From NCBI RefSeq assembly GCF_014199265.1, contig NZ_JACIJG010000006.1, positions 62,001 to 126,000 of the forward strand: 64,000 bases of DNA, given 5' to 3'. The notes beneath the pieces are model-generated. The model ran no database searches. It had not been told where the DNA came from and was given only the letters and a program-made list of their open reading frames with translations. This document shows positions 1-64,000 of the stretch, piece after piece; within the stretch, counting starts at the first letter, position 1; each line of letters begins with the position of its first letter. The position numbers and the translations under genes were made by a program. This DNA comes from Brucella daejeonensis. Lineage in GTDB: Bacteria > Pseudomonadota > Alphaproteobacteria > Rhizobiales > Rhizobiaceae.

Positions 1-306
1 CCCTTCCTGGATGAGATCGTGCGTGACCTTGATGCCGGTAATGGCGGTAAAGGCAGGCGCCAGAACCTTGGATTCATAGTCATGGGTGGTCAGCGATTCC
101 GAAACGACCTTGATTTCCATGCCCTGGAAAGGCTTGGCCGCATCGACGAACCATTGCATTTCCTTTTCCTGATCGGCGCGCGAAAGAGACGAAAGATCGC
201 CGATTTCCTTGTCGAGAAATTGCTTCGCCTCGTCCATTCCGGCCAAAGCAGAACCCGTCATTGCCAGCACGATGAGTGCCGTAGTCGTCATTAGATGCCG
301 TCGCAT
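1..306 (-). CDS. glpV: Glycerol ABC transporter substrate-binding protein GlpV (N-terminal part)
   Basis: Only the first 102 codons are in the window; the rest lies beyond the left edge. It starts at the ATG whose complement is 304-306, six bases after a GGAGG Shine-Dalgarno. The N-terminus has a basic start, a hydrophobic stretch and an ALA-type cleavage site near residue 22, so the product should be periplasmic. It follows two ATPases, two permeases and a DUF2160 membrane protein, matching the last gene of the glycerol operon glpSTPQUV known from Rhizobium. The glycerol role therefore rests mainly on operon context. Confidence 0.8.
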   Translation of the reverse strand, partial: MRRHLMTTTALIVLAMTGSALAGMDEAKQFLDKEIGDLSSLSRADQEKEMQWFVDAAKPFQGMEIKVVSESLTTHDYESKVLAPAFTAITGIKVTHDLIQEG

Positions 307-401
307 GGTGTTCCTCCCAAAGCTCGCGATTGCATATCGACTTCCGGGCGCGGTGTCCCCCGAGCCCATTCCTGCACGGAGCGGATTTCCGCCCCGGTTT
401 C

Positions 402-695
402 TCACACGAAGCGGAATACGCCGATGGCGTAGACCACTGAAAGGGCAAGCGCCCACCACAAGTTCGGACCGACCAGCCCGAGCCATGCAAGATTGATGAA
501 GGCACTGCCAAGCAGCGAGATGAACAGTCGGTCGCCGCGCGTGGTCTCGAACCGCAGGATGCCGTTACGCGGCGCCCCCCCCGGCAGGACATATTCCCAC
601 ACGCACATGGCGACCAGAAGCGAAGCGATGCAGCCGAAGAAGGCGCCCGTCTGCCATGTCCAGGCCATCCACGAAAAATCAGGCAAATGCAGCAT
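402..695 (-). CDS. glpU: Small membrane subunit GlpU of the glycerol ABC transporter (DUF2160)
   Basis: A 97-residue protein with three likely membrane segments, near residues 13-35, 56-76 and 80-96. It begins 3 bases after the glpQ stop codon. A small DUF2160 membrane protein between the permeases and the binding protein is the distinctive mark of the rhizobial glycerol importer; its exact role there is not settled. The assignment comes from size, hydrophobicity and position. A gap of 95 bases separates it from glpV. Confidence 0.75.
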   Translation of the reverse strand: MLHLPDFSWMAWTWQTGAFFGCIASLLVAMCVWEYVLPGGAPRNGILRFETTRGDRLFISLLGSAFINLAWLGLVGPNLWWALALSVVYAIGVFRFV

Positions 696-698
696 GAA

Positions 699-1562
699 TC
701 ATACCCTCCCCAGGGCGAAGCCCTTGGCGATGTAATTACGGACAAACCAGATCACCAGCGCGCCGGGGATCAGGGTAAGAACACCGGCCGCGGCGAGCAA
801 GCCCCAGTCCATGCCGGCAGCGGATACCGTACGCGTCATGGTGGCGGCGATGGGCTTAGCGTCCGTTGTCGTCAGGGTGCGCGCGATCAGAAGCTCGACC
901 CATGAAAACATGAAGCAGAAGAAGGCGGCGACGCCGATGCCCGAAGCGATGAGCGGCGTGAATATCTTCACGAAGAATTTCGGGAAGGAATAGCCGTCGA
1001 TATAGGCCGTCTCGTCGATTTCCTTCGGCACGCCCGACATGAAGCCTTCCAGAATCCACACGGCAAGCGGCACATTGAACAGGCAGTGCGCCAGCGCCAC
1101 CGCGATATGCGTGTCGATCAGCCCGAAAGCCGAATAAAGCTGGAAGAACGGCAGGGCGAAAACGGCGGGCGGCGCCATGCGATTGGTGAGCAGCCAGAAG
1201 AACAGGTGCTTGTCGCCGATAAAACGATAGCGCGAGAACGCATAGGCGGCAGGAAGCGCGACCGAAACGGAGATCACCATGTTCAGGACAACATAGATGA
1301 TGGAATTGATATAGCCCGAATACCATGCCGGATCCGTGAAGATGGCGCGATAGTTCCGCAGCGTGGGTTCGTGCGGATAGAGTGTCAGCGAAGTCAGGAT
1401 TTCCTGGTTCGTCTTGAAGCTCATATTGACGAGCCAGTAGATCGGCACCAGCAGAAGCACGATATACAGGGTGGGCACCAGCCAGCCGAGGCGCGCCCCT
1501 TCGCGCCTGTTTTTGTGCTTCCGCGGCGCATCCAGAGTAAGCGTTGAATTGACGGTGTTCAT
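699..1562 (-). CDS. glpQ: Glycerol ABC transporter permease GlpQ
   Basis: A 287-residue inner-membrane permease of the binding-protein-dependent sugar transporter family (MalG-like). It has about six hydrophobic segments and an EAA-type cytoplasmic loop that reads EIDETAYIDGYSFPKFF, which contacts the ATPases. It lies 1 base downstream of the other permease gene, so the two are surely co-transcribed and the products probably form a heterodimer. A glycerol substrate is inferred from the operon with glpD and glpU. Confidence 0.85.
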   Translation of the reverse strand: MNTVNSTLTLDAPRKHKNRREGARLGWLVPTLYIVLLLVPIYWLVNMSFKTNQEILTSLTLYPHEPTLRNYRAIFTDPAWYSGYINSIIYVVLNMVISVSVALPAAYAFSRYRFIGDKHLFFWLLTNRMAPPAVFALPFFQLYSAFGLIDTHIAVALAHCLFNVPLAVWILEGFMSGVPKEIDETAYIDGYSFPKFFVKIFTPLIASGIGVAAFFCFMFSWVELLIARTLTTTDAKPIAATMTRTVSAAGMDWGLLAAAGVLTLIPGALVIWFVRNYIAKGFALGRV

Positions 1563-1563
1563 G

Positions 1564-2430
<867 letters not shown>

Positions 2431-2432
2431 GA

Positions 2433-3503
2433 TCAGCCCCCCATGCCCACACGCCAGGAATCCGCAAAGATGCCGATTGCCTTCGGATCGAAAACGACTT
2501 TCGGTTCGGCGGGAATCTCGTCATCCTCATCGACCACGACCGCGAGCCTGTGGCCCTCGAAGCCCCCACGCACGATGCGATAGCGCCCGATATCCTCGAT
2601 CTTGTCGATGTGGATGGGCAGGCCATCGCGGGAAAGCTTGACGAATTCGGGACGAATTCCAAGCTCGATGCGTTTTGCATCGCCGACAAGCGGCGTCCCG
2701 GCGAGCGGTATGATCTGGTTACCTATCCGTGCGACCTGCCCCTCGATCCGGGCGGCCATAAGATTCATGCCGGGCGAACCGATGAAATAACCGACAAATG
2801 TATGGCTTGGACGCTCGAACAGTTCGGCAGGCGTTCCAATCTGGACGATCTGGCCGTCATGCATCACGACGACCTTGTCGGCGAAGGTCAGCGCCTCGGT
2901 CTGGTCATGCGTGACATAAACCATCGTAAAGCCCGACTGGCGATGCAGGTGCTTCAGTTGCGAGCGCAGCACCCATTTCATATGCGGGTCGATGACGGTC
3001 AGTGGCTCGTCGAAGAGAATGGCGTTCACATTGGCGCGCACCAGCCCCCGCCCGAGCGAAATTTTCTGCTTCTGGTCGGCGGTCAGCCCCCGTGCGCGCT
3101 GCCCGGCAATAGCCGTAAGGTCGGTCATTTCCAGAATGTCGGCCACCCGGCGCTGCACTTCCGGCTCCGGCATACGGCGATTGCGCAGGGGAAAGGCGAG
3201 ATTGTCGAAAACGGTCATCGTGTCGTAAACGACCGGGAACTGGAACACCTGCGCAATGTTGCGGTCTTCGGTTGCAAGACCGGTCACATCCTGTCCGTCG
3301 AAGAGAATGCGGCCTTCCGTTGGCTGCAAGAGGCCGGAAATGATATTGAGCAGGGTGGTCTTGCCGCAACCTGACGGACCGAGCAGCGCATAGGCCCCGC
3401 CGTCTTCCCACTCGTAATTGACCTTCTTCAGCGCATAGTCGCCTGCAGCCTGAGCCTGCGCGCTATAAGCGTGGCGGATATGTTCGAGACTGATGCGTGC
3501 CAT
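2433..3503 (-). CDS. glpT: Glycerol ABC transporter ATP-binding protein GlpT, with a degenerate signature motif
   Basis: A 356-residue MalK/UgpC-type ATPase with a C-terminal TOBE-like regulatory domain. Walker A (GPSGCGKTT) is at residues 42-50, and Walker B ends in ILFDEP. The ABC signature is unusual: where LSGGQ is expected the sequence reads LTADQKQK. The neighbouring partner GlpS keeps LSGGQ, so the two ATPases could form an asymmetric dimer in which one composite site is weak. The gene starts 9 bases after glpS. It is not the E. coli glycerol-3-phosphate antiporter that shares this symbol. Confidence 0.82.
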   Translation of the reverse strand: MARISLEHIRHAYSAQAQAAGDYALKKVNYEWEDGGAYALLGPSGCGKTTLLNIISGLLQPTEGRILFDGQDVTGLATEDRNIAQVFQFPVVYDTMTVFDNLAFPLRNRRMPEPEVQRRVADILEMTDLTAIAGQRARGLTADQKQKISLGRGLVRANVNAILFDEPLTVIDPHMKWVLRSQLKHLHRQSGFTMVYVTHDQTEALTFADKVVVMHDGQIVQIGTPAELFERPSHTFVGYFIGSPGMNLMAARIEGQVARIGNQIIPLAGTPLVGDAKRIELGIRPEFVKLSRDGLPIHIDKIEDIGRYRIVRGGFEGHRLAVVVDEDDEIPAEPKVVFDPKAIGIFADSWRVGMGG

Positions 3504-3512
3504 TCCGCCCTC

Positions 3513-4598
3513 CTATGCCTGTATCGCCGTCGCGGACGTTCCGACCGCCCGCCCGGCTTCGTCGAAAGCCATCAAATGCCGCGTATCGAGGAAAACCTCG
3601 ATCTCCCGATCCGGCTCGACGTCGAAAATGCCGTGCGTCAGCATGACCCAGCGTTCGCCCTCATAATCGAGATGAATGAAGCTCTCGGAGCCTGCAATTT
3701 CGGATACGAGCGTGCGCGCCCGGATCGGCACGGAAGCGTGTTCCGTGGGCCGGATGCCCAGATGATGCGGCTGAAATGCAATCGTGACCGGACCGTCCTG
3801 AATATTGGCCAGTTGGTCCGGTACGACGATAGCGGGCCGGTCTGCGCGCAGGAAACGGTCGCCTGCCTTGACCATCCGCGCCGTATTGAGCGGAGGATCG
3901 GCGAATGTGCGTGCGGTTACGAGATCGAGCGGCTGGCGATAGACATCTATCGTGCGTCCGAACTGGGTGATGCGGCCTTCCGAGAGCGTCGCCGTGTTGC
4001 CGCCAAGAAGCAGCGCTTCGGAAGGTTCGGTGGTCGCATAAACGAATATCGCGCCGGACTCGGCAAAGATGCGCGGCAGTTCCTCACGCAGTTCCTCGCG
4101 CAACTTGTAATCCAGATTGGCGAGTGGTTCGTCGAGAAGCACCAGATTGGCCTTCTTGACGATGGCGCGGGCAATGGCGGTTCTCTGTTGCTGGCCACCC
4201 GAAAGCTCCAGCGGCGTGCGATTGAGAAACGGCGTCAGTTTCAGAAGCTCCGCCGCCTTTTTGACCTCGCTGTCGATTTCCGCCGCCGATTTTCCGGCAA
4301 CCCGCATCGGCGAGGCAATATTCTCGTAAACCGTCAGCGCGGGATAATTGATGAACTGCTGGTAGACCATAGCCACATTGCGCTTTTGCACGGGCGCACC
4401 GGTGACATCCTGTCCGTCGAAGAAGATCGAGCCTTCGCTGGGCTTGTCCAGACCGGCCATGAGACGCATCAACGTTGTCTTTCCGGAAAGTGTCGGCCCA
4501 AGCAGCACGTTCAGGCTGCCGCGCGGCAGAATCAGGCTGGTTGGGTGGATGTGATAGGTTCCACCGACCTTCTTCGCGATATTTCGTAATTCCAGCAT
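3513..4598 (-). CDS. glpS: Glycerol ABC transporter ATP-binding protein GlpS
   Basis: A 361-residue ATPase of the MalK/UgpC type. Walker A is GPTLSGKTT at residues 34-42, the signature is LSGGQQQR, and Walker B ends in LLDEP. The ATG at 4598 was chosen because it follows a GGAGGAGG Shine-Dalgarno by 9 bases; the upstream extension starts at a TTG. It lies 44 bases after glpD. Two dissimilar ATPase genes in one operon is the arrangement of the rhizobial glycerol transporter. Confidence 0.85.
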   Translation of the reverse strand: MLELRNIAKKVGGTYHIHPTSLILPRGSLNVLLGPTLSGKTTLMRLMAGLDKPSEGSIFFDGQDVTGAPVQKRNVAMVYQQFINYPALTVYENIASPMRVAGKSAAEIDSEVKKAAELLKLTPFLNRTPLELSGGQQQRTAIARAIVKKANLVLLDEPLANLDYKLREELREELPRIFAESGAIFVYATTEPSEALLLGGNTATLSEGRITQFGRTIDVYRQPLDLVTARTFADPPLNTARMVKAGDRFLRADRPAIVVPDQLANIQDGPVTIAFQPHHLGIRPTEHASVPIRARTLVSEIAGSESFIHLDYEGERWVMLTHGIFDVEPDREIEVFLDTRHLMAFDEAGRAVGTSATAIQA

Positions 4599-4642
4599 AT
4601 TTCCCGAGGCCTCCTCCAACCTGCGGAATAGTCAGTCTGACG

Positions 4643-6142
4643 TCAGGTTGCGACTTGTTCCAGATATGCTTCCAACGATTGCATTTCCCCACTCGTGAGG
4701 AGCAGCCCCTGCTTGGTCCTTCGCCACAAGATGTCGTCGGCGGTCCGTGCCCATTCGCGGTTCAGAAGCCACTGTACTTCTGTTTCATAAAGCGTAGCCC
4801 CGAAATGGCGCCCCAGATCGGACAGGTTTTGTGCATTCCCCAACATGCTTTCTGCAAGCGTACCATAAGAACGAACCAGCCGCTCCGCATGTTTTCGCTC
4901 CAGAAAAGGAAAGGCCCCTTCAAGTTTCGCCACCAGCGCGGAAAAACGGGTAGCTTCGAAATTCCCGCCCGGCAGATGGGACTGCGCCGTCCAGGGCGTC
5001 CCTTTGACGCCGATGGCTTCGCCGATCTTTTCCAGGGCGTGTTCGGCAAGACGGCGATAGGTCGTGAGCTTGCCGCCGAAAACGTTCAGCAGGGCAGGCC
5101 GGTTTTCGAGTTTCAGCACATAGTCGCGGGTCGCTTCCTGCGCCTTCGATGCCCCGTCGTCAAAGAGCGGACGCACGCCCGAATAGGACCAGACAATATC
5201 TTCCGGCCTGACAGGCTCGGTGAAATATTCGCTTGCCGCATTGCAGAGATAGTCGATCTCTTCTTCGCTTATGTGAACTTTGGCCAGATTGCCCTGATAG
5301 TCGCGATCGGTCGTGCCGATCAACGTGAATTCACCTTCATAGGGAATGGCGAAGATGATTCGGCCATCCGGGTTCTGGAAGAAATAGGCGCGCGGATCGG
5401 CGAATTTCTTTCGAACAATAATATGACTGCCCTGTACAAGGCGCACATTGTGCACATTCTCGCGGCCAAGCGCGCCGGACAGCACACGGTCCACCCAAGG
5501 GCCCGCGGCATTGATCAGCATACGCGCGCGATGAACCGCAATCTGCCCTGTCCCGGCGTCACGGGTTTCGATCCGCCACCCGCCGTTCTCTTCACGCACG
5601 GAAATCACTTCCGTCCGGGTCATGATGACCGCACCGCGATCGGCCGCGTCGCGCGCATTGAGGACCACCAGCCGCGCATCGTCCACCCAGCCGTCCGAAT
5701 ATTCGAATGCACGGCTGAAAAGCGGTTTCAGGGGACGCCCGGCAACATCGCGTCGCAGATCGACCGTCGAGGTCGCCGGAAGAAGTTCGCGCCCTCCCAG
5801 ATGATCGTAGAGAAAAAGCCCGAGGCGGATCATCCATGCGGGACGTATGCCGCCCTTTTGAAACGGAAGAACGAAACGCAAGGGCCATATGATATGCGGC
5901 GCCATCTTCCAGAGCACTTCGCGCTCCATCAGCGCCTCGCGCACAAGCCGAAATTCGTAATGTTCAAGATAGCGAAGCCCGCCGTGAATAAGCTTGGTCG
6001 CAGCCGAAGACGTGCCGGAAGCAAGGTCGCTCATTTCCGCCAGTGCAACGGAATAGCCGCGCCCCGCCGCATCGCGTGCGATACCACAACCGTTGATACC
6101 GCCACCGATCACGAAGAGATCATAAACGCCCTCGTCTGGCAT
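4643..6142 (-). CDS. glpD: Aerobic glycerol-3-phosphate dehydrogenase GlpD
   Basis: A FAD-dependent dehydrogenase of about 499 residues that oxidises sn-glycerol 3-phosphate to dihydroxyacetone phosphate and passes electrons to quinones. The dinucleotide-binding motif GGGINGCGIARDAAGRG lies at about residues 12-28, followed by the family segments HGGLRYLEHYEFRLV and YSGVRPLFDDG. The start at 6142 follows a purine-rich GAGGGGGAA; in-frame ATGs at 6157 and 6166 are possible. It heads the glycerol transport operon. No glpK or glpR is visible next to it; they may lie left of the window. Confidence 0.9.
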   Translation of the reverse strand: MPDEGVYDLFVIGGGINGCGIARDAAGRGYSVALAEMSDLASGTSSAATKLIHGGLRYLEHYEFRLVREALMEREVLWKMAPHIIWPLRFVLPFQKGGIRPAWMIRLGLFLYDHLGGRELLPATSTVDLRRDVAGRPLKPLFSRAFEYSDGWVDDARLVVLNARDAADRGAVIMTRTEVISVREENGGWRIETRDAGTGQIAVHRARMLINAAGPWVDRVLSGALGRENVHNVRLVQGSHIIVRKKFADPRAYFFQNPDGRIIFAIPYEGEFTLIGTTDRDYQGNLAKVHISEEEIDYLCNAASEYFTEPVRPEDIVWSYSGVRPLFDDGASKAQEATRDYVLKLENRPALLNVFGGKLTTYRRLAEHALEKIGEAIGVKGTPWTAQSHLPGGNFEATRFSALVAKLEGAFPFLERKHAERLVRSYGTLAESMLGNAQNLSDLGRHFGATLYETEVQWLLNREWARTADDILWRRTKQGLLLTSGEMQSLEAYLEQVAT

Positions 6143-6517
6143 GTTCCCCCTCTTCATCTCACCCATTCCGGCTGGTTCAATTTCGAAACTCATATCATCA
6201 AAACCGAAAATGAAATGAATGTCAAACGAAGATAACTGCAAATAAAGTGAAAATCTTCGATCGAATGATTTCCGTGCGGGTTTCGTAATTTTAATGCTCG
6301 TCGCGCGGGGTCCGTCCGGCAGGAGCTGTCGCCTCCGGCGTCGATTTAAGGCCAGGCGAGATTGGTCCAGACCGTTATTTTATTGAAAAGCGCGTCCTGT
6401 GGCTTTATGCGAAAGCAATCTTCCATATTTTTTCATGGCAGAGACGTAACGAAATTTTGTTTGTCAGGAACCAGGGGAAAGTTCCCGCACCGACAAACTG
6501 CCCGGAGGAGGCCCCGC
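6143..6517. other. Divergent control region between glpD and the first Ssu/Tau-type importer
   Basis: A 375-bp gap without a convincing gene. The glpD-proximal part holds the promoter described separately. The rest is moderately AT-rich and must carry the rightward promoter, but no clear -35/-10 pair was picked. A GGAGGAG ribosome-binding site at 6504-6510 closes the region. Confidence 0.6.
6197..6225 (-). promoter_or_regulatory. Candidate promoter of the glpD operon
   Basis: On the minus strand TTGACA (complement of 6220-6225) is separated by 17 bases from TTTGAT (complement of 6197-6202), about 55 bases upstream of glpD. The spacer holds short GAAAATGAAATGAA repeats that could serve a DeoR-type repressor. 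The repressor assignment is inference only. Confidence 0.4.
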
Positions 6518-7540
6518 ATGGATTTCACCCTGACCCGTCGTCAGACATTAATGGGACTTGGCGCACTGGGCGCAAGCACGGCGTTCAGCTTCCCGGCCCG
6601 TTCCGCCACGCGAAATCTTGCCGTTCTCCACCTGGCGAGCCATGCGCCGAGTTATATCGCGTATGAGCGCGGTTATTTCAAAGATGCGGGCCTCGACATC
6701 GAGTTGAAATTTTTCGAAGCCGCCCAGCCAATGGCGGTTGCCATCGCCTCCGGCGATGCCGATTTCGGCGTGACCGCCATGAGCGGCGGCCTGATCAGCC
6801 TGGCCGACAAAGGGGCGATCAAGGTCATCGGCGGAGCGCTTGCGGAAGAAAAAGGCATCACCGGTAACATCATTCTGGCCTCCAACAAGGCCTATGAGAA
6901 CGGTCTGACCGAACCGTCCAAACTGGCGGGACACAGCTTCGGCATCACCACGGCGGGATCGTCCTTCCATTTCATGGCGCACAAGATCGCCATGGCCAAC
7001 AATATTCCTCTTTCCGAGATAAAGTTGCGCCCGCTGCAAAAGCTCGGCGCGGTGGTCGGTGCATTGTCCAGCGGACAGATCGATTCCTGGGCGATCCAGC
7101 CCAATGTCGCGAAAAAGCTCCTCCGCGAGGGCGCCGCAAAGCAGATCGGGCTGGTGTCCGATTATGCGCCGGACTATCAGGTGACGACCGCGTTCACCTC
7201 CACGCGCAATGCGCAGGAAGAGCGCGCCATGACGGAAGCTTTCGTGAAAGCATATTCGAGAGCAATCGACGACTACAACGCCGCTTTCGTGGACAATACG
7301 GCAGACGATGCGGCTCGCGACGAGATTGCCAGGATCGTGCACAAATATGTCGAAAGCGACAGCCCGTACGAGACCGCCAGGCAGAATCTCATCAATGGCG
7401 CCATGCGCGTCAACAAGGGACTGGCCCTGTCGCTCAAAAGCTGCGTGGAACAGCTCGACTGGTTCCGCTCCGAAGGCATGGTCAAGGAAGCCGTCACGCA
7501 GGAAAAGCTGTTCGATACGTCCTACGTCAAGACAATTTGA
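6518..7540 (+). CDS. Ssu/Tau/NMT1-type ABC substrate-binding protein (system 1)
   Basis: About 340 residues. The N-terminus (TRRQTLMGLGALGASTAFS) is a twin-arginine signal peptide, so the protein is probably exported folded. The body resembles the SsuA/THI5/NMT1 family that binds sulfonates, nitrate, thiamine pyrimidines and similar small ligands. The ATG at 6518 follows GGAGGAG by 7 bases; an in-frame start further upstream (6362) lacks a ribosome-binding site. It is followed by an ATPase and a permease gene. The substrate cannot be told from sequence. Confidence 0.8.
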   Translation: MDFTLTRRQTLMGLGALGASTAFSFPARSATRNLAVLHLASHAPSYIAYERGYFKDAGLDIELKFFEAAQPMAVAIASGDADFGVTAMSGGLISLADKGAIKVIGGALAEEKGITGNIILASNKAYENGLTEPSKLAGHSFGITTAGSSFHFMAHKIAMANNIPLSEIKLRPLQKLGAVVGALSSGQIDSWAIQPNVAKKLLREGAAKQIGLVSDYAPDYQVTTAFTSTRNAQEERAMTEAFVKAYSRAIDDYNAAFVDNTADDAARDEIARIVHKYVESDSPYETARQNLINGAMRVNKGLALSLKSCVEQLDWFRSEGMVKEAVTQEKLFDTSYVKTI

Positions 7541-7568
7541 GACTGGCTAAGACCGGCTGAAACTGAAT

Positions 7569-7600
7569 ATTCGTGTCCGGTCGTTGCACCGGACACGAAT
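7569..7600. other. Perfect 13-bp intercistronic stem-loop
   Basis: ATTCGTGTCCGGT (7569-7581) pairs exactly with 7588-7600 around a 6-base loop. There is no T-run after it, so it is more likely an mRNA 3'-end stabiliser for the binding-protein message than a strong terminator. Confidence 0.55.
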
Positions 7601-7686
7601 GCCGAAGACTGCCTTCAAAAGGGGATGCGCCAAGGTGCGGCCAGGGTGCAATTGTCGGAGGACGAACTTTTCCGACTGGAGTTGAA

Positions 7687-8454
7687 ATGGATCTGCAACT
7701 TAAGAATATCAGCCATTTTTATGGTCCGGTCGAAGTTCTCAAGGATATCTCGCTTACCATACCGCAGGGACAGATCGTCTGCCTGATCGGCCCGTCGGGC
7801 TGCGGAAAATCGACGCTCCTGCGTTTTCTGGGCGGTCTCGAACGGCCCTCTTCAGGCGAGGTGCTGCAGATCGGATCGCCGCCCCGGGACTCGCTCAACC
7901 CCCTCACCTATGTGTTCCAGCATTTCGCGCTTCTGCCATGGCGCACCGTGGAAGGGAACATTCGTCTGGTTCTGGAAGATCACGGCCTTGGCCGGGCAGA
8001 AATGGACAGGATCGTCACCAATGTTCTGGAGCGTACCCGGCTTTCCGATTTCCGGCAGGCTTTGCCGAAGCAGCTTTCGGGCGGGATGCGCCAGCGTGTG
8101 GCGATTGCACGTGCCCTGTCGGTCCGCCCTGCGGTGATGCTGATGGACGAGCCGCTGTCGGCGCTGGACAGCCAGACGCGGGAACTGCTGATGGACGATC
8201 TGATTGCGTTGTGGACGCGCCAGCCGTTCACCTCCGTCTATGTCACCCACAATCTGAATGAAGCTGTGCGGCTGGGCCATCGGGTGGTCGTTCTCTCCCG
8301 AAGGCCCGGGCGGGTAAGGGAGATTGTCGATATCGACATCCCCCTCTCCGAGCGCCATCTTGGCGATCCCGTGCTTGAGGAAAAACAGAAGCAGTTGTGG
8401 GAGCTGATGCGGGCGGAAGCACAGGCGGCAGATCAGGAGTTGATCCATGGTTGA
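7687..8454 (+). CDS. Ssu/Tau-type ABC transporter ATP-binding protein (system 1)
   Basis: A 255-residue ATPase with Walker [10 protein letters not shown] at residues 35-43, signature LSGGMRQR, Walker B LMDEP and the H-loop VTHNLNEA. This is the SsuB/TauB subfamily pattern. The ATG at 7687 follows GGAG at 7678-7681; an in-frame upstream start at 7573 lies inside the leader stem-loop. Its stop overlaps the permease start by 8 bases, implying translational coupling. Confidence 0.85.
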   Translation: MDLQLKNISHFYGPVEVLKDISLTIPQGQIVCLIGPSGCGKSTLLRFLGGLERPSSGEVLQIGSPPRDSLNPLTYVFQHFALLPWRTVEGNIRLVLEDHGLGRAEMDRIVTNVLERTRLSDFRQALPKQLSGGMRQRVAIARALSVRPAVMLMDEPLSALDSQTRELLMDDLIALWTRQPFTSVYVTHNLNEAVRLGHRVVVLSRRPGRVREIVDIDIPLSERHLGDPVLEEKQKQLWELMRAEAQAADQELIHG

Positions 8455-9268
8455 GATTGCGTCATCGGAACAGAACAGCCGGGATGTTCGCGCCGTCCCT
8501 TTCCGTGGCGGCGGTTTCGCGCCGCAGCCGGTGCGCCATATCGCCCTGATCCTGTTTGTCGCGCTGATCGCGCTCGCCGAAATCGGCACGCGCAGCGGCT
8601 TCATATCCAATCTGACATTGCCACGCCCGTCAGCCGTGCTCGAAACATTCGTCCAGCTCTGGCAGACCGGGCTTTTGTGGCAGCACCTGTTGCCTTCGCT
8701 GCGCAGGCTTCTGATCGGAGCGAGCCTCGGCATCGCGGTCGGCGTCAGCCTTGGCGTGATGATCGGATTGTTCAGCTATGTTCGCGCCGGTCTGGTCCCG
8801 CTCGTTGCAGCTCTCTTCCCGATTCCCAAGATTGCCCTCCTGCCACTCTTCGTGATCTGGTTCGGCATCGACGAGATGTCGAAATACATGCTCATCGCCT
8901 TCGGCACATTTACCCCGACCGTGGTTGCCACCTATGGCGCGGTCGACAATGTCGACCGCTCGCTCGTGCGCATGGGCCAGAGTTTCGGTCTGGGATGGTG
9001 GTCGATCGTGCGCAAGATCGTCCTGCCGGGAGCCTTCCCTTCTATCCTGTCCGGCCTGCGGGTATCGATCTCCATCGGCATCATCCTGCTGGTCGCGGCC
9101 GAAATGCTGGGCGCTCAATATGGTGTCGGCTCCTATATCCTCGAAGCCGGCTCCCTTTACGACCTCGAAAAACTGTTTGCCGGCGTCACCATCCTGTCGA
9201 TGATGGGCCTGATCGTAAATTTCATTATCGGTCGGATCGAGAAGCGTTTCCTGAACTGGCGGGGCTGA
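8447..9268 (+). CDS. Ssu/Tau-type ABC transporter permease (system 1)
   Basis: A 273-residue inner-membrane permease of the SsuC/TauC family with about six membrane segments after a polar N-terminus of roughly 25 residues. The typical cytoplasmic loop region (SLVRMGQSFGLGWWSIVRKIVLPGAFP, given here only for its key residues G and the KIVLP turn) is present in the second half. It overlaps the ATPase gene by 8 bases and completes the first transporter. Confidence 0.82.
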   Translation: MVEIASSEQNSRDVRAVPFRGGGFAPQPVRHIALILFVALIALAEIGTRSGFISNLTLPRPSAVLETFVQLWQTGLLWQHLLPSLRRLLIGASLGIAVGVSLGVMIGLFSYVRAGLVPLVAALFPIPKIALLPLFVIWFGIDEMSKYMLIAFGTFTPTVVATYGAVDNVDRSLVRMGQSFGLGWWSIVRKIVLPGAFPSILSGLRVSISIGIILLVAAEMLGAQYGVGSYILEAGSLYDLEKLFAGVTILSMMGLIVNFIIGRIEKRFLNWRG

Positions 9269-9559
9269 AAAAGACCCCCGCCGTTTCAAAAGATCGCCCC
9301 CTCCCACAATCTCGTTCGCAATAAAATTTCGTTTGAATTTATTTTTGTCGATGAAATGAAATGCGCCATCCGCTTTTCGTTGCACCTTGTTACCAGAACG
9401 TTATACGAAGGGATTCTATTGCAGATTTGTGCGCTTCACTTGCGACGGGCAAGACCACCGACCTCGTCTGGTTGCCCATTCGTGAGGCGCCCCGAAGAGG
9501 AGCGGATATATGAGCCATCATGGCAGGACGCATCGTCAATTCCCCGGATGTGACGAGCG
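9269..9559. other. Gap between the two Ssu/Tau-type systems
   Basis: A 291-bp non-coding gap. It is large enough to hold an independent promoter for the second system (see the candidate at 9380-9407). No strong hairpin with a T-run was seen after the first permease gene, so read-through is possible. Confidence 0.5.
9380..9407 (+). promoter_or_regulatory. Weak candidate promoter of the second Ssu/Tau-type system
   Basis: TTGCAC (9380-9385) and TATACG (9402-9407) are separated by 16 bases. Both hexamers match the consensus only partly, so this is a tentative call. Confidence 0.25.
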
Positions 9560-10405
9560 ATGAACGCAGACCCCAAACGCGTTCAACGGGACGAGACAAT
9601 AAACACCGCAATCGCGCTGAAGGACGTCCAGATATCCTTCCAGTTGGCGGATGGCGGCCGTTTCGATGCCGTAGCCGAAAGCAATCTCCACGTTGCCGAG
9701 AATGAATTCGTTGCGATTGTCGGCCCCACGGGTTGCGGAAAATCCACATTGCTCAACGCCGTCGCTGGCCTTCTCGTTCCCGCCAGTGGCACTGTCGAAA
9801 TCGGCGGCCAGCGCTTGCAGGGTCTCAACCGCAAGGCGGGCTATCTCTTCCAGCAGGACGCCCTGATGCCCTGGAAGACGGTTCTGGACAATGTCGCCAT
9901 CGGGCTGGAGATTGCCGGCACATCGAAGGCCCAGGCGCGCGATCAGGCGCGCGAATGGCTTGGCCGTGTCGGTCTCGGAAGCTTCGGTGACCGCTATCCG
10001 CATATGCTGTCGGGCGGACAGCGCAAGCGCGTCGGCCTTGCGCAAGTGTTGATCCGCAACCCGAAATACCTGCTGATGGATGAGCCGTTCGGCCCCCTCG
10101 ACGCGCAAACGCGGGTCATCATGGGCGACCTCCTGCTCGATCTGTGGTCGCAGGACAAGAAAGCCGTGATGTTTGTCACACACGATCTCGAGGAAGCCAT
10201 CGCCCTGGCGGATCGCGTGGTGATCATGTCGGCCGGTCCCCGCGCCCGTATCATGGCGGAATATAAAATTCCCCTCGCCCGACCGCGTGAAATTTCAGAA
10301 ATCCGCCTCGACGATCAGTTCCACGAAATTCATCGGGAAATATGGAGCGCACTCAAGGAAGAGGTTCTCAAGGGGTACAAGCAGACGAGCGGGGAAAAAA
10401 AATGA
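9560..10405 (+). CDS. Ssu/Tau-type ABC transporter ATP-binding protein (system 2)
   Basis: A 281-residue ATPase with Walker A GPTGCGKST, signature LSGGQRKR, Walker B LLMDEP and H-loop VTHDLEEA, typical of the nitrate/sulfonate/taurine subfamily. It carries an N-terminal extension of about 15 polar residues. Its stop codon overlaps the next start in an ATGA arrangement. It is a distinct paralogue of the system 1 ATPase. Confidence 0.85.
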   Translation: MNADPKRVQRDETINTAIALKDVQISFQLADGGRFDAVAESNLHVAENEFVAIVGPTGCGKSTLLNAVAGLLVPASGTVEIGGQRLQGLNRKAGYLFQQDALMPWKTVLDNVAIGLEIAGTSKAQARDQAREWLGRVGLGSFGDRYPHMLSGGQRKRVGLAQVLIRNPKYLLMDEPFGPLDAQTRVIMGDLLLDLWSQDKKAVMFVTHDLEEAIALADRVVIMSAGPRARIMAEYKIPLARPREISEIRLDDQFHEIHREIWSALKEEVLKGYKQTSGEKK

Positions 10406-11193
10406 AAAAGCCTATGCTGTTTCTGGCACAGCTCGGCGTGGCTGTCGTCGTCGTTCTGGTCTGGCACCTTTTCACCGCCACGCATCTGTTGGGCAACCCG
10501 GCCAAGGCAAAGTTCTTCTTCGCCACACCGGCCGATGTCACGTTGCGCATCTACAAGTGGTTTGCCGAAGGGTCGATCTGGTATCACCTTGGCATTACAT
10601 TGCTTGAGGCGATGCTCGCCTTCGCCATCGGCGCTATCGGCGGTGTCCTGATCGGGTTCTGGTTCGCCCGCAAGCCCCTGCTTGCCGCAATCTTCGATCC
10701 TTATGTCAAAGCGGCCAACTCGCTGCCCCGCGTCGTGCTTGCGCCCATCTTCGCGCTTTGGCTGGGCCTCGGCATCTGGTCGAAGGTCGCGCTGGGCGTT
10801 TCACTGGTCTTCTTCATCGTCTTCTTCAACGTTTATCAGGGCGTGAAGGAAGTGAACCAGACGGTGCTGGCAAATGCCCGGATGCTCGGCATGAACGAAC
10901 GCCAGCTCCTGCGCAACGTCTACCTGCCTTCCGCTCTCTCGTGGATGTTCTCCAGCCTGCACACCGCTGTCGGCTTCGCCGTGGTGGGCGCGGTGGTCGG
11001 CGAATATCTGGGATCATCGGCGGGGCTGGGATATCTGATCCACCAGGCGGAGGGCGTTTTCGACGTCACCGGCGTCTTTGCCGGGATGCTTGTCCTGACC
11101 GTATTCGTGCTGATTATCGACTGGTGTGTGTCCATCGTCGAGGAACGTCTGCTTATCTGGCGTCCGAAAGCCGCCGGGCAAAACGGCGCATAA
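10402..11193 (+). CDS. Ssu/Tau-type ABC transporter permease (system 2)
   Basis: A 263-residue permease with a first hydrophobic segment at about residues 7-27 and five more after residue 60. The ATG at 10402 overlaps the ATPase stop by 4 bases (ATGA). A longer in-frame reading starting at 10342 would overlap the ATPase by 64 bases and is less likely. Confidence 0.82.
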   Translation: MKKPMLFLAQLGVAVVVVLVWHLFTATHLLGNPAKAKFFFATPADVTLRIYKWFAEGSIWYHLGITLLEAMLAFAIGAIGGVLIGFWFARKPLLAAIFDPYVKAANSLPRVVLAPIFALWLGLGIWSKVALGVSLVFFIVFFNVYQGVKEVNQTVLANARMLGMNERQLLRNVYLPSALSWMFSSLHTAVGFAVVGAVVGEYLGSSAGLGYLIHQAEGVFDVTGVFAGMLVLTVFVLIIDWCVSIVEERLLIWRPKAAGQNGA

Positions 11194-11221
11194 CATTATA
11201 AAAATCCAAGGAGGAAAGACC

Positions 11222-12262
11222 ATGAGGACAACCCGTAGAGACATATTGCTGGGCGCCGCCGCCCTTGGGCTTGCAGGCGTTGCCTCGCGCCTGCCCGCCT
11301 ATGCGCAGGACGCGTCCGCCACACCGGAAAAGCCGGAGCTCATGTTCGGTGTCGGCGGCAAGCCGCTTTTCTATTATCTGCCCCTCACCATTGCCGAACG
11401 CAAAGGTTTCTTCGAGGAAGAAGGCATCAAGGCCACCATCAACGATTTCGGTGGTGGGGCGAAGTCCCTTCAGGCCCTGATCGGCGGTTCCGTCGATGTG
11501 GTAACCGGCGCCTACGAACACACGATCCGTATGCAGAACAAGGGCCAGGACATCAAGGCCATCTGCGAGCTCGGCCGTTTTCCCGGCATCTGCATCGGCG
11601 TGCGCAAGAGCCTTGCCGGGGAAATCAAGACCGTCGCGGACCTCAAGGGGCGGAATGTCGGCGTTACAGCCCCCGGCTCATCGACGTCGCTGCTCCTGCA
11701 ATATGCGCTCATCAAGAGTGGCCAGCCGGAAGATGCCGCATCGATCATCGGTGTTGGCGGCGGAGCGAGCGCGGTTGCGGCCATCAAGAAAGGCGAGATT
11801 GACGCCCTCGTCCATCTCGATCCCGTCATCACGCGTCTGGAAGTGGACGGTGACATCACACTGCTTCTGGATACGCGCACCGAAGAAGGCGCGCGCCAGC
11901 TTTTTGGAGGCACGAACCCTGCGGCGACCGTCTACCTGCAGCAGGGCTTCATCGATGCCAACCCGGTGACGACGCAGCGTGTCGTGAACGCCTTCCTGAA
12001 ATCGCTGAACTGGATTCACACGGCGTCCGCCGATGACGTCGCGGATACCGTCCCGGAAGAATATCTGCTGGGCGACCGTGAACTTTACAAGACCGGCTTC
12101 GAGAAATCCCGTGCGATGTATTCGGATAAGGGACTGATCGCCGAAGACGGCTTCAAGAGCATGCTCGAAATGCTCAAAAGGCTCGACCCGGAACTTGCAA
12201 GCGCCGACATCACGTTCGCGCAGACGTTCGATCCGCGCTTCGTCAAAGCCGCGAAGATCTGA
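11222..12262 (+). CDS. Ssu/Tau/NMT1-type ABC substrate-binding protein (system 2)
   Basis: A 346-residue protein with a twin-arginine-like signal (TRRDILLGAAALGLAG). The mature part is of the periplasmic NMT1/SsuA type. The ATG at 11222 follows an AAGGAGGAAAG ribosome-binding site. Here the binding protein is the last gene of its operon, whereas in system 1 it is the first, so the two sets are mirror images. The ligand is unknown. Confidence 0.8.
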   Translation: MRTTRRDILLGAAALGLAGVASRLPAYAQDASATPEKPELMFGVGGKPLFYYLPLTIAERKGFFEEEGIKATINDFGGGAKSLQALIGGSVDVVTGAYEHTIRMQNKGQDIKAICELGRFPGICIGVRKSLAGEIKTVADLKGRNVGVTAPGSSTSLLLQYALIKSGQPEDAASIIGVGGGASAVAAIKKGEIDALVHLDPVITRLEVDGDITLLLDTRTEEGARQLFGGTNPAATVYLQQGFIDANPVTTQRVVNAFLKSLNWIHTASADDVADTVPEEYLLGDRELYKTGFEKSRAMYSDKGLIAEDGFKSMLEMLKRLDPELASADITFAQTFDPRFVKAAKI

Positions 12263-12268
12263 AAACTC

Positions 12269-12305
12269 GCACCGGGTGGGGCTTGTTGCCAGCCCTGCCC
12301 GGTGC
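12269..12305. terminator. Stem-loop after the second Ssu/Tau-type operon
   Basis: GCACCGGG (12269-12276) pairs with CCCGGTGC (12298-12305), with further pairing inside. No strong T-run follows, so it may terminate weakly or mark the 3' end of the message. Confidence 0.4.
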
Positions 12306-12366
12306 AAGTGCTTTCCGTGTCGCACGAGATGCCGAAAGCCATCACATGACCGATTGGATAGCCGGG

Positions 12367-13509
12367 CTATAATTCCTCCACCCGGTTTCGCCCGTGACGT
12401 TTTGCGCGATAGAGAGCCTCGTCCGCCCGATCCAGCAATTGCTGCAGCGATGCCGGATGGGACCGCGCATGCACGCCGACACTGACAGTCACCGACAGGT
12501 TCCGCTGGCCTGTATCGAATTTCTGCTGTTCGATGGCGCTACGGATTCTCTCCGCAAACATTGCAGAGCGCTGGCCGTCCTTGTCGGGAAGCAGGATCGC
12601 GAACTCTTCCCCGCCGAGGCGGCAGGAAACCCCGTCAACGGATGAGGTCATTTCGGCTATGAGCCGTGCAACGCCGCCGATCACGAGATCGCCCGCGTGG
12701 TGGCCATAACGGTCGTTGATGCGTTTGAAATGATCGATGTCTAACAGCAATATTCCGATTGGGCCGGACGGCCGCAACCTGAATATTCTAGCCGCCGCAT
12801 CGCCAAAGCCTCTTCTGTTCAGCAGTCCGCTCAGATGATCTGTCGCTTTCTCCTTTTCCAATGAGGAGAGCTTGTCCGTAACGACGACGGCCAGAATCGA
12901 CAACGCAAGCGTCACGCCGAATACGGCCAGCGAAAATTGAAGCGTGAACCAGAATGCCGAAAACCCGAGCCCGGTCGCGCTGTCCTGGATTCGCTGGGTG
13001 GTAAAGGCGGTCCGAATGAAAAACTGGACGGTGAACGCGAAGAAACTCAGGAAAAGTATCTTTTCCGCAGTTCTACCCCGGCGCAAATGCCGCAACCTGA
13101 AAACCGTCGTCGCGAACAATATCCCTATTCCGAAATTGAGGATGTATATCCTTGCGACCAGATTCCGTTCGACATAGAAAAAATACGCCACACCGCAACA
13201 TATCGCGGTCAGGCACACAATATAATACCAGACGGGAAAGTGCCTATGACTGCGTGAGAGCAACGCTTCGCAGGTCAGTATCACGCTCGACATATAGATT
13301 GCTGCCGATATGACGGCGTTCGCCCCGGCTCCTGCCGGTATCGCCAGCATCTGGGATAAGGACGCAAGGCAGAAGAGCAGAATTGCCGCCGACAGGGCCA
13401 GAAGATATCGTCTTTCCCGGTCCGCAAACCAGAACAGCAGGAAGCAAACTGCGAACACAAACAGGATCGCAGGCCCCATCAACGACAGTGGATTGGATGG
13501 CAGCCGCAT
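12367..13509 (-). CDS. Membrane-bound diguanylate cyclase (GGDEF)
   Basis: A 380-residue protein. Residues about 8-215 contain roughly seven hydrophobic segments of an unassigned membrane sensor domain. Residues about 220-380 form a GGDEF domain with the active-site loop RLGGEEFAILLPD, expected to make cyclic di-GMP from GTP. The residues where an RxxD product-inhibition site should sit, just upstream of GGEEF, do not match, so feedback inhibition may be absent. It is convergent with the second importer operon and divergent from the TerC-family gene. Confidence 0.88.
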   Translation of the reverse strand: MRLPSNPLSLMGPAILFVFAVCFLLFWFADRERRYLLALSAAILLFCLASLSQMLAIPAGAGANAVISAAIYMSSVILTCEALLSRSHRHFPVWYYIVCLTAICCGVAYFFYVERNLVARIYILNFGIGILFATTVFRLRHLRRGRTAEKILFLSFFAFTVQFFIRTAFTTQRIQDSATGLGFSAFWFTLQFSLAVFGVTLALSILAVVVTDKLSSLEKEKATDHLSGLLNRRGFGDAAARIFRLRPSGPIGILLLDIDHFKRINDRYGHHAGDLVIGGVARLIAEMTSSVDGVSCRLGGEEFAILLPDKDGQRSAMFAERIRSAIEQQKFDTGQRNLSVTVSVGVHARSHPASLQQLLDRADEALYRAKRHGRNRVEEL

Positions 13510-13759
13510 TCGCTCTCATGGTACCGAATTTGTCGCACAGCTAATATCAGTCGTTTTTCAGCGGTGCAACATATAGGCGTTCTTGCGGCTCTCCGCAGTT
13601 TTGGCTTCGGATAGCCCGCTAAAAAAATCCGGGTTCCACCCTTGAACTCGGCAACACCATACACACTTGAAGAAATGCAGCGCCGGGCCCCTCTGGTCAT
13701 GGTTTCCGCTATGACGATGTCGGAGCTGCTCCACTTGTTCAATTGGAGATGGTCCGGCG

Positions 13760-14779
13760 ATGGATTCGCTTATTGTAGCCCTTTCGGGCGATTTTCTTGG
13801 CACACCTGTCTATTTATGGGCGGCCTTTGTCGCTGTCGTCGTGGGGCTGCTCGTCTTCGACCTCGGCGTCCTCCATCGAGACGAGCGTGAGATCGAAGCC
13901 AGGGAAAGCCTTTTGCTCTACGGCTTTTACGTGCTGATCGCACTCGCCTTCGGCGGCTGGGTCTGGTGGGAGCGCGGCTCCCAGGCCGGTCTCGAATTCT
14001 ATACGGGTTATCTGATCGAACAGAGCCTCGCGATGGACAATATGTTCGTCATCGCGACGATTTTCGGCTTCCTCGGCATCCCCCGGCTTTATCAGCACCG
14101 CGTCCTGTTCTGGGGCATCCTGGGCGTCATCGCCTTTCGCGCCATCCTCATCGGCCTCGGTGCGGCGCTGGTGCACGAGTTCAACTGGATATTGTTCTTC
14201 TTCGGCACATTCCTCGTTTTCACCGGCTTCAAGATGTTCGGTCATCAGGAAGAAATGCCGGATATCGAGCAGAATGCCATCTACCGGTTTCTGCAACGCC
14301 GGTTCAACATCACCAGCAAATTGCATGGCCGCGTTTTCACGATCAGGAAACCGGATCCAAAAACCGGCGGGACGGTCACATGGCTAACACCGCTCGCCGT
14401 TGCGCTGATCATGGTCGAAACCGTCGACCTCATCTTCGCCGTGGATTCCGTCCCCGCTGTCTTCGCGGTCACGCAGGACACCTTCATCGTCTACACATCG
14501 AACATCTTCGCGGTCCTCGGCCTGCGCGCCCTTTACTTCGCGCTTGCCGCCGCGATGAACCGCTTCCGCTATCTCCAGATATCGCTTTCGATCATTCTGG
14601 TGCTCATCGGCATCAAGATTTTCCTCGTGCCGCTCGGTGTGCACATCAATACATCGCTATCGCTCGTCGTAACGCTGGGCATCCTCGCAACCGGCATTGT
14701 CTATTCACTTTACAAGACGCGCAACGAACCCGACATGAGCGCAGAGAAACTCATGAAGCATCAGCACGCGGAGCGCTGA
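13760..14779 (+). CDS. TerC/Alx-family integral membrane protein
   Basis: A 339-residue multispanning protein with about nine hydrophobic segments. The family's acidic membrane motifs are visible in LAMDNMFV and in TVDLIFAVDSVPAVFA. TerC/Alx proteins are linked to tellurite resistance, alkaline response and manganese export; which applies here is not clear from sequence. A GGAG at 13745 precedes the ATG. Its 3' end overlaps the convergent dehydrogenase gene by 29 bases. Confidence 0.85.
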   Translation: MDSLIVALSGDFLGTPVYLWAAFVAVVVGLLVFDLGVLHRDEREIEARESLLLYGFYVLIALAFGGWVWWERGSQAGLEFYTGYLIEQSLAMDNMFVIATIFGFLGIPRLYQHRVLFWGILGVIAFRAILIGLGAALVHEFNWILFFFGTFLVFTGFKMFGHQEEMPDIEQNAIYRFLQRRFNITSKLHGRVFTIRKPDPKTGGTVTWLTPLAVALIMVETVDLIFAVDSVPAVFAVTQDTFIVYTSNIFAVLGLRALYFALAAAMNRFRYLQISLSIILVLIGIKIFLVPLGVHINTSLSLVVTLGILATGIVYSLYKTRNEPDMSAEKLMKHQHAER

Positions 14780-15839
14780 TACCGCCAGACGCCGGGCCGG
14801 ACAGGAAACCGAGGAAATCCGCAGTATCGCGATCGATCGGAACGCCTTCGCGTTGACGGCGTTCCTTCTCGGCCCATTCACGGTCGCCCGGAGCCATGAT
14901 CTTTCCACCGCCTTCGCGGGAGGGCATGTCACGCAAGGTGGAAAGATAGGCCTTGATGCCGGAGGCGAAGATTTCGGATCCGGCAAATTTCGCCGGATTA
15001 ATGACCAATACGAAATGGCCCATATTGCGCGGCGTCGATATATCGTCACCGCCATACATCGGAATGAAATCCGTATCGAGCGTCGAACCGGTCAACACAG
15101 CCGAAAGCAGGGTGGCGAGGCCCGCAAGGGCAGCGCCCTTGAAACCGAAATCCATGCCGCCGAGCGGAAGCAGCATTTCCGCCTTGCCGGGATCGGTGGT
15201 CGGATGACCGCCCTTGTCGGCGGCGACGCCATCCGGCAGCGCCTTATCGAGCGAACGGTACAGCATGACGCGGTTCATCGGGATCGATGAGGTCGCCATG
15301 TCCAGAAGCCACGGATTGCCGTCCGGCACGGGCGCGCCGACGGCAAAGGGGTTGGTGCCGTGAAAGCGGGTGGAACCGTCGAAGAGGGAAACGATGGAGT
15401 CCGTATTCGTGGTGACCAGCGTGATGAACCCGCGCCCTGCGCCTTCCAGCGCATATGCTCCGGCCGCGCCAAGATGCGAGGAATGGGTGATGCCGACGCC
15501 CGCGACTCCGGCCTCGGCAGCCAGTTCGCACCCGACTTCCACCGCGCGATAGGCCGCATAATGACCAAGCCCGTCGCCGCCGTGAACGGTAGCGCTTGCT
15601 GTCCCTTTCCGCTCCACGACGAGCTTCGGGTTTCCGGCGAGACGCCCGCCGTCAAGCATCCGGCAATAATGCTCGGTGAGGCGCGCGCCGTGGCTATCTA
15701 TGCCGACGAACGAAGCGTGCATCATGGCCCGGGTGGCCGCTTGCGCCGATGCTTCGCTGGCGCCCGCATCCTGAAGCCTGCGCAGAACGCGCTTCTCCAG
15801 CTCGGAACCATCGACCATTATCGAACCGTCGTCGTGCAT
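14751..15839 (-). CDS. Malate/L-lactate dehydrogenase family oxidoreductase (Ldh_2)
   Basis: A 362-residue NAD(P)-dependent oxidoreductase of the malate/lactate/ureidoglycolate dehydrogenase family, which lacks the classical Rossmann fold. The family motif with the catalytic histidine is visible in GIDSHGA near residue 50, and the GTNPFA segment follows. The ATG at 15839 was preferred because an AGGAGGAG lies just upstream; an ATG at 15854 would place that site inside the gene. Substrate unknown: 2-hydroxy acids or cyclic imino acids are possible. Confidence 0.82.
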   Translation of the reverse strand: MHDDGSIMVDGSELEKRVLRRLQDAGASEASAQAATRAMMHASFVGIDSHGARLTEHYCRMLDGGRLAGNPKLVVERKGTASATVHGGDGLGHYAAYRAVEVGCELAAEAGVAGVGITHSSHLGAAGAYALEGAGRGFITLVTTNTDSIVSLFDGSTRFHGTNPFAVGAPVPDGNPWLLDMATSSIPMNRVMLYRSLDKALPDGVAADKGGHPTTDPGKAEMLLPLGGMDFGFKGAALAGLATLLSAVLTGSTLDTDFIPMYGGDDISTPRNMGHFVLVINPAKFAGSEIFASGIKAYLSTLRDMPSREGGGKIMAPGDREWAEKERRQREGVPIDRDTADFLGFLSGPASGGISAPRADAS

Positions 15840-16039
15840 CTCTCCTCCTGGCATCGCCTGGGCCTACCCGTTTGTTTTCAAGCGTTTCTTGTCGGGGAAG
15901 CGATCATATCTTTCGTTCGCATATCAAGAGTTCGGGCAACGGTAAACATGAACTGACACAGGACCTGTGGACGCCGCTTGCTTGCGGAGCACCAGATGCT
16001 CCCCTACAGGATCGGTTCAGCCTGCCCAAAAACCGAAAC

Positions 16040-16319
16040 TAGGGTCAGGACCTACTAATTTGGTGGAAATGGTGTGAGGCCATCCGTCTGGATACGAGGA
16101 GAAAAGGCGAAGGAAATGTGGTTCATTTTCGAGACTTTACGACAAAGTAGCCGGGCGGATGGACCACATCCTTCGGACACCGAAAGGCCAAGGCCGGAAA
16201 TTGGCGATCTGCTGCGTCAAGCCGCTCAGCCGGGGGAACCACCCCGTTTTTCACGTCTTTCCTTGCAGTTCTTGTCATTTCAGGTGCCATTTTCATCAAA
16301 TTAATAGGTCCTGACCCTA
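16040..16319. mobile_element. 280-bp MITE-like element 1
   Basis: The two ends form 33-bp inverted repeats (16040-16072 and 16287-16319) that match at about 30 positions, starting TAGGGTCAGGACCTA. TA occurs at both outer edges, as expected for a TA target duplication of IS630/Tc1-mariner type. The interior has no credible gene. It lies in the intergenic stretch between the dehydrogenase and the EamA gene. A second element with the same TAGGGTC outer ends is at 32944-33214. Confidence 0.7.
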
Positions 16320-16325
16320 CAGCAC

Positions 16326-16382
16326 GTCTCCCGAAAGGGGGAACCGGTTTCGGGAGACATGCGTCAAGACAAAAACTTAAAG
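16326..16382. repeat. Diverged RIME-like palindromic repeat
   Basis: An 11-bp perfect stem, GTCTCCCGAAA (16326-16336) with 16348-16358, followed by ATGCGTCAAGACAAAAAC. The same layout (CCGAAA...TTTCGG, then ATGCGC and an A-rich tail) occurs at 20676-20776 and 49738-49797. It directly abuts MITE-like element 1. Confidence 0.5.
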
Positions 16383-16431
16383 TGTGCCGAATTTCATGAT
16401 TTATCGGTGGCAGCATACCACGTCTGTCGAT

Positions 16432-17325
16432 ATGAGTGCAGGCATGACACGCAAAGGCCAAGGCTACCTCTTCACACTTCTCGCGGTTACCATTTTTGCG
16501 ACGCAGGATGGCATCTCGAAATATCTTGGCACCCATTATTCGCCGATCCTCATAACGATGATCCGCTATTGGGTCTTCGCCGCTTTCGTTCTGCTGCTTG
16601 CGGCCCGCTCCGGCGGAATTGCAAAAGCCGCGACCACGAAACGCCCTGTCCTGCAGGTTTTTCGCGGCATTCTGCTCGCCGCCGAAGTCGTCGTCTTCAT
16701 ATTCGCACTCAGTCGCGCGGGCATGGCGACCGCGCAATCGATCTTCCAGGGCGCGCCCCTGTTGATAACGATGCTTTCCGTGCCGTTTCTCGGCGAGAAA
16801 GTCGGCTGGAGGCGCGGAACCGCCATTATCGTGGGACTGATCGGTGTTCTGCTGATTATCAATCCCGTGAACGCAAAATTCGATGCGAGCCTGCTTTTGC
16901 CGGTCGCGGCGATGACCATGTTCGCGTTTTATGCAGTTGCAACCCGCGCGGTCAGCAAAAGCGACGATGCCATGACCAGCTTCTTCTATACCGGCGTGGC
17001 CGGGGCCGTCGCCCTGACATTCGTCGGCAGTTTCCACCTGATGCCGATTGCCCGCGGCGACTGGTTCTGGATGGCGGCGCTGTGCGCCTGCGGCATTGCG
17101 AGCCATTACTTTCTCATTCGCGCCTACGACATTCTGGAAGCCGGGGAGGTTCAGCCGCTCACCTATCTACAGCTTGTCATCGGCGCCTGCATCGCCGTCA
17201 CGGTCTTTCACGAAAAACTGACCTGGAACATCATCGCCGGCGCCATGGTCGTCGTCGCGGCGGGACTGTTTTCCGTCTTCCGCGAGCGGCAGTTGGGCAG
17301 GAGCAAGCCGCCTGCCATCGGCTAG
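16432..17325 (+). CDS. EamA/DMT-family exporter
   Basis: About 297 residues with ten hydrophobic segments arranged as two five-helix repeats, the pattern of drug/metabolite transporters (RhaT/EamA). The start is uncertain: ATG codons at 16396, 16432 and 16444 and a GTG at 16384 are in frame and none has a strong ribosome-binding site; 16432 is a compromise. A metabolite efflux role is likely, with unknown substrate. Confidence 0.75.
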   Translation: MSAGMTRKGQGYLFTLLAVTIFATQDGISKYLGTHYSPILITMIRYWVFAAFVLLLAARSGGIAKAATTKRPVLQVFRGILLAAEVVVFIFALSRAGMATAQSIFQGAPLLITMLSVPFLGEKVGWRRGTAIIVGLIGVLLIINPVNAKFDASLLLPVAAMTMFAFYAVATRAVSKSDDAMTSFFYTGVAGAVALTFVGSFHLMPIARGDWFWMAALCACGIASHYFLIRAYDILEAGEVQPLTYLQLVIGACIAVTVFHEKLTWNIIAGAMVVVAAGLFSVFRERQLGRSKPPAIG

Positions 17326-17426
17326 AACACAGCGAACAGGTGAAGCACGGCGGGCATTGGCCTCCGACGCGTCATCTCGCAGGCTGGCCGATCCTTGCGC
17401 ATCCAGCCTTTTCCCTTGCCGTGCCG

Positions 17427-18035
17427 TCACATGCCGATCAGGAGCTTCAATGCGATGGACCACATGGTGACGGCAACGACGCCCTCAAGGATACGCCAGG
17501 ACGATGGGCGGGCAAAGAAAGGGCGGAGCCAGCGCGCTCCGAAGCCCAGCGAAAAGAAGAACAGGAAAGACGCCGTAATCGCGCCCGCCGCAAAAGAAGT
17601 CTGATAGCCGGGAAACTGCGTGGAAATGGTGCCGAGCAGCACGACCGTATCGAGATAGACATGCGGATTGAGCCATGTGAGCGCGAGACAGGTTGCGACC
17701 GTTTTCGTGATACTCACCGACGCACCGTTGGCCGTTGCCAGAGCGGCGGTGGAGGTAAACGCCGAATGGAGACTTTTCGCGCCATACCAGACCAGAAAAG
17801 CAGCCCCGCCATATCGCATGACCGGGTCGAGGGCGGGCATGACGGCGGCTATTTTCTGAAAGCTCGTGACGCCGATCAAAATCAGGACTGCATCCGATAC
17901 GGCACAGACGAGGCTCACCGCAAAGACATGCTCGTCGCGCAAGCCCTGCCGCAGCACGAAAGCATTCTGCGCACCGATGGCAACGATGAGGCTGAGGCCC
18001 ATGGTAAGGCCGGTTACATAGACTGACGGGTTCAT
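17427..18035 (-). CDS. LysE/ArgO-family amino-acid exporter
   Basis: A 202-residue membrane protein with five to six hydrophobic segments. The N-terminal segment has the family pattern GAQNAFVLRQG near residues 21-31. LysE/ArgO proteins export L-lysine or L-arginine. It is divergent from an ArgP/LysG-type regulator, the usual genetic arrangement of this exporter, which supports basic amino-acid efflux. Confidence 0.88.
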   Translation of the reverse strand: MNPSVYVTGLTMGLSLIVAIGAQNAFVLRQGLRDEHVFAVSLVCAVSDAVLILIGVTSFQKIAAVMPALDPVMRYGGAAFLVWYGAKSLHSAFTSTAALATANGASVSITKTVATCLALTWLNPHVYLDTVVLLGTISTQFPGYQTSFAAGAITASFLFFFSLGFGARWLRPFFARPSSWRILEGVVAVTMWSIALKLLIGM

Positions 18036-18130
18036 TACAGGTCACTGTCGGGAGGGATACTGACTGCTTGGATAATGGAAACCAGCGCGTTAGAATAGTT
18101 AATATTGGTAATTCCAGATTAGGAAAACTA

Positions 18131-19042
18131 ATGATCGACTATTCCGCGCTCCGGGCCGTGGCAATGATCGTGCAAAGCGGAAGCTTTGAGAAAGCCGCCC
18201 GCGCGCTCAACGTCACGCCATCGGCAATCTCCCAGCGCGTCAAGCATCTGGAGGAACGCCTGGGAGCCGTGCTGATCGAGCGCGGTTCTCCCTGCACCGC
18301 CACGGAAAAGGGCGACTGGCTCTGCCGTCACATCGAGCAGGTCGGGATGCTGGAACGCGATCTCCTGGCGGAACTGCCGGCGCTAGCTGACGCGGAAGAC
18401 CCGGCGCAGAAGGTTACGCTGCATCTGGCCACCAATGCCGACAGTCTGGGCACATGGTTCCTGAAAGCGATCTCGCAATTCAGCAAGGCGTCCGATTATC
18501 TCTTCAATATAGCCGTGGACGATCAGGATCACACAGCCGAATGGCTGCAACGCGGCCGCGTCGTCGCGGCCGTCACGTCCCTGTCCAGACCCGTCCAGGG
18601 ATGTCGCATCACTCCGCTCGGCATATTGCAATACCGCGCGACGGCATCGCCGGAATTCATCGCCCGGCATTTCCCGAACGGCATAACGCGCGAAACCATC
18701 GCCAGCGCCCCCGCCCTCACCTTCAACCAGAAGGACCGCCTGCAGGACCAATGGGTGCAGGCGACAATCGCGGACGATGCGGTCTGCCCGACGCATTGGC
18801 TCCCTTCGACACAGGCTTTCGTCGATGCGAGCCTGTCCGGCATGGGATGGGGCATGAACCCGGTGCAACTGGTCGGCGAACATTTGAAAACAGGGCGGCT
18901 GGTCGAACTCATCCCGGACACGCCACTGGATGTCCCTCTGTTCTGGCAGGTCAACCGCCTCGTCGCCGACCGCCTTGCCCGCCTCACGCAGGCAGTCGTG
19001 ACGACAGCCCGGCGGGAACTCGCCCCATTGCCGGACGAATGA
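18131..19042 (+). CDS. argP: LysR-family regulator of the ArgP/LysG type
   Basis: A 303-residue LysR-type activator. The helix-turn-helix is at about residues 5-60 (SGSFEKAARALNVTPSAIS) and the ligand-binding domain follows. Regulators of this subgroup sense lysine or arginine and switch on the neighbouring lysE/argO exporter. The ATG at 18131 is preferred over an upstream in-frame start at 18068, which falls in the AT-rich divergent control region (18036-18130). Confidence 0.85.
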   Translation: MIDYSALRAVAMIVQSGSFEKAARALNVTPSAISQRVKHLEERLGAVLIERGSPCTATEKGDWLCRHIEQVGMLERDLLAELPALADAEDPAQKVTLHLATNADSLGTWFLKAISQFSKASDYLFNIAVDDQDHTAEWLQRGRVVAAVTSLSRPVQGCRITPLGILQYRATASPEFIARHFPNGITRETIASAPALTFNQKDRLQDQWVQATIADDAVCPTHWLPSTQAFVDASLSGMGWGMNPVQLVGEHLKTGRLVELIPDTPLDVPLFWQVNRLVADRLARLTQAVVTTARRELAPLPDE

Positions 19043-19154
19043 AAGTTCTGTTCACCTGCCGGGGGCCTGCACGCGTGAACACGACTTCGTGCGGGAGCGG
19101 GCAATCACCATCTGTTTTCTTGAACGTGATCGGCTATTGCGCAATCGATGAGTG

Positions 19155-19238
19155 ATGAAACTCGTGTTCCTCATCGCGGCGCTCATAGCCCTTACGGTCA
19201 TCGGCTGCTATCTGCAGATGATTTTTGCCGTGCCCTGA
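19155..19238 (+). CDS. Possible 27-residue hydrophobic peptide
   Basis: A short frame reading MKLVFLIAALIALTVIGC followed by nine residues. It is almost wholly hydrophobic, with a lipobox-like VIGC. The upstream GAGTG is a poor ribosome-binding site. It stands alone between argP and the min operon terminator. It may be a chance frame. Confidence 0.3.
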   Translation: MKLVFLIAALIALTVIGCYLQMIFAVP

Positions 19239-19270
19239 ACATGCAGGCTTCAACGGGTCTCTGCATAAAG

Positions 19271-19297
19271 GAAAAAGGCAGGATCAACGATCCTGCC
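19271..19297 (-). terminator. Rho-independent terminator of the min operon
   Basis: On the minus strand GGCAGGATC (19289-19297 complement) pairs with GATCCTGCC (19277-19285 complement) and is followed by five T residues (19272-19276). It lies at the 3' end of the min operon and contains the stop codon of the small ORF there. Confidence 0.75.
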
Positions 19298-19454
19298 CCG
19301 ATTGTGCAACGCCTGCGGCTTCCTCGCAGACCCTGACATGCTCCGCCAGGGCTGGAAGCGGCAGGAAAGCGCTGACTGTACAGATATCCCGCTTCTGAAA
19401 CTTTGGAAGTTCCTGAAGTTCCTTCAATCTGGTGAGAAGTGCACCGCGATTCAT
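19284..19454 (-). CDS. Small hypothetical protein downstream of minE (56 residues)
   Basis: Begins MNRGALLTRLKELQELPKF and has two cysteines. The ATG at 19454 follows a strong GGAGGAAG ribosome-binding site by 7 bases, which argues that it is translated. It is 46 bases after the minE stop and its own stop codon sits inside the operon terminator. No family was recognised. Its position suggests co-expression with minCDE. Confidence 0.5.
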   Translation of the reverse strand: MNRGALLTRLKELQELPKFQKRDICTVSAFLPLPALAEHVRVCEEAAGVAQSGQDR

Positions 19455-19500
19455 GGTTTCTTCCTCCATCTTTCTGGCTATCCGTTGAAGTGATGTGAAA

Positions 19501-19770
19501 TCAGGCCGCCCGCACCTTCGTTTTCGCTTTCAACGGAAGCTCGATATCGACTTCCAGCGTGGACATCTGGTCGCCCCGGTCCATCTTCACGCTGACCTTG
19601 TCGCGATCGATCTGGATATGCTTGGTAATGACGGCGAGGATTTCCTCACGCAGCACCGCGACGAGATCGGAATGTTCATGCGATGCCCTTTCATGGGCAA
19701 GCAGAACCTGCAGCCGCTCTCGCGCCTGAGGCGCGGAAGCAGGCTTGCTGAAAAAACGAAAAAGGCTCAT
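19501..19770 (-). CDS. minE: Cell-division topological specificity factor MinE
   Basis: An 89-residue protein. The N-terminal membrane-targeting and anti-MinCD segment (MSLFRFF, then [14 protein letters not shown]) and the C-terminal dimerisation half ending [11 protein letters not shown] are both present. MinE stimulates MinD ATPase and drives MinCD off the membrane at midcell. Its start overlaps the minD stop by 4 bases. Confidence 0.95.
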
Positions 19771-20582
19771 GCCGCTCTCCTTCCGAAAAGTTTACCCAGA
19801 AGGCCGCGCTTTTCGGACGGAACAGACATCGGCACTTCTTCGCCGACAAGACGGCGGGCTGCGTCGAGGTAAGCCAATGCAGGCGCGCTGCGCTGATCGG
19901 CAAGGGTCACGGGAGAGCCGATATTGGATGCCCGCAGGACGTCCTGGCTTTCGGGAATGATGCCCAGAAGCGGAATCGACAGGATTTCGAGCACGTCTTC
20001 GACCTTCAGCATGTCGCCGCGTTCGGCGCGCACCGGATCGTAACGGGTGAGCAGAAGGTGCTTGTCCACCCGTTCGCCGCGTTCGGCCTTGAGCGTCTTG
20101 GCATCGAGAAGGCCGATAATGCGATCGGAATCGCGAACAGACGATACTTCCGGGTTCGTGACGACCACAGCCGTATCCGCATGGCGCATGGCCAATGTGG
20201 CGCCGCGCTCGATCCCGGCCGGGCTGTCGCAGATGATCCAGTCGAACTCCTTCTTGAGATCTTCCATGACGCGATCGACGCCCTCGGTCGTGAGATTGTC
20301 CTTGTCGCGTGTCTGGGAGGCGGGCAGCAGATACAGCGTCTCCAGACGCTTGTCGCGGATCAGCGCCTGCGGCAGCTTCGCGTCGCCCTGAATGACATTG
20401 ACCAGATCGAACACGACACGGCGTTCCGCGCCCATGACCAGATCGAGGTTCCGCAAGCCGACATCGAAATCGATGACGACGGTCTTCTCGCCGCGCTGCG
20501 CCAGAGCGGCACCGATTGCAGCCGTGGATGTCGTCTTGCCAACGCCACCCTTGCCGGAAGTTACAACAATTACTTTTGCCAT
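19767..20582 (-). CDS. minD: Septum-site-determining ATPase MinD
   Basis: A 271-residue ParA/MinD-family ATPase. The deviant Walker [10 protein letters not shown] lies at residues 11-19, and the switch and Walker B regions DFDVGLRN and [12 protein letters not shown] follow. A basic amphipathic membrane helix ([10 protein letters not shown]) closes the C-terminus. It recruits MinC to the membrane. It is separated from minC by 228 bases that contain a RIME-like repeat. Confidence 0.96.
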
Positions 20583-20675
20583 ATGTGTCTCCTGTATCTC
20601 CCGCGCGCCACCAGGGCATCCTTCGCCCGCGGTATGGAATGCCCTGCCATTTTCATCCGGCGCCGTGAAGGCGCC

Positions 20676-20776
20676 CTTAGAGCGCGTTTCGATCTGATTG
20701 AATCAGATCGGTGCTCTAACTTTTTGTTTTATCGCGCATCTTTTCCGAAAACCGTTTCACACTTTTCGGGATGCGC
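20676..20776. repeat. RIME-like palindromic repeat between minC and minD
   Basis: Two stems: CGATCTGATT (20690-20699) with AATCAGATCG (20701-20710), and GCGCATC (20734-20740) with GATGCGC (20770-20776) enclosing CCGAAAA/TTTTCGG. This is the pattern of Rhizobiales intergenic mosaic or Bru-RS-type elements. Transcribed as part of the min mRNA it would form two hairpins between minC and minD. Confidence 0.7.
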
Positions 20777-20810
20777 CGGGACCGGAACTGCCTGCGCTTT
20801 CCGAAGCAGT

Positions 20811-21545
20811 TCAGCCCAGCGTTTCAGCCATCATGTAATCGCCATCCAGCCACAACTGAACGGCCTGACCACGCAATCTGCCTTCCATGTCTTCAGCGGT
20901 CTTGTAGAGACCGTCGATGGCCACCAGTTCGGCCTCCATCTTGCGGCAGAAAATACGCGCATTCGCATTTCCGGCCGTCCCCGCCATAGCCCGGCCGCGA
21001 AGCGCGCCATAAACGTGAATGGAACCGCCAGCCACCACTTCCGCCCCCGACGCAACAGAACCGACAATGGTCACATCGCCATCCGGGAAATAGATCGACT
21101 GCCCCGAACGAACCGGCTCGGTGACGACCATGGACGGCACGGCCTTGACCAGTTGAACGGCTGCCGGAGTTGCCGGCGACGGCGCCTTGGCCTGCGGTTT
21201 CGGCTCCGCGATTTCCGGGTCGAAATCGGCTGCGGGCTGCCCGCCGCGCATTGCCGGCGGCATGCCGGGCCCCAGCAGGGAAGGACGGGCATTCTCGAAA
21301 CCGGTGATCCAGACGCCGCGACTGACCAGATCTTCAAGCAGCTGTACCAGTTGCGGGCGCTCTATCGCCACATTCTCCAGATCGAGAACGATCGGACGGT
21401 TCAGGAAAAATCCCACTGAACGCGCTGCCAGATCATCCAGCTTGTCGAGCCAGCCATCGAGCGGTAATTCAGGCGAGAGCACCAGCGCGAGAAAGGATCT
21501 TCCTTTCAAGCGGATTGGACGGGACTGTGTTAGCACTTGATTCAT
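20811..21545 (-). CDS. minC: Septum-site-determining protein MinC
   Basis: A 244-residue division inhibitor. The N-terminal FtsZ-inhibiting domain covers about residues 1-105, a proline/alanine-rich linker about 125-150, and the right-handed beta-helix domain that binds MinD runs to the end (SGQSIYFPDGDVTIVG, SIHVYGALRGRA). The ATG at 21545 gives the family's usual N-terminus; the longer frame to 21650 runs through the promoter and CtrA-type box. Confidence 0.93.
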   Translation of the reverse strand: MNQVLTQSRPIRLKGRSFLALVLSPELPLDGWLDKLDDLAARSVGFFLNRPIVLDLENVAIERPQLVQLLEDLVSRGVWITGFENARPSLLGPGMPPAMRGGQPAADFDPEIAEPKPQAKAPSPATPAAVQLVKAVPSMVVTEPVRSGQSIYFPDGDVTIVGSVASGAEVVAGGSIHVYGALRGRAMAGTAGNANARIFCRKMEAELVAIDGLYKTAEDMEGRLRGQAVQLWLDGDYMMAETLG

Positions 21546-21548
21546 CTT

Positions 21549-21601
21549 GGTTAATAATCGGTTTATCCGGTCTATATGCGCAATGGTTAACAGATGGTTA
21601 A
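21549..21601 (-). promoter_or_regulatory. CtrA-type binding boxes in the minC promoter
   Basis: On the minus strand TTAACCATCTGTTAAC (complement of 21586-21601) is a perfect TTAA-N7-TTAAC CtrA box, about 40 bases upstream of minC. A second near-match, TAAACCGATTATTAAC, covers 21550-21565. minC is among the promoters reported to be bound by CtrA in Brucella, which fits well. Binding itself is inferred from the motif. Confidence 0.6.
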
Positions 21602-22110
21602 TTTCCGGGGACGGAACGGCCGCCGTCCGCCTCCAACCACAAGGGAACAATCAATCCGAACACAGCGATGGGCCGCGATTTCTTCCCGCGCACGGCGCAA
21701 ACCCTGCGCGCAAGCAAATTCACAGGAACCCGGCTTACTGCGCCAGCGACTCAACTTGCTTGATTATAGGCAGATATCCGGACCGATATTTGGCGATTAT
21801 GCGTCCTTCCACAGAAGAGACGGGAGAAAATGTAATTTTAAATTTCAATCAAATATGACGTTACGTCATGAATTATAATGTTATAATATTTTTTATTTAT
21901 TGCCATTTGAGAAATAATATTGAAGCATCCGCCCTCCCCGCGAATATACGTGAATCCTTCTCCAGTATATTTCACATAGTACCTGCATAGCGAACCTTCG
22001 ATGAGACTATGTGGATGTATTTTCGGATTCGCACCAAGGTTTGGCGGGGCGGCTCGACTGACGGGAACCTGCGCCCTGCGTCGGCCAGGTCCTCATGACC
22101 GGCGCAAGCA
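21602..22110. other. Non-coding stretch upstream of minC
   Basis: No credible gene. The part around 21830-21920 is very AT-rich and contains the palindrome ATGACGT-T-ACGTCAT (21855-21869). The remainder is featureless apart from short frames with no ribosome-binding site. Confidence 0.5.
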
Positions 22111-22113
22111 GTA

Positions 22114-22245
22114 TATCTCCGACGAAACCGATGGAGATTATTCTTCGCTTCTGTCGGAGAGACCAATATCTGAAAGGTTCCGCTCAAAGGAACCGCCTCG
22201 CGTTTGGGCGGGGGGCTTAGGGGCGCGAGGCGGGCGAGCTCTCAG
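22114..22245 (+). other. Candidate structured RNA of unknown type
   Basis: Three good stems follow one another: CTCCGAC (22117-22123) with GTCGGAG (22153-22159); GGTTCC (22176-22181) with GGAACC (22189-22194); and CCGCCTCGCG (22193-22202) with CGCGAGGCGG (22224-22233), where the last two stems compete for two bases. A G-rich loop fills the third stem. No gene follows on either strand within reach, so it is not an obvious riboswitch. The strand is not certain. Confidence 0.3.
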
Positions 22246-22333
22246 GAGTGCACGCATCAGGAAAATGTAACGTTAGCCCTGATTCTGAAACTAACAATAC
22301 ATTCCACAATGAAAAATTACGTGACCGGAATGC

Positions 22334-22443
22334 AGAAAAGCCCGCTGCGCGGGGCGCTGCGGGCTTAAACTGAAAGCGCGGTTTGGGAGGAGGAGTACCG
22401 CGCTCATGTCCGGTTTTTTGGGAGGAGGAGTAAAACCGAACGA
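22334..22443 (-). ncRNA. Anti-Shine-Dalgarno sRNA, cuckoo/alpha-r14-like (copy B)
   Basis: On the minus strand two hairpins display the same loop: TTCGGTTTT stem with loop ACTCCTCCTCCCA (22419-22431), then AGCGCGGT/ACCGCGCT stem with loop ACTCCTCCTCCCAA (22383-22396). A terminator stem AAGCCCGC/GCGGGCTT (22338-22366) with TTTTCTG ends it. Loops with CCUCCUCCC are the hallmark of the alphaproteobacterial cuckoo and alpha-r14 RNAs, which pair with ribosome-binding sites. A possible promoter, TTGAGG-17-TAGTTA, lies at 22449-22477. Confidence 0.75.
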
Positions 22444-22519
22444 TTTGTTAACTACGCCACTATCACCGGCCCCTCAACCGGTAAGCTTGCAATGCTGATA
22501 TGCAGTTTTAGCAAACCAG

Positions 22520-22640
22520 AAGGAAAAACCGCCTCGCTGCGACCAAGCGCGCTGAGGCGGCGAATCTCCTTCGAAAGCCCCCAATCGGAGGAGACGCCGA
22601 AACATACCTACAACCTGGGAAAAATAAATAGACAATCTTA
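22520..22640 (-). ncRNA. Candidate sRNA next to copy B (copy C)
   Basis: On the minus strand a hairpin pairs CTCCT with AGGAG (about 22565-22600), followed by a terminator whose stem CCGCCTC/GAGGCGG (22529-22560) is followed by five T residues (22524-22528). The 5' end is a guess. The terminator and the bases after it resemble those of the plus-strand sRNA at 22860-22976, so the two look like duplicates in opposite orientation. Confidence 0.5.
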
Positions 22641-22859
22641 GCGAGCAGCAAGTTTTTTTAAACGACAATGACGACAGCCGCTCATGGCGACTTTTGGAGC
22701 GGGCTTTAACAGCTCGCTGAATTGTAAAGTTTGGCTTTCCGCAACACGGCCCGGCCCGGATACCCACATCGAAAGCATTGCGTGCCGAAATTCGCCCCGC
22801 AATGGCCCGAAAAGAACCTCGTCATTTCATGTTGAATTTTCAGTAATTTCTGAAAATAA

Positions 22860-22976
22860 TGGAGTTATATTAGGTGTTGCTTTCTCCATGCGCCACGTTA
22901 TTGTGGCCTCACTTGGAGGAGGGAGTACCGCCCCAGCGCGCTCGATCGCTGCGGGGCGGTTTCTTTTTTCAGCTAC
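22860..22976 (+). ncRNA. Candidate sRNA with an exposed SD-like GGAGGAGGGAG (copy D)
   Basis: Two stems, ATGGAG/CTCCAT and GCCAC/GTGGC, are followed by GGAGGAGGGAGTA (about 22916-22928) and a strong terminator: CCGCCCCAGCG paired with CGCTGCGGGGCGG, then TTTCTTTTTT. The terminator is closely similar to that of copy C on the other strand. The purine-rich stretch could pair with the CCUCCUCC loops of the adjacent sRNA. The 5' end is uncertain. Confidence 0.5.
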
Positions 22977-23039
22977 CCATAAATGCATATCTGCCTTGCG
23001 CCATTGCCTCTTGTAAGCAGCAATGTCCGAACCTATCTT

Positions 23040-23167
23040 CGCGTTGTTCGGTTTTACTCCTCCTCCCAAAAACCGAACCAGAAGCGCGATACTCCTCCTC
23101 CCAAATCGCGCTTTACAGATCAGCCCACTGCACACTCCTCCTCCCAGTGCAGTGGGCGTTCTTTTTT
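23040..23167 (+). ncRNA. Anti-Shine-Dalgarno sRNA with three identical loops, cuckoo/alpha-r14-like (copy A)
   Basis: Three consecutive perfect hairpins each present ACTCCTCCTCCCA: stem GTTCGGTTTT/AAAACCGAAC (23046-23078), stem AAGCGCGAT/ATCGCGCTT (23082-23113) and stem GCCCACTGCAC/GTGCAGTGGGC (23123-23157). The third doubles as the terminator and is followed by GTTCTTTTTT (23158-23167). The stems differ completely while the loops are nearly invariant, so selection is on the exposed anti-Shine-Dalgarno loop. The 5' end is placed just before the first stem. Confidence 0.82.
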
Positions 23168-23235
23168 CAGGCTCTCCCCGACATCCTTTCGATTTCACGC
23201 AGGCAGGCGCCAGAGCGGTTCCCGTTCAGTGCGCT

Positions 23236-24687
23236 TCAGGATCTGCCGCCGGTCAATCCGATGACCCTGAAAGCAACGGCTACGGCAATGGCAGGCGCAA
23301 GCGCGAAGATCACCGAGAGCCAGAGCGAGGCATTGGCCGCGCCTTCCGCACCGCCGGGCACGGCGATACCTGCAAAGTTGGCGACCATACCGGCACAGGC
23401 CGTACCGAAGGCAATGGCGAAAAGCTGCACGGTGGTCATGCCGCCAGCGGCAAGATCCTGCTCGGTCGGCGGCGCGCTCTGGTAGACCCGCGTGACGAGG
23501 CTCGGCCAGGCAAGCCCGATACCGAAACCGATCAGGATCAGTCCGAAGCAGACCGGTGCGAGGAGCGACCAGTTGCCATTGCCATGGACCGGCAGGAACA
23601 CGGCAAGGAGGACGAGACCGGCAAGTGTCAGGACAGGCCCGGCCACAACCAGCCTGTCACCGCCTCTTTCCTGCCATCTGGAGCTCAGGAAGGATGCGAC
23701 CGTCCAGCCGATTGCCATCAGGGCGGCGAGATAACCGGCCCGGAGCGGGGACTGCCCATGAAGATGCTGAAGCAGATAGGGCACATAGATTTCCGGCTGC
23801 ATGGAAAGCATCAGGAGCGCAATCGTCAGATAGAGCGCGCCGAGCGGTGTCGAAAGATTGAAGGAACGGCGCGGCAGAAGCCGCGCCTTCGCATTGCGAT
23901 CAACAGCCGCGATGATGGCGATCATGAAGAGCGCGGCACCGAGGCCGACAATTTTCCACAATGCTTCCTGCGACAGGCTGCCAGCCGAAACGGCAAGCAC
24001 GGCGCCGGTCAGGAGGACGAGTTGAAGAACGGGAATGGAAGCCCGCTCGTTCCTGTCCCAGCTCGAACGCGGCAGGGTCACGAAAGCGACGACCGCAAAA
24101 AGCCCCGCCACAGGCAGCAGCGACCAGAAGGCCGCACGCCAAGCGCCATATCCGGCGAAAACGCCGCCGATGGCCGGACCTATCAGCGTTGCAACGCCGA
24201 ACATCGCGGAAATCAGCCCGATGGCCCGTCCCCACAGGCGTTCCGGCAGCACGACGCGCGTCAGCCCGTAGGCCAGCGCATAAAGGAAGCCGCCGCCAAG
24301 CCCCTGCACGCTGCGCCCGGCGAGCATGACCGGCATATTGATCGCAAGCGAAGAAATCAGGGTTCCGGCCGCGAACAAGAGCGTCGCCGCCACATAGGCG
24401 CCGCGTGGACCGGCGCTTATGAGCAGCCGCGCAGTGAGCGCCGCGCCCAGAATGGACGAAACAACGAAAAGCGTGGTCGCCCAGGCATAAAAATCCATGC
24501 CGCCAATATCCTGAACCACACTCGGCATGACCGTGGTGGCAATATACATATTGACCGCGTGGAGCGTGACGCCACCGGCCAGAGCCAGCGCATAAAGGCC
24601 GTTTCGGCCACTCAACAGTTCACTCCAGCCAGCGGGCGCATGGCCCGCATTCCCCGCCGGAACCGTCTCTTCGATCGAACTTTGCAC
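23236..24687 (-). CDS. MFS multidrug efflux transporter under SoxR control
   Basis: A 483-residue major-facilitator protein with 12-14 hydrophobic segments and a family-typical GRSVQGLGGG segment in the first half. The start is a GTG at 24687, six bases after GGAGG. It is preceded by a SoxR box inside a promoter with a 19-bp spacer. In bacteria without soxS, SoxR directly activates efflux pumps and redox genes, so export of redox-active compounds is the likely role. Confidence 0.85.
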   Translation of the reverse strand: MQSSIEETVPAGNAGHAPAGWSELLSGRNGLYALALAGGVTLHAVNMYIATTVMPSVVQDIGGMDFYAWATTLFVVSSILGAALTARLLISAGPRGAYVAATLLFAAGTLISSLAINMPVMLAGRSVQGLGGGFLYALAYGLTRVVLPERLWGRAIGLISAMFGVATLIGPAIGGVFAGYGAWRAAFWSLLPVAGLFAVVAFVTLPRSSWDRNERASIPVLQLVLLTGAVLAVSAGSLSQEALWKIVGLGAALFMIAIIAAVDRNAKARLLPRRSFNLSTPLGALYLTIALLMLSMQPEIYVPYLLQHLHGQSPLRAGYLAALMAIGWTVASFLSSRWQERGGDRLVVAGPVLTLAGLVLLAVFLPVHGNGNWSLLAPVCFGLILIGFGIGLAWPSLVTRVYQSAPPTEQDLAAGGMTTVQLFAIAFGTACAGMVANFAGIAVPGGAEGAANASLWLSVIFALAPAIAVAVAFRVIGLTGGRS

Positions 24688-24722
24688 TGTCGGCCTCCAT
24701 AAACCTGATTGTTGCCGACAGG

Positions 24723-24753
24723 TTTATAGGACCTCAACCTCGATTGAGGTCAA
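24723..24753 (-). promoter_or_regulatory. SoxR-box promoter of the MFS pump
   Basis: On the minus strand TTGACC (complement of 24748-24753) and TATAAA (complement of 24723-24728) are separated by exactly 19 bases, the overlong spacer of MerR-family promoters. The spacer region carries CCTCAACCTCGATTGAGG (24732-24749), a SoxR-type dyad with perfect outer six bases. Confidence 0.8.
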
Positions 24754-24793
24754 TAGGCAATTTCGAGCGAAAAGCACCCGTGCGGAAACGGAC

Positions 24794-25276
24794 TCAGGTG
24801 AGGCCGGATTGCTTCATCAGCCTGCGCGGCCCCGCGCCCTGCTGCCCCAGAATGTCGTCGGGATTTCGCAACGGACATTCGGAGAGCGAGAGGCAGCCGC
24901 AACCGATGCAGCTTGTGATCTGGTCGCGAAGCTGCATAAGGCTGTCGATGCGCTCCTGAAGCATATCCTTCCATGCTTCGGAGAAATGCCGCCAGTCTTC
25001 GGCGGTCGGCACATGATCATGCGGAAGGTCGATCAGCGCATCACGAATGACGGCAAGCGGAATGCCCGCGCGCTGGGCAATCTTGATAATGGCGATACGC
25101 CGCAGGACGGCACGATGATAGCGGCGCTGGTTGCCTTGCGTGCGCCAGCCTTCGATCAGGCCCTTGTTCTCATAGAAATGGACCGTGGAAATCGCCACCC
25201 CGGCGCGCTGCGAGACGTCGCCGACGGTAAGGCTTTTCTTGAGGCCGGACTGTTCCATGTGGTCAAACTCGGTCAT
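24794..25276 (-). CDS. soxR: Redox-sensitive transcriptional activator SoxR
   Basis: A 160-residue MerR-family protein. The N-terminal winged helix (LTVGDVSQRAGVAISTVHFYE) is at about residues 16-36, a dimerisation helix follows, and the [2Fe-2S] cluster motif CIGCGCLSLSEC (C-x2-C-x-C-x5-C) lies near residues 123-134. Oxidation of the cluster activates transcription. It is the last gene of a run that starts at the cytochrome c gene, so SoxR probably controls its own supply. Confidence 0.95.
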   Translation of the reverse strand: MTEFDHMEQSGLKKSLTVGDVSQRAGVAISTVHFYENKGLIEGWRTQGNQRRYHRAVLRRIAIIKIAQRAGIPLAVIRDALIDLPHDHVPTAEDWRHFSEAWKDMLQERIDSLMQLRDQITSCIGCGCLSLSECPLRNPDDILGQQGAGPRRLMKQSGLT

Positions 25277-25318
25277 GCCCGAATGTGTAGGCCGTGCGGA
25301 AGCGGCAAAGCAAGGGCT

Positions 25319-25855
25319 TCATAGGTCGGTATCGTGTCTGAGAGACTGATAGCTGCGGCGTGCCCACAGCAGGGGACGTGAATGAAGCGGCAGATCGGTA
25401 TCCGTGACGAGGCCTGCAAAAAGCGTATGGTCGGCCATTGGAACCGAACCCGCCAGTTCGCAATCGATGGCCGCTGCCGCGCCGAAGAGAAGGGGCCTGC
25501 CCGATGGCCATTCGCCCCAGACACCGATCAGGAAACGCTGCGCATGAGGTACCCTGCCAGCGAAGGCGTCGCCGATCATGTCCTGTCCTTCGGCCAGCAT
25601 GGCGAGCGAAAAACCGCCATCGGCCATGATCGCCGTTGCAAGGGCGCTATCACTTTTCACCGAAACCAGCACGATGGGCGGTTCGGCGGAAACAGACAGC
25701 ACCGCCGTCACGGTGCGGCCGTGGGATTGACCGGCATCGCGCGCGGTGACGACGGAAACCGTCGCGGCCATGCGCGACATGGCGTCCGCGAATTGCTGTC
25801 TGGAAACGGCGCCGATTGCGTCGCGATCTATATGCAGCACGTTTCTGTTCATCAT
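25319..25855 (-). CDS. Flavin reductase-like flavoprotein
   Basis: A 178-residue protein of the flavin reductase-like (FMN-binding split barrel) family; the segments RMAATVSVVTA and ILVSV/VLVSVKSDS match the family's FMN-binding strands. It probably reduces free flavin with NAD(P)H or acts with a partner monooxygenase. A start at 25852 is equally possible. It lies between a cytochrome c gene and soxR, so it is likely a SoxR target through the upstream promoter. Confidence 0.78.
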   Translation of the reverse strand: MMNRNVLHIDRDAIGAVSRQQFADAMSRMAATVSVVTARDAGQSHGRTVTAVLSVSAEPPIVLVSVKSDSALATAIMADGGFSLAMLAEGQDMIGDAFAGRVPHAQRFLIGVWGEWPSGRPLLFGAAAAIDCELAGSVPMADHTLFAGLVTDTDLPLHSRPLLWARRSYQSLRHDTDL

Positions 25856-25884
25856 TTCGATACCCTTCGGGCCGGTGTTGCAGC

Positions 25885-25920
25885 GCCGGTCGGAAACGCC
25901 CCGCAGCGGTTCCGACCGGC
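25885..25920. other. Perfect 11-bp stem-loop between cytochrome c and flavin reductase genes
   Basis: GCCGGTCGGAA (25885-25895) pairs with 25910-25920. No T-run follows on the minus strand, so it could attenuate, or stabilise the upstream cytochrome message, rather than fully terminate. Confidence 0.5.
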
Positions 25921-25969
25921 CATGGCCTCGCGGCGGGATGCCCGCTTGGCCAAAGGGGAAGAAACCGCC

Positions 25970-26380
25970 CTATTCGGAGTGCTGTTTCAGATAGGCGATC
26001 ATGTTTTCGAGATCTTTGTCCCTGGTGAGTCCCGCAAAGGCCATCCAGGTGCCCTTCACCTTCGCCTGCGGTTTCTTGAGGAAGCTCTTCAGCTCCTCCT
26101 CGTTCCAGACCAGCCCATCGGCTGCGGCCTTGCGCATCGCATCGGAATAGGGATAGCCGGGATAGGATGCCGCCTTGCGGCCGACGACGCCCTTCAGCGA
26201 CGGGCCGCGCCTGCTTTCGTCGGCGTCCGCCGTGTGGCAGACCGAACATCGCCTGAAAAGTTTCTCGCCCGCCATGGCATTGGCCTCATTGACGTCATTG
26301 GCCTCATTGGCCGCTGCGGCAGACGAAACGAACAGAATTCCGGCAAAGGCAAGCGGAACGAGAAAATATGAAATCTGCAT
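25970..26380 (-). CDS. Periplasmic cytochrome c (class I) under SoxR control
   Basis: A 136-residue protein. Residues 1-23 form a signal peptide ending SSAAA. The heme attachment site is CSVCH and the axial methionine lies in KGTWMAFAGL, giving a class I, cytochrome c2-like fold. The ATG at 26380 follows GGAG by 8 bases; upstream in-frame extension would run through the SoxR promoter. It may carry electrons in a redox-stress or detoxification route. Confidence 0.85.
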   Translation of the reverse strand: MQISYFLVPLAFAGILFVSSAAAANEANDVNEANAMAGEKLFRRCSVCHTADADESRRGPSLKGVVGRKAASYPGYPYSDAMRKAAADGLVWNEEELKSFLKKPQAKVKGTWMAFAGLTRDKDLENMIAYLKQHSE

Positions 26381-26409
26381 GGTCGATGCTCCAGATGATC
26401 GGCCATGTC

Positions 26410-26440
26410 TGTCTAGTTCCTCAACCTTGGTTGAGGTCAA
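26410..26440 (-). promoter_or_regulatory. SoxR-box promoter of the cytochrome c-flavin reductase-soxR operon
   Basis: On the minus strand TTGACC (complement of 26435-26440) and TAGACA (complement of 26410-26415) are 19 bases apart. The dyad CCTCAACC-TT-GGTTGAGG at 26419-26436 has perfect 8-bp arms. It matches the box at 24732-24749 in sequence and in position relative to the promoter. Confidence 0.82.
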
Positions 26441-26490
26441 GTGCCATTTTCGCCCCGTCGTCCGACTTTTTTTCAACAACGCGTGTTCAG

Positions 26491-26526
26491 CAAAAAAGGT
26501 GGAGGCGCCTGTCAAGACAGGCGCCT
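26491..26526 (-). terminator. Terminator of the thu operon
   Basis: AGGCGCCTGTC (26503-26513) pairs perfectly with 26516-26526. On the minus strand it is followed after five bases by TTTTTT (26492-26497). It lies about 70 bases downstream of the last thu gene. Confidence 0.65.
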
Positions 26527-26595
26527 GGACTGTTGCCGCACATCGTAGCGCGGCAAGAGTTTCGCCTCCCGGTCGGGCCGGGAGGATGTCGTCCC

Positions 26596-27642
26596 CTATC
26601 CTTCCACCACTTCCGGCAGGGGCCTGTCCACGTTCATCGCGTGGTCGAGAACGCGTTGCAGATTGGCGGCGTGTCGGAAGCTTGGCTCCAGCGGCGCGCC
26701 ATCGGCGACCGCACGGGCGAAGCGCTGATAGTTCGTCTCCACCGTGCCTGCATCGATATCGCGCCAGACGGGCGTTTCGATATCCTCGCCGATGGAGCCG
26801 CGCAGGCTGGAACCCGTGGGCGTATGGAGAATTTCCAGCGCGCCCTTGTCACCGTGGATGCGCAGGCGCAACTCGTTCAAGTGCCCTGTCGCCCAGCGGC
26901 TGGCATGAATGACGCCGAGCGCTCCATTGGCATATTCCGCCATCATGACGAAGCTGTCATTCGCGTCCAGCACATACTCGCCAATATGGTTGTTGTCAGC
27001 CTTTTCGAAGGTCTTCAACCGTGCCGAGGCCCGCTCCACGTCGCTGCCTATCGCATAGGAAGCGAAGTCGAGAATATGAATGCCGACATCGCCGAGCACG
27101 CCGTTGGAGCCGTGACGGGTTGAAAGACGCCAGAGCCATTTGCTCTCCGTCTTCCAGTCGCCCCAGGCCTTGGAGACAAGCCAGCTTTGCAGATAGGACG
27201 CCTCGAAATGGCGGACCTGTCCGATTTCACCCGCCATCACCATTTCGCGCGCCTTCTGCAACGGAGCGACGTTGCGATAGGTCAGATTGACCATATTGAT
27301 GACACCGGCCTGCTCCGCCGCATCCGCCATTTCGGCGGCTTTTTCATAGGTTTCGGCAAGGGGTTTTTCACAGAAGACATGCTTGCCCGCGCCAACCAGC
27401 GCCAGCGTGGTCGGATGGTGAATGGCATCGGGCGTGACGTTGGCCGCCGCATCGAAATGGTTCCATTCAAGCGCATCCTCCAGCCGCGTGAAGCGGTTGT
27501 GGATGTCGTGATTTTCGGAAAACGCATCGACGCGCTCCGCCGAAACGTCGCAGGCCGCCACGACCTCGACGCCGTCGATCGCCTTGAAGGCTTCGACATG
27601 GTTGTTCGCCATGCCGCCAGTTCCCAGAATAAGAAGACGCAT
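26596..27642 (-). CDS. thuB: Gfo/Idh/MocA-family dehydrogenase ThuB
   Basis: A 348-residue NAD(P)-dependent oxidoreductase. The N-terminal Rossmann motif is ILGTGGMANNH (residues 4-14), and the family's EKPLAET catalytic segment lies near residue 95. In Sinorhizobium ThuA and ThuB act with the ThuEFGK importer on trehalose, maltitol and sucrose through 3-keto derivatives. Order and direction here match that operon exactly. It starts 8 bases after thuA. Confidence 0.82.
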   Translation of the reverse strand: MRLLILGTGGMANNHVEAFKAIDGVEVVAACDVSAERVDAFSENHDIHNRFTRLEDALEWNHFDAAANVTPDAIHHPTTLALVGAGKHVFCEKPLAETYEKAAEMADAAEQAGVINMVNLTYRNVAPLQKAREMVMAGEIGQVRHFEASYLQSWLVSKAWGDWKTESKWLWRLSTRHGSNGVLGDVGIHILDFASYAIGSDVERASARLKTFEKADNNHIGEYVLDANDSFVMMAEYANGALGVIHASRWATGHLNELRLRIHGDKGALEILHTPTGSSLRGSIGEDIETPVWRDIDAGTVETNYQRFARAVADGAPLEPSFRHAANLQRVLDHAMNVDRPLPEVVEG

Positions 27643-27650
27643 GATGCACC

Positions 27651-28436
27651 TCAGCGATAACCGGCTTCGCCGGCTTCATGCAGTTTGGGTCCGCGCTCGA
27701 CGATGGGTTCCAGCGCCTTTTCGACCGGAACGTTCGGCGCGGTGTGAATGCCCGTCCATGCCGGTTGCGGATTATATGCCCATTTGACGGAATTGCGCAG
27801 AACCGTCCGCACATTCGCGTCGTGATAGGTCGGATAGGTTTCGTGGCCGGGACGGAAATAGAAGACGTTGCCCGCGCCACGCCGCCAGGTCATGCCGGAG
27901 CGGAACACCTCGCCGCCCGCAAACCACGAGATGAAGACGGTTTCGAGCGGTTCGGGCACGGAAAACTGCTCGCCGTACATTTCCTCGTTTTCGAGCACGA
28001 AATTCTCATCCAGCCCCTGCGCGATCGGATGGCCGCGATTGACCACCCAGACGCGCTCGCGCTCGCCCGCCTCGCGCCATTTCAGTGCGCAGGGCGTGCC
28101 CATCAGGCGCTTGAAGATTTTGGAGAAATGGCCGGAATGGAGCACGATCAGCCCCATGCCTTCGAAGACGCGCTTCGCCACGCGCTCCACCACTTCGTCG
28201 CTGACGCCGCCGTGATCCTTGTGTCCCCACCAGACCAGCACATCCGTTTCGGCGAGGCGCTGTTCGGTCAGGCCATGTTCGGGTTCCTGAAGCGTGGCGG
28301 TTGTCGCCTGAATGGCGCTATCCTCGTTCAACGCGCCGGCAATAGTGTTGTGCATACCTTCGGGATAAACGGAACGCACGGTTTCATTGATCTGCTCGTG
28401 AATGTTCTCACCCCAGACGATGGTTCGTATAGGCAC
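27651..28436 (-). CDS. thuA: Trehalose-utilisation protein ThuA
   Basis: A 261-residue ThuA-domain protein with a class I glutamine-amidotransferase-like fold. Recognisable stretches are [26 protein letters not shown] and [16 protein letters not shown]. The GTG at 28436 follows AAGGAG by 7 bases and is preferred over an in-frame GTG at 28463. It works together with ThuB in disaccharide catabolism in Rhizobium. Confidence 0.85.
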
Positions 28437-28496
28437 AGATATTCTCCTTGCTGCGGGCGTCACGGCCCATATGTCGTTAAGCTTGGGAGGTCGACG

Positions 28497-29522
28497 TCAG
28501 ACGGACGAACCGTTGAGGGCGCGGCCTTTTTCATCGAAACGATGAATATTTTCCCCCATGGGGGAAACCGAGAGCGTCTCGCCTGCCTTGCGTACCGCCA
28601 CGCCGCTTTCGCGGACAACCAGCGGCTCCTCAAGGCCGAGATCGATATAGACATAGGTATCGGAACCGAGAATTTCGGTGTGGATCACCTGACCGGTCCA
28701 GCGGCCGTCCGCCTCGCTCTCCGGCACGATGGCAAGGTGCTCGGGGCGCAGGCCCACCGTGTGAGAGCCGAAAGGCGCGGCATGAGCGCCGGTCAGGAAA
28801 TTCATCTTCGGCGATCCGATGAACCCGGCGACGAAAAGCGAATTGGGCTTTTCATAAAGCTCAAGCGGCGTCCCGATCTGCTCCACGCGTCCATCGCGCA
28901 GCACGCAGATGCGGTCGGCCAGGGTCATCGCCTCCACCTGATCGTGCGTCACATAGATCATGGTTGTGTCTTCCATGCTCTGGTGAAGCCTGGCGATCTC
29001 AAGCCTTGTAGCCACACGTAGCGCCGCATCGAGGTTGGACAAGGGTTCGTCGAACAGGAAAACCTTCGGATCGCGCACGATGGCGCGGCCGATGGCGACA
29101 CGCTGGCGCTGCCCGCCGGAAAGCTGGCGCGGCAGGCGCTCCAGATAGGGCGTCAGTTGCAGCATCTCCGCGGCCTGATGAATGCGGGCTTTGCATTCAT
29201 CCTTGCCCTTGCCTGCAAGCTGCATCCCGAAAGCCATGTTCTCATAGACCGTCATATGCGGATAAAGCGCATAGGACTGGAAAACCATGGCGATGCCGCG
29301 CTTCGATGGCGCGAAGCTGTTGACCACTGTTCCGTCGATGGAGAGGCTGCCCGAGGTGATTTCCTCAAGCCCCGCGATGAGGCGCAGGAGCGTGGATTTT
29401 CCGCAGCCCGAAGGGCCGACGAAAACCATGAATTCACCGGGACGGATATCCATGTCCACGCCCCTGATGACCTCGAAATTGCCGAAAGACTTGCGCACAC
29501 CGCGCAATTGAAGCTCTGCCAT
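28497..29522 (-). CDS. thuK: Trehalose/maltitol-type ABC transporter ATP-binding protein ThuK
   Basis: A 341-residue MalK-type ATPase. Walker [10 protein letters not shown] is at residues 36-44, the signature is LSGGQRQR, Walker B is LFDEP, and a C-terminal TOBE regulatory domain ends near [18 protein letters not shown] (the GxTLxxS-type end). The ATG at 29522 starts the usual [15 protein letters not shown]-terminus; the longer reading to 29831 lies inside the permease gene and is a shadow. Confidence 0.87.
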
Positions 29523-29530
29523 GGCTGTAC

Positions 29531-30355
29531 CTAACCCTTTACGCCGCCTGCCGTCAGACCGGATACGATCCGCCGCTGGAAGATGAGTACGAGAATGACG
29601 AGGGGAACCGTGACGATGACGGAAGCCGCCATGATGTTGCCCCAGGGGATTTCGAACTGACTGCTGCCCGACAGAAGCGCGATAGCCACGGGCACGGTGC
29701 GCTGGCTGCCGGACGAGGTGAATGTGAGCGCGAACAGGAATTCGTTCCACGCGGAGATGAAGGCGAGCAGGCCCGTCGTCACCAGCGCGGGCCACATGAG
29801 CGGCATGAAGACCCGCGTGATGATGACCCACGGCGATGCGCCGTCCACAATGGCCGCTTCCTCGATCTCCACCGGCAGGTCGCGCATGAAGGTAGTGAGC
29901 ACCCAGACCGTGAACGGCAGCGTGAAGATCATATAGGAGAAGATCAGCGCCAGCGGCGTGTTGAAGATGCCGAGGAAGCGGATCAGCTCGAACAGACCGG
30001 CCAGAACCGCGATCTGCGGAAACATCGAGACCGACAGGATGGTGAGGAGGAGCAATCCCCGTCCCCGAAAGCTCACGCGCGCCAGCGCATAGGCCGCCGT
30101 TACCGCAAGCAGAAGCGAGATCGCCACCACGACGGTTGCCACCAGCAGGGAATTGCCGAGACTGCGCAGGAAACTGCCCTGTGTCAGCACGCCCGCATAA
30201 TTGTCGAGCGAAAAACCGGTAGGCCAGTAATCAACCCGAAACAGCGCGGTCCCCGATTTCACGCTGGTGATGATCGCGTAATAGAAGGGGAAGACGGCTA
30301 TCAGGATGATGAACGCCACCAGGAGATAGAAGCCGAATATCCTTGCATATCGCAT
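29531..30355 (-). CDS. thuG: ABC transporter permease ThuG
   Basis: A 274-residue MalG-type permease with six hydrophobic segments and an EAA loop (EEAAIVDGASPWVIITRVFMP). The ATG at 30355 lies 4 bases after the thuF stop codon with GGGGGAG upstream. It forms the membrane channel with ThuF. Confidence 0.86.
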   Translation of the reverse strand: MRYARIFGFYLLVAFIILIAVFPFYYAIITSVKSGTALFRVDYWPTGFSLDNYAGVLTQGSFLRSLGNSLLVATVVVAISLLLAVTAAYALARVSFRGRGLLLLTILSVSMFPQIAVLAGLFELIRFLGIFNTPLALIFSYMIFTLPFTVWVLTTFMRDLPVEIEEAAIVDGASPWVIITRVFMPLMWPALVTTGLLAFISAWNEFLFALTFTSSGSQRTVPVAIALLSGSSQFEIPWGNIMAASVIVTVPLVILVLIFQRRIVSGLTAGGVKG

Positions 30356-30359
30356 TGCG

Positions 30360-31343
30360 CTACTCCCCCCTGCCACCAACATTCACACGTCCGAAGAACA
30401 TGTAGGCCACGGTAATGGCCGCGATGATGAGGAACAGCATCGTCGACGCCGTCGCGCCATAAGCGAACTTGTCGAAGTCGAAGAGATTCTCGCGCGCGAA
30501 AACCGACATGGTCTTGGTCTGCGCATTGTTGGGCGTCAGCACATAGATCAGATCGAAGATGCGCAACGCGTCGAGCATACGGAAGATGACCGCCACCATG
30601 AGCGCCGGCCGGATCAACGGCAGCGTCACCCGCCAGAACACCCTGACCGGATGCACGCCGTCGATCTTCGCCGCCTCGTAAATGTCGGACGGCACCATTT
30701 GCAGGCCGGCCAGAATGAGCAGCGCCATGAATGGCGTCGTTTTCCACACATCGACGATCAGGATCGCGATCATGGCCGTATCGGGATTGGCCGTCCATGC
30801 GATCTTCTGGCTGATGAGGCCGAGATTGAGCAGGATATGATTGAGAATGCCGAACTGGTCGTTGAGCATCCAGCCCCACATCTTGGCCGACACGATGGTC
30901 GGTATCGCCCACGGGATCAGGATTGCCGCGCGCACGAGGCCCCGCCCCCGGAAATTCGCGTTCAGCACCAGCGCCACGATCAGGCCGAAGGCGGTTTCGA
31001 GACTGACCGAAAACAGCGTGAACCTGATCGTGTTCCAGACCGCGCCCCACCAGGCGGGATCGACCAGAAGACCGCGATAGATCGTGCGCCCGCTCTTGAG
31101 CGTGATCCACGAGAGATAGTTGTCGAAGCCAACGAATTTCGCCGTGGCGAGGCTCGTCAGCGATGCATTGGTGAAGCTGAAATAAATGGTGCGAAGCAGC
31201 GGCCATCCGGCCACCAGCGCAAGGACCAGAAGGCTTGGCGCGAGAAACAGCCACGCCGAGCGGATACGCTGCGCGCGCAGATCGGAGTGAACCCGGCCAC
31301 CATTGGCCGGACTCCCCGAATTATCGAGAGAAGTCTCCGTCAT
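30360..31343 (-). CDS. thuF: ABC transporter permease ThuF
   Basis: A 327-residue MalF-type permease. A polar N-terminus of about 28 residues is followed by six hydrophobic segments and an EAA loop (YEAAKIDGVHPVRVFWRVTLP). It partners ThuG. It is 77 bases after the binding-protein gene. Confidence 0.86.
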   Translation of the reverse strand: MTETSLDNSGSPANGGRVHSDLRAQRIRSAWLFLAPSLLVLALVAGWPLLRTIYFSFTNASLTSLATAKFVGFDNYLSWITLKSGRTIYRGLLVDPAWWGAVWNTIRFTLFSVSLETAFGLIVALVLNANFRGRGLVRAAILIPWAIPTIVSAKMWGWMLNDQFGILNHILLNLGLISQKIAWTANPDTAMIAILIVDVWKTTPFMALLILAGLQMVPSDIYEAAKIDGVHPVRVFWRVTLPLIRPALMVAVIFRMLDALRIFDLIYVLTPNNAQTKTMSVFARENLFDFDKFAYGATASTMLFLIIAAITVAYMFFGRVNVGGRGE

Positions 31344-31420
31344 GTCCTGCTCCGGATCATCGGATGAAAGGGGCGTTCGGGTCTCTCGGGAGGTCGGCCC
31401 GAACGCGGCTTGATCGGTCC

Positions 31421-32686
31421 CTACCAGCCGGAGCCTTGCAGCTCGGTCAGTTCGACCTCAAGCAATTCCAGGTTCTCCGCCGCCGTACCGCTGCCCGACA
31501 GGGTATTGTGCACGGCGGTCCAGAATTTCGACGAGACTTCGTTATATTTCACCTTCGTCGCAGCCGACGGGCGCGGCACGGCATTCTGGAAGATAGGCTT
31601 CCAGTTGGCCATGAAAGGCTGCGCGGCGATGACATCCTTGTCGTCGTAAAGCGCCTTGATGGTCGGCAGGCGCGAGATTTCGATGGCCTGCGCCTTCTGC
31701 ACTTCCGGCGAAGCGAGATATTTGACGAGCGCAATCGCCGCATCCTGCTTGGCGGAATATCTGGAGACGGCGAGATTCCAGCCGCCGAGCGTCGAGGACG
31801 GCGCGTCGCCTTGCGCGCCGGCGGGTAGAGGCGCCACGTCGAACTTGCCCTTCACGCCGCTATCGGCGCTGTTGCCCAGCGCATAGGCATAGGGCCAGTT
31901 GCGCATGAAGACCGCATTGCCGGTCTGCCACACGCCGCGCGATTCCTCTTCCTGATAGGCAAGCGCGCCCTGCGGCGAGATCGTTCCGATCCAGCCCTTG
32001 ACCCGGTCGAGGGCAGCGGCGGCCTTTTCGTTATTGACCGAAATCGTCCCGTCGGCCTCGACGATCTGCCCGCCGCCGGACGACTTGATCCATTCCAGCG
32101 CGTTGCAGGTCAGGCCCTCATAGGCATTGCCCTGGAAAACGAACCCCCACAGGTCCGATTTGCCCTCGGCCCGCTCCTTGTCCATGATTTCCCTGGCGGT
32201 TGCTGCCATTTCGTCCCAGGTCACAGGAACCTGTTTGTTGTATTTCTCCAGAAGGTCCTTGCGATAGAAGAGCGCTGGCGCATCCGTATAGAAGGGCAGC
32301 GCGACAAGCTTGCCGTTCACGGTCTGCGACGCGATGATCGACGGGAAATGCGCGCCCGTCACGTCCTTCGCCGCCTCCGTCAGATCGATGAACTGGTCGG
32401 ATAGTTGCGGCGCCCACACCACGTCGGTCTGATAAACATCGATATCCGCGTTACCGGCGGCAAGCCACAGGCGATACTGGCTGAACTGCTCGCTGCTCGA
32501 TGACGGCATCGAGACGATGTTGACCTTGTTGCCGGTCTCCTTCTCGAACCCGACGACCTGTTCCTGCAGAAACTTGATATTGTTGCCGGTCGAGCTGGCT
32601 GCGATGGAAATCTCCACCGCCTGAGCGCTCACCGTCGCCAATCCGAATGCCAGACATCCGGCAAGCACACCACGAATAGCTTTCAT
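31421..32686 (-). CDS. thuE: Trehalose/maltitol-type substrate-binding protein ThuE
   Basis: A 421-residue family 1 extracellular solute-binding protein with a signal peptide of about 22 residues (ending SAQA). The ATG at 32686 follows the very strong Shine-Dalgarno TGGGAGGAGG. That site is an exact 10-base complement of the CCTCCTCCCA loops of the sRNAs at 22.3-23.2 kb. First gene of thuEFGKAB; substrate class inferred from the Rhizobium operon. Confidence 0.86.
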   Translation of the reverse strand: MKAIRGVLAGCLAFGLATVSAQAVEISIAASSTGNNIKFLQEQVVGFEKETGNKVNIVSMPSSSSEQFSQYRLWLAAGNADIDVYQTDVVWAPQLSDQFIDLTEAAKDVTGAHFPSIIASQTVNGKLVALPFYTDAPALFYRKDLLEKYNKQVPVTWDEMAATAREIMDKERAEGKSDLWGFVFQGNAYEGLTCNALEWIKSSGGGQIVEADGTISVNNEKAAAALDRVKGWIGTISPQGALAYQEEESRGVWQTGNAVFMRNWPYAYALGNSADSGVKGKFDVAPLPAGAQGDAPSSTLGGWNLAVSRYSAKQDAAIALVKYLASPEVQKAQAIEISRLPTIKALYDDKDVIAAQPFMANWKPIFQNAVPRPSAATKVKYNEVSSKFWTAVHNTLSGSGTAAENLELLEVELTELQGSGW

Positions 32687-32724
32687 TGTTCCCTCCTCCC
32701 ATCCATCCTGTGTTTGTATAATCG

Positions 32725-32734
32725 AAAACGGTTT
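32725..32734. promoter_or_regulatory. LacI-type operator candidate 1 upstream of thuE
   Basis: AAAACGGTTT; on the minus strand AAACCGTTTT, which fits the LacI-family half-palindrome AAANCGNTTT with a central CG. It lies about 40 bases upstream of the thuE start and is repeated in similar form at 32919-32928. Confidence 0.45.
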
Positions 32735-32918
32735 GGATGACAAAAAGGTTGCAGAGGACTGCATTTATGTCAAGCTTCTGATTTATTGCCCGCATGAATT
32801 CCATTACTTTAATTTTTAGGTATTATAATTCAAATACTTATAAGCCAATCCGCAAACGGGAACTATTCCGGGGCCATGCGCCACGCAATACGGCCACGGC
32901 AAAATTCAAACAAACTTG

Positions 32919-32928
32919 AAATCGGTTT
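32919..32928. promoter_or_regulatory. LacI-type operator candidate 2 in the thuE-thuR gap
   Basis: AAATCGGTTT; on the minus strand AAACCGATTT, again fitting AAANCGNTTT. Flanking bases are also shared with candidate 1 (GAAA-N-CGGTTTG). It lies 15 bases from the edge of MITE-like element 2. Confidence 0.4.
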
Positions 32929-32943
32929 GAGTCTGGTGCAGAC

Positions 32944-33214
32944 TAGGGTCTAAACCCAATTAGGATTTGGAGCGTGGTATGGTCGAAAATGACACAGTTT
33001 CAGGAGCGAAACCGAAGGTGGAGTGTCCCTCCATCGAGGTTTCGCGACGCCAAAATGGGTTATTTTCGTCATATCCCTTCGGGACGTGGCGGATTTTGCC
33101 CCCGAATGCGTCGAAAAACCCTCGTGGTGGGGGACACCACGTCGGCCTTTCCTCCTGTTCAGGAACAAAATCCGGCTCACGCCACGCCCGAAACCTGATT
33201 GAGTTTAGACCCTA
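32944..33214. mobile_element. 271-bp MITE-like element 2
   Basis: The ends carry inverted repeats of about 34 bp beginning TAGGGTCTAAAC (left from 32944, right ending at 33214), with a few mismatches and one single-base gap. TA occurs at both edges. The interior has no credible gene. The outer TAGGGTC matches element 1 at 16040-16319, while the inner part of the repeats differs. Immediately outside the right end TAGAGTCAGGAC (33213-33224) resembles the end of element 1 and may be a remnant. Confidence 0.7.
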
Positions 33215-33315
33215 GAGTCAGGACAGCCAGTCGCAGACAAGAAGCGACCAATTGTTAATCGCAGGCAAGCCGCTATAATCCACCACCTTGCCCGCCTGTA
33301 TAATTCGAAAGCCTC
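33215..33315. other. thuR leader region beyond the MITE-like element
   Basis: About 100 bases without a gene. It carries the TAGAGTCAGGAC remnant at its left edge and TGTATAATTCGAAAG near thuR, similar to TGTATAATCGAAAA upstream of thuE. The thuR promoter must lie here or inside the element. Confidence 0.4.
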
Positions 33316-34338
33316 ATGAAGCTCCGCGAATTCGCCAAACATCTCGGCCTTTCGGCCACAACCGTCAGCCGGGCGCTGAGCGGCTACCCGGAAGTCGCGG
33401 AAGCAACGCGCAAGCGGGTGATGGAAGAGGCGGTGCGGCTCGGCTACCGCCCCAATGTCAACGCGGTCCGGCTGGTGACGGGGCGCGCGGGCGCGATCGG
33501 CGTCGTGATGGGCCGCAACAGCGAATTTCACTTTGCCGAATTCATGCGCGGCATGGCCGAAAGGCTGGGCCAGGACGAGGTGGACATTCTCGTCAGCCCG
33601 ATTGCCAATCATGGCACCGACGACGAAGTGCAGCTCTGCCGCCGGCTTGCCACCAGTCACCGCGTCGATGCGATCATCGTGACCTCGCCCAAGCCGAATG
33701 ACGAGCGCATCCGCATGTTGCACGAACTGGGCATACCGTTTCTCGTCCACGGGCGCTCGGAAACCGACATTCCCCATGCCTGGCTCGACATCGACAATGA
33801 GGGTGCTGTCTATCGCTCGACCAGCCATCTGCTCGATCTGGGCCATCGCCGTATCGCCATGATAAACGGCCGCTACGGCTTTACCTTCTCGCTTCACCGC
33901 GACGAAGGCTACCGCAAGGCGCTGGAAAGCCGGGGGATCGCGTTCGACCCGGATCTGGTCGAGCATGGCGACTTCACCGACGAGATCGGTTATCGCCTTG
34001 CGCGCAAGCTTCTGGAGCGCACGCCGCGCCCGACCGCCTTCGTGGCCGGTTCGATGATGACCGCGCTCGGCATTTACCGGGCTGCGCGCTCCTTCGGCCT
34101 GACCATCGGCAAGGACATTTCCGTCATCGCCCATGACGACGTGATTTCGTTCCTCAGCGCCGACAATATGGTGCCTTCGCTGACGGCGACGCGCTCCTCG
34201 ATGCGGGCAGCGGGCAAGCGCTGCGCCGACCTCCTGATGGACATGCTGGACGGCGGCGCGCCCGCCGATATTCACGAATTATGGCCCGCGGAACTCATCC
34301 TGCGCGACTCCGCGACCCGCGTTCCTGAATGGGCCTGA
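33316..34338 (+). CDS. thuR: LacI-family regulator ThuR
   Basis: A 340-residue LacI/GalR repressor. The helix-turn-helix occupies residues 2-25 (LREFAKHLGLSATTVSRAL), the hinge follows around residue 50, and a periplasmic-binding-like effector domain completes it. It is divergent from thuE, as expected for the local regulator of the thu genes. The symbol follows position and the Rhizobium system. Its end is convergent with the toxin gene, 17 bases apart. Confidence 0.82.
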   Translation: MKLREFAKHLGLSATTVSRALSGYPEVAEATRKRVMEEAVRLGYRPNVNAVRLVTGRAGAIGVVMGRNSEFHFAEFMRGMAERLGQDEVDILVSPIANHGTDDEVQLCRRLATSHRVDAIIVTSPKPNDERIRMLHELGIPFLVHGRSETDIPHAWLDIDNEGAVYRSTSHLLDLGHRRIAMINGRYGFTFSLHRDEGYRKALESRGIAFDPDLVEHGDFTDEIGYRLARKLLERTPRPTAFVAGSMMTALGIYRAARSFGLTIGKDISVIAHDDVISFLSADNMVPSLTATRSSMRAAGKRCADLLMDMLDGGAPADIHELWPAELILRDSATRVPEWA

Positions 34339-34355
34339 CATATGGACTTGACGCG

Positions 34356-35021
34356 TCAGACGTTCAGTTTTTTCGCTTCGATACGCATCGACACCCGCTC
34401 GACCGTGATTTCGTAATGGTCGCCCTGCACCACCTCGGCAATGCGGCTCGGGCGGAAGGCGACGGCGTTGATGCCGCCTGCATGGCGCAGACTGTCGAAT
34501 AATATGCCGAATTCGCCCTTTTCGCGCATATCCTCGCCGAATTTCTGCGATGCGGCATAAGAAACCGGATCGTAAACATCGCGCATCGGCGCCTGCCTGC
34601 CGCATATATCGACGAAATCCTCTTCAAGCTTCGCCGTATAAACGCGAAAAGTGCGCGACAGCCCGTCCTGCTGCGTGGCGACGGTCTCGCGGCGCATGTG
34701 GTGCGCAACTTCCACGACCGACGTGACGAGGCGCGCTGCCGCATACCATGCGCCAAGCTCCGGCCCGTTGAAGCGCATTCCACCCGGCGCCACATGCAGG
34801 AAGCTCGCCATCACAATGCTGGAATTCGGCCTTCCGAACACCCATTCCTCACGCGCAAGGCGCTGTAACCGCTCGGCCAGCAGCCGGTCATTGGTCCAGC
34901 CTGCCAGTTCCATCACCGCCTCCAGGTCGGCGGCGGTGGCGACCGTGTCGAAAAGACCGATCGGCGGAAAGCGCGACGGGATGAGACGATAGCTCGGCTG
35001 TGGTGCCGGACCGCGCTTCAC
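34356..35021 (-). CDS. RES-domain toxin of a Xre/RES toxin-antitoxin pair
   Basis: A 221-residue RES-domain protein. The diagnostic arginine-rich start RLIPSRFPPIGLFD is at about residues 11-24, and the acidic and tyrosine residues of the fold follow. Characterised members degrade or modify NAD. The start is a GTG at 35021 overlapping the antitoxin stop in GTGA, which implies coupling. A continuous frame to 35582 exists but overlaps the antitoxin and is a shadow. Confidence 0.85.
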   Translation of the reverse strand: MKRGPAPQPSYRLIPSRFPPIGLFDTVATAADLEAVMELAGWTNDRLLAERLQRLAREEWVFGRPNSSIVMASFLHVAPGGMRFNGPELGAWYAAARLVTSVVEVAHHMRRETVATQQDGLSRTFRVYTAKLEEDFVDICGRQAPMRDVYDPVSYAASQKFGEDMREKGEFGILFDSLRHAGGINAVAFRPSRIAEVVQGDHYEITVERVSMRIEAKKLNV

Positions 35022-35545
35022 GAGAACACCACGTCCTCGTCGCGATAGGGCCGGAACTCGCGGTCGAGCGCATTCGGTTCCATGTAAAGCCCGCCGCGCG
35101 CCGCATCCAGAAAGCGGCGGACCGTCAGCAATCCATCCTGAAGCCCGCTCGCCACCAGCCTCAACGGCGGATGCCCGCCGAAAACACCGGCCTGATTGGG
35201 TGTATGCAGCCAGTGAATGCCCGCTTTCTCGTCGGCATAAAGCACACCCAGCGCCTGATGAATGCCAAGAACGGCGGAAAGACGCATCAGCACGTCGACA
35301 TCGAGCGTGATGTCGCGCCGTTCGCGCACCGCCTTGACCCAGTTGTAATAGGTGGACCGTGAAGGCAGCCCCAGCACCAGAAGCCGCTGCTGCTCGTCCA
35401 GCCTCCACAGATCGGCAATGGTCAGAAAGCTGCGCAACCCCGGCCCGCTCAACCGTTTGCGCGACTGCGGGGAAAAACGCGCCGCATCGAGAATATCCGG
35501 CCCCTTGTCCATTGTCGGCTTCAATATCGCGCTGTGTCTGGCCAT
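35018..35545 (-). CDS. Xre/MbcA/ParS-type antitoxin (DUF2384)
   Basis: A 175-residue protein. The middle holds an Xre-like DNA-binding part (RSTYYNWVKAV region near residue 65) and the C-terminal half the MbcA/ParS toxin-binding domain (GGHPPLRLVASGLQDGLLTV). The ATG at 35545 lies 5 bases after GGAGG; ATG 35548 and a TTG at 35557 are alternatives. It should neutralise the RES toxin and repress the operon through the palindrome in its promoter. Confidence 0.83.
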   Translation of the reverse strand: MARHSAILKPTMDKGPDILDAARFSPQSRKRLSGPGLRSFLTIADLWRLDEQQRLLVLGLPSRSTYYNWVKAVRERRDITLDVDVLMRLSAVLGIHQALGVLYADEKAGIHWLHTPNQAGVFGGHPPLRLVASGLQDGLLTVRRFLDAARGGLYMEPNALDREFRPYRDEDVVFS

Positions 35546-35570
35546 CATCGCCTCCAATCATCCAGATTGG

Positions 35571-35598
35571 AATATAGTCCAAATATGGACTTTTACAA
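35571..35598 (-). promoter_or_regulatory. Toxin-antitoxin promoter with an operator in its spacer
   Basis: On the minus strand TTGTAA (complement of 35593-35598) and TATATT (complement of 35571-35576) are 16 bases apart. The palindrome AGTCCA-AATA-TGGACT (35576-35591) fills the spacer, where a bound antitoxin would block RNA polymerase. Confidence 0.6.
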
Positions 35599-35621
35599 CC
35601 CTGCGATGTTTTCGGCGATGA

Positions 35622-37472
35622 TTACTCGGCGGCGATCAGCGGCGCCCCTGCGGCGACATCCGGCACGAAATCGAAATGAGCGGGGCGCAGCGAAACATAG
35701 CCGTTGCGGATATCCAGCACGTGGGAATAGACCTCCGCGCCGTTTTCGAGCAATGGCAGCTTTTCCTCATGCATGATGCTGATGACGATGGCTTGCGGGC
35801 AGCGCGTCTTCAGCGCTTCGTGGAAGCGCATTTTCGAAGCGGAATCGAGCGCACCCGTTGCCTCGTCGAGGAAGATGATCGTGGGCTTGTGCAGGAGAAT
35901 GCGCGCCAGCACGACCTTCTGCTTCTGCCCGCCGGACAGGATCATGTCCCAGGGCGTTCCACCGGCATCCGGGTCGTTCATGCGTTCGATGAATTCGCCA
36001 AGCCCCGCCTCGTGCAGCACGGCGGCCACCGCCAGATCGGTGAACCGCTCCGCATCGGCGGGCAGGCTCACCAGTTGCTTCAGGGATACCGAGGGGAACT
36101 TCGCTTCCTGCGTGGCATAAAGGGTGGTCGCCTTCTGCGGATAGATGATATCGCCGGTGCCATAGGGCCACAGGCCGTTCAGCGCCTTCACGAAGGAGGT
36201 TTTGCCCGAGCCGGATTCACCGCGCATATAGACCCAGTCGCCAGCGCGAATATTGATCACGCCCGAACGCAGGAACGGCGCTTCGCTGTCCGGCCCCTGC
36301 ATGAGGGTCAGGTTGCGCACCGACAAGCCGAAGCGCGGATGCTGTTCGGCGAAAGCAAAGCGGTTGATGCCGGAGCGGTTGTAGAATTCGGTTGGGTCCT
36401 GAACGTTCTCGATAGCTTGCGCGAGACCTGTCACGCGGCCTGCATTGGCGCGCAGATTGGCAATCGCCGGCATGACCTGGATGAACCACGAGCAATCGTT
36501 GATCATCGCCGCAACCAGTTCCGCACCCGTCACATAGTTACGGAAGCTGACCGAACCGCTCATATAGGGCAGAAGGCCCGGAATATAGGCAACGATGCGA
36601 TTGGACAGGAAACCATAGGCCTGCGAGAAGGCCAGATAGGCCGCGTCGAAGCGGTTGAGACGGTTCCACGTACCGTCCACGTCCCTGTAGAGGCGGTCAT
36701 TGACCGACCGCTGCACGGTCTCGCCGCCGGAGGCGGAAATCTGGAAGCTGCGGCGCAGGAGCGTCGTCCATTCGCCACGATAGGAGCCTTCGGCCTTCTG
36801 GATGCCGAGATTCAGGCGCTCCAGCCGCTTGCCGATCCTGACCGCGACCAGCGTGCCGAGCGGCACATAGATGGCGATTGCCGCAAAGGCGAGAACCGCG
36901 CTGCCATAGCTGCCGAGAAATTCCAGCCCGCCCACTTCGGTCGACATTTCGATCAGCTTCTGCCCGATGAAGAAGGCCGACAGAACCACGCCGACAATGC
37001 CCATGACGAGGCCGATGGCGCCGCCGGTCATGCCCTTGATCGATTCCTGCAAACGCTGGTCGATATTGTCGGGCTGGTCCTTCGCCCGGCCCTGTTGCAG
37101 ATGGAAATGAGTGTGCCTGCCGTCCAGAAGCGCGGTCGAGAACTGGTCGTTCAGCCAGTTGCGCCATTTGCGGTGCAGCGTGGTCGACAGGAAATGGCGC
37201 GAGCCGACCAGAAACATATCCTTCGCCAGCATCAGCAGAACGAGAATGCCCGCATTGGCCGCAATCGTTGCAAGAGGATTCTGGACCGGCGCCGTATTGA
37301 CGTTGACGATGGAGTTCATCAGCAGGCCCGAAGCCTCGGCCACCCAGACGGTGGTCTTGCTGACGAAAGCCGTCATCAGAAAGATCGCGAGGGTGAGGCC
37401 CCAGGCCTCCTTCCAGCGGTCGGAAATCCAGTAGGCTCGCATCAGCCCCCAGAACGACGTCATGTCGGCCAC
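35622..37472 (-). CDS. YddA/SbmA-like ABC exporter (fused permease and ATPase)
   Basis: About 616 residues. The N-terminal two-thirds is an ABC_membrane_2-type domain with six hydrophobic segments. The C-terminal third is the ATPase, with Walker A GESGSGKTS, signature LSGGQKQK and Walker B IIFLDEATGALD. The fused ATPase separates it from BacA/SbmA proper. The GTG at 37472 follows GGAGG by 6 bases; ATG 37463 is an alternative with poorer spacing. Possible role: peptide or vitamin transport, or envelope lipids. Confidence 0.82.
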   Translation of the reverse strand: MADMTSFWGLMRAYWISDRWKEAWGLTLAIFLMTAFVSKTTVWVAEASGLLMNSIVNVNTAPVQNPLATIAANAGILVLLMLAKDMFLVGSRHFLSTTLHRKWRNWLNDQFSTALLDGRHTHFHLQQGRAKDQPDNIDQRLQESIKGMTGGAIGLVMGIVGVVLSAFFIGQKLIEMSTEVGGLEFLGSYGSAVLAFAAIAIYVPLGTLVAVRIGKRLERLNLGIQKAEGSYRGEWTTLLRRSFQISASGGETVQRSVNDRLYRDVDGTWNRLNRFDAAYLAFSQAYGFLSNRIVAYIPGLLPYMSGSVSFRNYVTGAELVAAMINDCSWFIQVMPAIANLRANAGRVTGLAQAIENVQDPTEFYNRSGINRFAFAEQHPRFGLSVRNLTLMQGPDSEAPFLRSGVINIRAGDWVYMRGESGSGKTSFVKALNGLWPYGTGDIIYPQKATTLYATQEAKFPSVSLKQLVSLPADAERFTDLAVAAVLHEAGLGEFIERMNDPDAGGTPWDMILSGGQKQKVVLARILLHKPTIIFLDEATGALDSASKMRFHEALKTRCPQAIVISIMHEEKLPLLENGAEVYSHVLDIRNGYVSLRPAHFDFVPDVAAGAPLIAAE

Positions 37473-37773
37473 GGCAGACCTCCCCCTTGCCTGCAAGGAT
37501 TGCTGTCTGGTCTGCCGGTTTTTGCTCAATCCACACCTCGTTCGATATCGAGAAATGTAACGATCTGTTACATATTGCAACAAACTGTGGTTAACGCAAT
37601 GTTAATAGTCAACACAAAAGCGGAACGCCAAACCGTGAATGGACAGCGGTTCGGTGGCAACGAATTGAAATCGTTTACCTATCGAAAAATGGATTTTTTT
37701 GCTGAACAGTCTGTTTCACGCGGCAAATACGGGCTTTCCGGTGGGCAAACCCTTCGATTCTATCAAAGTGGGC
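37473..37773. other. Intergenic stretch between the exporter and the LysR gene
   Basis: About 300 bases without a gene. It is AT-rich around 37555-37700, which fits promoter DNA for the exporter, and contains the CtrA-like box. Nothing else was recognised. Confidence 0.5.
37591..37605. promoter_or_regulatory. CtrA-like box upstream of the YddA-like exporter
   Basis: TTAACGCAATGTTAA fits TTAA-N7-TTAA exactly and lies about 120 bases upstream of the exporter gene. A 15-base match in AT-rich DNA can occur by chance. Confidence 0.35.
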
Positions 37774-38679
37774 CTATTGCGCCGCGAGATAGGCCTGAAG
37801 CCGCGGCACGACATAATCGAGGAAAACGCGGACCCGCTGCGGCAGCCGCGCCCCGCCCAGAAACACGGCGTGAACTTCCTCCAGGTCGTTCTCGACCGCA
37901 TCGGACAGGACCTCCACCAGCCTGCCGGACGCAATATCTTCGCGCGCGTGATAATCGCCGATGCGCGCAAGCCCCAGTCCCGCCACAGCCATGCGGCGGA
38001 CAGTCTCGCCATTATTGGCCAGAAGCGAACCGGAGACGGCGCGGTCCACGATCCGCCCGCTTTCCTTGAGCGGCCAGACCGGCGCGGCACGGCGGAAATT
38101 GAAGCCGATGCAGTTGTGATCGGCAAGGTCGTCCACGGTCGTCGGCGTGCCGTGACGTGCGAGATAGGACGGCGCCGCCACGATCTTGCGCCGTGCGATG
38201 CCGAGCCTGCGCGCCGTCATGCTGGAATTGGGAAGAGCGCCGATACGGAACGCCACATCGGTGCGATCGAGATAGAGGTCGACCAGTTCGTCCGACAGCG
38301 ACAGGTCGATCACGATATTCGGATAGGCCGACAGGAATTCCGGCAGGAGCGGTTCCAGCGCAAGCGTTCCAAGCGCCACGGAAGCGTTGACGCGCACCGT
38401 GCCGCCGGTGCTCGCGGAGCCTTGCGAAATCTCGCGCTCCACCTCCTCGAATTCGTGCAGCAGCCCCTGGCTGCGCTCATAATAGATCTGTCCCTCCGTC
38501 GTCAGCGACAGCCTGCGCGAAGAACGTTCCAGAAGGCGCACGCCCAGCCGCGCCTCTATACGCGATATGAGTTTGCTGATCGTGGAAGGGTTCATGCGCA
38601 AAAGACGCGCGGCCTCGGAAAAACTGCCCGTTTCCACGACGCGCAGAAAGACCTGCATTTCGCCGGCGCGATTGTCCAT
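37774..38679 (-). CDS. LysR-family transcriptional regulator
   Basis: A 301-residue LysR protein with an N-terminal helix-turn-helix (GSFSEAARLLRMNPSTISKLI, key residues SEAAR and STISK) followed by the effector domain. The start is uncertain: ATG at 38679 and 38682 are next to GGAG; an in-frame ATG at 38691 lies within a 23-bp palindrome. It is divergent from an aldo/keto reductase and MFS gene pair, its likely targets. Confidence 0.83.
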   Translation of the reverse strand: MDNRAGEMQVFLRVVETGSFSEAARLLRMNPSTISKLISRIEARLGVRLLERSSRRLSLTTEGQIYYERSQGLLHEFEEVEREISQGSASTGGTVRVNASVALGTLALEPLLPEFLSAYPNIVIDLSLSDELVDLYLDRTDVAFRIGALPNSSMTARRLGIARRKIVAAPSYLARHGTPTTVDDLADHNCIGFNFRRAAPVWPLKESGRIVDRAVSGSLLANNGETVRRMAVAGLGLARIGDYHAREDIASGRLVEVLSDAVENDLEEVHAVFLGGARLPQRVRVFLDYVVPRLQAYLAAQ

Positions 38680-38689
38680 CATCCGCTCC

Positions 38690-38712
38690 ATCTGTGAAAC
38701 CGTTTCACAGAT
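38690..38712. promoter_or_regulatory. Perfect 11-bp-arm palindrome in the LysR/aldo-keto reductase gap
   Basis: ATCTGTGAAAC, one central C, then GTTTCACAGAT. It sits just upstream of the LysR start and about 85 bases from the reductase start, a plausible autoregulatory operator. Confidence 0.6.
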
Positions 38713-38794
38713 AATGTGGATTTCGAGCGGATTTTCAAGTCGGCACAACGCGCTTATCTGTCAGCCACATCACGATTCACAACAGGATTTACAA

Positions 38795-39619
38795 ATGAAA
38801 TTCGTCAACGCACATGGCGCAGCCATTCCTGCGCTTGGTTTCGGCGTGTTCCGCATGAGCGATGCCGAAGTGGAAACCGTCGTCCCGGCCGCTCTTGAAG
38901 CCGGTTTCCGCCATTTCGATACGGCGCAGATCTATCAGAACGAAGCTGCCCTTGGCCGCGCCCTGCAAAAGGCTGGCGCAAGGCGCGACGACCTGTTCCT
39001 GACCACCAAGGTCTGGGTGGACAATTACAGCCCGGAAAAATTCGCGGCTTCGGTCGATGAAAGCCTCGACAGGCTGAAGGTCGATCGGGTGGACCTCCTG
39101 CTTCTGCACTGGCCCGCCGACAAGGTCGCCATCACCGACCAGATCGACATGCTGAATGCCGTGCAGGCCGCGGGCAAGACGCGCTTCATCGGCGTGAGCA
39201 ACCAGAACATCGCACAGATGCGCGAATCCATCGAGCGGAGCGCCGCGCCCATCGTCACCAACCAGATCGAGGCGCATCCTTATCTCGATCAGGATGCAAT
39301 GGCGAAAGCCGCCGAAGACGCAGGCGTCGCCATCACCGCCTATTACGGCATGGCCGACGGTGCGGTGCCACGCGATGCGACGCTTCAGGCCATCGGCGCG
39401 AAATACGGCAAGACCGCCGCACAGGTCGGCCTGCGCTGGCTGATCGAGCGTGGCTTCATCGCCCTTTCCAAGACGGCGAAGCCGGAGCGCGTGGCGGAAA
39501 ATTTCGACGTGTTCGATTTTGAACTGAATGCAGAAGACATGACGGCGATTTCAAAGCTCGCCCGTCCCGATGGACGACTGGTCAGCCCTCCCGGACTGGC
39601 ACCCGTCTGGGACAAGTAA
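38795..39619 (+). CDS. Aldo/keto reductase
   Basis: A 274-residue NADPH-dependent reductase of the TIM-barrel aldo/keto reductase family. The catalytic residues are visible as D and Y in FDTAQIYQNE, K in LTTKVW and H in LLLHWP. The NADP-binding end includes GFIALSKTAKPERV. The start at 38795 gives the family's usual length. It is followed 21 bases later by an MFS pump gene. Substrate unknown. Confidence 0.87.
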   Translation: MKFVNAHGAAIPALGFGVFRMSDAEVETVVPAALEAGFRHFDTAQIYQNEAALGRALQKAGARRDDLFLTTKVWVDNYSPEKFAASVDESLDRLKVDRVDLLLLHWPADKVAITDQIDMLNAVQAAGKTRFIGVSNQNIAQMRESIERSAAPIVTNQIEAHPYLDQDAMAKAAEDAGVAITAYYGMADGAVPRDATLQAIGAKYGKTAAQVGLRWLIERGFIALSKTAKPERVAENFDVFDFELNAEDMTAISKLARPDGRLVSPPGLAPVWDK

Positions 39620-39640
39620 GGAAATAACGGAGATTTCGCG

Positions 39641-40843
39641 ATGAGTGCTGTAAACGCACAGGACAGCGCGACGAAGGCGGCCGGTTTCAACTGGCCGCTG
39701 CTCGCGCTTGCAATCGGTGCCTTCGGTATAGGCACCACGGAATTCGCGCCGATGGGCCTCCTGCCCGTCATCGCGGACGGCGTGGACGTATCGATCCCGA
39801 CGGCTGGCCTTCTCGTCAGCGCCTATGCCATCGGCGTGATGGTCGGCGCGCCGGTCATGACGCTCGCCTTCGGACGTTTCGGCAAGCGCACGGCGCTGAT
39901 GCTGCTCATGGGCATATTCACGCTCGGCAACATCCTTTCCGCGCTCGCGCCGGATTACTGGACGCTGCTGGCCGCCCGTCTGGTCACGAGCCTCAACCAT
40001 GGCGCGTTCTTCGGTCTCGGCTCCGTCGTCGCCGCCAGCGTCGTGCCGCCCGAAAAGCGCGCCAGCGCCGTCGCCACCATGTTCATGGGCCTGACGATTG
40101 CCAATATTGGCGGCGTCCCGGCGGCAACCTGGGTCGGCCAGCAGATCGGCTGGCGCATGTCGTTTGCAGGCACCGCCGTTCTGGGCCTGCTCGCCATCAC
40201 CGCGCTCTGGCTTTCGCTGCCGCGCGGCGAAGCAGGCAAGATGCCGGACATCCGCCGCGAACTGGGCGTCCTGATGCGCCCGACCGTGCTGATGTCGCTC
40301 GCAACGACCGTCATGGGCGCGGGCGCCATGTTCACGCTCTACACCTATGTCGCTCCCGTGCTGGCCGACCGCACCGGCGCTTCGGAAGGCTTCGTGACAC
40401 TGGCGCTCGTCCTCATCGGTGTGGGCTTTACCATCGGCAATGCGCTTGGCGGACGCCTGGCAGACTGGTCGCTCAACGGCGCAACACGCATCTTCCTCGC
40501 AGCACTTGCGATCATCAGCCTGATACTGCCGCTCATGCTCGGCAGCCATATCGGCGCTGCAATCGGCCTGCTGGCATGGGGTGCCGCCGCCTTCGCCATC
40601 GTTCCGCCGGTCCAGACCCGCGTCATGCAGGCGGCGGCGGAAGCACCGGGCCTTGCCTCGTCGATCAATATCGGCGCGTTCAATCTCGGCAACGCCGTGG
40701 GGGCTGCCCTTGGCGGCGGCGTCATCAGCGCGGGCTACGGCTATGCCGCCATTCCGGTTGCCGGTGGCCTTCTGGCGGCAGCGGGCTTGCTGTTCACGCT
40801 GTCCCGCCGCCCGAAAGCGGCACTGGCCCCGTCGGCTTGCTAA
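39641..40843 (+). CDS. MFS transporter, AraJ/DHA1 type
   Basis: A 400-residue protein with twelve hydrophobic segments. It has the DHA1 signature region TTEFAPMGLLPVIA in segment 1 and GRFGKRTALM in the first cytoplasmic loop. The family exports sugars, purines or drugs. It is paired with the aldo/keto reductase under the divergent LysR. Its end overlaps the convergent ABC-2 permease gene by 4 bases. Confidence 0.85.
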   Translation: MSAVNAQDSATKAAGFNWPLLALAIGAFGIGTTEFAPMGLLPVIADGVDVSIPTAGLLVSAYAIGVMVGAPVMTLAFGRFGKRTALMLLMGIFTLGNILSALAPDYWTLLAARLVTSLNHGAFFGLGSVVAASVVPPEKRASAVATMFMGLTIANIGGVPAATWVGQQIGWRMSFAGTAVLGLLAITALWLSLPRGEAGKMPDIRRELGVLMRPTVLMSLATTVMGAGAMFTLYTYVAPVLADRTGASEGFVTLALVLIGVGFTIGNALGGRLADWSLNGATRIFLAALAIISLILPLMLGSHIGAAIGLLAWGAAAFAIVPPVQTRVMQAAAEAPGLASSINIGAFNLGNAVGAALGGGVISAGYGYAAIPVAGGLLAAAGLLFTLSRRPKAALAPSAC

Positions 40844-41982
40844 TCCAGCGTCCGCCGGAAGCGCAGCAGCGCCAGCGATGCGAACAGAAAGACAAAGAAT
40901 ATGAGGGCGTTCACCTCTCCGGCGATGTCGGAAAGGTGAGCGCCCTTCAGCATGACCGCCCGCACGATACGCAGGAAATGCGTCAGCGGGAAAATTTCGC
41001 CCAGCGCCTGCGCCCAGTCGGGCATACCCCGAAACGGAAACATGAAGCCCGACAGCATGAGCGACGGCAGGAAGAAGAAGAAGGTAAGCTGCATGGCCTG
41101 CATCTGCGTGCGCGAAGCCGTCGAAATCGTATAGCCGAGCAGCACCAGCGACAGGACGAAGATCAGCACAGCGCTCAGCAGAAGCGTCAGCGAGCCGACG
41201 AATGGCACGCCGAACAGAAGCTTCGCCGCAACCAGCACCACCACCACCTGCACCGCGCCCACCACAAGGAAGGGCAGCACCTTGCCCAGCATGATCTCCG
41301 CCGGAGTAGCGGGCATGGCGAGCAGATTTTCCATCGTCCCGCGTTCCGTCTCGCGGGTCAGCGCCATGGCCGTCATCATGACCATGGTCATTTGCAGGAT
41401 CACGCCCAGAAGACCCGGAACGATATTATATTGCGACACGCCTTCGGGATTGTAGCGGCGGTGCACGACCACCTGAAGCTGGCTGCGCGCGGCGTCCTCG
41501 GCCTCCGCCTGCTTGCCTTGTTCGCGCAGGAGCGCCTGACTGGCCACGGTTCCAAGCGTCGAGATCGCGCCGCTTGCCACCGACGGGTCGGTGGCGTCGG
41601 CCTCGATCAGGATTTGCGGCTCGTCGCCCGCGTCGACACGCCTTGCAAAATCGGACGGGATCGTCACCACGAAGGAAACCGTGCCGCTTGCGATCAGCGC
41701 TTCGGCCTCCGCCGCGCTGCGGACCACATGATCGAAACGGTAATAGCCGGTCGTTTCCAGCGCCGACACCATCGCCCGCGTATAATGATCCTGACTGGTC
41801 GCGACCAGCGCGCTCGGCAGGCTTTTGGGATCGTTGTTGATGGCAAAGCCGAACAGCAGCAACTGCATCAGGGGCACCACCAGCATCATGGCGAAGGTGA
41901 TGCGGTCGCGCCGCATCTGGATGAATTCCTTCGCCAGCATCGCGCCAAGACGCCCGAGGGAGAACCAGCCGCCTTTCATCAC
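40840..41982 (-). CDS. ABC-2 type efflux permease (YbhR/YhhJ-like)
   Basis: A 380-residue permease. One hydrophobic segment lies near residues 25-45, a large periplasmic domain spans about 46-180, and five hydrophobic segments follow, the ABC-2/YhhJ pattern. Its start overlaps the ATPase stop by 4 bases. With the HlyD-like adaptor it should form an export pump. Many relatives have two permeases; only one is present here. Confidence 0.84.
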   Translation of the reverse strand: MMKGGWFSLGRLGAMLAKEFIQMRRDRITFAMMLVVPLMQLLLFGFAINNDPKSLPSALVATSQDHYTRAMVSALETTGYYRFDHVVRSAAEAEALIASGTVSFVVTIPSDFARRVDAGDEPQILIEADATDPSVASGAISTLGTVASQALLREQGKQAEAEDAARSQLQVVVHRRYNPEGVSQYNIVPGLLGVILQMTMVMMTAMALTRETERGTMENLLAMPATPAEIMLGKVLPFLVVGAVQVVVVLVAAKLLFGVPFVGSLTLLLSAVLIFVLSLVLLGYTISTASRTQMQAMQLTFFFFLPSLMLSGFMFPFRGMPDWAQALGEIFPLTHFLRIVRAVMLKGAHLSDIAGEVNALIFFVFLFASLALLRFRRTLD

Positions 41983-42917
41983 GCACCGTCCTTCGTCATG
42001 TTGTCCCGCGCATTCGCCATGAACTGGATGAAGACGTCTTCGAGGCTGGTCTCGCCCGCCGCGACGGAAATTCCCTCGCGATGCCTGACCTTTTCCAGCG
42101 CCGCTTCCAGCCTGTCCCGGTCGGACCCGACGACATGCAGCGTCGCGCCAAAAGGCGCCACCTGCTCCACGCCCGGCTCGCCTTCCAGTTCCCGCGCAAT
42201 CTCGCCCAGCCGCGGGCCGTTGACGACGAAGGTCGTCAGTCCCGCCTTTGCGATCACCTCGCTCACCGTGCCGGTCGCCAGCAGCCTGCCATAGGAAATA
42301 TAGCTGATGCGATGGCAGCGCTCGGCCTCGTCCATGTAATGGGTCGAGACGAGCACGGTCAGGCCGCCATCGGCGAGACGGTGAATCTCGTCCCAGAAAT
42401 CGCGCCGCGCCTTCGGATCAACGCCTGCGGTCGGTTCGTCCAGCAGCAGAAGCTTCGGCTTGTGCATGATGCAGGCGGCAAGCGCCAGCCGCTGTTTCCA
42501 ACCGCCGGACAGCGTGCCCGCAAGCTGGTTGCCGCGCGAGGTCAGGCCCAGTTCCGAAAGCGTGCGCGCCACATGCTCCTTCACCGGTTTCAGCCGGTAA
42601 AGACGCGCGACGAATTCAAGATTTTCAGCGATGGTCAGGTCTTCATAGAAGGAAAAGCGCTGTGTCATGTAACCGACCTCGCGCTTGATCTTCAGTCCCT
42701 CGGTGCGAAGATTGTAACCAAGCACCTGCCCTTCGCCCTCATCCGGCGTCAGCAGGCCGCACATGATGCGGATCGTGGTGGTCTTGCCGGAGCCGTTCGG
42801 CCCCAGAAAGCCGACGATCTCGCCCTCCGCCACCGTCATGCTGACCTGATCGACGACGGTGGCGCTTCCGAAACGCTTGACCAGTCCCTTGACTTCAATG
42901 GCGTTGGGCATCGTCAC
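41979..42917 (-). CDS. ABC-2 efflux ATP-binding protein (YbhF/CcmA-like)
   Basis: A 312-residue ATPase with Walker A GPNGSGKTT, signature LSGGWKQR and Walker B LLLDEPTAGVD, the drug-exporter subfamily pattern. It carries a single nucleotide-binding domain, where the E. coli YbhF has two, so the subunits would dimerise. It lies between the adaptor gene (6-base gap) and the permease (4-base overlap). Confidence 0.87.
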   Translation of the reverse strand: MTMPNAIEVKGLVKRFGSATVVDQVSMTVAEGEIVGFLGPNGSGKTTTIRIMCGLLTPDEGEGQVLGYNLRTEGLKIKREVGYMTQRFSFYEDLTIAENLEFVARLYRLKPVKEHVARTLSELGLTSRGNQLAGTLSGGWKQRLALAACIMHKPKLLLLDEPTAGVDPKARRDFWDEIHRLADGGLTVLVSTHYMDEAERCHRISYISYGRLLATGTVSEVIAKAGLTTFVVNGPRLGEIARELEGEPGVEQVAPFGATLHVVGSDRDRLEAALEKVRHREGISVAAGETSLEDVFIQFMANARDNMTKDGA

Positions 42918-42923
42918 GCTCGC

Positions 42924-43868
42924 TTATTTCGCGCCCAGATCGACGTCCACGATCTGGCCGGGCTGCAAGGGCGAGGCGGGATCGACCGGGTGCGCCTCGA
43001 CCAGATAGACGAGCTTCTGGCGCGTCTCCAGCGAGTAGATCACCGGCGGCGTGAATTCGGGATCGGGCGAGACATAGCTGATCCGCGCCGTGAGATCCGG
43101 CGCACAGCCATCGCAACGGACCGACAGCATGTCGCCGACATGCACCGCCGAAAGCCTGTCTTCCGGTATGTAGACCTTCAGCTTGACCGCACCGTCGGGC
43201 AGCATGGTCAGCACCGGAGCGGATGGCCCCGCAATGTCGCCGGGATTGCGGATGACATCGGTGATGCGGCCCGGCGCAGGCGCTTCGATGGTTCGCTTGG
43301 CAAGGTGCCAGCGGGCGGAATCGAGCTGCGCTTCCGCGCTTTTGACGGCGTTTTCCGCCGCCTTGATCGTTTCGGGCCGGGCAGGAAGCCGTCCCACAGC
43401 CAGATTGGAGGTCGCCTGATTGATGGAAGCTTCGGCCACCTCCAGCCTCGTCGCGGCATCGTCGAGTTGGGCCTGCGTCATCACTCCGCGCTTTGTGAGG
43501 TCCTGCGTGCGCAGGAGCGTTCGCCGGGCATCGTCGGTCTGTGCCTGCGCGGTGCGCACCGCTGCTTCCAGAACGGCGATTTCATCCGGGCGCTTGCCGA
43601 CCTGCAAATCCGCCAGTTGGGCGCGCGCCTGCTCCAGCGTCGCCTCGGCCTGTGCGACAGCGATCTTCGCGTCCGTATCCTCGGTCCTCGCAATCGGCCT
43701 GCCCGGCGCCACCCGGTCGCCGCGCCTGACCGCCACGGACTGGACCTGCGCTACTTCCAGCGGTGCAAGGCGCACGAATTCGCCCTCGACATAGCCGACC
43801 GCAAGCGGTTGCGCACCGCAGGCCGCGAACAGATAGGATGCAAAGGGAAGCATACACAAAAAACTCAT
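42924..43868 (-). CDS. HlyD/YbhG-family membrane-fusion adaptor
   Basis: A 314-residue periplasmic adaptor. The N-terminal hydrophobic stretch ends LFAAC, close to a lipobox. Biotinyl-lipoyl-like halves flank a long helical hairpin rich in A, Q, E and L (about residues 65-165). It links the inner-membrane pump to the outer membrane. Its start overlaps the TetR stop in an ATGA arrangement. Confidence 0.84.
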   Translation of the reverse strand: MSFLCMLPFASYLFAACGAQPLAVGYVEGEFVRLAPLEVAQVQSVAVRRGDRVAPGRPIARTEDTDAKIAVAQAEATLEQARAQLADLQVGKRPDEIAVLEAAVRTAQAQTDDARRTLLRTQDLTKRGVMTQAQLDDAATRLEVAEASINQATSNLAVGRLPARPETIKAAENAVKSAEAQLDSARWHLAKRTIEAPAPGRITDVIRNPGDIAGPSAPVLTMLPDGAVKLKVYIPEDRLSAVHVGDMLSVRCDGCAPDLTARISYVSPDPEFTPPVIYSLETRQKLVYLVEAHPVDPASPLQPGQIVDVDLGAK

Positions 43869-44572
43869 CGCGACACCTCATCCTCTTTAGCCGCATCCCT
43901 GGCCGCGAGGATCGCCGCAAGGTTCTGTCGCGTGATCGCGGCCACCGCCGTCGCCTCGTCGTCACCCATCGTCGACCAGCCCATGCGCCGCTTGACCGCC
44001 TCGCGGCCGATACGGAAATAGACGACCTGTCCGAGCAGGGTGAAGATGACGAGCCGTGTGCTTTCACTTTCGGCAGGCTCGCCCGTCGCGATTTCCCAGA
44101 TGGCGCAGAGCCTTTTATGCGTCGGCTCGAACACGCCTGAATAGATGCGGTCGAGCGCCGCCGTCGGATGCGCAAGCTCCCGCAGGAGAAACTGCACGAT
44201 CTCGCCCGATTGCGGCTGCGCCACGATGAAGCGCGACATCCGCTCGACGGCCATGGCAAGCTGCTGCCGCGCCTCTTCCTTCGTCTCGGCGGACGCGCCG
44301 ATCACCGCATAATGGCCAAGCGCCTGACCGGCCACACCCTGTATCGTCTCCACGATATAGTCCGCCGCTGCCAGACGAAGCCCTTCCTTGCCGCCGAAAT
44401 GATAGGCGATGGAGCCTATATTCGCCCTGGCAAGCGCGGCAATCTCGCGCGTCGACGTGGCGTCGAAGCCTTTCGACCCGAAAAGCTGCAATGCCGCATG
44501 AATGAGCGCGGCGCGCGTCTGTTCCACCGAGGGCTGCGGCTGATCCCGCCTGGTATTTTTCGATGTGCTCAT
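43865..44572 (-). CDS. TetR-family regulator (CerR/YbiH-like) of the efflux operon
   Basis: A 235-residue TetR protein. The DNA-binding helix-turn-helix is at about residues 22-65 (TSTREIAALARANIGSIAYHF), with a larger C-terminal domain like that of YbiH/CecR regulators. It is the first gene of the operon TetR-HlyD-ATPase-permease, the same order as E. coli ybiH-ybhGFSR. A long perfect palindrome lies right before its start. Confidence 0.86.
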   Translation of the reverse strand: MSTSKNTRRDQPQPSVEQTRAALIHAALQLFGSKGFDATSTREIAALARANIGSIAYHFGGKEGLRLAAADYIVETIQGVAGQALGHYAVIGASAETKEEARQQLAMAVERMSRFIVAQPQSGEIVQFLLRELAHPTAALDRIYSGVFEPTHKRLCAIWEIATGEPAESESTRLVIFTLLGQVVYFRIGREAVKRRMGWSTMGDDEATAVAAITRQNLAAILAARDAAKEDEVSR

Positions 44573-44579
44573 GGAATGA

Positions 44580-44601
44580 TTTAATCAATCGATTGATTAA
44601 A
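44580..44601. promoter_or_regulatory. Perfect 22-bp palindrome upstream of the TetR gene
   Basis: TTTAATCAATC (44580-44590) is followed directly by its exact reverse complement (44591-44601). It starts 8 bases before the TetR start codon, a typical autorepressor operator. The whole dyad is AT-rich. Confidence 0.72.
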
Positions 44602-44724
44602 TGTCAAGCAATACGAACAACAATGCCTGTTCAGGGAACGGCTCCACTATTCGTTGCGGCTCACGGCGGAATGAACAGCCGCGACCGTTTTTATGGCAGT
44701 GCTGCTTGGCGGGCCGAAGACGTA

Positions 44725-46206
44725 TCAGCCGCGCCTGCCGACATGGCGTCCGACGGCTATCGGGGTCGGCATCTCCTGATGGGAACGGAATATCCGCTCC
44801 AGAGCCTCCCGTATGGCGGGCTTCGCCGCCACGGCCTTGCCTGCCTTGCTGTCGACATGCAGCAGCATCTGCTCGGCGCTGGCGATTTCCGTGTCACCCC
44901 GCCGCAGACTGTGAAACAGATGCGCGCGCTTCTCGTCGCAGGAGAGCAACTGCGTTTCGACATGGAGCGCGTCGCCCGCCTTCGCCTCACCGCGATGCAT
45001 GATATGGGTTTCGACAGTGTAATAGCTGTGGCCGGATTGCAGATAGGCTTCGTCCACGCCGATATGAGCCAGAAACCGGTCCGTCGCCTGCCCGAACACG
45101 TCGAGATAGCGATGTTCGGTCATGTGTCCGTTATAGTCGATCCATTCCGGGATCACGCGCACGTCCAGAAGGCGCAACGCGCCGGAACCAGCCCCTGCCG
45201 TCCCGCCCGCCCTGTCGAGCCGTGCCGCATAGGCATTGAGGAGCGCGCCCGCACCCCATCCCTTGCCCTGTTGCTGATGCGCGAGCGCGCGGATGATCGC
45301 CACCAGATTCTCGTCGCGAATCCGTTCCAGATCGCGAATTGAAAGCCCTTCATTCTGCGCGTCCGACTGGTCGGCGATGCGGCCAATCAGGGCATCGTCA
45401 AGCTCCGGCACGTCCGTCAGTTTGGTCCAGGGCCATTGCAGCGCCGGGCCGAACTGGGCGAGGAAATGGCGCATACCAGCCGGGCCGCCCGCAATGCGAT
45501 AGGTCTGGAACAGGCCCATCTGCGCCCATCGCAGCCCGAACGAATAGCGGATGATGTCATCGATCTGCTCCACCGTGGCGATGCCGTCGCGCACGAGCCA
45601 CAGGGCCTCGCGCCACAGCGCCTCCAGAAGACGGTCGCCGACAAAGGCGTCGATCTCCTTTTCCAGCACCACCGGCTCCATGCCGGTCTGGCGATAGAGC
45701 GCGGAAGCGCTTTCAATCGTTCCGGCAGCAGTCTTTTCGCCGGGGACCAGTTCCACCAGCGGCAACAAATAGACGGGGTTGTAGGGATGGGCGATCAGCA
45801 GCCGTTCGGGATGGCGTAGCCCCGCCTGCAACCTGCTTGGCAGAAAGCCGGACGTCGATGAAGCAATCAGCGCGTCGGCGGCCGAATGCGCCTCGATCTC
45901 CGCCATCACGGCAAGCTTCAGGTCGAGGCGTTCGGGCACGCTTTCCTGAATAAGCACCGCGCCTTCGACCGCTTCCGCCAGCGACGCGGCAAAGGAGAGC
46001 TTGCCTTCCTGCGGCAGACGCGCCGTCGTCAGCGCCGCGAGCGCGCGCCGCGCATTGTCGAGAATATGTTCCGTCGTCGCCTTCGCATCCGATGACGGAT
46101 CGTAGACCGCGACATTGAAGCCGTTGAGGAGGAAACGCGCGGCCCAGCCGCTGCCGATAACGCCGCTGCCGATACAGGCGATTTTCCGGGAAGAATGGCC
46201 GTTCAT
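44725..46206 (-). CDS. cdhA: Carnitine 3-dehydrogenase fused to betainyl-CoA thioesterase
   Basis: A 493-residue fusion. Residues about 1-320 form a 3-hydroxyacyl-CoA-dehydrogenase-like carnitine dehydrogenase with the NAD motif GSGVIGSGWA and the HPYNPVYLLPLVE segment. Residues about 350-480 are a hot-dog thioesterase (VIPEWIDYNGHMTEHRYL) matching the CdhB role. In Pseudomonas these are separate genes. The ATG at 46206 is preferred to a GTG at 46215 that overlaps the upstream stop. It oxidises L-carnitine to 3-dehydrocarnitine and releases glycine betaine from its CoA thioester. Confidence 0.85.
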   Translation of the reverse strand: MNGHSSRKIACIGSGVIGSGWAARFLLNGFNVAVYDPSSDAKATTEHILDNARRALAALTTARLPQEGKLSFAASLAEAVEGAVLIQESVPERLDLKLAVMAEIEAHSAADALIASSTSGFLPSRLQAGLRHPERLLIAHPYNPVYLLPLVELVPGEKTAAGTIESASALYRQTGMEPVVLEKEIDAFVGDRLLEALWREALWLVRDGIATVEQIDDIIRYSFGLRWAQMGLFQTYRIAGGPAGMRHFLAQFGPALQWPWTKLTDVPELDDALIGRIADQSDAQNEGLSIRDLERIRDENLVAIIRALAHQQQGKGWGAGALLNAYAARLDRAGGTAGAGSGALRLLDVRVIPEWIDYNGHMTEHRYLDVFGQATDRFLAHIGVDEAYLQSGHSYYTVETHIMHRGEAKAGDALHVETQLLSCDEKRAHLFHSLRRGDTEIASAEQMLLHVDSKAGKAVAAKPAIREALERIFRSHQEMPTPIAVGRHVGRRG

Positions 46207-46211
46207 GATTA

Positions 46212-47117
46212 TCACCAGCGCTTCGTGAGCTTGAGTTTTTCGCGGACTTCGGCGGGCGTCAGAACCTTGGCGCCCATGTTGACGGCGATGGTCCGGGCCC
46301 GTTCGACCAGATCGCCATTCGATGCCAGAACGCCCTTGTCGAGCCAGATATTGTCTTCAAGCCCCACGCGGATATTGCCGCCTGCAAGCACTGCGAGCGC
46401 CGCATAGGGCAACTGGTTGCGGCCGATGGAGAAGGCCGAGAAAATCCAGTTTTCCGGCAGATTGTGGAGGATGGAAACCAGCGTCGCAAGATCATCGGGC
46501 GCGCCCCACGGAATACCCATGCAAAGCTGCACCAGAACCGGATCGTCAAGCAGGCCCTGCTGCTGGAGCCACTGGGCGAGCGGCAGATGGCCGGTATCGA
46601 AAATCTCGATTTCCGGGCGCACGCCGAGCCGCTTTATCTGCGCCGCCATTTCCTTGAGCATGGCGGGCGTGTTGGTCATCACATAATCGCCTTCACCGAA
46701 ATTCATCGTACCGCAATCGAGCGTGCAGATTTCCGGCAGGAGTTCCGCCACATGGGCAAGCCGTTCGGTGGCGCCCGCCATGTCGGTCTTCGCAGCGTCG
46801 GGCGGCAGCGGCGCTTCAGCGGAGCCGAGAACGAGATCGCCGCCGACGCCAGCCGTCAGGTTCAAAACGATATCGATACCGGATGCGCGGATATGATCCA
46901 CCACCTCACGGAAAAGCCCCAGCTCGCGTGATGGCTCGCCGGTTTCGGGATCGCGCACATGGATATGGGCGATTGCGGCACCCGCCGCAGCACTTTCAAT
47001 CGCCGCATCCGCGATCTGGCGCGGCGTGACCGGCACCTTGTTCGAGCGGTCGGTGGTCGCTCCAGCTCCTGTCACGGCAGCGGTGATGAATATTTCCCGG
47101 GATGGTTTCAAAGGCAT
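46212..47117 (-). CDS. cdhC: Dehydrocarnitine cleavage enzyme CdhC (BKACE family)
   Basis: A 301-residue protein of the beta-keto acid cleavage (DUF849) family. Metal-binding histidines are visible in AHIHVRDPETGEPS. It uses acetyl-CoA to split 3-dehydrocarnitine into betainyl-CoA and acetoacetate. It is the first gene of the pair and runs 6 bases into the fused dehydrogenase-thioesterase, which performs the steps before and after it. Confidence 0.87.
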   Translation of the reverse strand: MPLKPSREIFITAAVTGAGATTDRSNKVPVTPRQIADAAIESAAAGAAIAHIHVRDPETGEPSRELGLFREVVDHIRASGIDIVLNLTAGVGGDLVLGSAEAPLPPDAAKTDMAGATERLAHVAELLPEICTLDCGTMNFGEGDYVMTNTPAMLKEMAAQIKRLGVRPEIEIFDTGHLPLAQWLQQQGLLDDPVLVQLCMGIPWGAPDDLATLVSILHNLPENWIFSAFSIGRNQLPYAALAVLAGGNIRVGLEDNIWLDKGVLASNGDLVERARTIAVNMGAKVLTPAEVREKLKLTKRW

Positions 47118-47248
47118 GACTGTTTCCCTCTGGCCGATTCCGGCTCAGGCACCTGCCGCCGGAAATGCTCTTGTTTTAACAAGCTTGACAGGTCGCGATT
47201 TGCCGGGATTATCATTTTACGAAATCTATTTGGCGAAGAGCGAAACCC

Positions 47249-48202
47249 ATGGTGTTTGAACCTTCCGACGACGAGTTGAGCGTTACCCTGCTTGTCCTGC
47301 CCGACTGCTCGCTCATGTCGCTGGCGGCGACGCTCGACCCGATGCGCGGCGCCAATCGCGTCACCGGGCGCTCGCTCTACCGCTGGCGCGTCGTATCGCC
47401 CGACGGCAGCGACCCCGTCACGTCGAGCGGCCTCAGGGTTTCGGCGGACGGAAAATTCGACGCGGGCGCGCAGGATATTCTCATTATCGTCAGCGCCTTC
47501 CACGCGCTCGAACATGCGACGCCGGGGCTTCTCGCCATGTTGCGCCGCGCCGCCCGACAGTCGAAACTCGTGGTCGGCGTGGAGGCCGGATCATGGGTCC
47601 TAGCGAAGGCGGGGCTGCTGAACGGGCGCAGGGCGACCACCCACTGGGAGGACCTTGAAGCCTTTTCGCAGCGCTTCCCGGAAACCGAAACCCAGTCGGA
47701 TCGCTGGGTGCGCGACGGCGTTTTTCTCACTACGGGCGGGGCTGCTCCGGCGCTCGACATGATGCTGGCGCTCATCCGCGCCCGGCATGGCTATTCCATC
47801 GCGCTGGACGTGGCGAGCCTTTATATTTACGATGAGGTGAAACAGGCTTCGGACGCGCAGCCGCTGGTCTCCCTCGGGCGGTTGCTCAACCGCGAGCCAC
47901 GGCTGGCCGAAGCGATCAAGATCATGGAAACGCACATAGACCGGCCCATCCCGGTGTCGGGCATTGCCCGCAAGCTGGGGCTTTCCACGCGCAGCCTCGA
48001 ACTGCTCTTCGCCGATGCGATAGGCCAGTCGCCGGGCAGCTACTATCTCTCGCTGCGACTGAAAGCTGCCCGGCGGCTGATCCTCGATACGCATCTTTCC
48101 ATGGCGGACACGGCGGAACAGACCGGCTTTTCGTCGATCAGTTCGCTGTCGCGCGCCTTCAAGCGGCATTTCGGCCAGTCGCCGAGCAAGCTGCGGCAAT
48201 AA
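47249..48202 (+). CDS. cdhR: GlxA/CdhR-type AraC-family regulator
   Basis: A 317-residue protein. Residues about 8-180 form a class I glutamine-amidotransferase-like sensor domain, and residues about 215-317 an AraC helix-turn-helix pair ending in TAEQTGFSSISSLSRAFKRHFGQSPSKLR (key residues GFSSIS and FGQSP). CdhR activates carnitine catabolism genes in Pseudomonas. It is divergent from cdhC with a 131-base control region. Confidence 0.82.
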   Translation: MVFEPSDDELSVTLLVLPDCSLMSLAATLDPMRGANRVTGRSLYRWRVVSPDGSDPVTSSGLRVSADGKFDAGAQDILIIVSAFHALEHATPGLLAMLRRAARQSKLVVGVEAGSWVLAKAGLLNGRRATTHWEDLEAFSQRFPETETQSDRWVRDGVFLTTGGAAPALDMMLALIRARHGYSIALDVASLYIYDEVKQASDAQPLVSLGRLLNREPRLAEAIKIMETHIDRPIPVSGIARKLGLSTRSLELLFADAIGQSPGSYYLSLRLKAARRLILDTHLSMADTAEQTGFSSISSLSRAFKRHFGQSPSKLRQ

Positions 48203-48217
48203 CGGGAGGCGGGGCGC

Positions 48218-49153
48218 CTACAGCCCCAGCCCGGATTTCACTTCCGCAAGCGCGGGCTTGCCGTCGAAAGTGGTCACGCCGTCGAGCCATGCGTCGAGCT
48301 GCGTCGGGTTTTCCTTGATCCATTTGGCGACGGCGTCCTTTGCTTCCATGCCATCATTGAGGATCATGTTCATCATCGTGCTTTCCATCTCCGTGTTGAA
48401 CTTCAGGTTCGACAGGAAGCGCGCGACATTCGGGCAGTCCGCCGCATAGCCCTTGCGCGTCAGGGTCTCGACCGTCGCCGCGCCGTCATCCGGCCCGAAC
48501 AGATTGTCGCCGTTCTGGAGATAGGTGAGCTTGTAGCGGATATTCATGGGATGCGGGGTCCATGCGAAGAACACGACCGGCTCTTCCTTGCGCACGGCAT
48601 TCTGGACCTGTGAAAGCATCGCCTGTTCGCTCGATTCCGCGAGCTGGAAATCCTTCAGGCCGAAATTGTCCTTTTCGATCATCGACTGGATCGTGGCGTT
48701 GGCGCTGCTGCCTGCCTCGATGCCGTAGATCTTGCCGCCAAGCTCGTCCTTGAACTTCGCGATATCGGCATAGGTCTTGATGCCGAGGTCCTTGCCGGTC
48801 GCCGCAAGGCCGATCCTTGCGCCTTCGAGATTGACGCCCGCCTGTTCGACGGATTTTTTGTCCAGATAGGGTTTGCGCGCTTCTTCCTGAAGCGGCATCC
48901 AGTTGCCGAGGAAAATATCGATCTGCCCGTTTTCCAGCGACTGGAACGTGACCGGAACCGAAAGAATGGTCGTTTGCGGCTGATATCCGGCCTTTTCGAG
49001 CAGCAGCGAAGCAAGCGCGGTCGTTGCGGTAATGTCGGTCCATCCGACATCGGAGAATTTCGGCGCTTTGCAGTTCTCGCCCTCGGCGGCATTCGCCTGC
49101 ACGCTGGCGAGGCAGGCTGCGCTTGCCGCGAGCAACAGAAATAGACGTTTCAT
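48218..49153 (-). CDS. caiX: Carnitine/betaine substrate-binding protein CaiX
   Basis: A 311-residue periplasmic protein with a signal peptide ending VQANA near residue 22. The body is of the OpuAC/ProX type, with tryptophans in VGWTDIT, GNWMPLQE and FAWTPHP likely forming the quaternary-ammonium cage. No permease or ATPase lies nearby; in Pseudomonas CaiX shares the choline transporter. The ATG at 49153 follows GGGGAGAAGG. Confidence 0.83.
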   Translation of the reverse strand: MKRLFLLLAASAACLASVQANAAEGENCKAPKFSDVGWTDITATTALASLLLEKAGYQPQTTILSVPVTFQSLENGQIDIFLGNWMPLQEEARKPYLDKKSVEQAGVNLEGARIGLAATGKDLGIKTYADIAKFKDELGGKIYGIEAGSSANATIQSMIEKDNFGLKDFQLAESSEQAMLSQVQNAVRKEEPVVFFAWTPHPMNIRYKLTYLQNGDNLFGPDDGAATVETLTRKGYAADCPNVARFLSNLKFNTEMESTMMNMILNDGMEAKDAVAKWIKENPTQLDAWLDGVTTFDGKPALAEVKSGLGL

Positions 49154-49301
49154 TTCCTTCTCCCCTTTGTTTATTGCAGACCGCATGATAGGGAAAACAG
49201 GAAACTCCTATTCGCAATTTACGCAATTATATTGGCATTTTGCGTAAGCCGAAGCCAATGAATGGCCCCGTCATCTTCGGTCCGGCACGCGGAAAAGCGC
49301 T

Positions 49302-49700
49302 TCACGCCCCGCCATATTGCGCATCGCTGACATGCTCCATCCACTCCACGACCTTGCCGTCGAGCTGTTCCTGAATGGCGATATGGGTCATGGCGTTATC
49401 GGGCGACGCGCCGTGCCAGTGTTTTTCGCCCGGTTCGAACCAGACGACGTCGCCGGGGCGAATTTCCTCGACCGGACCGCCTTCGCGCTGCACCAGACCG
49501 AGGCCCGCCGTCACGATCAATGTCTGTCCGAGCGGATGCGTATGCCAGGCGGTGCGCGCGCCCGGCTCGAAAGTCACGGTCGCGGCCGCAGCGCGCCGGG
49601 CCTCATTGGGGGAGAACAGCGGATCGATGCGGACATTGCCCGTAAACCAATCGGCTGGCCCCTTGCCCGAAGGATCGGTTCCGTTTCGCTTGATATCCAT
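49302..49700 (-). CDS. Cupin-domain protein
   Basis: A 132-residue single-domain cupin. Motif 1 ([14 protein letters not shown]) and motif 2 ([16 protein letters not shown]) carry the metal-binding histidines and glutamate. Relatives include small carboxymuconolactone-linked and quercetinase-like cupins. The ATG at 49700 gives the usual family length. It lies alone between caiX and a RIME-like repeat, with no clear partner. Confidence 0.8.
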
Positions 49701-49737
49701 GAGGCATCCCTTTCCAGCTCGGTGGCAATGCAACATA

Positions 49738-49797
49738 GAGCGCATCCCGAAAAGTGTGAAACGGTTTTCGGATAAGATGCGCGTCAAAACAAGAAGA
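49738..49797. repeat. RIME-like palindromic repeat upstream of the cupin gene
   Basis: GCGCATCCCGAAAAGTGTGA followed by CGGTTTTCGG and GATGCGC. It is nearly the exact reverse complement of the second half of the repeat at 20676-20776, so it is a shorter copy in the opposite orientation. Confidence 0.7.
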
Positions 49798-49814
49798 TCG
49801 ACGTCGGCGAAAGA

Positions 49815-51542
49815 TCAGCGCCTTTTCGCGGGCTGGGCCTGCAAGATCATATTATGCCGTTTTTCAAGCTCGGCCTCGACCGCCTCGATTTCCTGCGCCT
49901 TGCGGCCCTCGTCCCAGCCAAGCTCCCGCGCCAGAATATCGGCGATTGCGGCCAGATTGCCGTTGGTCAGCGCCCCGTCGATTGCAAGCGTGGTGCGCCG
50001 CAGAACCACATCGGCCAGATGCACGACAAGCTCGTTGCGGGCGATCCACGCGATCTCGGTCGTGCTGACCGTATCGGTATCGGGCAGCGTCGTGACGCCT
50101 GTTGCCGCCTCCTCGCCCATGATCGGCAGGGCCGTGGTGCCGTAGCGCCGCAAAAGCGTTTCGACACGCGCGGCGGACAGTCGGGTTTGCGAAGCGTATT
50201 TCGTCACCCATGCCTTGCGCGCCATGTCATCCGAAGGACAGTCCCTGCCGCCGCCAATGGCAAGGTTGCGCGTCGATTTGACCCGCGCCCGCCCGAAGCG
50301 GTCGAGAACCTTGTCGGCCACTTCCTCGGCAAAGCCGCGGAAGGTCGTCCATTTGCCGCCGACGAGCGAAATGATCGCGAAAGGGCGGTCCGCTTCGGGC
50401 TCGATGACCGGCGCGGAGTGGTCGCGGCTGATAAGCCCCGGTTCGGAGGCATTGGAAGCCGGAAGCGGACGGATGCCGCTATAGCTGTAGACGATCTGGC
50501 TGCGGTCGAATTGCAGGCCCGGCAAGAGCGAGCGCAGGCTGTCGATGAAATAATCCGTTTCAGGATCGTCGCAGCGCACATTGTCCGGGTCGTCTGACGG
50601 AATATCAGTGGAGCCGACCAGCGCCAGACCGTGATAATCGTAGACGAGACAGATGCGCCCGTCGTCGGCCTCGAAATAGATCATGCGGCCGTTGAGGCTT
50701 TCCACCAGCCTGGGGTGGTCGAGCAGGATATGCGAGCCCTTGGTGCCGCCGATCATTTTCGTCTCTTTGCCGAGCGCTGCGTTCACACGGTCGATCCATG
50801 GCCCGGCGGCATTGACGACGATCTTCGGCCTGACCGCGAATTTCGCGCCGTCCGGCCCCTCGAAGCCGACCACGCCGTTTGCGACGAAAGCAAGCGTCGT
50901 GAAATTGACGGCGGCGCTTTTCGGATTGGCGCACAGCCCGTCGCTGACAAGCTCATAGACCAGACGTTCCGGCTGGCTGACCTTCGCGTCGTGATAAATG
51001 CCGCCCGCCACGATGGAAGGCGTGATATAGGGCATTTCCCTTACCGCCGTGTTTCTCAGCAGGAAACGATGGCGCGGCATGACGCGCTCGCGCGCGCCGA
51101 AATAATCGTAAAGCGCAAGGCCGATCTTGATGAGCACGGCGCCGCGGCTGCGCGGCGCGGTCGTCGATCCGAACAGCGTACGCAGCGCCGCCGTGATGCC
51201 CTTGCCCCACGAAAAGACCGGAATGAAAGTGGGCAGCGGTTCGACATTGTGCGGCGCGTTCTTCAGCAGGAGATTGCGCTCCAGCGTCGATTGCGCCACA
51301 AGGCCGAATTCGCCGGTTTCCAGATATTTCAGCCCGCCATGGATGAGCCGGGAGGGCGCGGAACTGGTGCCGGAGCCGAAATCCGCCTTGTCCACGATCA
51401 GGCAGTTCACGCCCTGCTCGCAAAGGTCGCGATAAAGCCCTGCCCCGTTGACGCCCGCACCGAGGATGAGCACCTCCACGCCCTCGGCCTCAAGCAGCCC
51501 GATGCGCTTCTTCATGTCGGCATGACTTACGAAATCGTTCAT
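49815..51542 (-). CDS. GlpD-like FAD-dependent polyol-phosphate dehydrogenase
   Basis: A 575-residue protein, longer than the GlpD at 4643-6142 and from another subgroup. The FAD motif GAGVNGAGLYRD is at about residues 27-38, followed by SRLIHGGLKYLETGEF and YSYSGIRPLPASN. It follows an FGGY kinase gene by 39 bases, so it probably oxidises the phosphorylated polyol the kinase makes. Glycerol 3-phosphate is one option, but glpD is already present elsewhere. Confidence 0.8.
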   Translation of the reverse strand: MNDFVSHADMKKRIGLLEAEGVEVLILGAGVNGAGLYRDLCEQGVNCLIVDKADFGSGTSSAPSRLIHGGLKYLETGEFGLVAQSTLERNLLLKNAPHNVEPLPTFIPVFSWGKGITAALRTLFGSTTAPRSRGAVLIKIGLALYDYFGARERVMPRHRFLLRNTAVREMPYITPSIVAGGIYHDAKVSQPERLVYELVSDGLCANPKSAAVNFTTLAFVANGVVGFEGPDGAKFAVRPKIVVNAAGPWIDRVNAALGKETKMIGGTKGSHILLDHPRLVESLNGRMIYFEADDGRICLVYDYHGLALVGSTDIPSDDPDNVRCDDPETDYFIDSLRSLLPGLQFDRSQIVYSYSGIRPLPASNASEPGLISRDHSAPVIEPEADRPFAIISLVGGKWTTFRGFAEEVADKVLDRFGRARVKSTRNLAIGGGRDCPSDDMARKAWVTKYASQTRLSAARVETLLRRYGTTALPIMGEEAATGVTTLPDTDTVSTTEIAWIARNELVVHLADVVLRRTTLAIDGALTNGNLAAIADILARELGWDEGRKAQEIEAVEAELEKRHNMILQAQPAKRR

Positions 51543-51581
51543 TTCAGTGTCTCTTTGAGGCGCGGGACACGCCCTTTCATG

Positions 51582-53096
51582 TCAATCCTTGAGGGCTTCG
51601 ATCTTCGGCCAGAGAGGACCGAGCGCCGAGGCAATCTCCCTGAACAGCCCATAGCGCTTCTCATAGAGCGCGCTGCGCTCACGATCCGGCTCGTAAGCGC
51701 GGGCGATGGCGTCGAGATCGCGCGGGTCGCCATAGACATCGGCGAAAACGCCCGCCCCCTTGCCCGCGCATAGCGCCGCCCCCCAGGCGGCGGCCTCGTC
51801 CGTATCGGTGACGGTAACGGGCATCCCCAGCACATTGGCGAACATCTGCGCGAAAGCCGGGCTGCGCGACACGCCGCCGGTCAGCCGCGCGGCAGAGATC
51901 GCGAAACCGTCCTTCAGATGGTCCACATGGATGCGATGGTTGAAGGCGATGCCTTCCCAGACGGCGCGCAGCATGTCGCCGCGATCCTGCCAGCCGCGCA
52001 GGCCGAAAAAGGCCCCGCTCGCCATCGCCCCATAGGGCGAACCGAACAGATAGGGATGGAACAGCGCCGTCGAGGGCCTTGCCAGCGCCGCGTCGATTTC
52101 CGGGCGCAGCATGTCATGGATCGAGCGCCCCGTCTCCTCGGCCTCACGGCGTTCCGCCGGGCAAAGCTGGTCGAGAAACCAGTCGTAATTGGCCGTCGAT
52201 GCGGGCGAGATCGACATATTGTTCCATTCGCCGGGCGCGATGCCGTTGCGGCAAAACCAGCTTCTGTCCACGCGCGGCTCGCGGGAAAGCGTCTCGTTGA
52301 TCGAATAGGTTCCGGCCACGACCGCGACCGTGCCTGTCTTCAACCCGCCGACGCCGAGCGCGGAAGCCGTCACGTCATGCAGCCCGCCGACAACGGGCGT
52401 ACCGGCGACGAGGCCCGTGCGCTCAGCGCATTGCGCCGAAACGCCACCGACGATCTCGTCCGAGCGCGACATGGGCGGAAGGGCGTCCCAAAGCTCGTCC
52501 AGCCCGAACAAGGCAAGCGCCTCGCGCGAATAATCCTGCGTGTTCACATCGGTAAAGGAGGTCGAGGCCTCGGTGCGATCCGTGCCGACCGCGCCGGTGA
52601 GGCAGAAGCGCAGCCAGTCCTTGCAGGCGATCACATGCGCGATGCGGCCATAGCGTTCCGGCTCGTTCTGCTTCACCCATGCCAGAATGGCCGAAGGGGC
52701 CGATGCGTGCGGCAGTTGCCCGGTAACGGCAATGGCGCGGTCCGCGACGGGACTGCCGACCCAGCGCTCCGCCACATCGACGGCACGGCTGTCGAGCGAC
52801 AATATGCCTGCGCCGAGCGGACGGCGATCCCTGTCCAGCATATAAATGCCGTCGCCATGGGCCGTGGTGGCGATCGCCAGAATATCGGAAGCCGGGCGCC
52901 CGCTTTTTGCGATGGCTTCGGCAATCGCATCGGCGGTCGCGTTCCAGAACGCGTCCATGTCGCGCTCGACATGGCGTGGGTGCGGGAACGATTGCGCCAC
53001 GCGGCGGCGCGCGACGGCAAGCGGCGTTCCGTCAATATCGAACAGGACGGCCTTGGTGACGGTCAGTCCGCTGTCGATTCCGAGCAGAGAAGGCAT
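51582..53096 (-). CDS. FGGY-family carbohydrate kinase
   Basis: A 504-residue kinase. The N-terminal phosphate loop is GIDSGLTVTKAVLFD, and the C-terminal FGGY signature region reads ARLTGGVSRSPAFAQMFANV (20 residues). It phosphorylates a polyol or sugar, unidentified. It lies 16 bases after the DeoR gene and before the GlpD-like gene, forming a regulator-kinase-dehydrogenase operon next to the erythritol transporter. Confidence 0.84.
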   Translation of the reverse strand: MPSLLGIDSGLTVTKAVLFDIDGTPLAVARRRVAQSFPHPRHVERDMDAFWNATADAIAEAIAKSGRPASDILAIATTAHGDGIYMLDRDRRPLGAGILSLDSRAVDVAERWVGSPVADRAIAVTGQLPHASAPSAILAWVKQNEPERYGRIAHVIACKDWLRFCLTGAVGTDRTEASTSFTDVNTQDYSREALALFGLDELWDALPPMSRSDEIVGGVSAQCAERTGLVAGTPVVGGLHDVTASALGVGGLKTGTVAVVAGTYSINETLSREPRVDRSWFCRNGIAPGEWNNMSISPASTANYDWFLDQLCPAERREAEETGRSIHDMLRPEIDAALARPSTALFHPYLFGSPYGAMASGAFFGLRGWQDRGDMLRAVWEGIAFNHRIHVDHLKDGFAISAARLTGGVSRSPAFAQMFANVLGMPVTVTDTDEAAAWGAALCAGKGAGVFADVYGDPRDLDAIARAYEPDRERSALYEKRYGLFREIASALGPLWPKIEALKD

Positions 53097-53112
53097 GAAT
53101 TCTATTCCCGAC

Positions 53113-53976
53113 TCATGATTTCGATCCGCCCGATCGGGCGATCACAACCTCGATACCCTGCGACTGCATCCGCTCCAGATGCGCTTCCGGCGTATGTTCA
53201 TCCACGATGACAACATCGAAATCGGTCAGCGCGCCGAAATTGTGCAGGGCGCGGCGCTCGAATTTGGTGTGATCGGCCAGCAAAATGCGCCTGGCGGCGC
53301 AGTCCAGCATGGCGCGCTTGGTCTCCACCATTTCGGGCGACTGGTGAAACAGGAGATCGTCGGTGATCGCGGCAATCGACATGAAGACCACATCGGCGCG
53401 AAGACGCCGGATCTCATGGATCGTCATACCGCCCACGAAGGCGTTGCACCAGTTATAGAGCTGGCCGCCGAGACCGAGCAGCGTCACGTCCTTTATGTCG
53501 CGCACTTCGTTCATCAGGGTGAGCGAATTGGTGATGACGGTCAGCGGACCCTTGTCCGGCAGATGGGGCACCATCTGTAATACGGTGGTGGAATCGTCGA
53601 AGAAGATGGCCTGTCCCGGCTCGACGAACTGCATGGCGGCTTCGGCGATCAGCTTCTTTTCTTCCGACTGGCGGCTGACGCGATACTGGTCGCTCGCCTC
53701 GATGAGGCTGGTCGGAGCCGCCGATACGATCCCGCGCGATTTGCGGAACAGCCCGCGGCTTACAAGTTCATCGACATCGCGATGGGCCGTCATGAGGCTG
53801 ATGCCGAAACGCTCGGTCAGGTCCTCGATGCGCATCGAGCCTTCGGCCATCACTGTTTCAGCGATCTGCTGGCGCCGGACCAGCTGGCGCGCATGGCGGC
53901 TGTCGTTCGGCACCTGCCCGGTCTTCAGGCCATCCGTCATCAGCTTGTCGATGCCTGCCTTGTTGCTCACAGCCAT
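53113..53976 (-). CDS. DeoR-family transcriptional regulator
   Basis: A 287-residue DeoR-type protein. The helix-turn-helix lies at about residues 37-60 (MRIEDLTERFGISLMTAHRDVDEL, key residues DLTERFGIS and RDVD), and the sugar-phosphate-binding DeoRC domain follows with the usual lysine-bearing segment near ETKRAMLD. The ATG at 53976 lacks a strong ribosome-binding site; 53940 is an alternative. It leads the kinase and dehydrogenase genes and probably represses them. Confidence 0.82.
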   Translation of the reverse strand: MAVSNKAGIDKLMTDGLKTGQVPNDSRHARQLVRRQQIAETVMAEGSMRIEDLTERFGISLMTAHRDVDELVSRGLFRKSRGIVSAAPTSLIEASDQYRVSRQSEEKKLIAEAAMQFVEPGQAIFFDDSTTVLQMVPHLPDKGPLTVITNSLTLMNEVRDIKDVTLLGLGGQLYNWCNAFVGGMTIHEIRRLRADVVFMSIAAITDDLLFHQSPEMVETKRAMLDCAARRILLADHTKFERRALHNFGALTDFDVVIVDEHTPEAHLERMQSQGIEVVIARSGGSKS

Positions 53977-54024
53977 GCCTGCCAACCCGTCCCCTTGTTC
54001 GCACGTTGTTCGCGCATCGTTCGC

Positions 54025-54056
54025 GCACCCCGAAAGCGTTTCGGCTGACGGGGTGC
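54025..54056. terminator. Stem-loop between the erythritol importer and the DeoR operon
   Basis: GCACCCCG (54025-54032) pairs with CGGGGTGC (54049-54056), with an inner CGAAA/TTTCG pairing. There is no T-run on the minus strand, so it could be a weak terminator or a 3' stabiliser, leaving some read-through into deoR possible. Confidence 0.4.
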
Positions 54057-54070
54057 ACCTTGTTCGAACC

Positions 54071-55018
54071 TTACTGTTCGAGAACGAACGGCGAGGTGTA
54101 CTTGTCGACATTGTCCTTGGTGATCAGGATGCAGTCGAAAAGCTGCTTTTCTTGATCGACGCCGGTCTTGCCGGTCTTGATGAAGTTGTCGGCCTGCTTG
54201 ACGGCAGCTTCGGAGAAGACGGCGACCGGCTGGAGAACGGTGTACTGGAGTTCACCGGCCTTGATGGCCGCAACGGCATCCGGCGAACCGTCGAAACCGC
54301 CGACCTTGACCTGGTCCAGCTTGCCGGCCTGCTTAAGAGCGGCAATCGCGCCGAGAGCCATTTCGTCGTTACCGGAGATGACGCCGATAATGTCCGGGTT
54401 GGCCTGAAGCAGCGACTGCATCTTGTCGTGGCCCTGGGTACGGTTCCAGTTGGCAACGTCCTTGCCGGCCTTCACCAGATCCGGGTACTGCGACAGAACC
54501 GTTTCATAGCCGTTCGAGCGCGTGGCGGCATTGTTGTCCGAAGGCGCGCCGAAAAGTTCGACATATTTGCCCTCTTCGCCGACGCTTTCGACCCACTGGG
54601 TCGCGCCGAGGGCCGCGCCCTGCGCGTTGTTGGAAACGAGCTGCGCCTTGGCAAGACCTTCCTGATTGATTTCGGCATTCACGAGGAACACCGGAATATT
54701 GGCGGCAACGGCGCGCTTGACCGCACCGACCGAACCGTCGGCATTGGCCGGGTCGAGGATGATCGCCACCGACTTGTTGGTGATGGCCGTGTCGATCAGG
54801 TTGCTTTCGGTGTTGGTGTCGCCCTTGTGGCCGCCGACGACAGCCGAATAGCCGAGGCCTTCAGCGGTCTTCTTGGCGATTTCGCCTTCGGTGTACCAGT
54901 ACGGGTTGGACGGATCGTTGACGATCACCGTGATCAGACCCTCGGCCCAGGCCGTGCTGGCAATAAGCGGCAATGCTGCCGCAGCGGCGAACAGAACGCG
55001 CATACCCTTCTTGAACAT
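54071..55018 (-). CDS. eryG: Erythritol ABC transporter substrate-binding protein EryG
   Basis: A 315-residue periplasmic sugar-binding protein of the ribose/xylose class (Peripla_BP_4). A signal peptide covers residues 1-25 (ending STAWA). The body includes SNPYW and GGFDGSPDAV segments typical of the class. The ATG at 55018 follows GGGAG. It is the last gene of the importer, separated from the permease by a 196-bp gap with a tandem repeat and a stem-loop. Erythritol is inferred from the divergent eryABCD. Confidence 0.8.
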   Translation of the reverse strand: MFKKGMRVLFAAAAALPLIASTAWAEGLITVIVNDPSNPYWYTEGEIAKKTAEGLGYSAVVGGHKGDTNTESNLIDTAITNKSVAIILDPANADGSVGAVKRAVAANIPVFLVNAEINQEGLAKAQLVSNNAQGAALGATQWVESVGEEGKYVELFGAPSDNNAATRSNGYETVLSQYPDLVKAGKDVANWNRTQGHDKMQSLLQANPDIIGVISGNDEMALGAIAALKQAGKLDQVKVGGFDGSPDAVAAIKAGELQYTVLQPVAVFSEAAVKQADNFIKTGKTGVDQEKQLFDCILITKDNVDKYTSPFVLEQ

Positions 55019-55045
55019 AGTCTCACTCCCTTGACGTTTTTCATT

Positions 55046-55094
55046 TGCATTATGCCGGTTCCCCGGCGGGTGCATTATGCCGGTTCCCCGGCGG
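55046..55094. repeat. 25-bp tandem duplication in the eryF-eryG gap
   Basis: The 24 bases beginning TGCATTATGCCGG (55046-55069) recur exactly at 55071-55094 with one base between. Each unit contains CCGG-TTCC-CCGG, so each can form a short hairpin. It lies 28 bases upstream of the eryG start on the transcribed strand. Confidence 0.85.
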
Positions 55095-55154
55095 TACACA
55101 TTTCCATGAGGTGCGGATATTCGAGATGATGCGCCTTTCTGGAAACCTTTCGAC

Positions 55155-55228
55155 ACTCCCGGATAGCGATGAAGAACCGGCTCCGCCCGGAACGGTGGAC
55201 GGAGCCGTAACCGGTCATCTCCGGGAGT
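55155..55228. other. Long stem-loop at the 3' end of the eryF gene
   Basis: ACTCCCGGA (55155-55163) pairs with TCCGGGAGT (55220-55228), and inside it CGGCTCCG (55178-55185) pairs with CGGAGCCG (55200-55207). It includes the eryF stop codon and has no T-run. Such structures between permease and binding-protein genes often set mRNA segment stability. Confidence 0.55.
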
Positions 55229-56255
55229 ATTGAATGCTGTTGAGCAGAACCGCGAGCACGATCACCGCGCCGGTAAAGACGGTCTGCCAGTAGGAGGACA
55301 CGCCGATGATCACGAGGCCGTCGGAAAGGAAACCGATCACGAAGGCGCCGAGAAGCGTGCCCTGGATAGTACCGCGCCCCCCGGTGAGCGCCGCGCCGCC
55401 GATGACGACGGCCGCGATTGCCGTCAGTTCGTAGGTGGTGCCCGCCGTCGGTCCGGCGGAGGTGAGCTGCGAGGACAGGACCAGACCGGCAATTGCCGCG
55501 CAGATGCCCGAAATCACATAGACCGAAACCTTGACGCGCTTGACCGGGACGCCCGAAAGCTCCGCCGCGCGCTCGTTGCCGCCCGAAGCATAGAGCCAGC
55601 GGCCGAAGGCGGTGCGGTTGAGAACGACGGCGCAGATGATGGCCAGCACCGCCAGAACCAGAACGCCGATCGGCACGCCGAACAGCTTGTTGAAGCCGAG
55701 CCAGTCGAAACCCGTATTGCCGAGTTCGGGGCGTCCGCCGAGATTGTTGTAGGTCAGGCCGTTGGTCATCAAAAGCGCTACGCCGCGCGCGCAATAGAGA
55801 ACGCCGAGCGTCGCCACGAAGGCTGGAACGCGCAGATAGGCGATCAGTACGCCGTTGACGGCTCCGACAAAGGCGCCGAGCGCGCAGGTGATGAGGACCA
55901 CCGCCCAGACCGGGAAATAGAGGATGATGCCGAATTGCTGCAAGGTGACGCCCTGCATCAGGAAACCGGCGACCACACCCGCCAGGCCCAGCGTGGAGCC
56001 GACCGAGAGGTCGATGCCGCCATTGAGGATGACGAGCAGCATACCGATCGCGAGAAGGCCGAAAATCGCCACATGCGACGACATGATGAGGAAGTTGTCG
56101 ACCGTGAAATAATAAGGCGAAAGAAACGAGAAAACTGCGATGATCGCAATCAGCGCAAAGAATGCGCGACCTTCGAGCAGCAGATGCACGATGCTGGTTT
56201 TCCGCTTCGCGCCGTTCGGAGCCGCTGTTTCCTTGTTGGTGCTCGTGACTGACAT
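55215..56255 (-). CDS. eryF: Erythritol ABC transporter permease EryF
   Basis: A 346-residue permease of the RbsC/XylH class (BPD_transp_2) with about ten hydrophobic segments after a polar N-terminus of about 25 residues. The class motif GGIDLSVGS, and GRWLYASGGNERAAELSGV in the cytoplasmic loop, are present. It starts 23 bases after the ATPase gene. A single permease gene suggests a homodimer. Confidence 0.83.
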   Translation of the reverse strand: MSVTSTNKETAAPNGAKRKTSIVHLLLEGRAFFALIAIIAVFSFLSPYYFTVDNFLIMSSHVAIFGLLAIGMLLVILNGGIDLSVGSTLGLAGVVAGFLMQGVTLQQFGIILYFPVWAVVLITCALGAFVGAVNGVLIAYLRVPAFVATLGVLYCARGVALLMTNGLTYNNLGGRPELGNTGFDWLGFNKLFGVPIGVLVLAVLAIICAVVLNRTAFGRWLYASGGNERAAELSGVPVKRVKVSVYVISGICAAIAGLVLSSQLTSAGPTAGTTYELTAIAAVVIGGAALTGGRGTIQGTLLGAFVIGFLSDGLVIIGVSSYWQTVFTGAVIVLAVLLNSIQYSRR

Positions 56256-56278
56256 TCTATCAGTGCTCCATGACTATT

Positions 56279-57823
56279 TTAGTGACCGACCATGGCTTCG
56301 CCCGAGGCGGCCATGATCTTTTCCTTGGACACGTCCGATCCGAATTCGGCGGAGATGCGTCCACGGTGCATGACGATGATGCGATGCGCGATGCTGAGGC
56401 ATTCGCCGACTTCCGAGGTCGTGTAGATGACCGCAAGCCCCTGCTTCGCCTTTTCGGCGAGAAGCTTGAACACTTCGGCCTTCGCGCCGATGTCGATGCC
56501 GCGACTCGGCTCGTCGAGCAGGATCACATCCGGCTCGGTGGCCAGCATCTTGCCGATCACGACCTTTTGCTGGTTGCCGCCCGAAAGCGACCCGATGGCC
56601 GCTTCGCCGCCGTCGGTCTTGATGTGAACGTTCCTGATCGACTGATCGACGATCTGCTTCTCGCGCTTGCGCGAGGTGAACAGGCCCCTGGTCATTTCGG
56701 CGATGCTGGCGAGCGACAGGTTTCGTCCAACGGTCATCGTCTGGACGAGGCCGTCACGCTGGCGGTCTTCCGGCACCAGAACCAGCCCCTTTTCGATGCG
56801 CTGGGCGATGGTGAGACCGGAAATGTCCTGCCCTTTCAGGAGAACGCGGCCGCCGCTCGGCTGAAGGCGCCCGGCAACGGTTTCCAGAAGCTCGGTGCGG
56901 CCCGCGCCCATCAGGCCGTAGATGCAGACGATTTCACCGGCGCGCACGTCGAGCGACATGCGATCCACCAGCGAGAAACCGGCGCCGCCCGGATCGGGAA
57001 CCGTCAGGTTTTCGACGGAGAGCGCCACATCGCCCCGCTCATGGCCTTCCGGCGGCGAGCCGAGATCGAAATTCTCGCCCACCATATTGCGCACGATCCA
57101 TTCCAGATCGATTTCCGCGCGCGGCGCATAGGCCGTCATGGTGCCGTCGCGCAGCACCACCGCATGATCGGTGATTTGCAGCGCTTCTTCCAGATGGTGC
57201 GAGATATAGACGATGGCGACGCCGCGCGCCGTCAGGTCGCGGATGACCTTGAACAGCACCTCGACTTCCGAAGCGCTGAGCGCCGAAGTCGGTTCGTCCA
57301 TGATGAGAATGCGCGAATTGACCGAAAGCGCGCGCGCGATTTCGACCACCTGCTGCTGGCCGAGACGCAGTTCCTCGACCGGCGTCAGCGGATCGATATC
57401 TTCTTCCAGCTCAGCCATGAGGCCGCGCGTCAGGCGCTCTTCCTCTGCGAAATCGACGCCGGTGGCGGTGCGTATCTCACGCCCCATGAAGATGTTGTCG
57501 CGCACATTCATGTTCGGCGCGAGGCTCAGTTCCTGATGGATGATCGAAATGCCGTGGTCGCGCGCATCGGTCGAGGAACTGAACGTCACCGGCTCGCCGT
57601 CGAGGATGATCGTGCCGGAGGTCGGCTGGATCACGCCCGAAAGCACCTTCATCAGCGTGGATTTGCCCGCGCCGTTTTCGCCGAAAAGAGTCGTGACCTG
57701 ACCCCGGCGGATTTCGAAATTGACGCCCTTCAGCGCATGAATGCGACCATAGGACTTGGCTATATTGTCCGCGGCGAGAACGACATCGCCGTTCTTGCCT
57801 TCGATTTTCGCTGTCGCGCTCAT
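56279..57823 (-). CDS. eryE: Erythritol ABC transporter ATP-binding protein EryE
   Basis: A 514-residue RbsA-type ATPase with two fused nucleotide-binding domains. The first has Walker A GENGAGKST and signature region LRLGQQQVVE; the second has a degenerate Walker A (GLMGAGRTE) and LSGGNQQK, the usual asymmetry of the sugar class. Its start overlaps the upstream DUF2291 gene by 4 bases. The eryE/F/G naming follows the Rhizobium and Brucella locus and is less certain than the function. Confidence 0.84.
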   Translation of the reverse strand: MSATAKIEGKNGDVVLAADNIAKSYGRIHALKGVNFEIRRGQVTTLFGENGAGKSTLMKVLSGVIQPTSGTIILDGEPVTFSSSTDARDHGISIIHQELSLAPNMNVRDNIFMGREIRTATGVDFAEEERLTRGLMAELEEDIDPLTPVEELRLGQQQVVEIARALSVNSRILIMDEPTSALSASEVEVLFKVIRDLTARGVAIVYISHHLEEALQITDHAVVLRDGTMTAYAPRAEIDLEWIVRNMVGENFDLGSPPEGHERGDVALSVENLTVPDPGGAGFSLVDRMSLDVRAGEIVCIYGLMGAGRTELLETVAGRLQPSGGRVLLKGQDISGLTIAQRIEKGLVLVPEDRQRDGLVQTMTVGRNLSLASIAEMTRGLFTSRKREKQIVDQSIRNVHIKTDGGEAAIGSLSGGNQQKVVIGKMLATEPDVILLDEPSRGIDIGAKAEVFKLLAEKAKQGLAVIYTTSEVGECLSIAHRIIVMHRGRISAEFGSDVSKEKIMAASGEAMVGH

Positions 57824-58473
57824 TTCACTTCAAGCCCCACGGGCGTGACGAGCCAGTTCTTCGGATTGACGACCTTGAACACACCGACGACCGAAACCGT
57901 CTTGCCGTCGAGGTTTTCGGCATCGACCCCCGCAAGCACCTGTTTCTTCATCTCATTGTTCAGCGCCGAACCGGCATTCTGATATTCGATCTGGTTCTTG
58001 AACTGGCCGAACTGAATCTCGCCGGTCGCATCGCGCAGGTCCGTGCCGTTGATCGCCGGGCCGGTCTGGACGCGGATCGCCACGCCTTCCGGCATACCCT
58101 CGACCTTGACGATATTGTAATTCGACTTGCGCTGCTGCACGGTGCCGGTGAACCTGACCGGGACGACCGGATTGACGTCGCCCACGCCGTATTTCTTTCC
58201 GGCGGCGGCCTTGTCGGCAACAAGCGCATTGCCCACCTCGACGGCATCCACGGCGCGCTGCTCGACGCTCGCCTTCACCTTCGGAAATTCGGAAGCGCCA
58301 TAGGCTTCGGGGGAGAAAACCTGCTGGCGCACATCGGCATCGGATCCGATGCTGACGACCTTCGTGTCGAAACCGATTGCGCCGATGACCACAACCGCCG
58401 CGATAACGCTCCACAGGATGGCGCGGTTCACCCTGGCGGGCTTTTGTGAAACTGGACTGGTTTGTGCACTCAT
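57820..58473 (-). CDS. DUF2291-family membrane-anchored protein of the erythritol importer
   Basis: A 217-residue protein. One hydrophobic segment lies at about residues 19-38 (AILWSVIAAVVVIGAIGF) and the rest should face the periplasm. It resembles the DUF2291 family found beside rhizobial polyol and sugar importers. It is the first gene of the operon and overlaps the ATPase gene by 4 bases. Its role is unknown; an accessory to the binding protein or permease is a guess. Confidence 0.72.
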   Translation of the reverse strand: MSAQTSPVSQKPARVNRAILWSVIAAVVVIGAIGFDTKVVSIGSDADVRQQVFSPEAYGASEFPKVKASVEQRAVDAVEVGNALVADKAAAGKKYGVGDVNPVVPVRFTGTVQQRKSNYNIVKVEGMPEGVAIRVQTGPAINGTDLRDATGEIQFGQFKNQIEYQNAGSALNNEMKKQVLAGVDAENLDGKTVSVVGVFKVVNPKNWLVTPVGLEVK

Positions 58474-59194
58474 TATCAAACGCCTTCAGCAATTCTGCCG
58501 GATTGTCGCTATGGAAAGGAAGTCAAGCGGTCAGATCGCAACCGCCGGACCATTGCCGCAACGGGCGCCGCGGACCGGACAGGCGGAAGCCGCCGCGCGG
58601 GCGGGGCAGGATGCGGCAGGCAAGATCATGGTATCCTCCACATGAATTCCGAAAACCGCGTCCCCTCGCTGCGCCCGGAAACAGATGCGCCGCAGTCGGA
58701 CCCTGTGATAGCGGCGTGTTATCAACTTCAATAATGATGTTATAAAGCGCCAAAGCTGTCAATCGGGTGTTTTCCGAACGGTGGCGAATTAGCACGATTT
58801 ACGGGCAAACCGACATCACAATCCGGCGAAATCCACCGCATAATATGAGACAGGTCTGGCCACCGGCATCGCTTGCAACAGCTTGCAACCGCCCACCCAC
58901 CATGAAAGAAACTCAAAATATATCTATTTATTTTCAATATATTATCAGAAATTCCATTTTCGGAAAGATCGATCTTCAGGCCCATTCATCGGAAAAATCC
59001 GCACCTGGCGGCATGGTGATTTTTCCGGTCCCCACCTCTTATTGAAAAAAAATTCTTCGATCCAAAAATTTTACAGACAATGGCAATATGTTATGTTATC
59101 TCCAGCATACGCCATCGCCCCAACTCCTCATAAAAGCGGGCTGCGAGCGACATTATTTCAGTCGCGGGAGGTATCCGGATGTTTATGAAAGCTT
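58474..59194. other. Divergent control region between the erythritol importer and eryA
   Basis: About 720 bases without a credible gene. 58890-59110 is strongly AT-rich. Around 58715-58745 TTATCAACTTC and GATGTTATAA form an imperfect inverted repeat in likely promoter DNA of the importer. This region must hold both promoters and probably the EryD operator, but no operator could be fixed from one copy. GGGAGG at 59167-59172 lies upstream of eryA. Confidence 0.5.
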
Positions 59195-60754
59195 ATGTCG
59201 GCCATGCGTGAGAAGGGCGACATCATCATCGGAATCGACGCGGGCACGTCCGTTCTCAAGGCGGTCGCCTTCGACCTCAAGGGCCGCCAGATCGGTTCCG
59301 CCGCCGTTCGCAACAGATATGACACCGGCGAACACGGCGCTGTCACCCAATCGCTCTCCCAGACCTGGCAGGATTGCGCGCGCGCCCTGCGCGATCTTGG
59401 CGAAAAGATGCCCGGACTGGCGGAACGCACGGCGGCTATCGCCGTCACAGGGCAGGGTGACGGGACCTGGCTCGTCGGCAAGGACAACCAGCCGGTTGGC
59501 GACGCCTGGCTGTGGCTCGACGCGCGCGCCGCCTCGACGGTGACGCGTCTTGCCGCAGGGCCTTTGAACCGCGCGCGTTTCGAGGCGACCGGCACCGGCC
59601 TCAATACCTGCCAGCAGGGCGCGCAGATGGCGCATATGGACAGCATTGCGCCGGAGCTTCTGGACAATGCGGAAGCGGCCCTTCACTGCAAGGACTGGCT
59701 TTATCTCAATCTCACCGGCGTGCGCGCCACCGATCCCTCGGAAGCGAGCTTCACCTTCGGCAATTTCCGCAATCGCCAATATGACGATGTGGTAATCGAA
59801 GCGCTCGGTCTTCGAAAGCGCCGCAATCTTCTGCCGGAGATCATCGACGGCACCGAAGTGCAGCATCCGCTTTCTCCCGAAGCGGCGGCTGCTACCGGGC
59901 TTCTGGCCGGAACGCCGGTCAGCCTCGGCTATGTGGACATGGCCATGACGGCGCTGGGTGCAGGCGTGCGCGGCGGCACGGCTGGCGCCGGATGTTCGAC
60001 CATCGGGTCGACAGGCGTACATATGCGCGCCAAGCCGGTTGCCTACATCCATCTGAACAGCGAGGGCACCGGCTACGTCATCGCGCTGCCCATTCCCGGC
60101 ATCGTCACGCAGGTGCAGACCAATATGGGCGCGACGATCAATATCGACTGGATATTGCAGGTCGCAGCCGACCTCATGTCCTCGCCGGAAAAGCCGGTTT
60201 CGCTTGGCGACCTCATTCCGCGCCTTGATGACTGGTTCAATGCCAGCCGTCCCGGCGCGATCCTCTATCACCCTTACATTTCCGAAGCAGGCGAGCGCGG
60301 CCCCTTCGTCAATGCCGATGCGCGGGCGGACTTCATCGGCCTGTCCAGCCGCGACCGTTTCCCGGAACTGGTCCGCTCGGTCGTGGAAGGCCTCGGCATG
60401 GCGACGCACGACTGCTACGCGGCCATGGGCGAAATGCCCGCCGAACTGCGCATCACGGGCGGCGCTGCCCGCTCCAAGGCACTGCGCAGCACCCTGTCGG
60501 CGGCGGTCAACGCGCCCGTGCGCGTGTCGGCCCGCGAGGAAGCGGGTGCCGCAGGCGCTGCCATGATGGCCGCTGTCGCAATCGGCGCTTATGCAGGCAT
60601 GGACGACTGCATTGCCGAATGGGTCGAGCCGCTATTGGGCGTGAGCGAAGCGCCGGATGCGGCGCGCGCGCGCCATTATGAAGAACTTTTCGTTGCCTAT
60701 CGGGAAGCGCGGCTGGCTCTCGCGCCGGTCTGGGACAAGCTGGCCCGCATTTAG
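59195..60754 (+). CDS. eryA: Erythritol kinase EryA
   Basis: A 519-residue FGGY-family kinase. The N-terminal phosphate loop is GIDAGTSVLKAVAFDL, and the C-terminal signature segment is LRITGGAARSKALRSTLSAA (20 residues). It phosphorylates erythritol to L-erythritol 4-phosphate, the first step of the pathway. The start is uncertain between ATG 59195 and ATG 59204; neither has a well-spaced ribosome-binding site. It heads eryABCD. Confidence 0.92.
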   Translation: MSAMREKGDIIIGIDAGTSVLKAVAFDLKGRQIGSAAVRNRYDTGEHGAVTQSLSQTWQDCARALRDLGEKMPGLAERTAAIAVTGQGDGTWLVGKDNQPVGDAWLWLDARAASTVTRLAAGPLNRARFEATGTGLNTCQQGAQMAHMDSIAPELLDNAEAALHCKDWLYLNLTGVRATDPSEASFTFGNFRNRQYDDVVIEALGLRKRRNLLPEIIDGTEVQHPLSPEAAAATGLLAGTPVSLGYVDMAMTALGAGVRGGTAGAGCSTIGSTGVHMRAKPVAYIHLNSEGTGYVIALPIPGIVTQVQTNMGATINIDWILQVAADLMSSPEKPVSLGDLIPRLDDWFNASRPGAILYHPYISEAGERGPFVNADARADFIGLSSRDRFPELVRSVVEGLGMATHDCYAAMGEMPAELRITGGAARSKALRSTLSAAVNAPVRVSAREEAGAAGAAMMAAVAIGAYAGMDDCIAEWVEPLLGVSEAPDAARARHYEELFVAYREARLALAPVWDKLARI

Positions 60755-60789
60755 ACTATGGGATGCGATTGCATCCGAAGGAGCATGAA

Positions 60790-62298
60790 ATGGCTGAACC
60801 GGAAACCTGCGACCTGTTTGTAATCGGCGGCGGCATCAACGGCGCGGGCGTGGCCCGCGACGCTGCCGGGCGCGGCCTCAAGGTCGTGCTGGCGGAAAAG
60901 GACGATCTGGCGCAGGGCACTTCTTCGCGCTCCGGCAAGCTGGTGCATGGCGGCCTGCGCTATCTCGAATATTACGAATTCCGCCTTGTGCGCGAAGCGC
61001 TGATCGAGCGTGAAGTGCTTATGAACGCCGCCCCGCACATCATCTGGCCGCTACGCTTCGTCCTGCCGCACAGCCCGCAGGATCGCCCGGCCTGGCTGGT
61101 GCGGCTCGGCCTGTTTTTGTACGACCATCTCGGCGGTCGCAAGAAGCTTCCCGGCACGCGCACGCTCGATTTGCGCCGCGACCCGGAAGGCACGCCGATC
61201 CTCGACCAGTACACAAGAGGCTTCGAATATTCCGACTGCTGGGTGGACGATGCCCGCCTCGTCGCGCTGAACGCGGTCGGCGCTGCCGAAAAGGGCGCGA
61301 CCATCCTCACCCGTACGCCTGTTATTTCCGCCCGCCGCGAGAATGGCGGCTGGATCGTGGAGACCAGAAACAGCGATACCGGCGAGACCCGCACGTTCCG
61401 CGCCCGCTGCATCGTCAACTGCGCCGGACCATGGGTCACGGATGTCATCCACAATGTCGCGGGATCGAATTCCTCACGCAATGTGCGCCTCGTCAAGGGC
61501 AGCCACATCATCGTGCCGAAATTCTGGTCGGGCGCGAATGCCTATCTCGTCCAGAACCACGACAAGCGCGTGATCTTCATCAATCCTTATGAAGGCGACA
61601 AGGCGCTGATCGGCACCACCGACATCTCTTATGAGGGCCGTGCCGAGGACGTGGCGATCGACCAGAAGGAAATCGACTATCTGCTCGCCGCCGTGAACCG
61701 CTATTTCAAGGAAAAGCTGCGCCGCGAGGACGTGCTGCACTCTTTCTCGGGCGTTCGCCCGCTTTTCGACGACGGCAAGGGCAACCCTTCCGCCGTTACG
61801 CGCGACTATGTCTTCGATCTCGACGAGACCGGCGACGCGCCGCTGCTCAACGTCTTCGGCGGCAAGATCACGACCTTCCGCGAACTGGCCGAGCGCGGTA
61901 TGCATCGCCTCAAGCACATTTTCCCGAAGATGGGCGGCGATTGGACCCATGGCGCGCCGCTGCCCGGCGGCGAAATTCCCGATGCCGATTACGAAACCTT
62001 CGCCAATAGCTTGCGCGATACCTATCCGTGGATGCCGCGCGCCCTCGTCCATCATTATGGGCGGCTCTATGGCGCACGCACCAAGGACGTTGTTGCCGAT
62101 GCACGGAACCTTGCAGGGCTGGGCCGTCATTTCGGCGGCAATTTCCATGAGGCGGAAGTGCGTTACCTGATGGCCAGGGAATGGGCGAAGACGGCGGAAG
62201 ACATCCTCTATCGCCGCACCAAGCATTACCTGCACCTGACCGAAGCCGAACGCGCCGCTTTCGTGGAATGGTTCGACAATACCAGAATCACCGCTTGA
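60790..62298 (+). CDS. eryB: Erythritol-phosphate dehydrogenase EryB
   Basis: A 502-residue FAD-dependent dehydrogenase of the GlpD family. The FAD motif GGGINGAGVARDAAGRG is at about residues 14-30, with KLVHGGLRYLEYYEFRLV and HSFSGVRPLFDDG downstream. It oxidises L-erythritol 4-phosphate to L-3-tetrulose 4-phosphate. The ATG at 60790 follows AAGGAG by 6 bases. It is closer to the GlpD at 4643-6142 than to the one at 49815-51542. Confidence 0.92.
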   Translation: MAEPETCDLFVIGGGINGAGVARDAAGRGLKVVLAEKDDLAQGTSSRSGKLVHGGLRYLEYYEFRLVREALIEREVLMNAAPHIIWPLRFVLPHSPQDRPAWLVRLGLFLYDHLGGRKKLPGTRTLDLRRDPEGTPILDQYTRGFEYSDCWVDDARLVALNAVGAAEKGATILTRTPVISARRENGGWIVETRNSDTGETRTFRARCIVNCAGPWVTDVIHNVAGSNSSRNVRLVKGSHIIVPKFWSGANAYLVQNHDKRVIFINPYEGDKALIGTTDISYEGRAEDVAIDQKEIDYLLAAVNRYFKEKLRREDVLHSFSGVRPLFDDGKGNPSAVTRDYVFDLDETGDAPLLNVFGGKITTFRELAERGMHRLKHIFPKMGGDWTHGAPLPGGEIPDADYETFANSLRDTYPWMPRALVHHYGRLYGARTKDVVADARNLAGLGRHFGGNFHEAEVRYLMAREWAKTAEDILYRRTKHYLHLTEAERAAFVEWFDNTRITA

Positions 62299-62307
62299 GG
62301 ACACACC

Positions 62308-63240
62308 ATGGCCCTTACGCTTTCGCTGAATACCAATCCGCTGGTCAATCGCTTTGCCGAACCGGGCGACCTGATCGAAACGGTTGCCCGCGACCTGCGC
62401 CTGCGCGACCTTCAGCTTACCCATGAGTTCATCAATCCGAGCTGGCGCGCCTCGACCATCCGCCGCCTGACCCGCGACATGGATAAGGCCTTGCAGCGCA
62501 CCGGCGTCCGCGTCACCTCCGGCATGACCGGCCCCTATGGCCGCCTCAATCATTTCGGCCACCCCGACGCAGAAGTGCGCCGCTATTATATCGACTGGTT
62601 CAAGACCTTCGCCGACATCATCGGCGATCTTGGCGGCAAGTCGGTCGGCACGCAGTTCGCCATCTTCACCTATAAGGATTTCGACGATCCGGCGCGCCGC
62701 GAAGAGCTTATCAGGATCGCTATCGACTGCTGGGCGGAAGTGGCCGACCACGCGGCGGGCGCGGGCCTCGACCATGTGTTCTGGGAGCCGATGAGCATCG
62801 GGCGCGAATTCGGCGAGACGATTGCCGAATGCATGAAGCTCCAGCACCGTCTGACCGCCGCCGACATGGCAATCCCGATGTGGATGATGGCCGATATCGA
62901 CCACGGCGACGTGACCTCGTCCAACCCCGACGACTACGACCCGTACGCCTGGGCGCGGGCAGTGCCGAAAGTCTCGCCGATCATCCATATCAAGCAGAGC
63001 CTGATGGACAAGGGCGGGCACCGTCCCTTCACGGCCGCGTTCAACGCCAAAGGCCGCATCCAGCCCGAACCGCTGCTGAAAGCCTTTGCCGAAGGCGGTG
63101 CCGTGGATAATGAAATCTGCCTTGAACTTTCCTTCAAGGAGCGCGAGCCGAACGATCGCGAGGTCATTCCGCAGATCGCGGAAAGTGTGGCTTTCTGGGC
63201 ACCGCACATTGACACCGGCGCTAAGGACTTGAAGATATAG
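62308..63240 (+). CDS. eryC: Tetrulose-phosphate isomerase/epimerase EryC
   Basis: A 310-residue protein with a xylose-isomerase-like TIM barrel; acidic and histidine metal ligands are likely in FWEPMS, MMADIDHGD and IHIKQS. In Brucella EryC converts L-3-tetrulose 4-phosphate to the D form, and two downstream isomerases (outside this window) finish the route to D-erythrose 4-phosphate. It starts 9 bases after eryB. Confidence 0.9.
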   Translation: MALTLSLNTNPLVNRFAEPGDLIETVARDLRLRDLQLTHEFINPSWRASTIRRLTRDMDKALQRTGVRVTSGMTGPYGRLNHFGHPDAEVRRYYIDWFKTFADIIGDLGGKSVGTQFAIFTYKDFDDPARREELIRIAIDCWAEVADHAAGAGLDHVFWEPMSIGREFGETIAECMKLQHRLTAADMAIPMWMMADIDHGDVTSSNPDDYDPYAWARAVPKVSPIIHIKQSLMDKGGHRPFTAAFNAKGRIQPEPLLKAFAEGGAVDNEICLELSFKEREPNDREVIPQIAESVAFWAPHIDTGAKDLKI

Positions 63241-63269
63241 GGCAATCAGGAACGGGAACGCTTTCTACA

Positions 63270-64000
63270 ATGGCGGATGCTGACGATTCACTGGCGCTGC
63301 GCGCCGCCTGGCTCCATTTCGTGGGAGGCATGACCCAGTCGGCCGTTGCCAAGCGGCTCGGCCTGCCTTCGGTGAAAGCACATCGCCTGATTGCCAAGGC
63401 CGTTGCCGACGGTGCGGTGAAAGTGAGCATCGACGGCGACATCACCGAATGCATCGATCTTGAGAACCGCCTCGCCGACATATACGGCCTGCATTACTGC
63501 GAGGTCGCGCCCGACATTGGCGAGGAAGGCCTGCCGCTGATGGTCCTCGGCCATGCGGGCGCGGATTTTCTGCGGCGCGAGATCGAGCATGGCGATCATG
63601 AAGTCATCGGCATCGGCCATGGCCGCACATTGTCCGCCGCCGTCAGCTACATGCCGCGCGTCGCCGCCAGCAATGTGCGCTTCGTTTCCCTGCTCGGCGG
63701 CCTGACGCGCAATTTCGCCGCCAACCCGCATGACGTGATGCACCGCATCGCAGAGAAGACCGGGATGCCCGCCTATGTGATGCCGGTGCCCTTCTTCGCC
63801 AATACGGCGGAAGACCGCGAAGTGCTGCTCGCCCAGCGCGGCGTCACCACGGTTTTCGACATGGGTTGCAGCGCGGAACTGAAGATCGTCGGCATCGGCA
63901 CAGTGGACGCGCAGGCGCAGCTCGTCACATCCGGCATGATAGAATTGAATGAAGTCGAGGAAATTGCGAACCTCGGCGGCGTCGGTGAAATGCTGGGTCA
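63270..64000 (+). CDS. eryD: Erythritol operon repressor EryD (partial, runs off the right edge)
   Basis: The first 243 codons, with no stop before the edge. The SorC/DeoR-like helix-turn-helix is at about residues 18-45 (MTQSAVAKRLGLPSVKAHRLI, key residues QSAVAKRLG and SVKAHR), and the sugar-phosphate-binding domain starts near residue 60. EryD represses the ery genes and is released by an erythritol metabolite. It follows eryC by 29 bases. The eryC-eryD junction is intact. Confidence 0.9.
   Translation, partial: MADADDSLALRAAWLHFVGGMTQSAVAKRLGLPSVKAHRLIAKAVADGAVKVSIDGDITECIDLENRLADIYGLHYCEVAPDIGEEGLPLMVLGHAGADFLRREIEHGDHEVIGIGHGRTLSAAVSYMPRVAASNVRFVSLLGGLTRNFAANPHDVMHRIAEKTGMPAYVMPVPFFANTAEDREVLLAQRGVTTVFDMGCSAELKIVGIGTVDAQAQLVTSGMIELNEVEEIANLGGVGEMLG

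What the first reader, a model, noticed from the sequence alone, without database searches (positions are those of the whole stretch)
22334..23167. Head-to-head duplicated two-sRNA cassette with invariant anti-Shine-Dalgarno loops
Two sRNAs, one per strand, display loops ACTCCTCCTCCCA(A): three times in the plus-strand RNA (23040-23167) and twice in the minus-strand RNA (22334-22443). The stems are unrelated while the loops are identical. Each is preceded by another sRNA-like unit (minus 22520-22640, plus 22860-22976), and these two share a near-identical terminator and the sequence after it (TGCATATC-type). The locus is therefore an inverted duplication of a two-gene cassette around about 22,750. 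Anti-SD RNAs of the cuckoo/alpha-r14 type are known; this symmetric paired arrangement appears notable.
Basis: partly seen in the sequence, partly recalled or inferred. Interest (0 to 1): 0.85.

Follow-up and report, generated by a model that had tools for sequence, protein, structure and literature searches.

The report
Paired anti-ribosome-site RNAs with candidate sponge
Two copies of a known kind of small RNA that blocks ribosome-binding sites sit head to head, each behind a second small RNA; one of these second RNAs looks undescribed, carries the switch of a respiratory-oxidase regulator, and may soak up the first kind.

Summary
Both outer RNAs pass Rfam's ar14 (cuckoo/NfeR1) threshold (78.4 and 69.5 bits), with three and two CCUCCUCCC loops. 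The halves are homologous (local score 97; best of 300 shuffles 30) and head to head in 11 of 35 genus genomes. Each arm has its own history, so a local inverted duplication is not shown. The shared TGCATATC is not part of the inner RNAs: it is a VtlR/LsrB-like promoter box of ar14.

The inner units are the new part. The right one (X, about 22872-22968) matches no Rfam family. It occurs in 29 of 35 genus genomes, beside ar14 in 28. It keeps ACUUGGAGGA; the copies tested match ar14 loops over 8-11 nt. Its promoter has TTTCAGTAATTTCTGAAA, 17/18 identical to the core of a footprinted site of CydE, a cytochrome bd repressor. The same dyad precedes a MarR-type regulator-cydD pair and, with mismatches, cyoA and a SCO gene.

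Best reading: X is a CydE-type-regulon sRNA that titrates ar14-type RNAs, as CrfA does SisA-D in Caulobacter. Conservation and operator are well supported. The sponge step is inferred; its energy is unremarkable in the window itself. The left X shows no significant complementarity.

The parts
23039..23162 (+). Right ar14 anti-SD sRNA, three ASD hairpin loops, terminator
   Evidence: Rfam RF02344 78.4 bits; alignment; loops open
22335..22448 (-). Left ar14 anti-SD sRNA, two ASD loops, third hairpin without the motif
   Evidence: Rfam RF02344 69.5 bits; 7 of 9 relatives have three loops here
22872..22968 (+). Right X: candidate sRNA with UUGCUUU, UUAUU, ACUUGGAGGAG and a strong terminator (ends estimated)
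   Evidence: Alignment of 22 genomes; model R1 in 29 of 35 genus genomes
22911..22921 (+). SD-like motif ACTTGGAGGAG of right X, complementary to the ar14 loops
   Evidence: First ten bases invariant in 22 of 22 aligned copies; 8-nt Watson-Crick match in the window, reached by 7 of 200 shuffles
22838..22855 (.). Dyad TTTCAGTAATTTCTGAAA in the right X promoter, predicted operator of a CydE-type repressor
   Evidence: footprinted CydE site in PMC6096048 (passages)
22984..22998 (+). VtlR/LsrB-like LysR box of the right ar14 promoter
   Evidence: 12 of 15 positions of the reported VtlR motif, 3 of 2000 shuffles (motif from PMC12595884)
23010..23039 (+). Core promoter of right ar14, CTTGTAA-N17-TATCTT (by eye)
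   Evidence: compared with the NfeR1 core CTTAGAC-N17-CTATAT in PMC10746234
22521..22617 (-). Left X: related inner unit with UUGGGGGCUU and a similar terminator (ends estimated)
   Evidence: R1 37.2 bits; R2 95.8 bits, but this copy is in R2's training set
22490..22504 (-). VtlR/LsrB-like LysR box of the left ar14 promoter
   Evidence: 12 of 15 positions, 5 of 2000 shuffles

Best explanation
The locus holds two related cassettes head to head next to minC. Each is an inner sRNA gene (X) with its own terminator, followed on the same strand by an ar14 anti-SD sRNA gene with its own promoter and a LysR-type box. ar14 RNAs act by pairing their CCUCCUCCC loops to ribosome-binding regions (reported for NfeR1 of Sinorhizobium; inferred here). 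Right X is transcribed when a CydE-type (GbsR/MarR) repressor leaves the TTTCAG-N6-CTGAAA operator, together with the regulator-cydD genes and probably cyoA and a SCO gene. X then offers ACUUGGAGGAG, which pairs with the ar14 loops and titrates or destabilises ar14 RNAs (and perhaps the ar15/AbcR-type RNA), lifting their repression while the cell changes its terminal oxidase. Supported by sequence: ar14 identity, X conservation, operator match, promoter boxes, complementarity. Inferred: transcription, repressor binding, pairing in the cell, direction of the effect. The left X is a related unit with unknown pairing partner.
For: X in 29 of 35 genus genomes, 28 of 29 directly upstream of ar14 on the same strand. 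ACUUGGAGGA invariant in 22 of 22. Watson-Crick match to the ar14 loop 8-11 nt in 12 of 12 right copies tested (of 22), reached by 0-15 of 200 shuffles; 7-9 nt in 10 of 10 third-type copies, 0-2 of 200; for the 16S tail 5-6 nt and 24-128 of 200 in the right copies. Window right X beats 300 of 300 shuffles against the loop core when unfolding is ignored. ar14 loops fully open. Dyad with at most one mismatch in front of 28 of 29 right X; same dyad before regulator-cydD, cyoA, SCO; CydE footprint 17 of 18 identical in its core. Tested precedent: CrfA sponge of SisA-D (PMC12559287 passages).
Against: With unfolding cost the window X gains -5.5 kcal/mol and 12 of 40 shuffles do as well; only 9 of 19 finished right copies had at most 3 of 40, and G054 had 27 of 40. 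If G-U pairs are allowed, the window X matches the 16S tail over 9 nt too (6 of 200 shuffles; ar14 9 nt, 5 of 200), so an SD-like role is not excluded; three third-type copies also match 16S over 9 nt with 0-4 of 200. Left and b types show no significant complementarity (26-147 of 200, 15 copies). G333 has X without ar14 beside it, G004 and G309 the right ar14 without X. No transcript evidence.
Confidence: 0.42

Rival explanations
1. X is an independent trans-acting sRNA of the oxidase regulon that pairs with mRNAs through its other conserved patches (UUGCUUU, UUAUU); nearness to ar14 is inherited and the SD-like motif serves something else.
For: These patches are as invariant as the SD-like motif; X stands without ar14 in G333 and seven distant R1 matches have no ar14 beside them; net pairing energy with ar14 is modest.
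Against: The SD-like motif is kept in all 22 aligned copies and a third X type carries another purine motif that also fits the ar14 loop; 28 of 29 right X keep ar14 beside them.
Confidence: 0.3
2. X is a leader of ar14: transcription from the X promoter reads through its terminator into ar14, and the motif tunes the read-through.
For: Same strand, usually about 70-140 nt between the X and ar14 matches.
Against: ar14 has its own promoter box and core promoter; the X terminator is strong and invariant; in G016 extra DNA lies between the two; X persists without ar14 in G333.
Confidence: 0.1
3. Two ar14 copies with ordinary upstream terminators; no link between the units (a plain form of the first reader's reading).
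For: The left X and left ar14 are wearing down in some genomes; the left X shows no significant complementarity.
Against: X body, not only its terminator, is conserved across the genus, with a dedicated dyad.
Confidence: 0.12
4. X is an mRNA for a small peptide, with GGAGGAG as its ribosome site.
For: SD-like sequence; an ATG-led frame crosses the window copy.
Against: No ATG, GTG or TTG follows the motif at usual distance in the window copy or, by eye, in the other aligned copies; the upstream ATG is not kept; a terminator follows at once.
Confidence: 0.05

Closest known systems
ar14 / cuckoo / NfeR1 anti-SD sRNAs (Rfam RF02344)
   Same: The outer RNAs score over the family threshold, have hairpins with CCUCCUCCC loops and a LysR-type promoter box (NfeR1 in PMC10746234, passages)
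   Different: Head-to-head pair, each behind an X unit; the left copy has two ASD loops instead of three
CcsR RNAs with DUF1127 genes (Rhodobacter; RF02791)
   Same: Anti-SD loops of the same motif; two other ar14 genes of this genome follow DUF1127 genes (65.2 and 57.4 bits; positions)
   Different: No DUF1127 gene found in the window pair; CcsR1 scores 25.5 and 24.5 bits, below its cut-off of 65.3
CrfA sponge of the SisA-D (alphaR8) sRNAs, Caulobacter
   Same: A G/A-rich stretch complementary to a conserved pyrimidine-rich core shared by sibling sRNAs (PMC12559287, passages)
   Different: Partner family is ar14 instead of alphaR8; X lies beside its presumed partner; homology of X and CrfA was not tested by direct comparison
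CydE / CioR cytochrome bd repressor regulons
   Same: MarR-type regulator gene before a cyd gene, with an operator core 17 of 18 identical to a CydE footprint; CioR is a second GbsR-type case
   Different: Here the site also precedes an sRNA gene, cyoA and SCO; the regulator-cydD pair stands in place of cydE-cydAB; binding untested

Membership tests
ar14 (RF02344) | Covariance score over the gathering threshold | tested here: met
   78.4 and 69.5 bits against 58.8
ar14 (RF02344) | Three hairpins each with CCUCCUCCC in the loop | tested here: met
   Right copy three of three
ar14 (RF02344), left copy | Three hairpins each with CCUCCUCCC in the loop | tested here: not met
   Two of three; still over the family score
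ar14/NfeR1 regulation | LsrB/VtlR-type box upstream of a sigma-70-type promoter | tested here: met
   12 of 15 positions in both copies, 3 and 5 of 2000 shuffles; binding itself not testable; a third ar14 promoter (L003) is not significant (220 of 2000)
CcsR1 (RF02791) | Score over the gathering threshold | tested here: not met
   25.5 and 24.5 bits against 65.3
Any Rfam family, for X | Match at E up to 5 covering X | tested here: not met
   No match in 22872-22968 plus or 22521-22617 minus, apart from one to SOX2OT_exon3 at 8.8 bits that touches 22956-22968 on the other strand
sRNA sponge (CrfA-like) | Complementarity to the active site of sibling sRNAs beyond chance | tested here: inconclusive
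   Watson-Crick match significant; net energy not significant in the window (12 of 40)
sRNA sponge (CrfA-like) | Pairing and loss of partner activity in the cell | not testable with these tools
   No expression or ligation data
CydE-type regulon | Operator like the footprinted CydE site | tested here: met
   TTTCAGTAATTTCTGAAA against TTTCAGAAATTTCTGAAA
CydE-type regulon | GbsR-type regulator beside cytochrome bd genes | tested here: inconclusive
   MarR_2 30.7 bits (cut-off 27) before a CydD-like gene (TIGR02857 239.8 bits on a 297-aa piece, cut-off 435); nearest NCBIfam model CudC 44.9 bits, below its cut-off 218; similarity to CydE itself not measured

The most novel reading that the evidence does not exclude
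A cytochrome bd-type repressor (CydE class) controls a dedicated sponge RNA encoded immediately upstream of an anti-Shine-Dalgarno sRNA, so that a switch of terminal oxidase also frees mRNAs held by the cell's ar14/AbcR-type translational repressors; other X types with other promoters would feed other signals into the same pool.
Probability: 0.33. Interest if true: 0.8.

Novelty: new variant of a known kind. Interest (0 to 1): 0.6.

Why it matters
Anti-SD sRNAs are widespread in Alphaproteobacteria, with many near-identical loops per genome, and how they are switched off is little known. A conserved neighbouring RNA complementary to these loops, under the operator of a respiratory regulator, would be a concrete off-switch and would tie respiration to translational control. 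It would also put an sRNA into a cytochrome bd regulon; the passages that I saw on CydE and CioR name none.

Tried and rejected
Rejected: X as a known RNA family. Rejected: TGCATATC as part of the inner unit. Rejected as precedent: StsR as a sponge of cuckoo RNAs; the passages seen of PMC8307010 give UpsM and rpoE as its targets and an indirect effect on CcsR. Left open: inverted duplication or joining of older cassettes; the tree keeps left, b and most right-type ar14 apart but does not order them, and its bootstrap had not settled. Weak result: pairing energy with unfolding cost, stopped by time-out after 19 of 22 right copies and before any left copy. No base pair of the X consensus structure shows a change on both sides, so structure is not supported by covariation. 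The family-wide DNA search (22 of 297 genomes) gave outside the genus only short ar14, dyad or terminator matches. Literature searched for an earlier description: (no paper with Brucella, ar14 and sRNA); X appeared in none of the listings, but only open-licence papers are held, listings are capped, and the cuckoo-family paper is not held.

Full report
WHAT IS THERE. Two outward-pointing anti-Shine-Dalgarno sRNA genes. Plus 23039-23162 matches Rfam ar14 with 78.4 bits, minus 22448-22335 with 69.5; the gathering score is 58.8. The plus RNA has the loop ACUCCUCCUCCCA three times, the minus RNA twice; all five are predicted open. The own genome has six ar14 matches at E of 4.1e-9 or better, five over the cut-off. 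The next match (L007, 24.5 bits for ar14) is an ar15 RNA, 76.2 bits against a cut-off of 40; that ar15 is the AbcR family is recalled. Two of the other ar14 genes (L001, L002) follow DUF1127 genes (65.2 and 57.4 bits). All 35 genus genomes searched have ar14, three to eight copies each.

THE TWO HALVES. They are related beyond chance: local score 97 against a best of 30 in 300 shuffles; without the ar14 parts 49 against a best of 28 in 500. The head-to-head layout occurs in 11 of 35 genus genomes: the window's own and nine others seen beside minC, and G336 by match coordinates (its neighbours not read). In a tree of 46 ar14 rows with promoters, the nine left copies form one group (support 96/90; one group in 100% of 200 bootstrap trees) apart from the 24 right copies; the degenerate left copy of G015 was left out, and the bootstrap had not settled. 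So each arm has been inherited as such. In G016, G017 and G022 a related cassette ('b') lies about 23 kb from the right one on the same strand. The layout may come from an inverted duplication or from bringing two older cassettes together. The left arm is wearing down in places: the window's left ar14 has two ASD loops; 7 of 9 relatives have three exact CTCCTCCC, G012 and G015 two.

PROMOTERS OF ar14. TGCATATCTGCCTTG (22984-22998) and TGCATATCAGCATTG (22504-22490, minus) match 12 of 15 positions of the motif reported for the LysR regulator VtlR; 3 and 5 of 2000 shuffles do as well (motif from PMC12595884, passages). The ar15 gene has the motif exactly (15 of 15), while the ar14 promoter in L003 has 10 of 15, which 220 of 2000 shuffles reach. 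NfeR1, the ar14 RNA of Sinorhizobium meliloti, is activated by the LysR regulator LsrB upstream of a CTTAGAC-N17-CTATAT core (PMC10746234, passages); the right copy here has CTTGTAA-N17-TATCTT (by eye).

THE RIGHT INNER UNIT, X. Aligned over 22 genomes, X keeps UUGCUUU, UUAUU, ACUUGGAGGA and the terminator while the stretches between vary. No consensus pair shows a change on both sides, so its structure rests on the terminator alone. A covariance model (R1) finds X at 94 bits or more in 29 of 35 genus genomes. In 28 of the 29 an ar14 match follows on the same strand (read from the tables); G333 has none there. The six genomes without a strong match are G004, G013, G014, G309, G335 and G341; G004 and G309 keep the right-type ar14. 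The same scan gave 32 weaker rows (24.1-48.7 bits): 25 lie beside ar14 by coordinates or sequence and 7 do not. In a sample of 297 genomes of the family R1 matched 6: five of the six genus members drawn, and one other genus by the terminator only (stricter filters, weak matches may be lost). An exact core pattern matched 21 named contigs, titled Brucella (13), Ochrobactrum (6) or 'Rhizobiales bacterium' (2).

OPERATOR. The X promoter has the dyad TTTCAGTAATTTCTGAAA (22838-22855). The own genome has two perfect copies: X, and a gene for a MarR-type regulator directly before a cydD-like gene. Two-mismatch copies lie 46 bp before cyoA and 152 bp before a SCO1/SenC gene (165 bits; distances). Over 35 genus genomes 34 have a site with at most one mismatch; the reversed-pattern control gave one match in each of two genomes. 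Such a site stands before 28 of the 29 right X; G019 has two mismatches. Of the sites whose surroundings were fetched, most precede the regulator-cydD pair, X, SCO or cyoA; L160, L170, L173, L176 and the two-mismatch L064 could not be assigned. In five loci of other genera or relatives found by the dyad (L048, L051, L052, L053, L062) it precedes the same regulator-cydD pair. CydE of Alishewanella, a GbsR-type repressor of cytochrome bd, protects TATTTCAGAAATTTCTGAAAGTTCA (PMC6096048, passages); its 18-base core differs from the X dyad at one base. CioR of Chromobacterium is a second such repressor (PMC11837568, passages).

COMPLEMENTARITY. The longest Watson-Crick match of X (terminator removed) to an ar14 loop is 8-11 nt in 12 of 12 right copies tested (of 22), reached by 0-15 of 200 shuffles (7 in the window); to the 16S tail it is 5-6 nt, reached by 24-128 of 200. 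Ten of ten third-type copies, from other ar14 loci of the genus, have 7-9 nt, reached by 0-2 of 200. Fifteen left and b copies have 5-7 nt, reached by 26-147 of 200. Seven stand-alone relatives have 4-7 nt, reached by 3-200 of 200. With G-U pairs the picture blurs: the window X then matches both ar14 (5 of 200) and 16S (6 of 200) over 9 nt (all). Without unfolding cost the window right X beats 300 of 300 shuffles against the loop core, 12 of 300 equal it against a longer loop, and 46 of 300 against 16S. With unfolding cost it gains -5.5 kcal/mol and 12 of 40 shuffles do as well; of 19 right copies finished, 9 had at most 3 of 40, the worst (G054) 27 of 40; the ar14 loop beat the 16S tail in 18 of 19. 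The case rests on conservation and specificity more than on energy.

THE LEFT INNER UNIT. R1, built from right copies only, finds the left X of the own genome at 37.2 bits (E 3.2e-5); R2, built from left and b copies, finds the right X at 28.7 bits (E 0.0011). They are related, largely through the terminator. Of 15 left and b copies, 12 have exactly TTGGGGGCTT (G001, G010 and G015 vary), and 12 fold it into a hairpin loop in the minimum-energy structure, but not the window's, G001's or G015's (by eye). I saw no CydE-type dyad before the left X; the own-genome search with up to two mismatches lists none there.

HOW IT MAY WORK. ar14 RNAs would be made under LysR-type control and block ribosome sites. 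X would be made when the CydE-type repressor lets go, and titrate ar14. The closest tested precedent is CrfA, which sponges four sibling sRNAs in Caulobacter through a G/A-rich loop (PMC12559287, passages). That X acts on mRNAs through its other invariant patches is a serious rival.

LIMITS. No expression data. Adjacency counts were read from tables, the ar14 table was capped. E-values of R1 and R2 are rough.

Noticed in passing
L111, L113, L114 (own genome); L165-L169 in relatives: The CydE-type dyad precedes the regulator-cydD pair, cyoA and a SCO1/SenC gene: a likely terminal-oxidase regulon in this genus.
   Followed up: partly
L231-L237: Seven stand-alone relatives of X without ar14 beside them (GGGGTTTACTTTTTT... 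or near it at the 5' end, terminator of the same type) in G004, G016, G017, G339 and three times in G340.
   Followed up: partly
L076, L078, L239, L242 and others: A third X type before other ar14 genes, with UUGGGAGGA-like motifs; in several copies an inverted repeat ATAATCATAC...GTATGATTAT lies upstream, so another regulator may act there.
   Followed up: no
window 22683-22699: Near the centre of the inverted layout lies a copy of an interspersed repeat (CATGGCGACTTTTGGAG): 46 places in the own genome with up to two mismatches, reversed-pattern control 3. A similar stretch lies between X and ar14 in G016.
   Followed up: partly
window 13675-13732: terC RNA (RF03067), 53.9 bits against a cut-off of 39.9.
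   Followed up: no
L002 2333-2417: Glycine riboswitch (RF00504), 60.8 bits, near a DUF1127-ar14 locus.
   Followed up: no
window 23236-24687: MFS transporter gene (PF07690, 136.5 bits) on the minus strand right beside the right ar14; best NCBIfam models all below their cut-offs.
   Followed up: no
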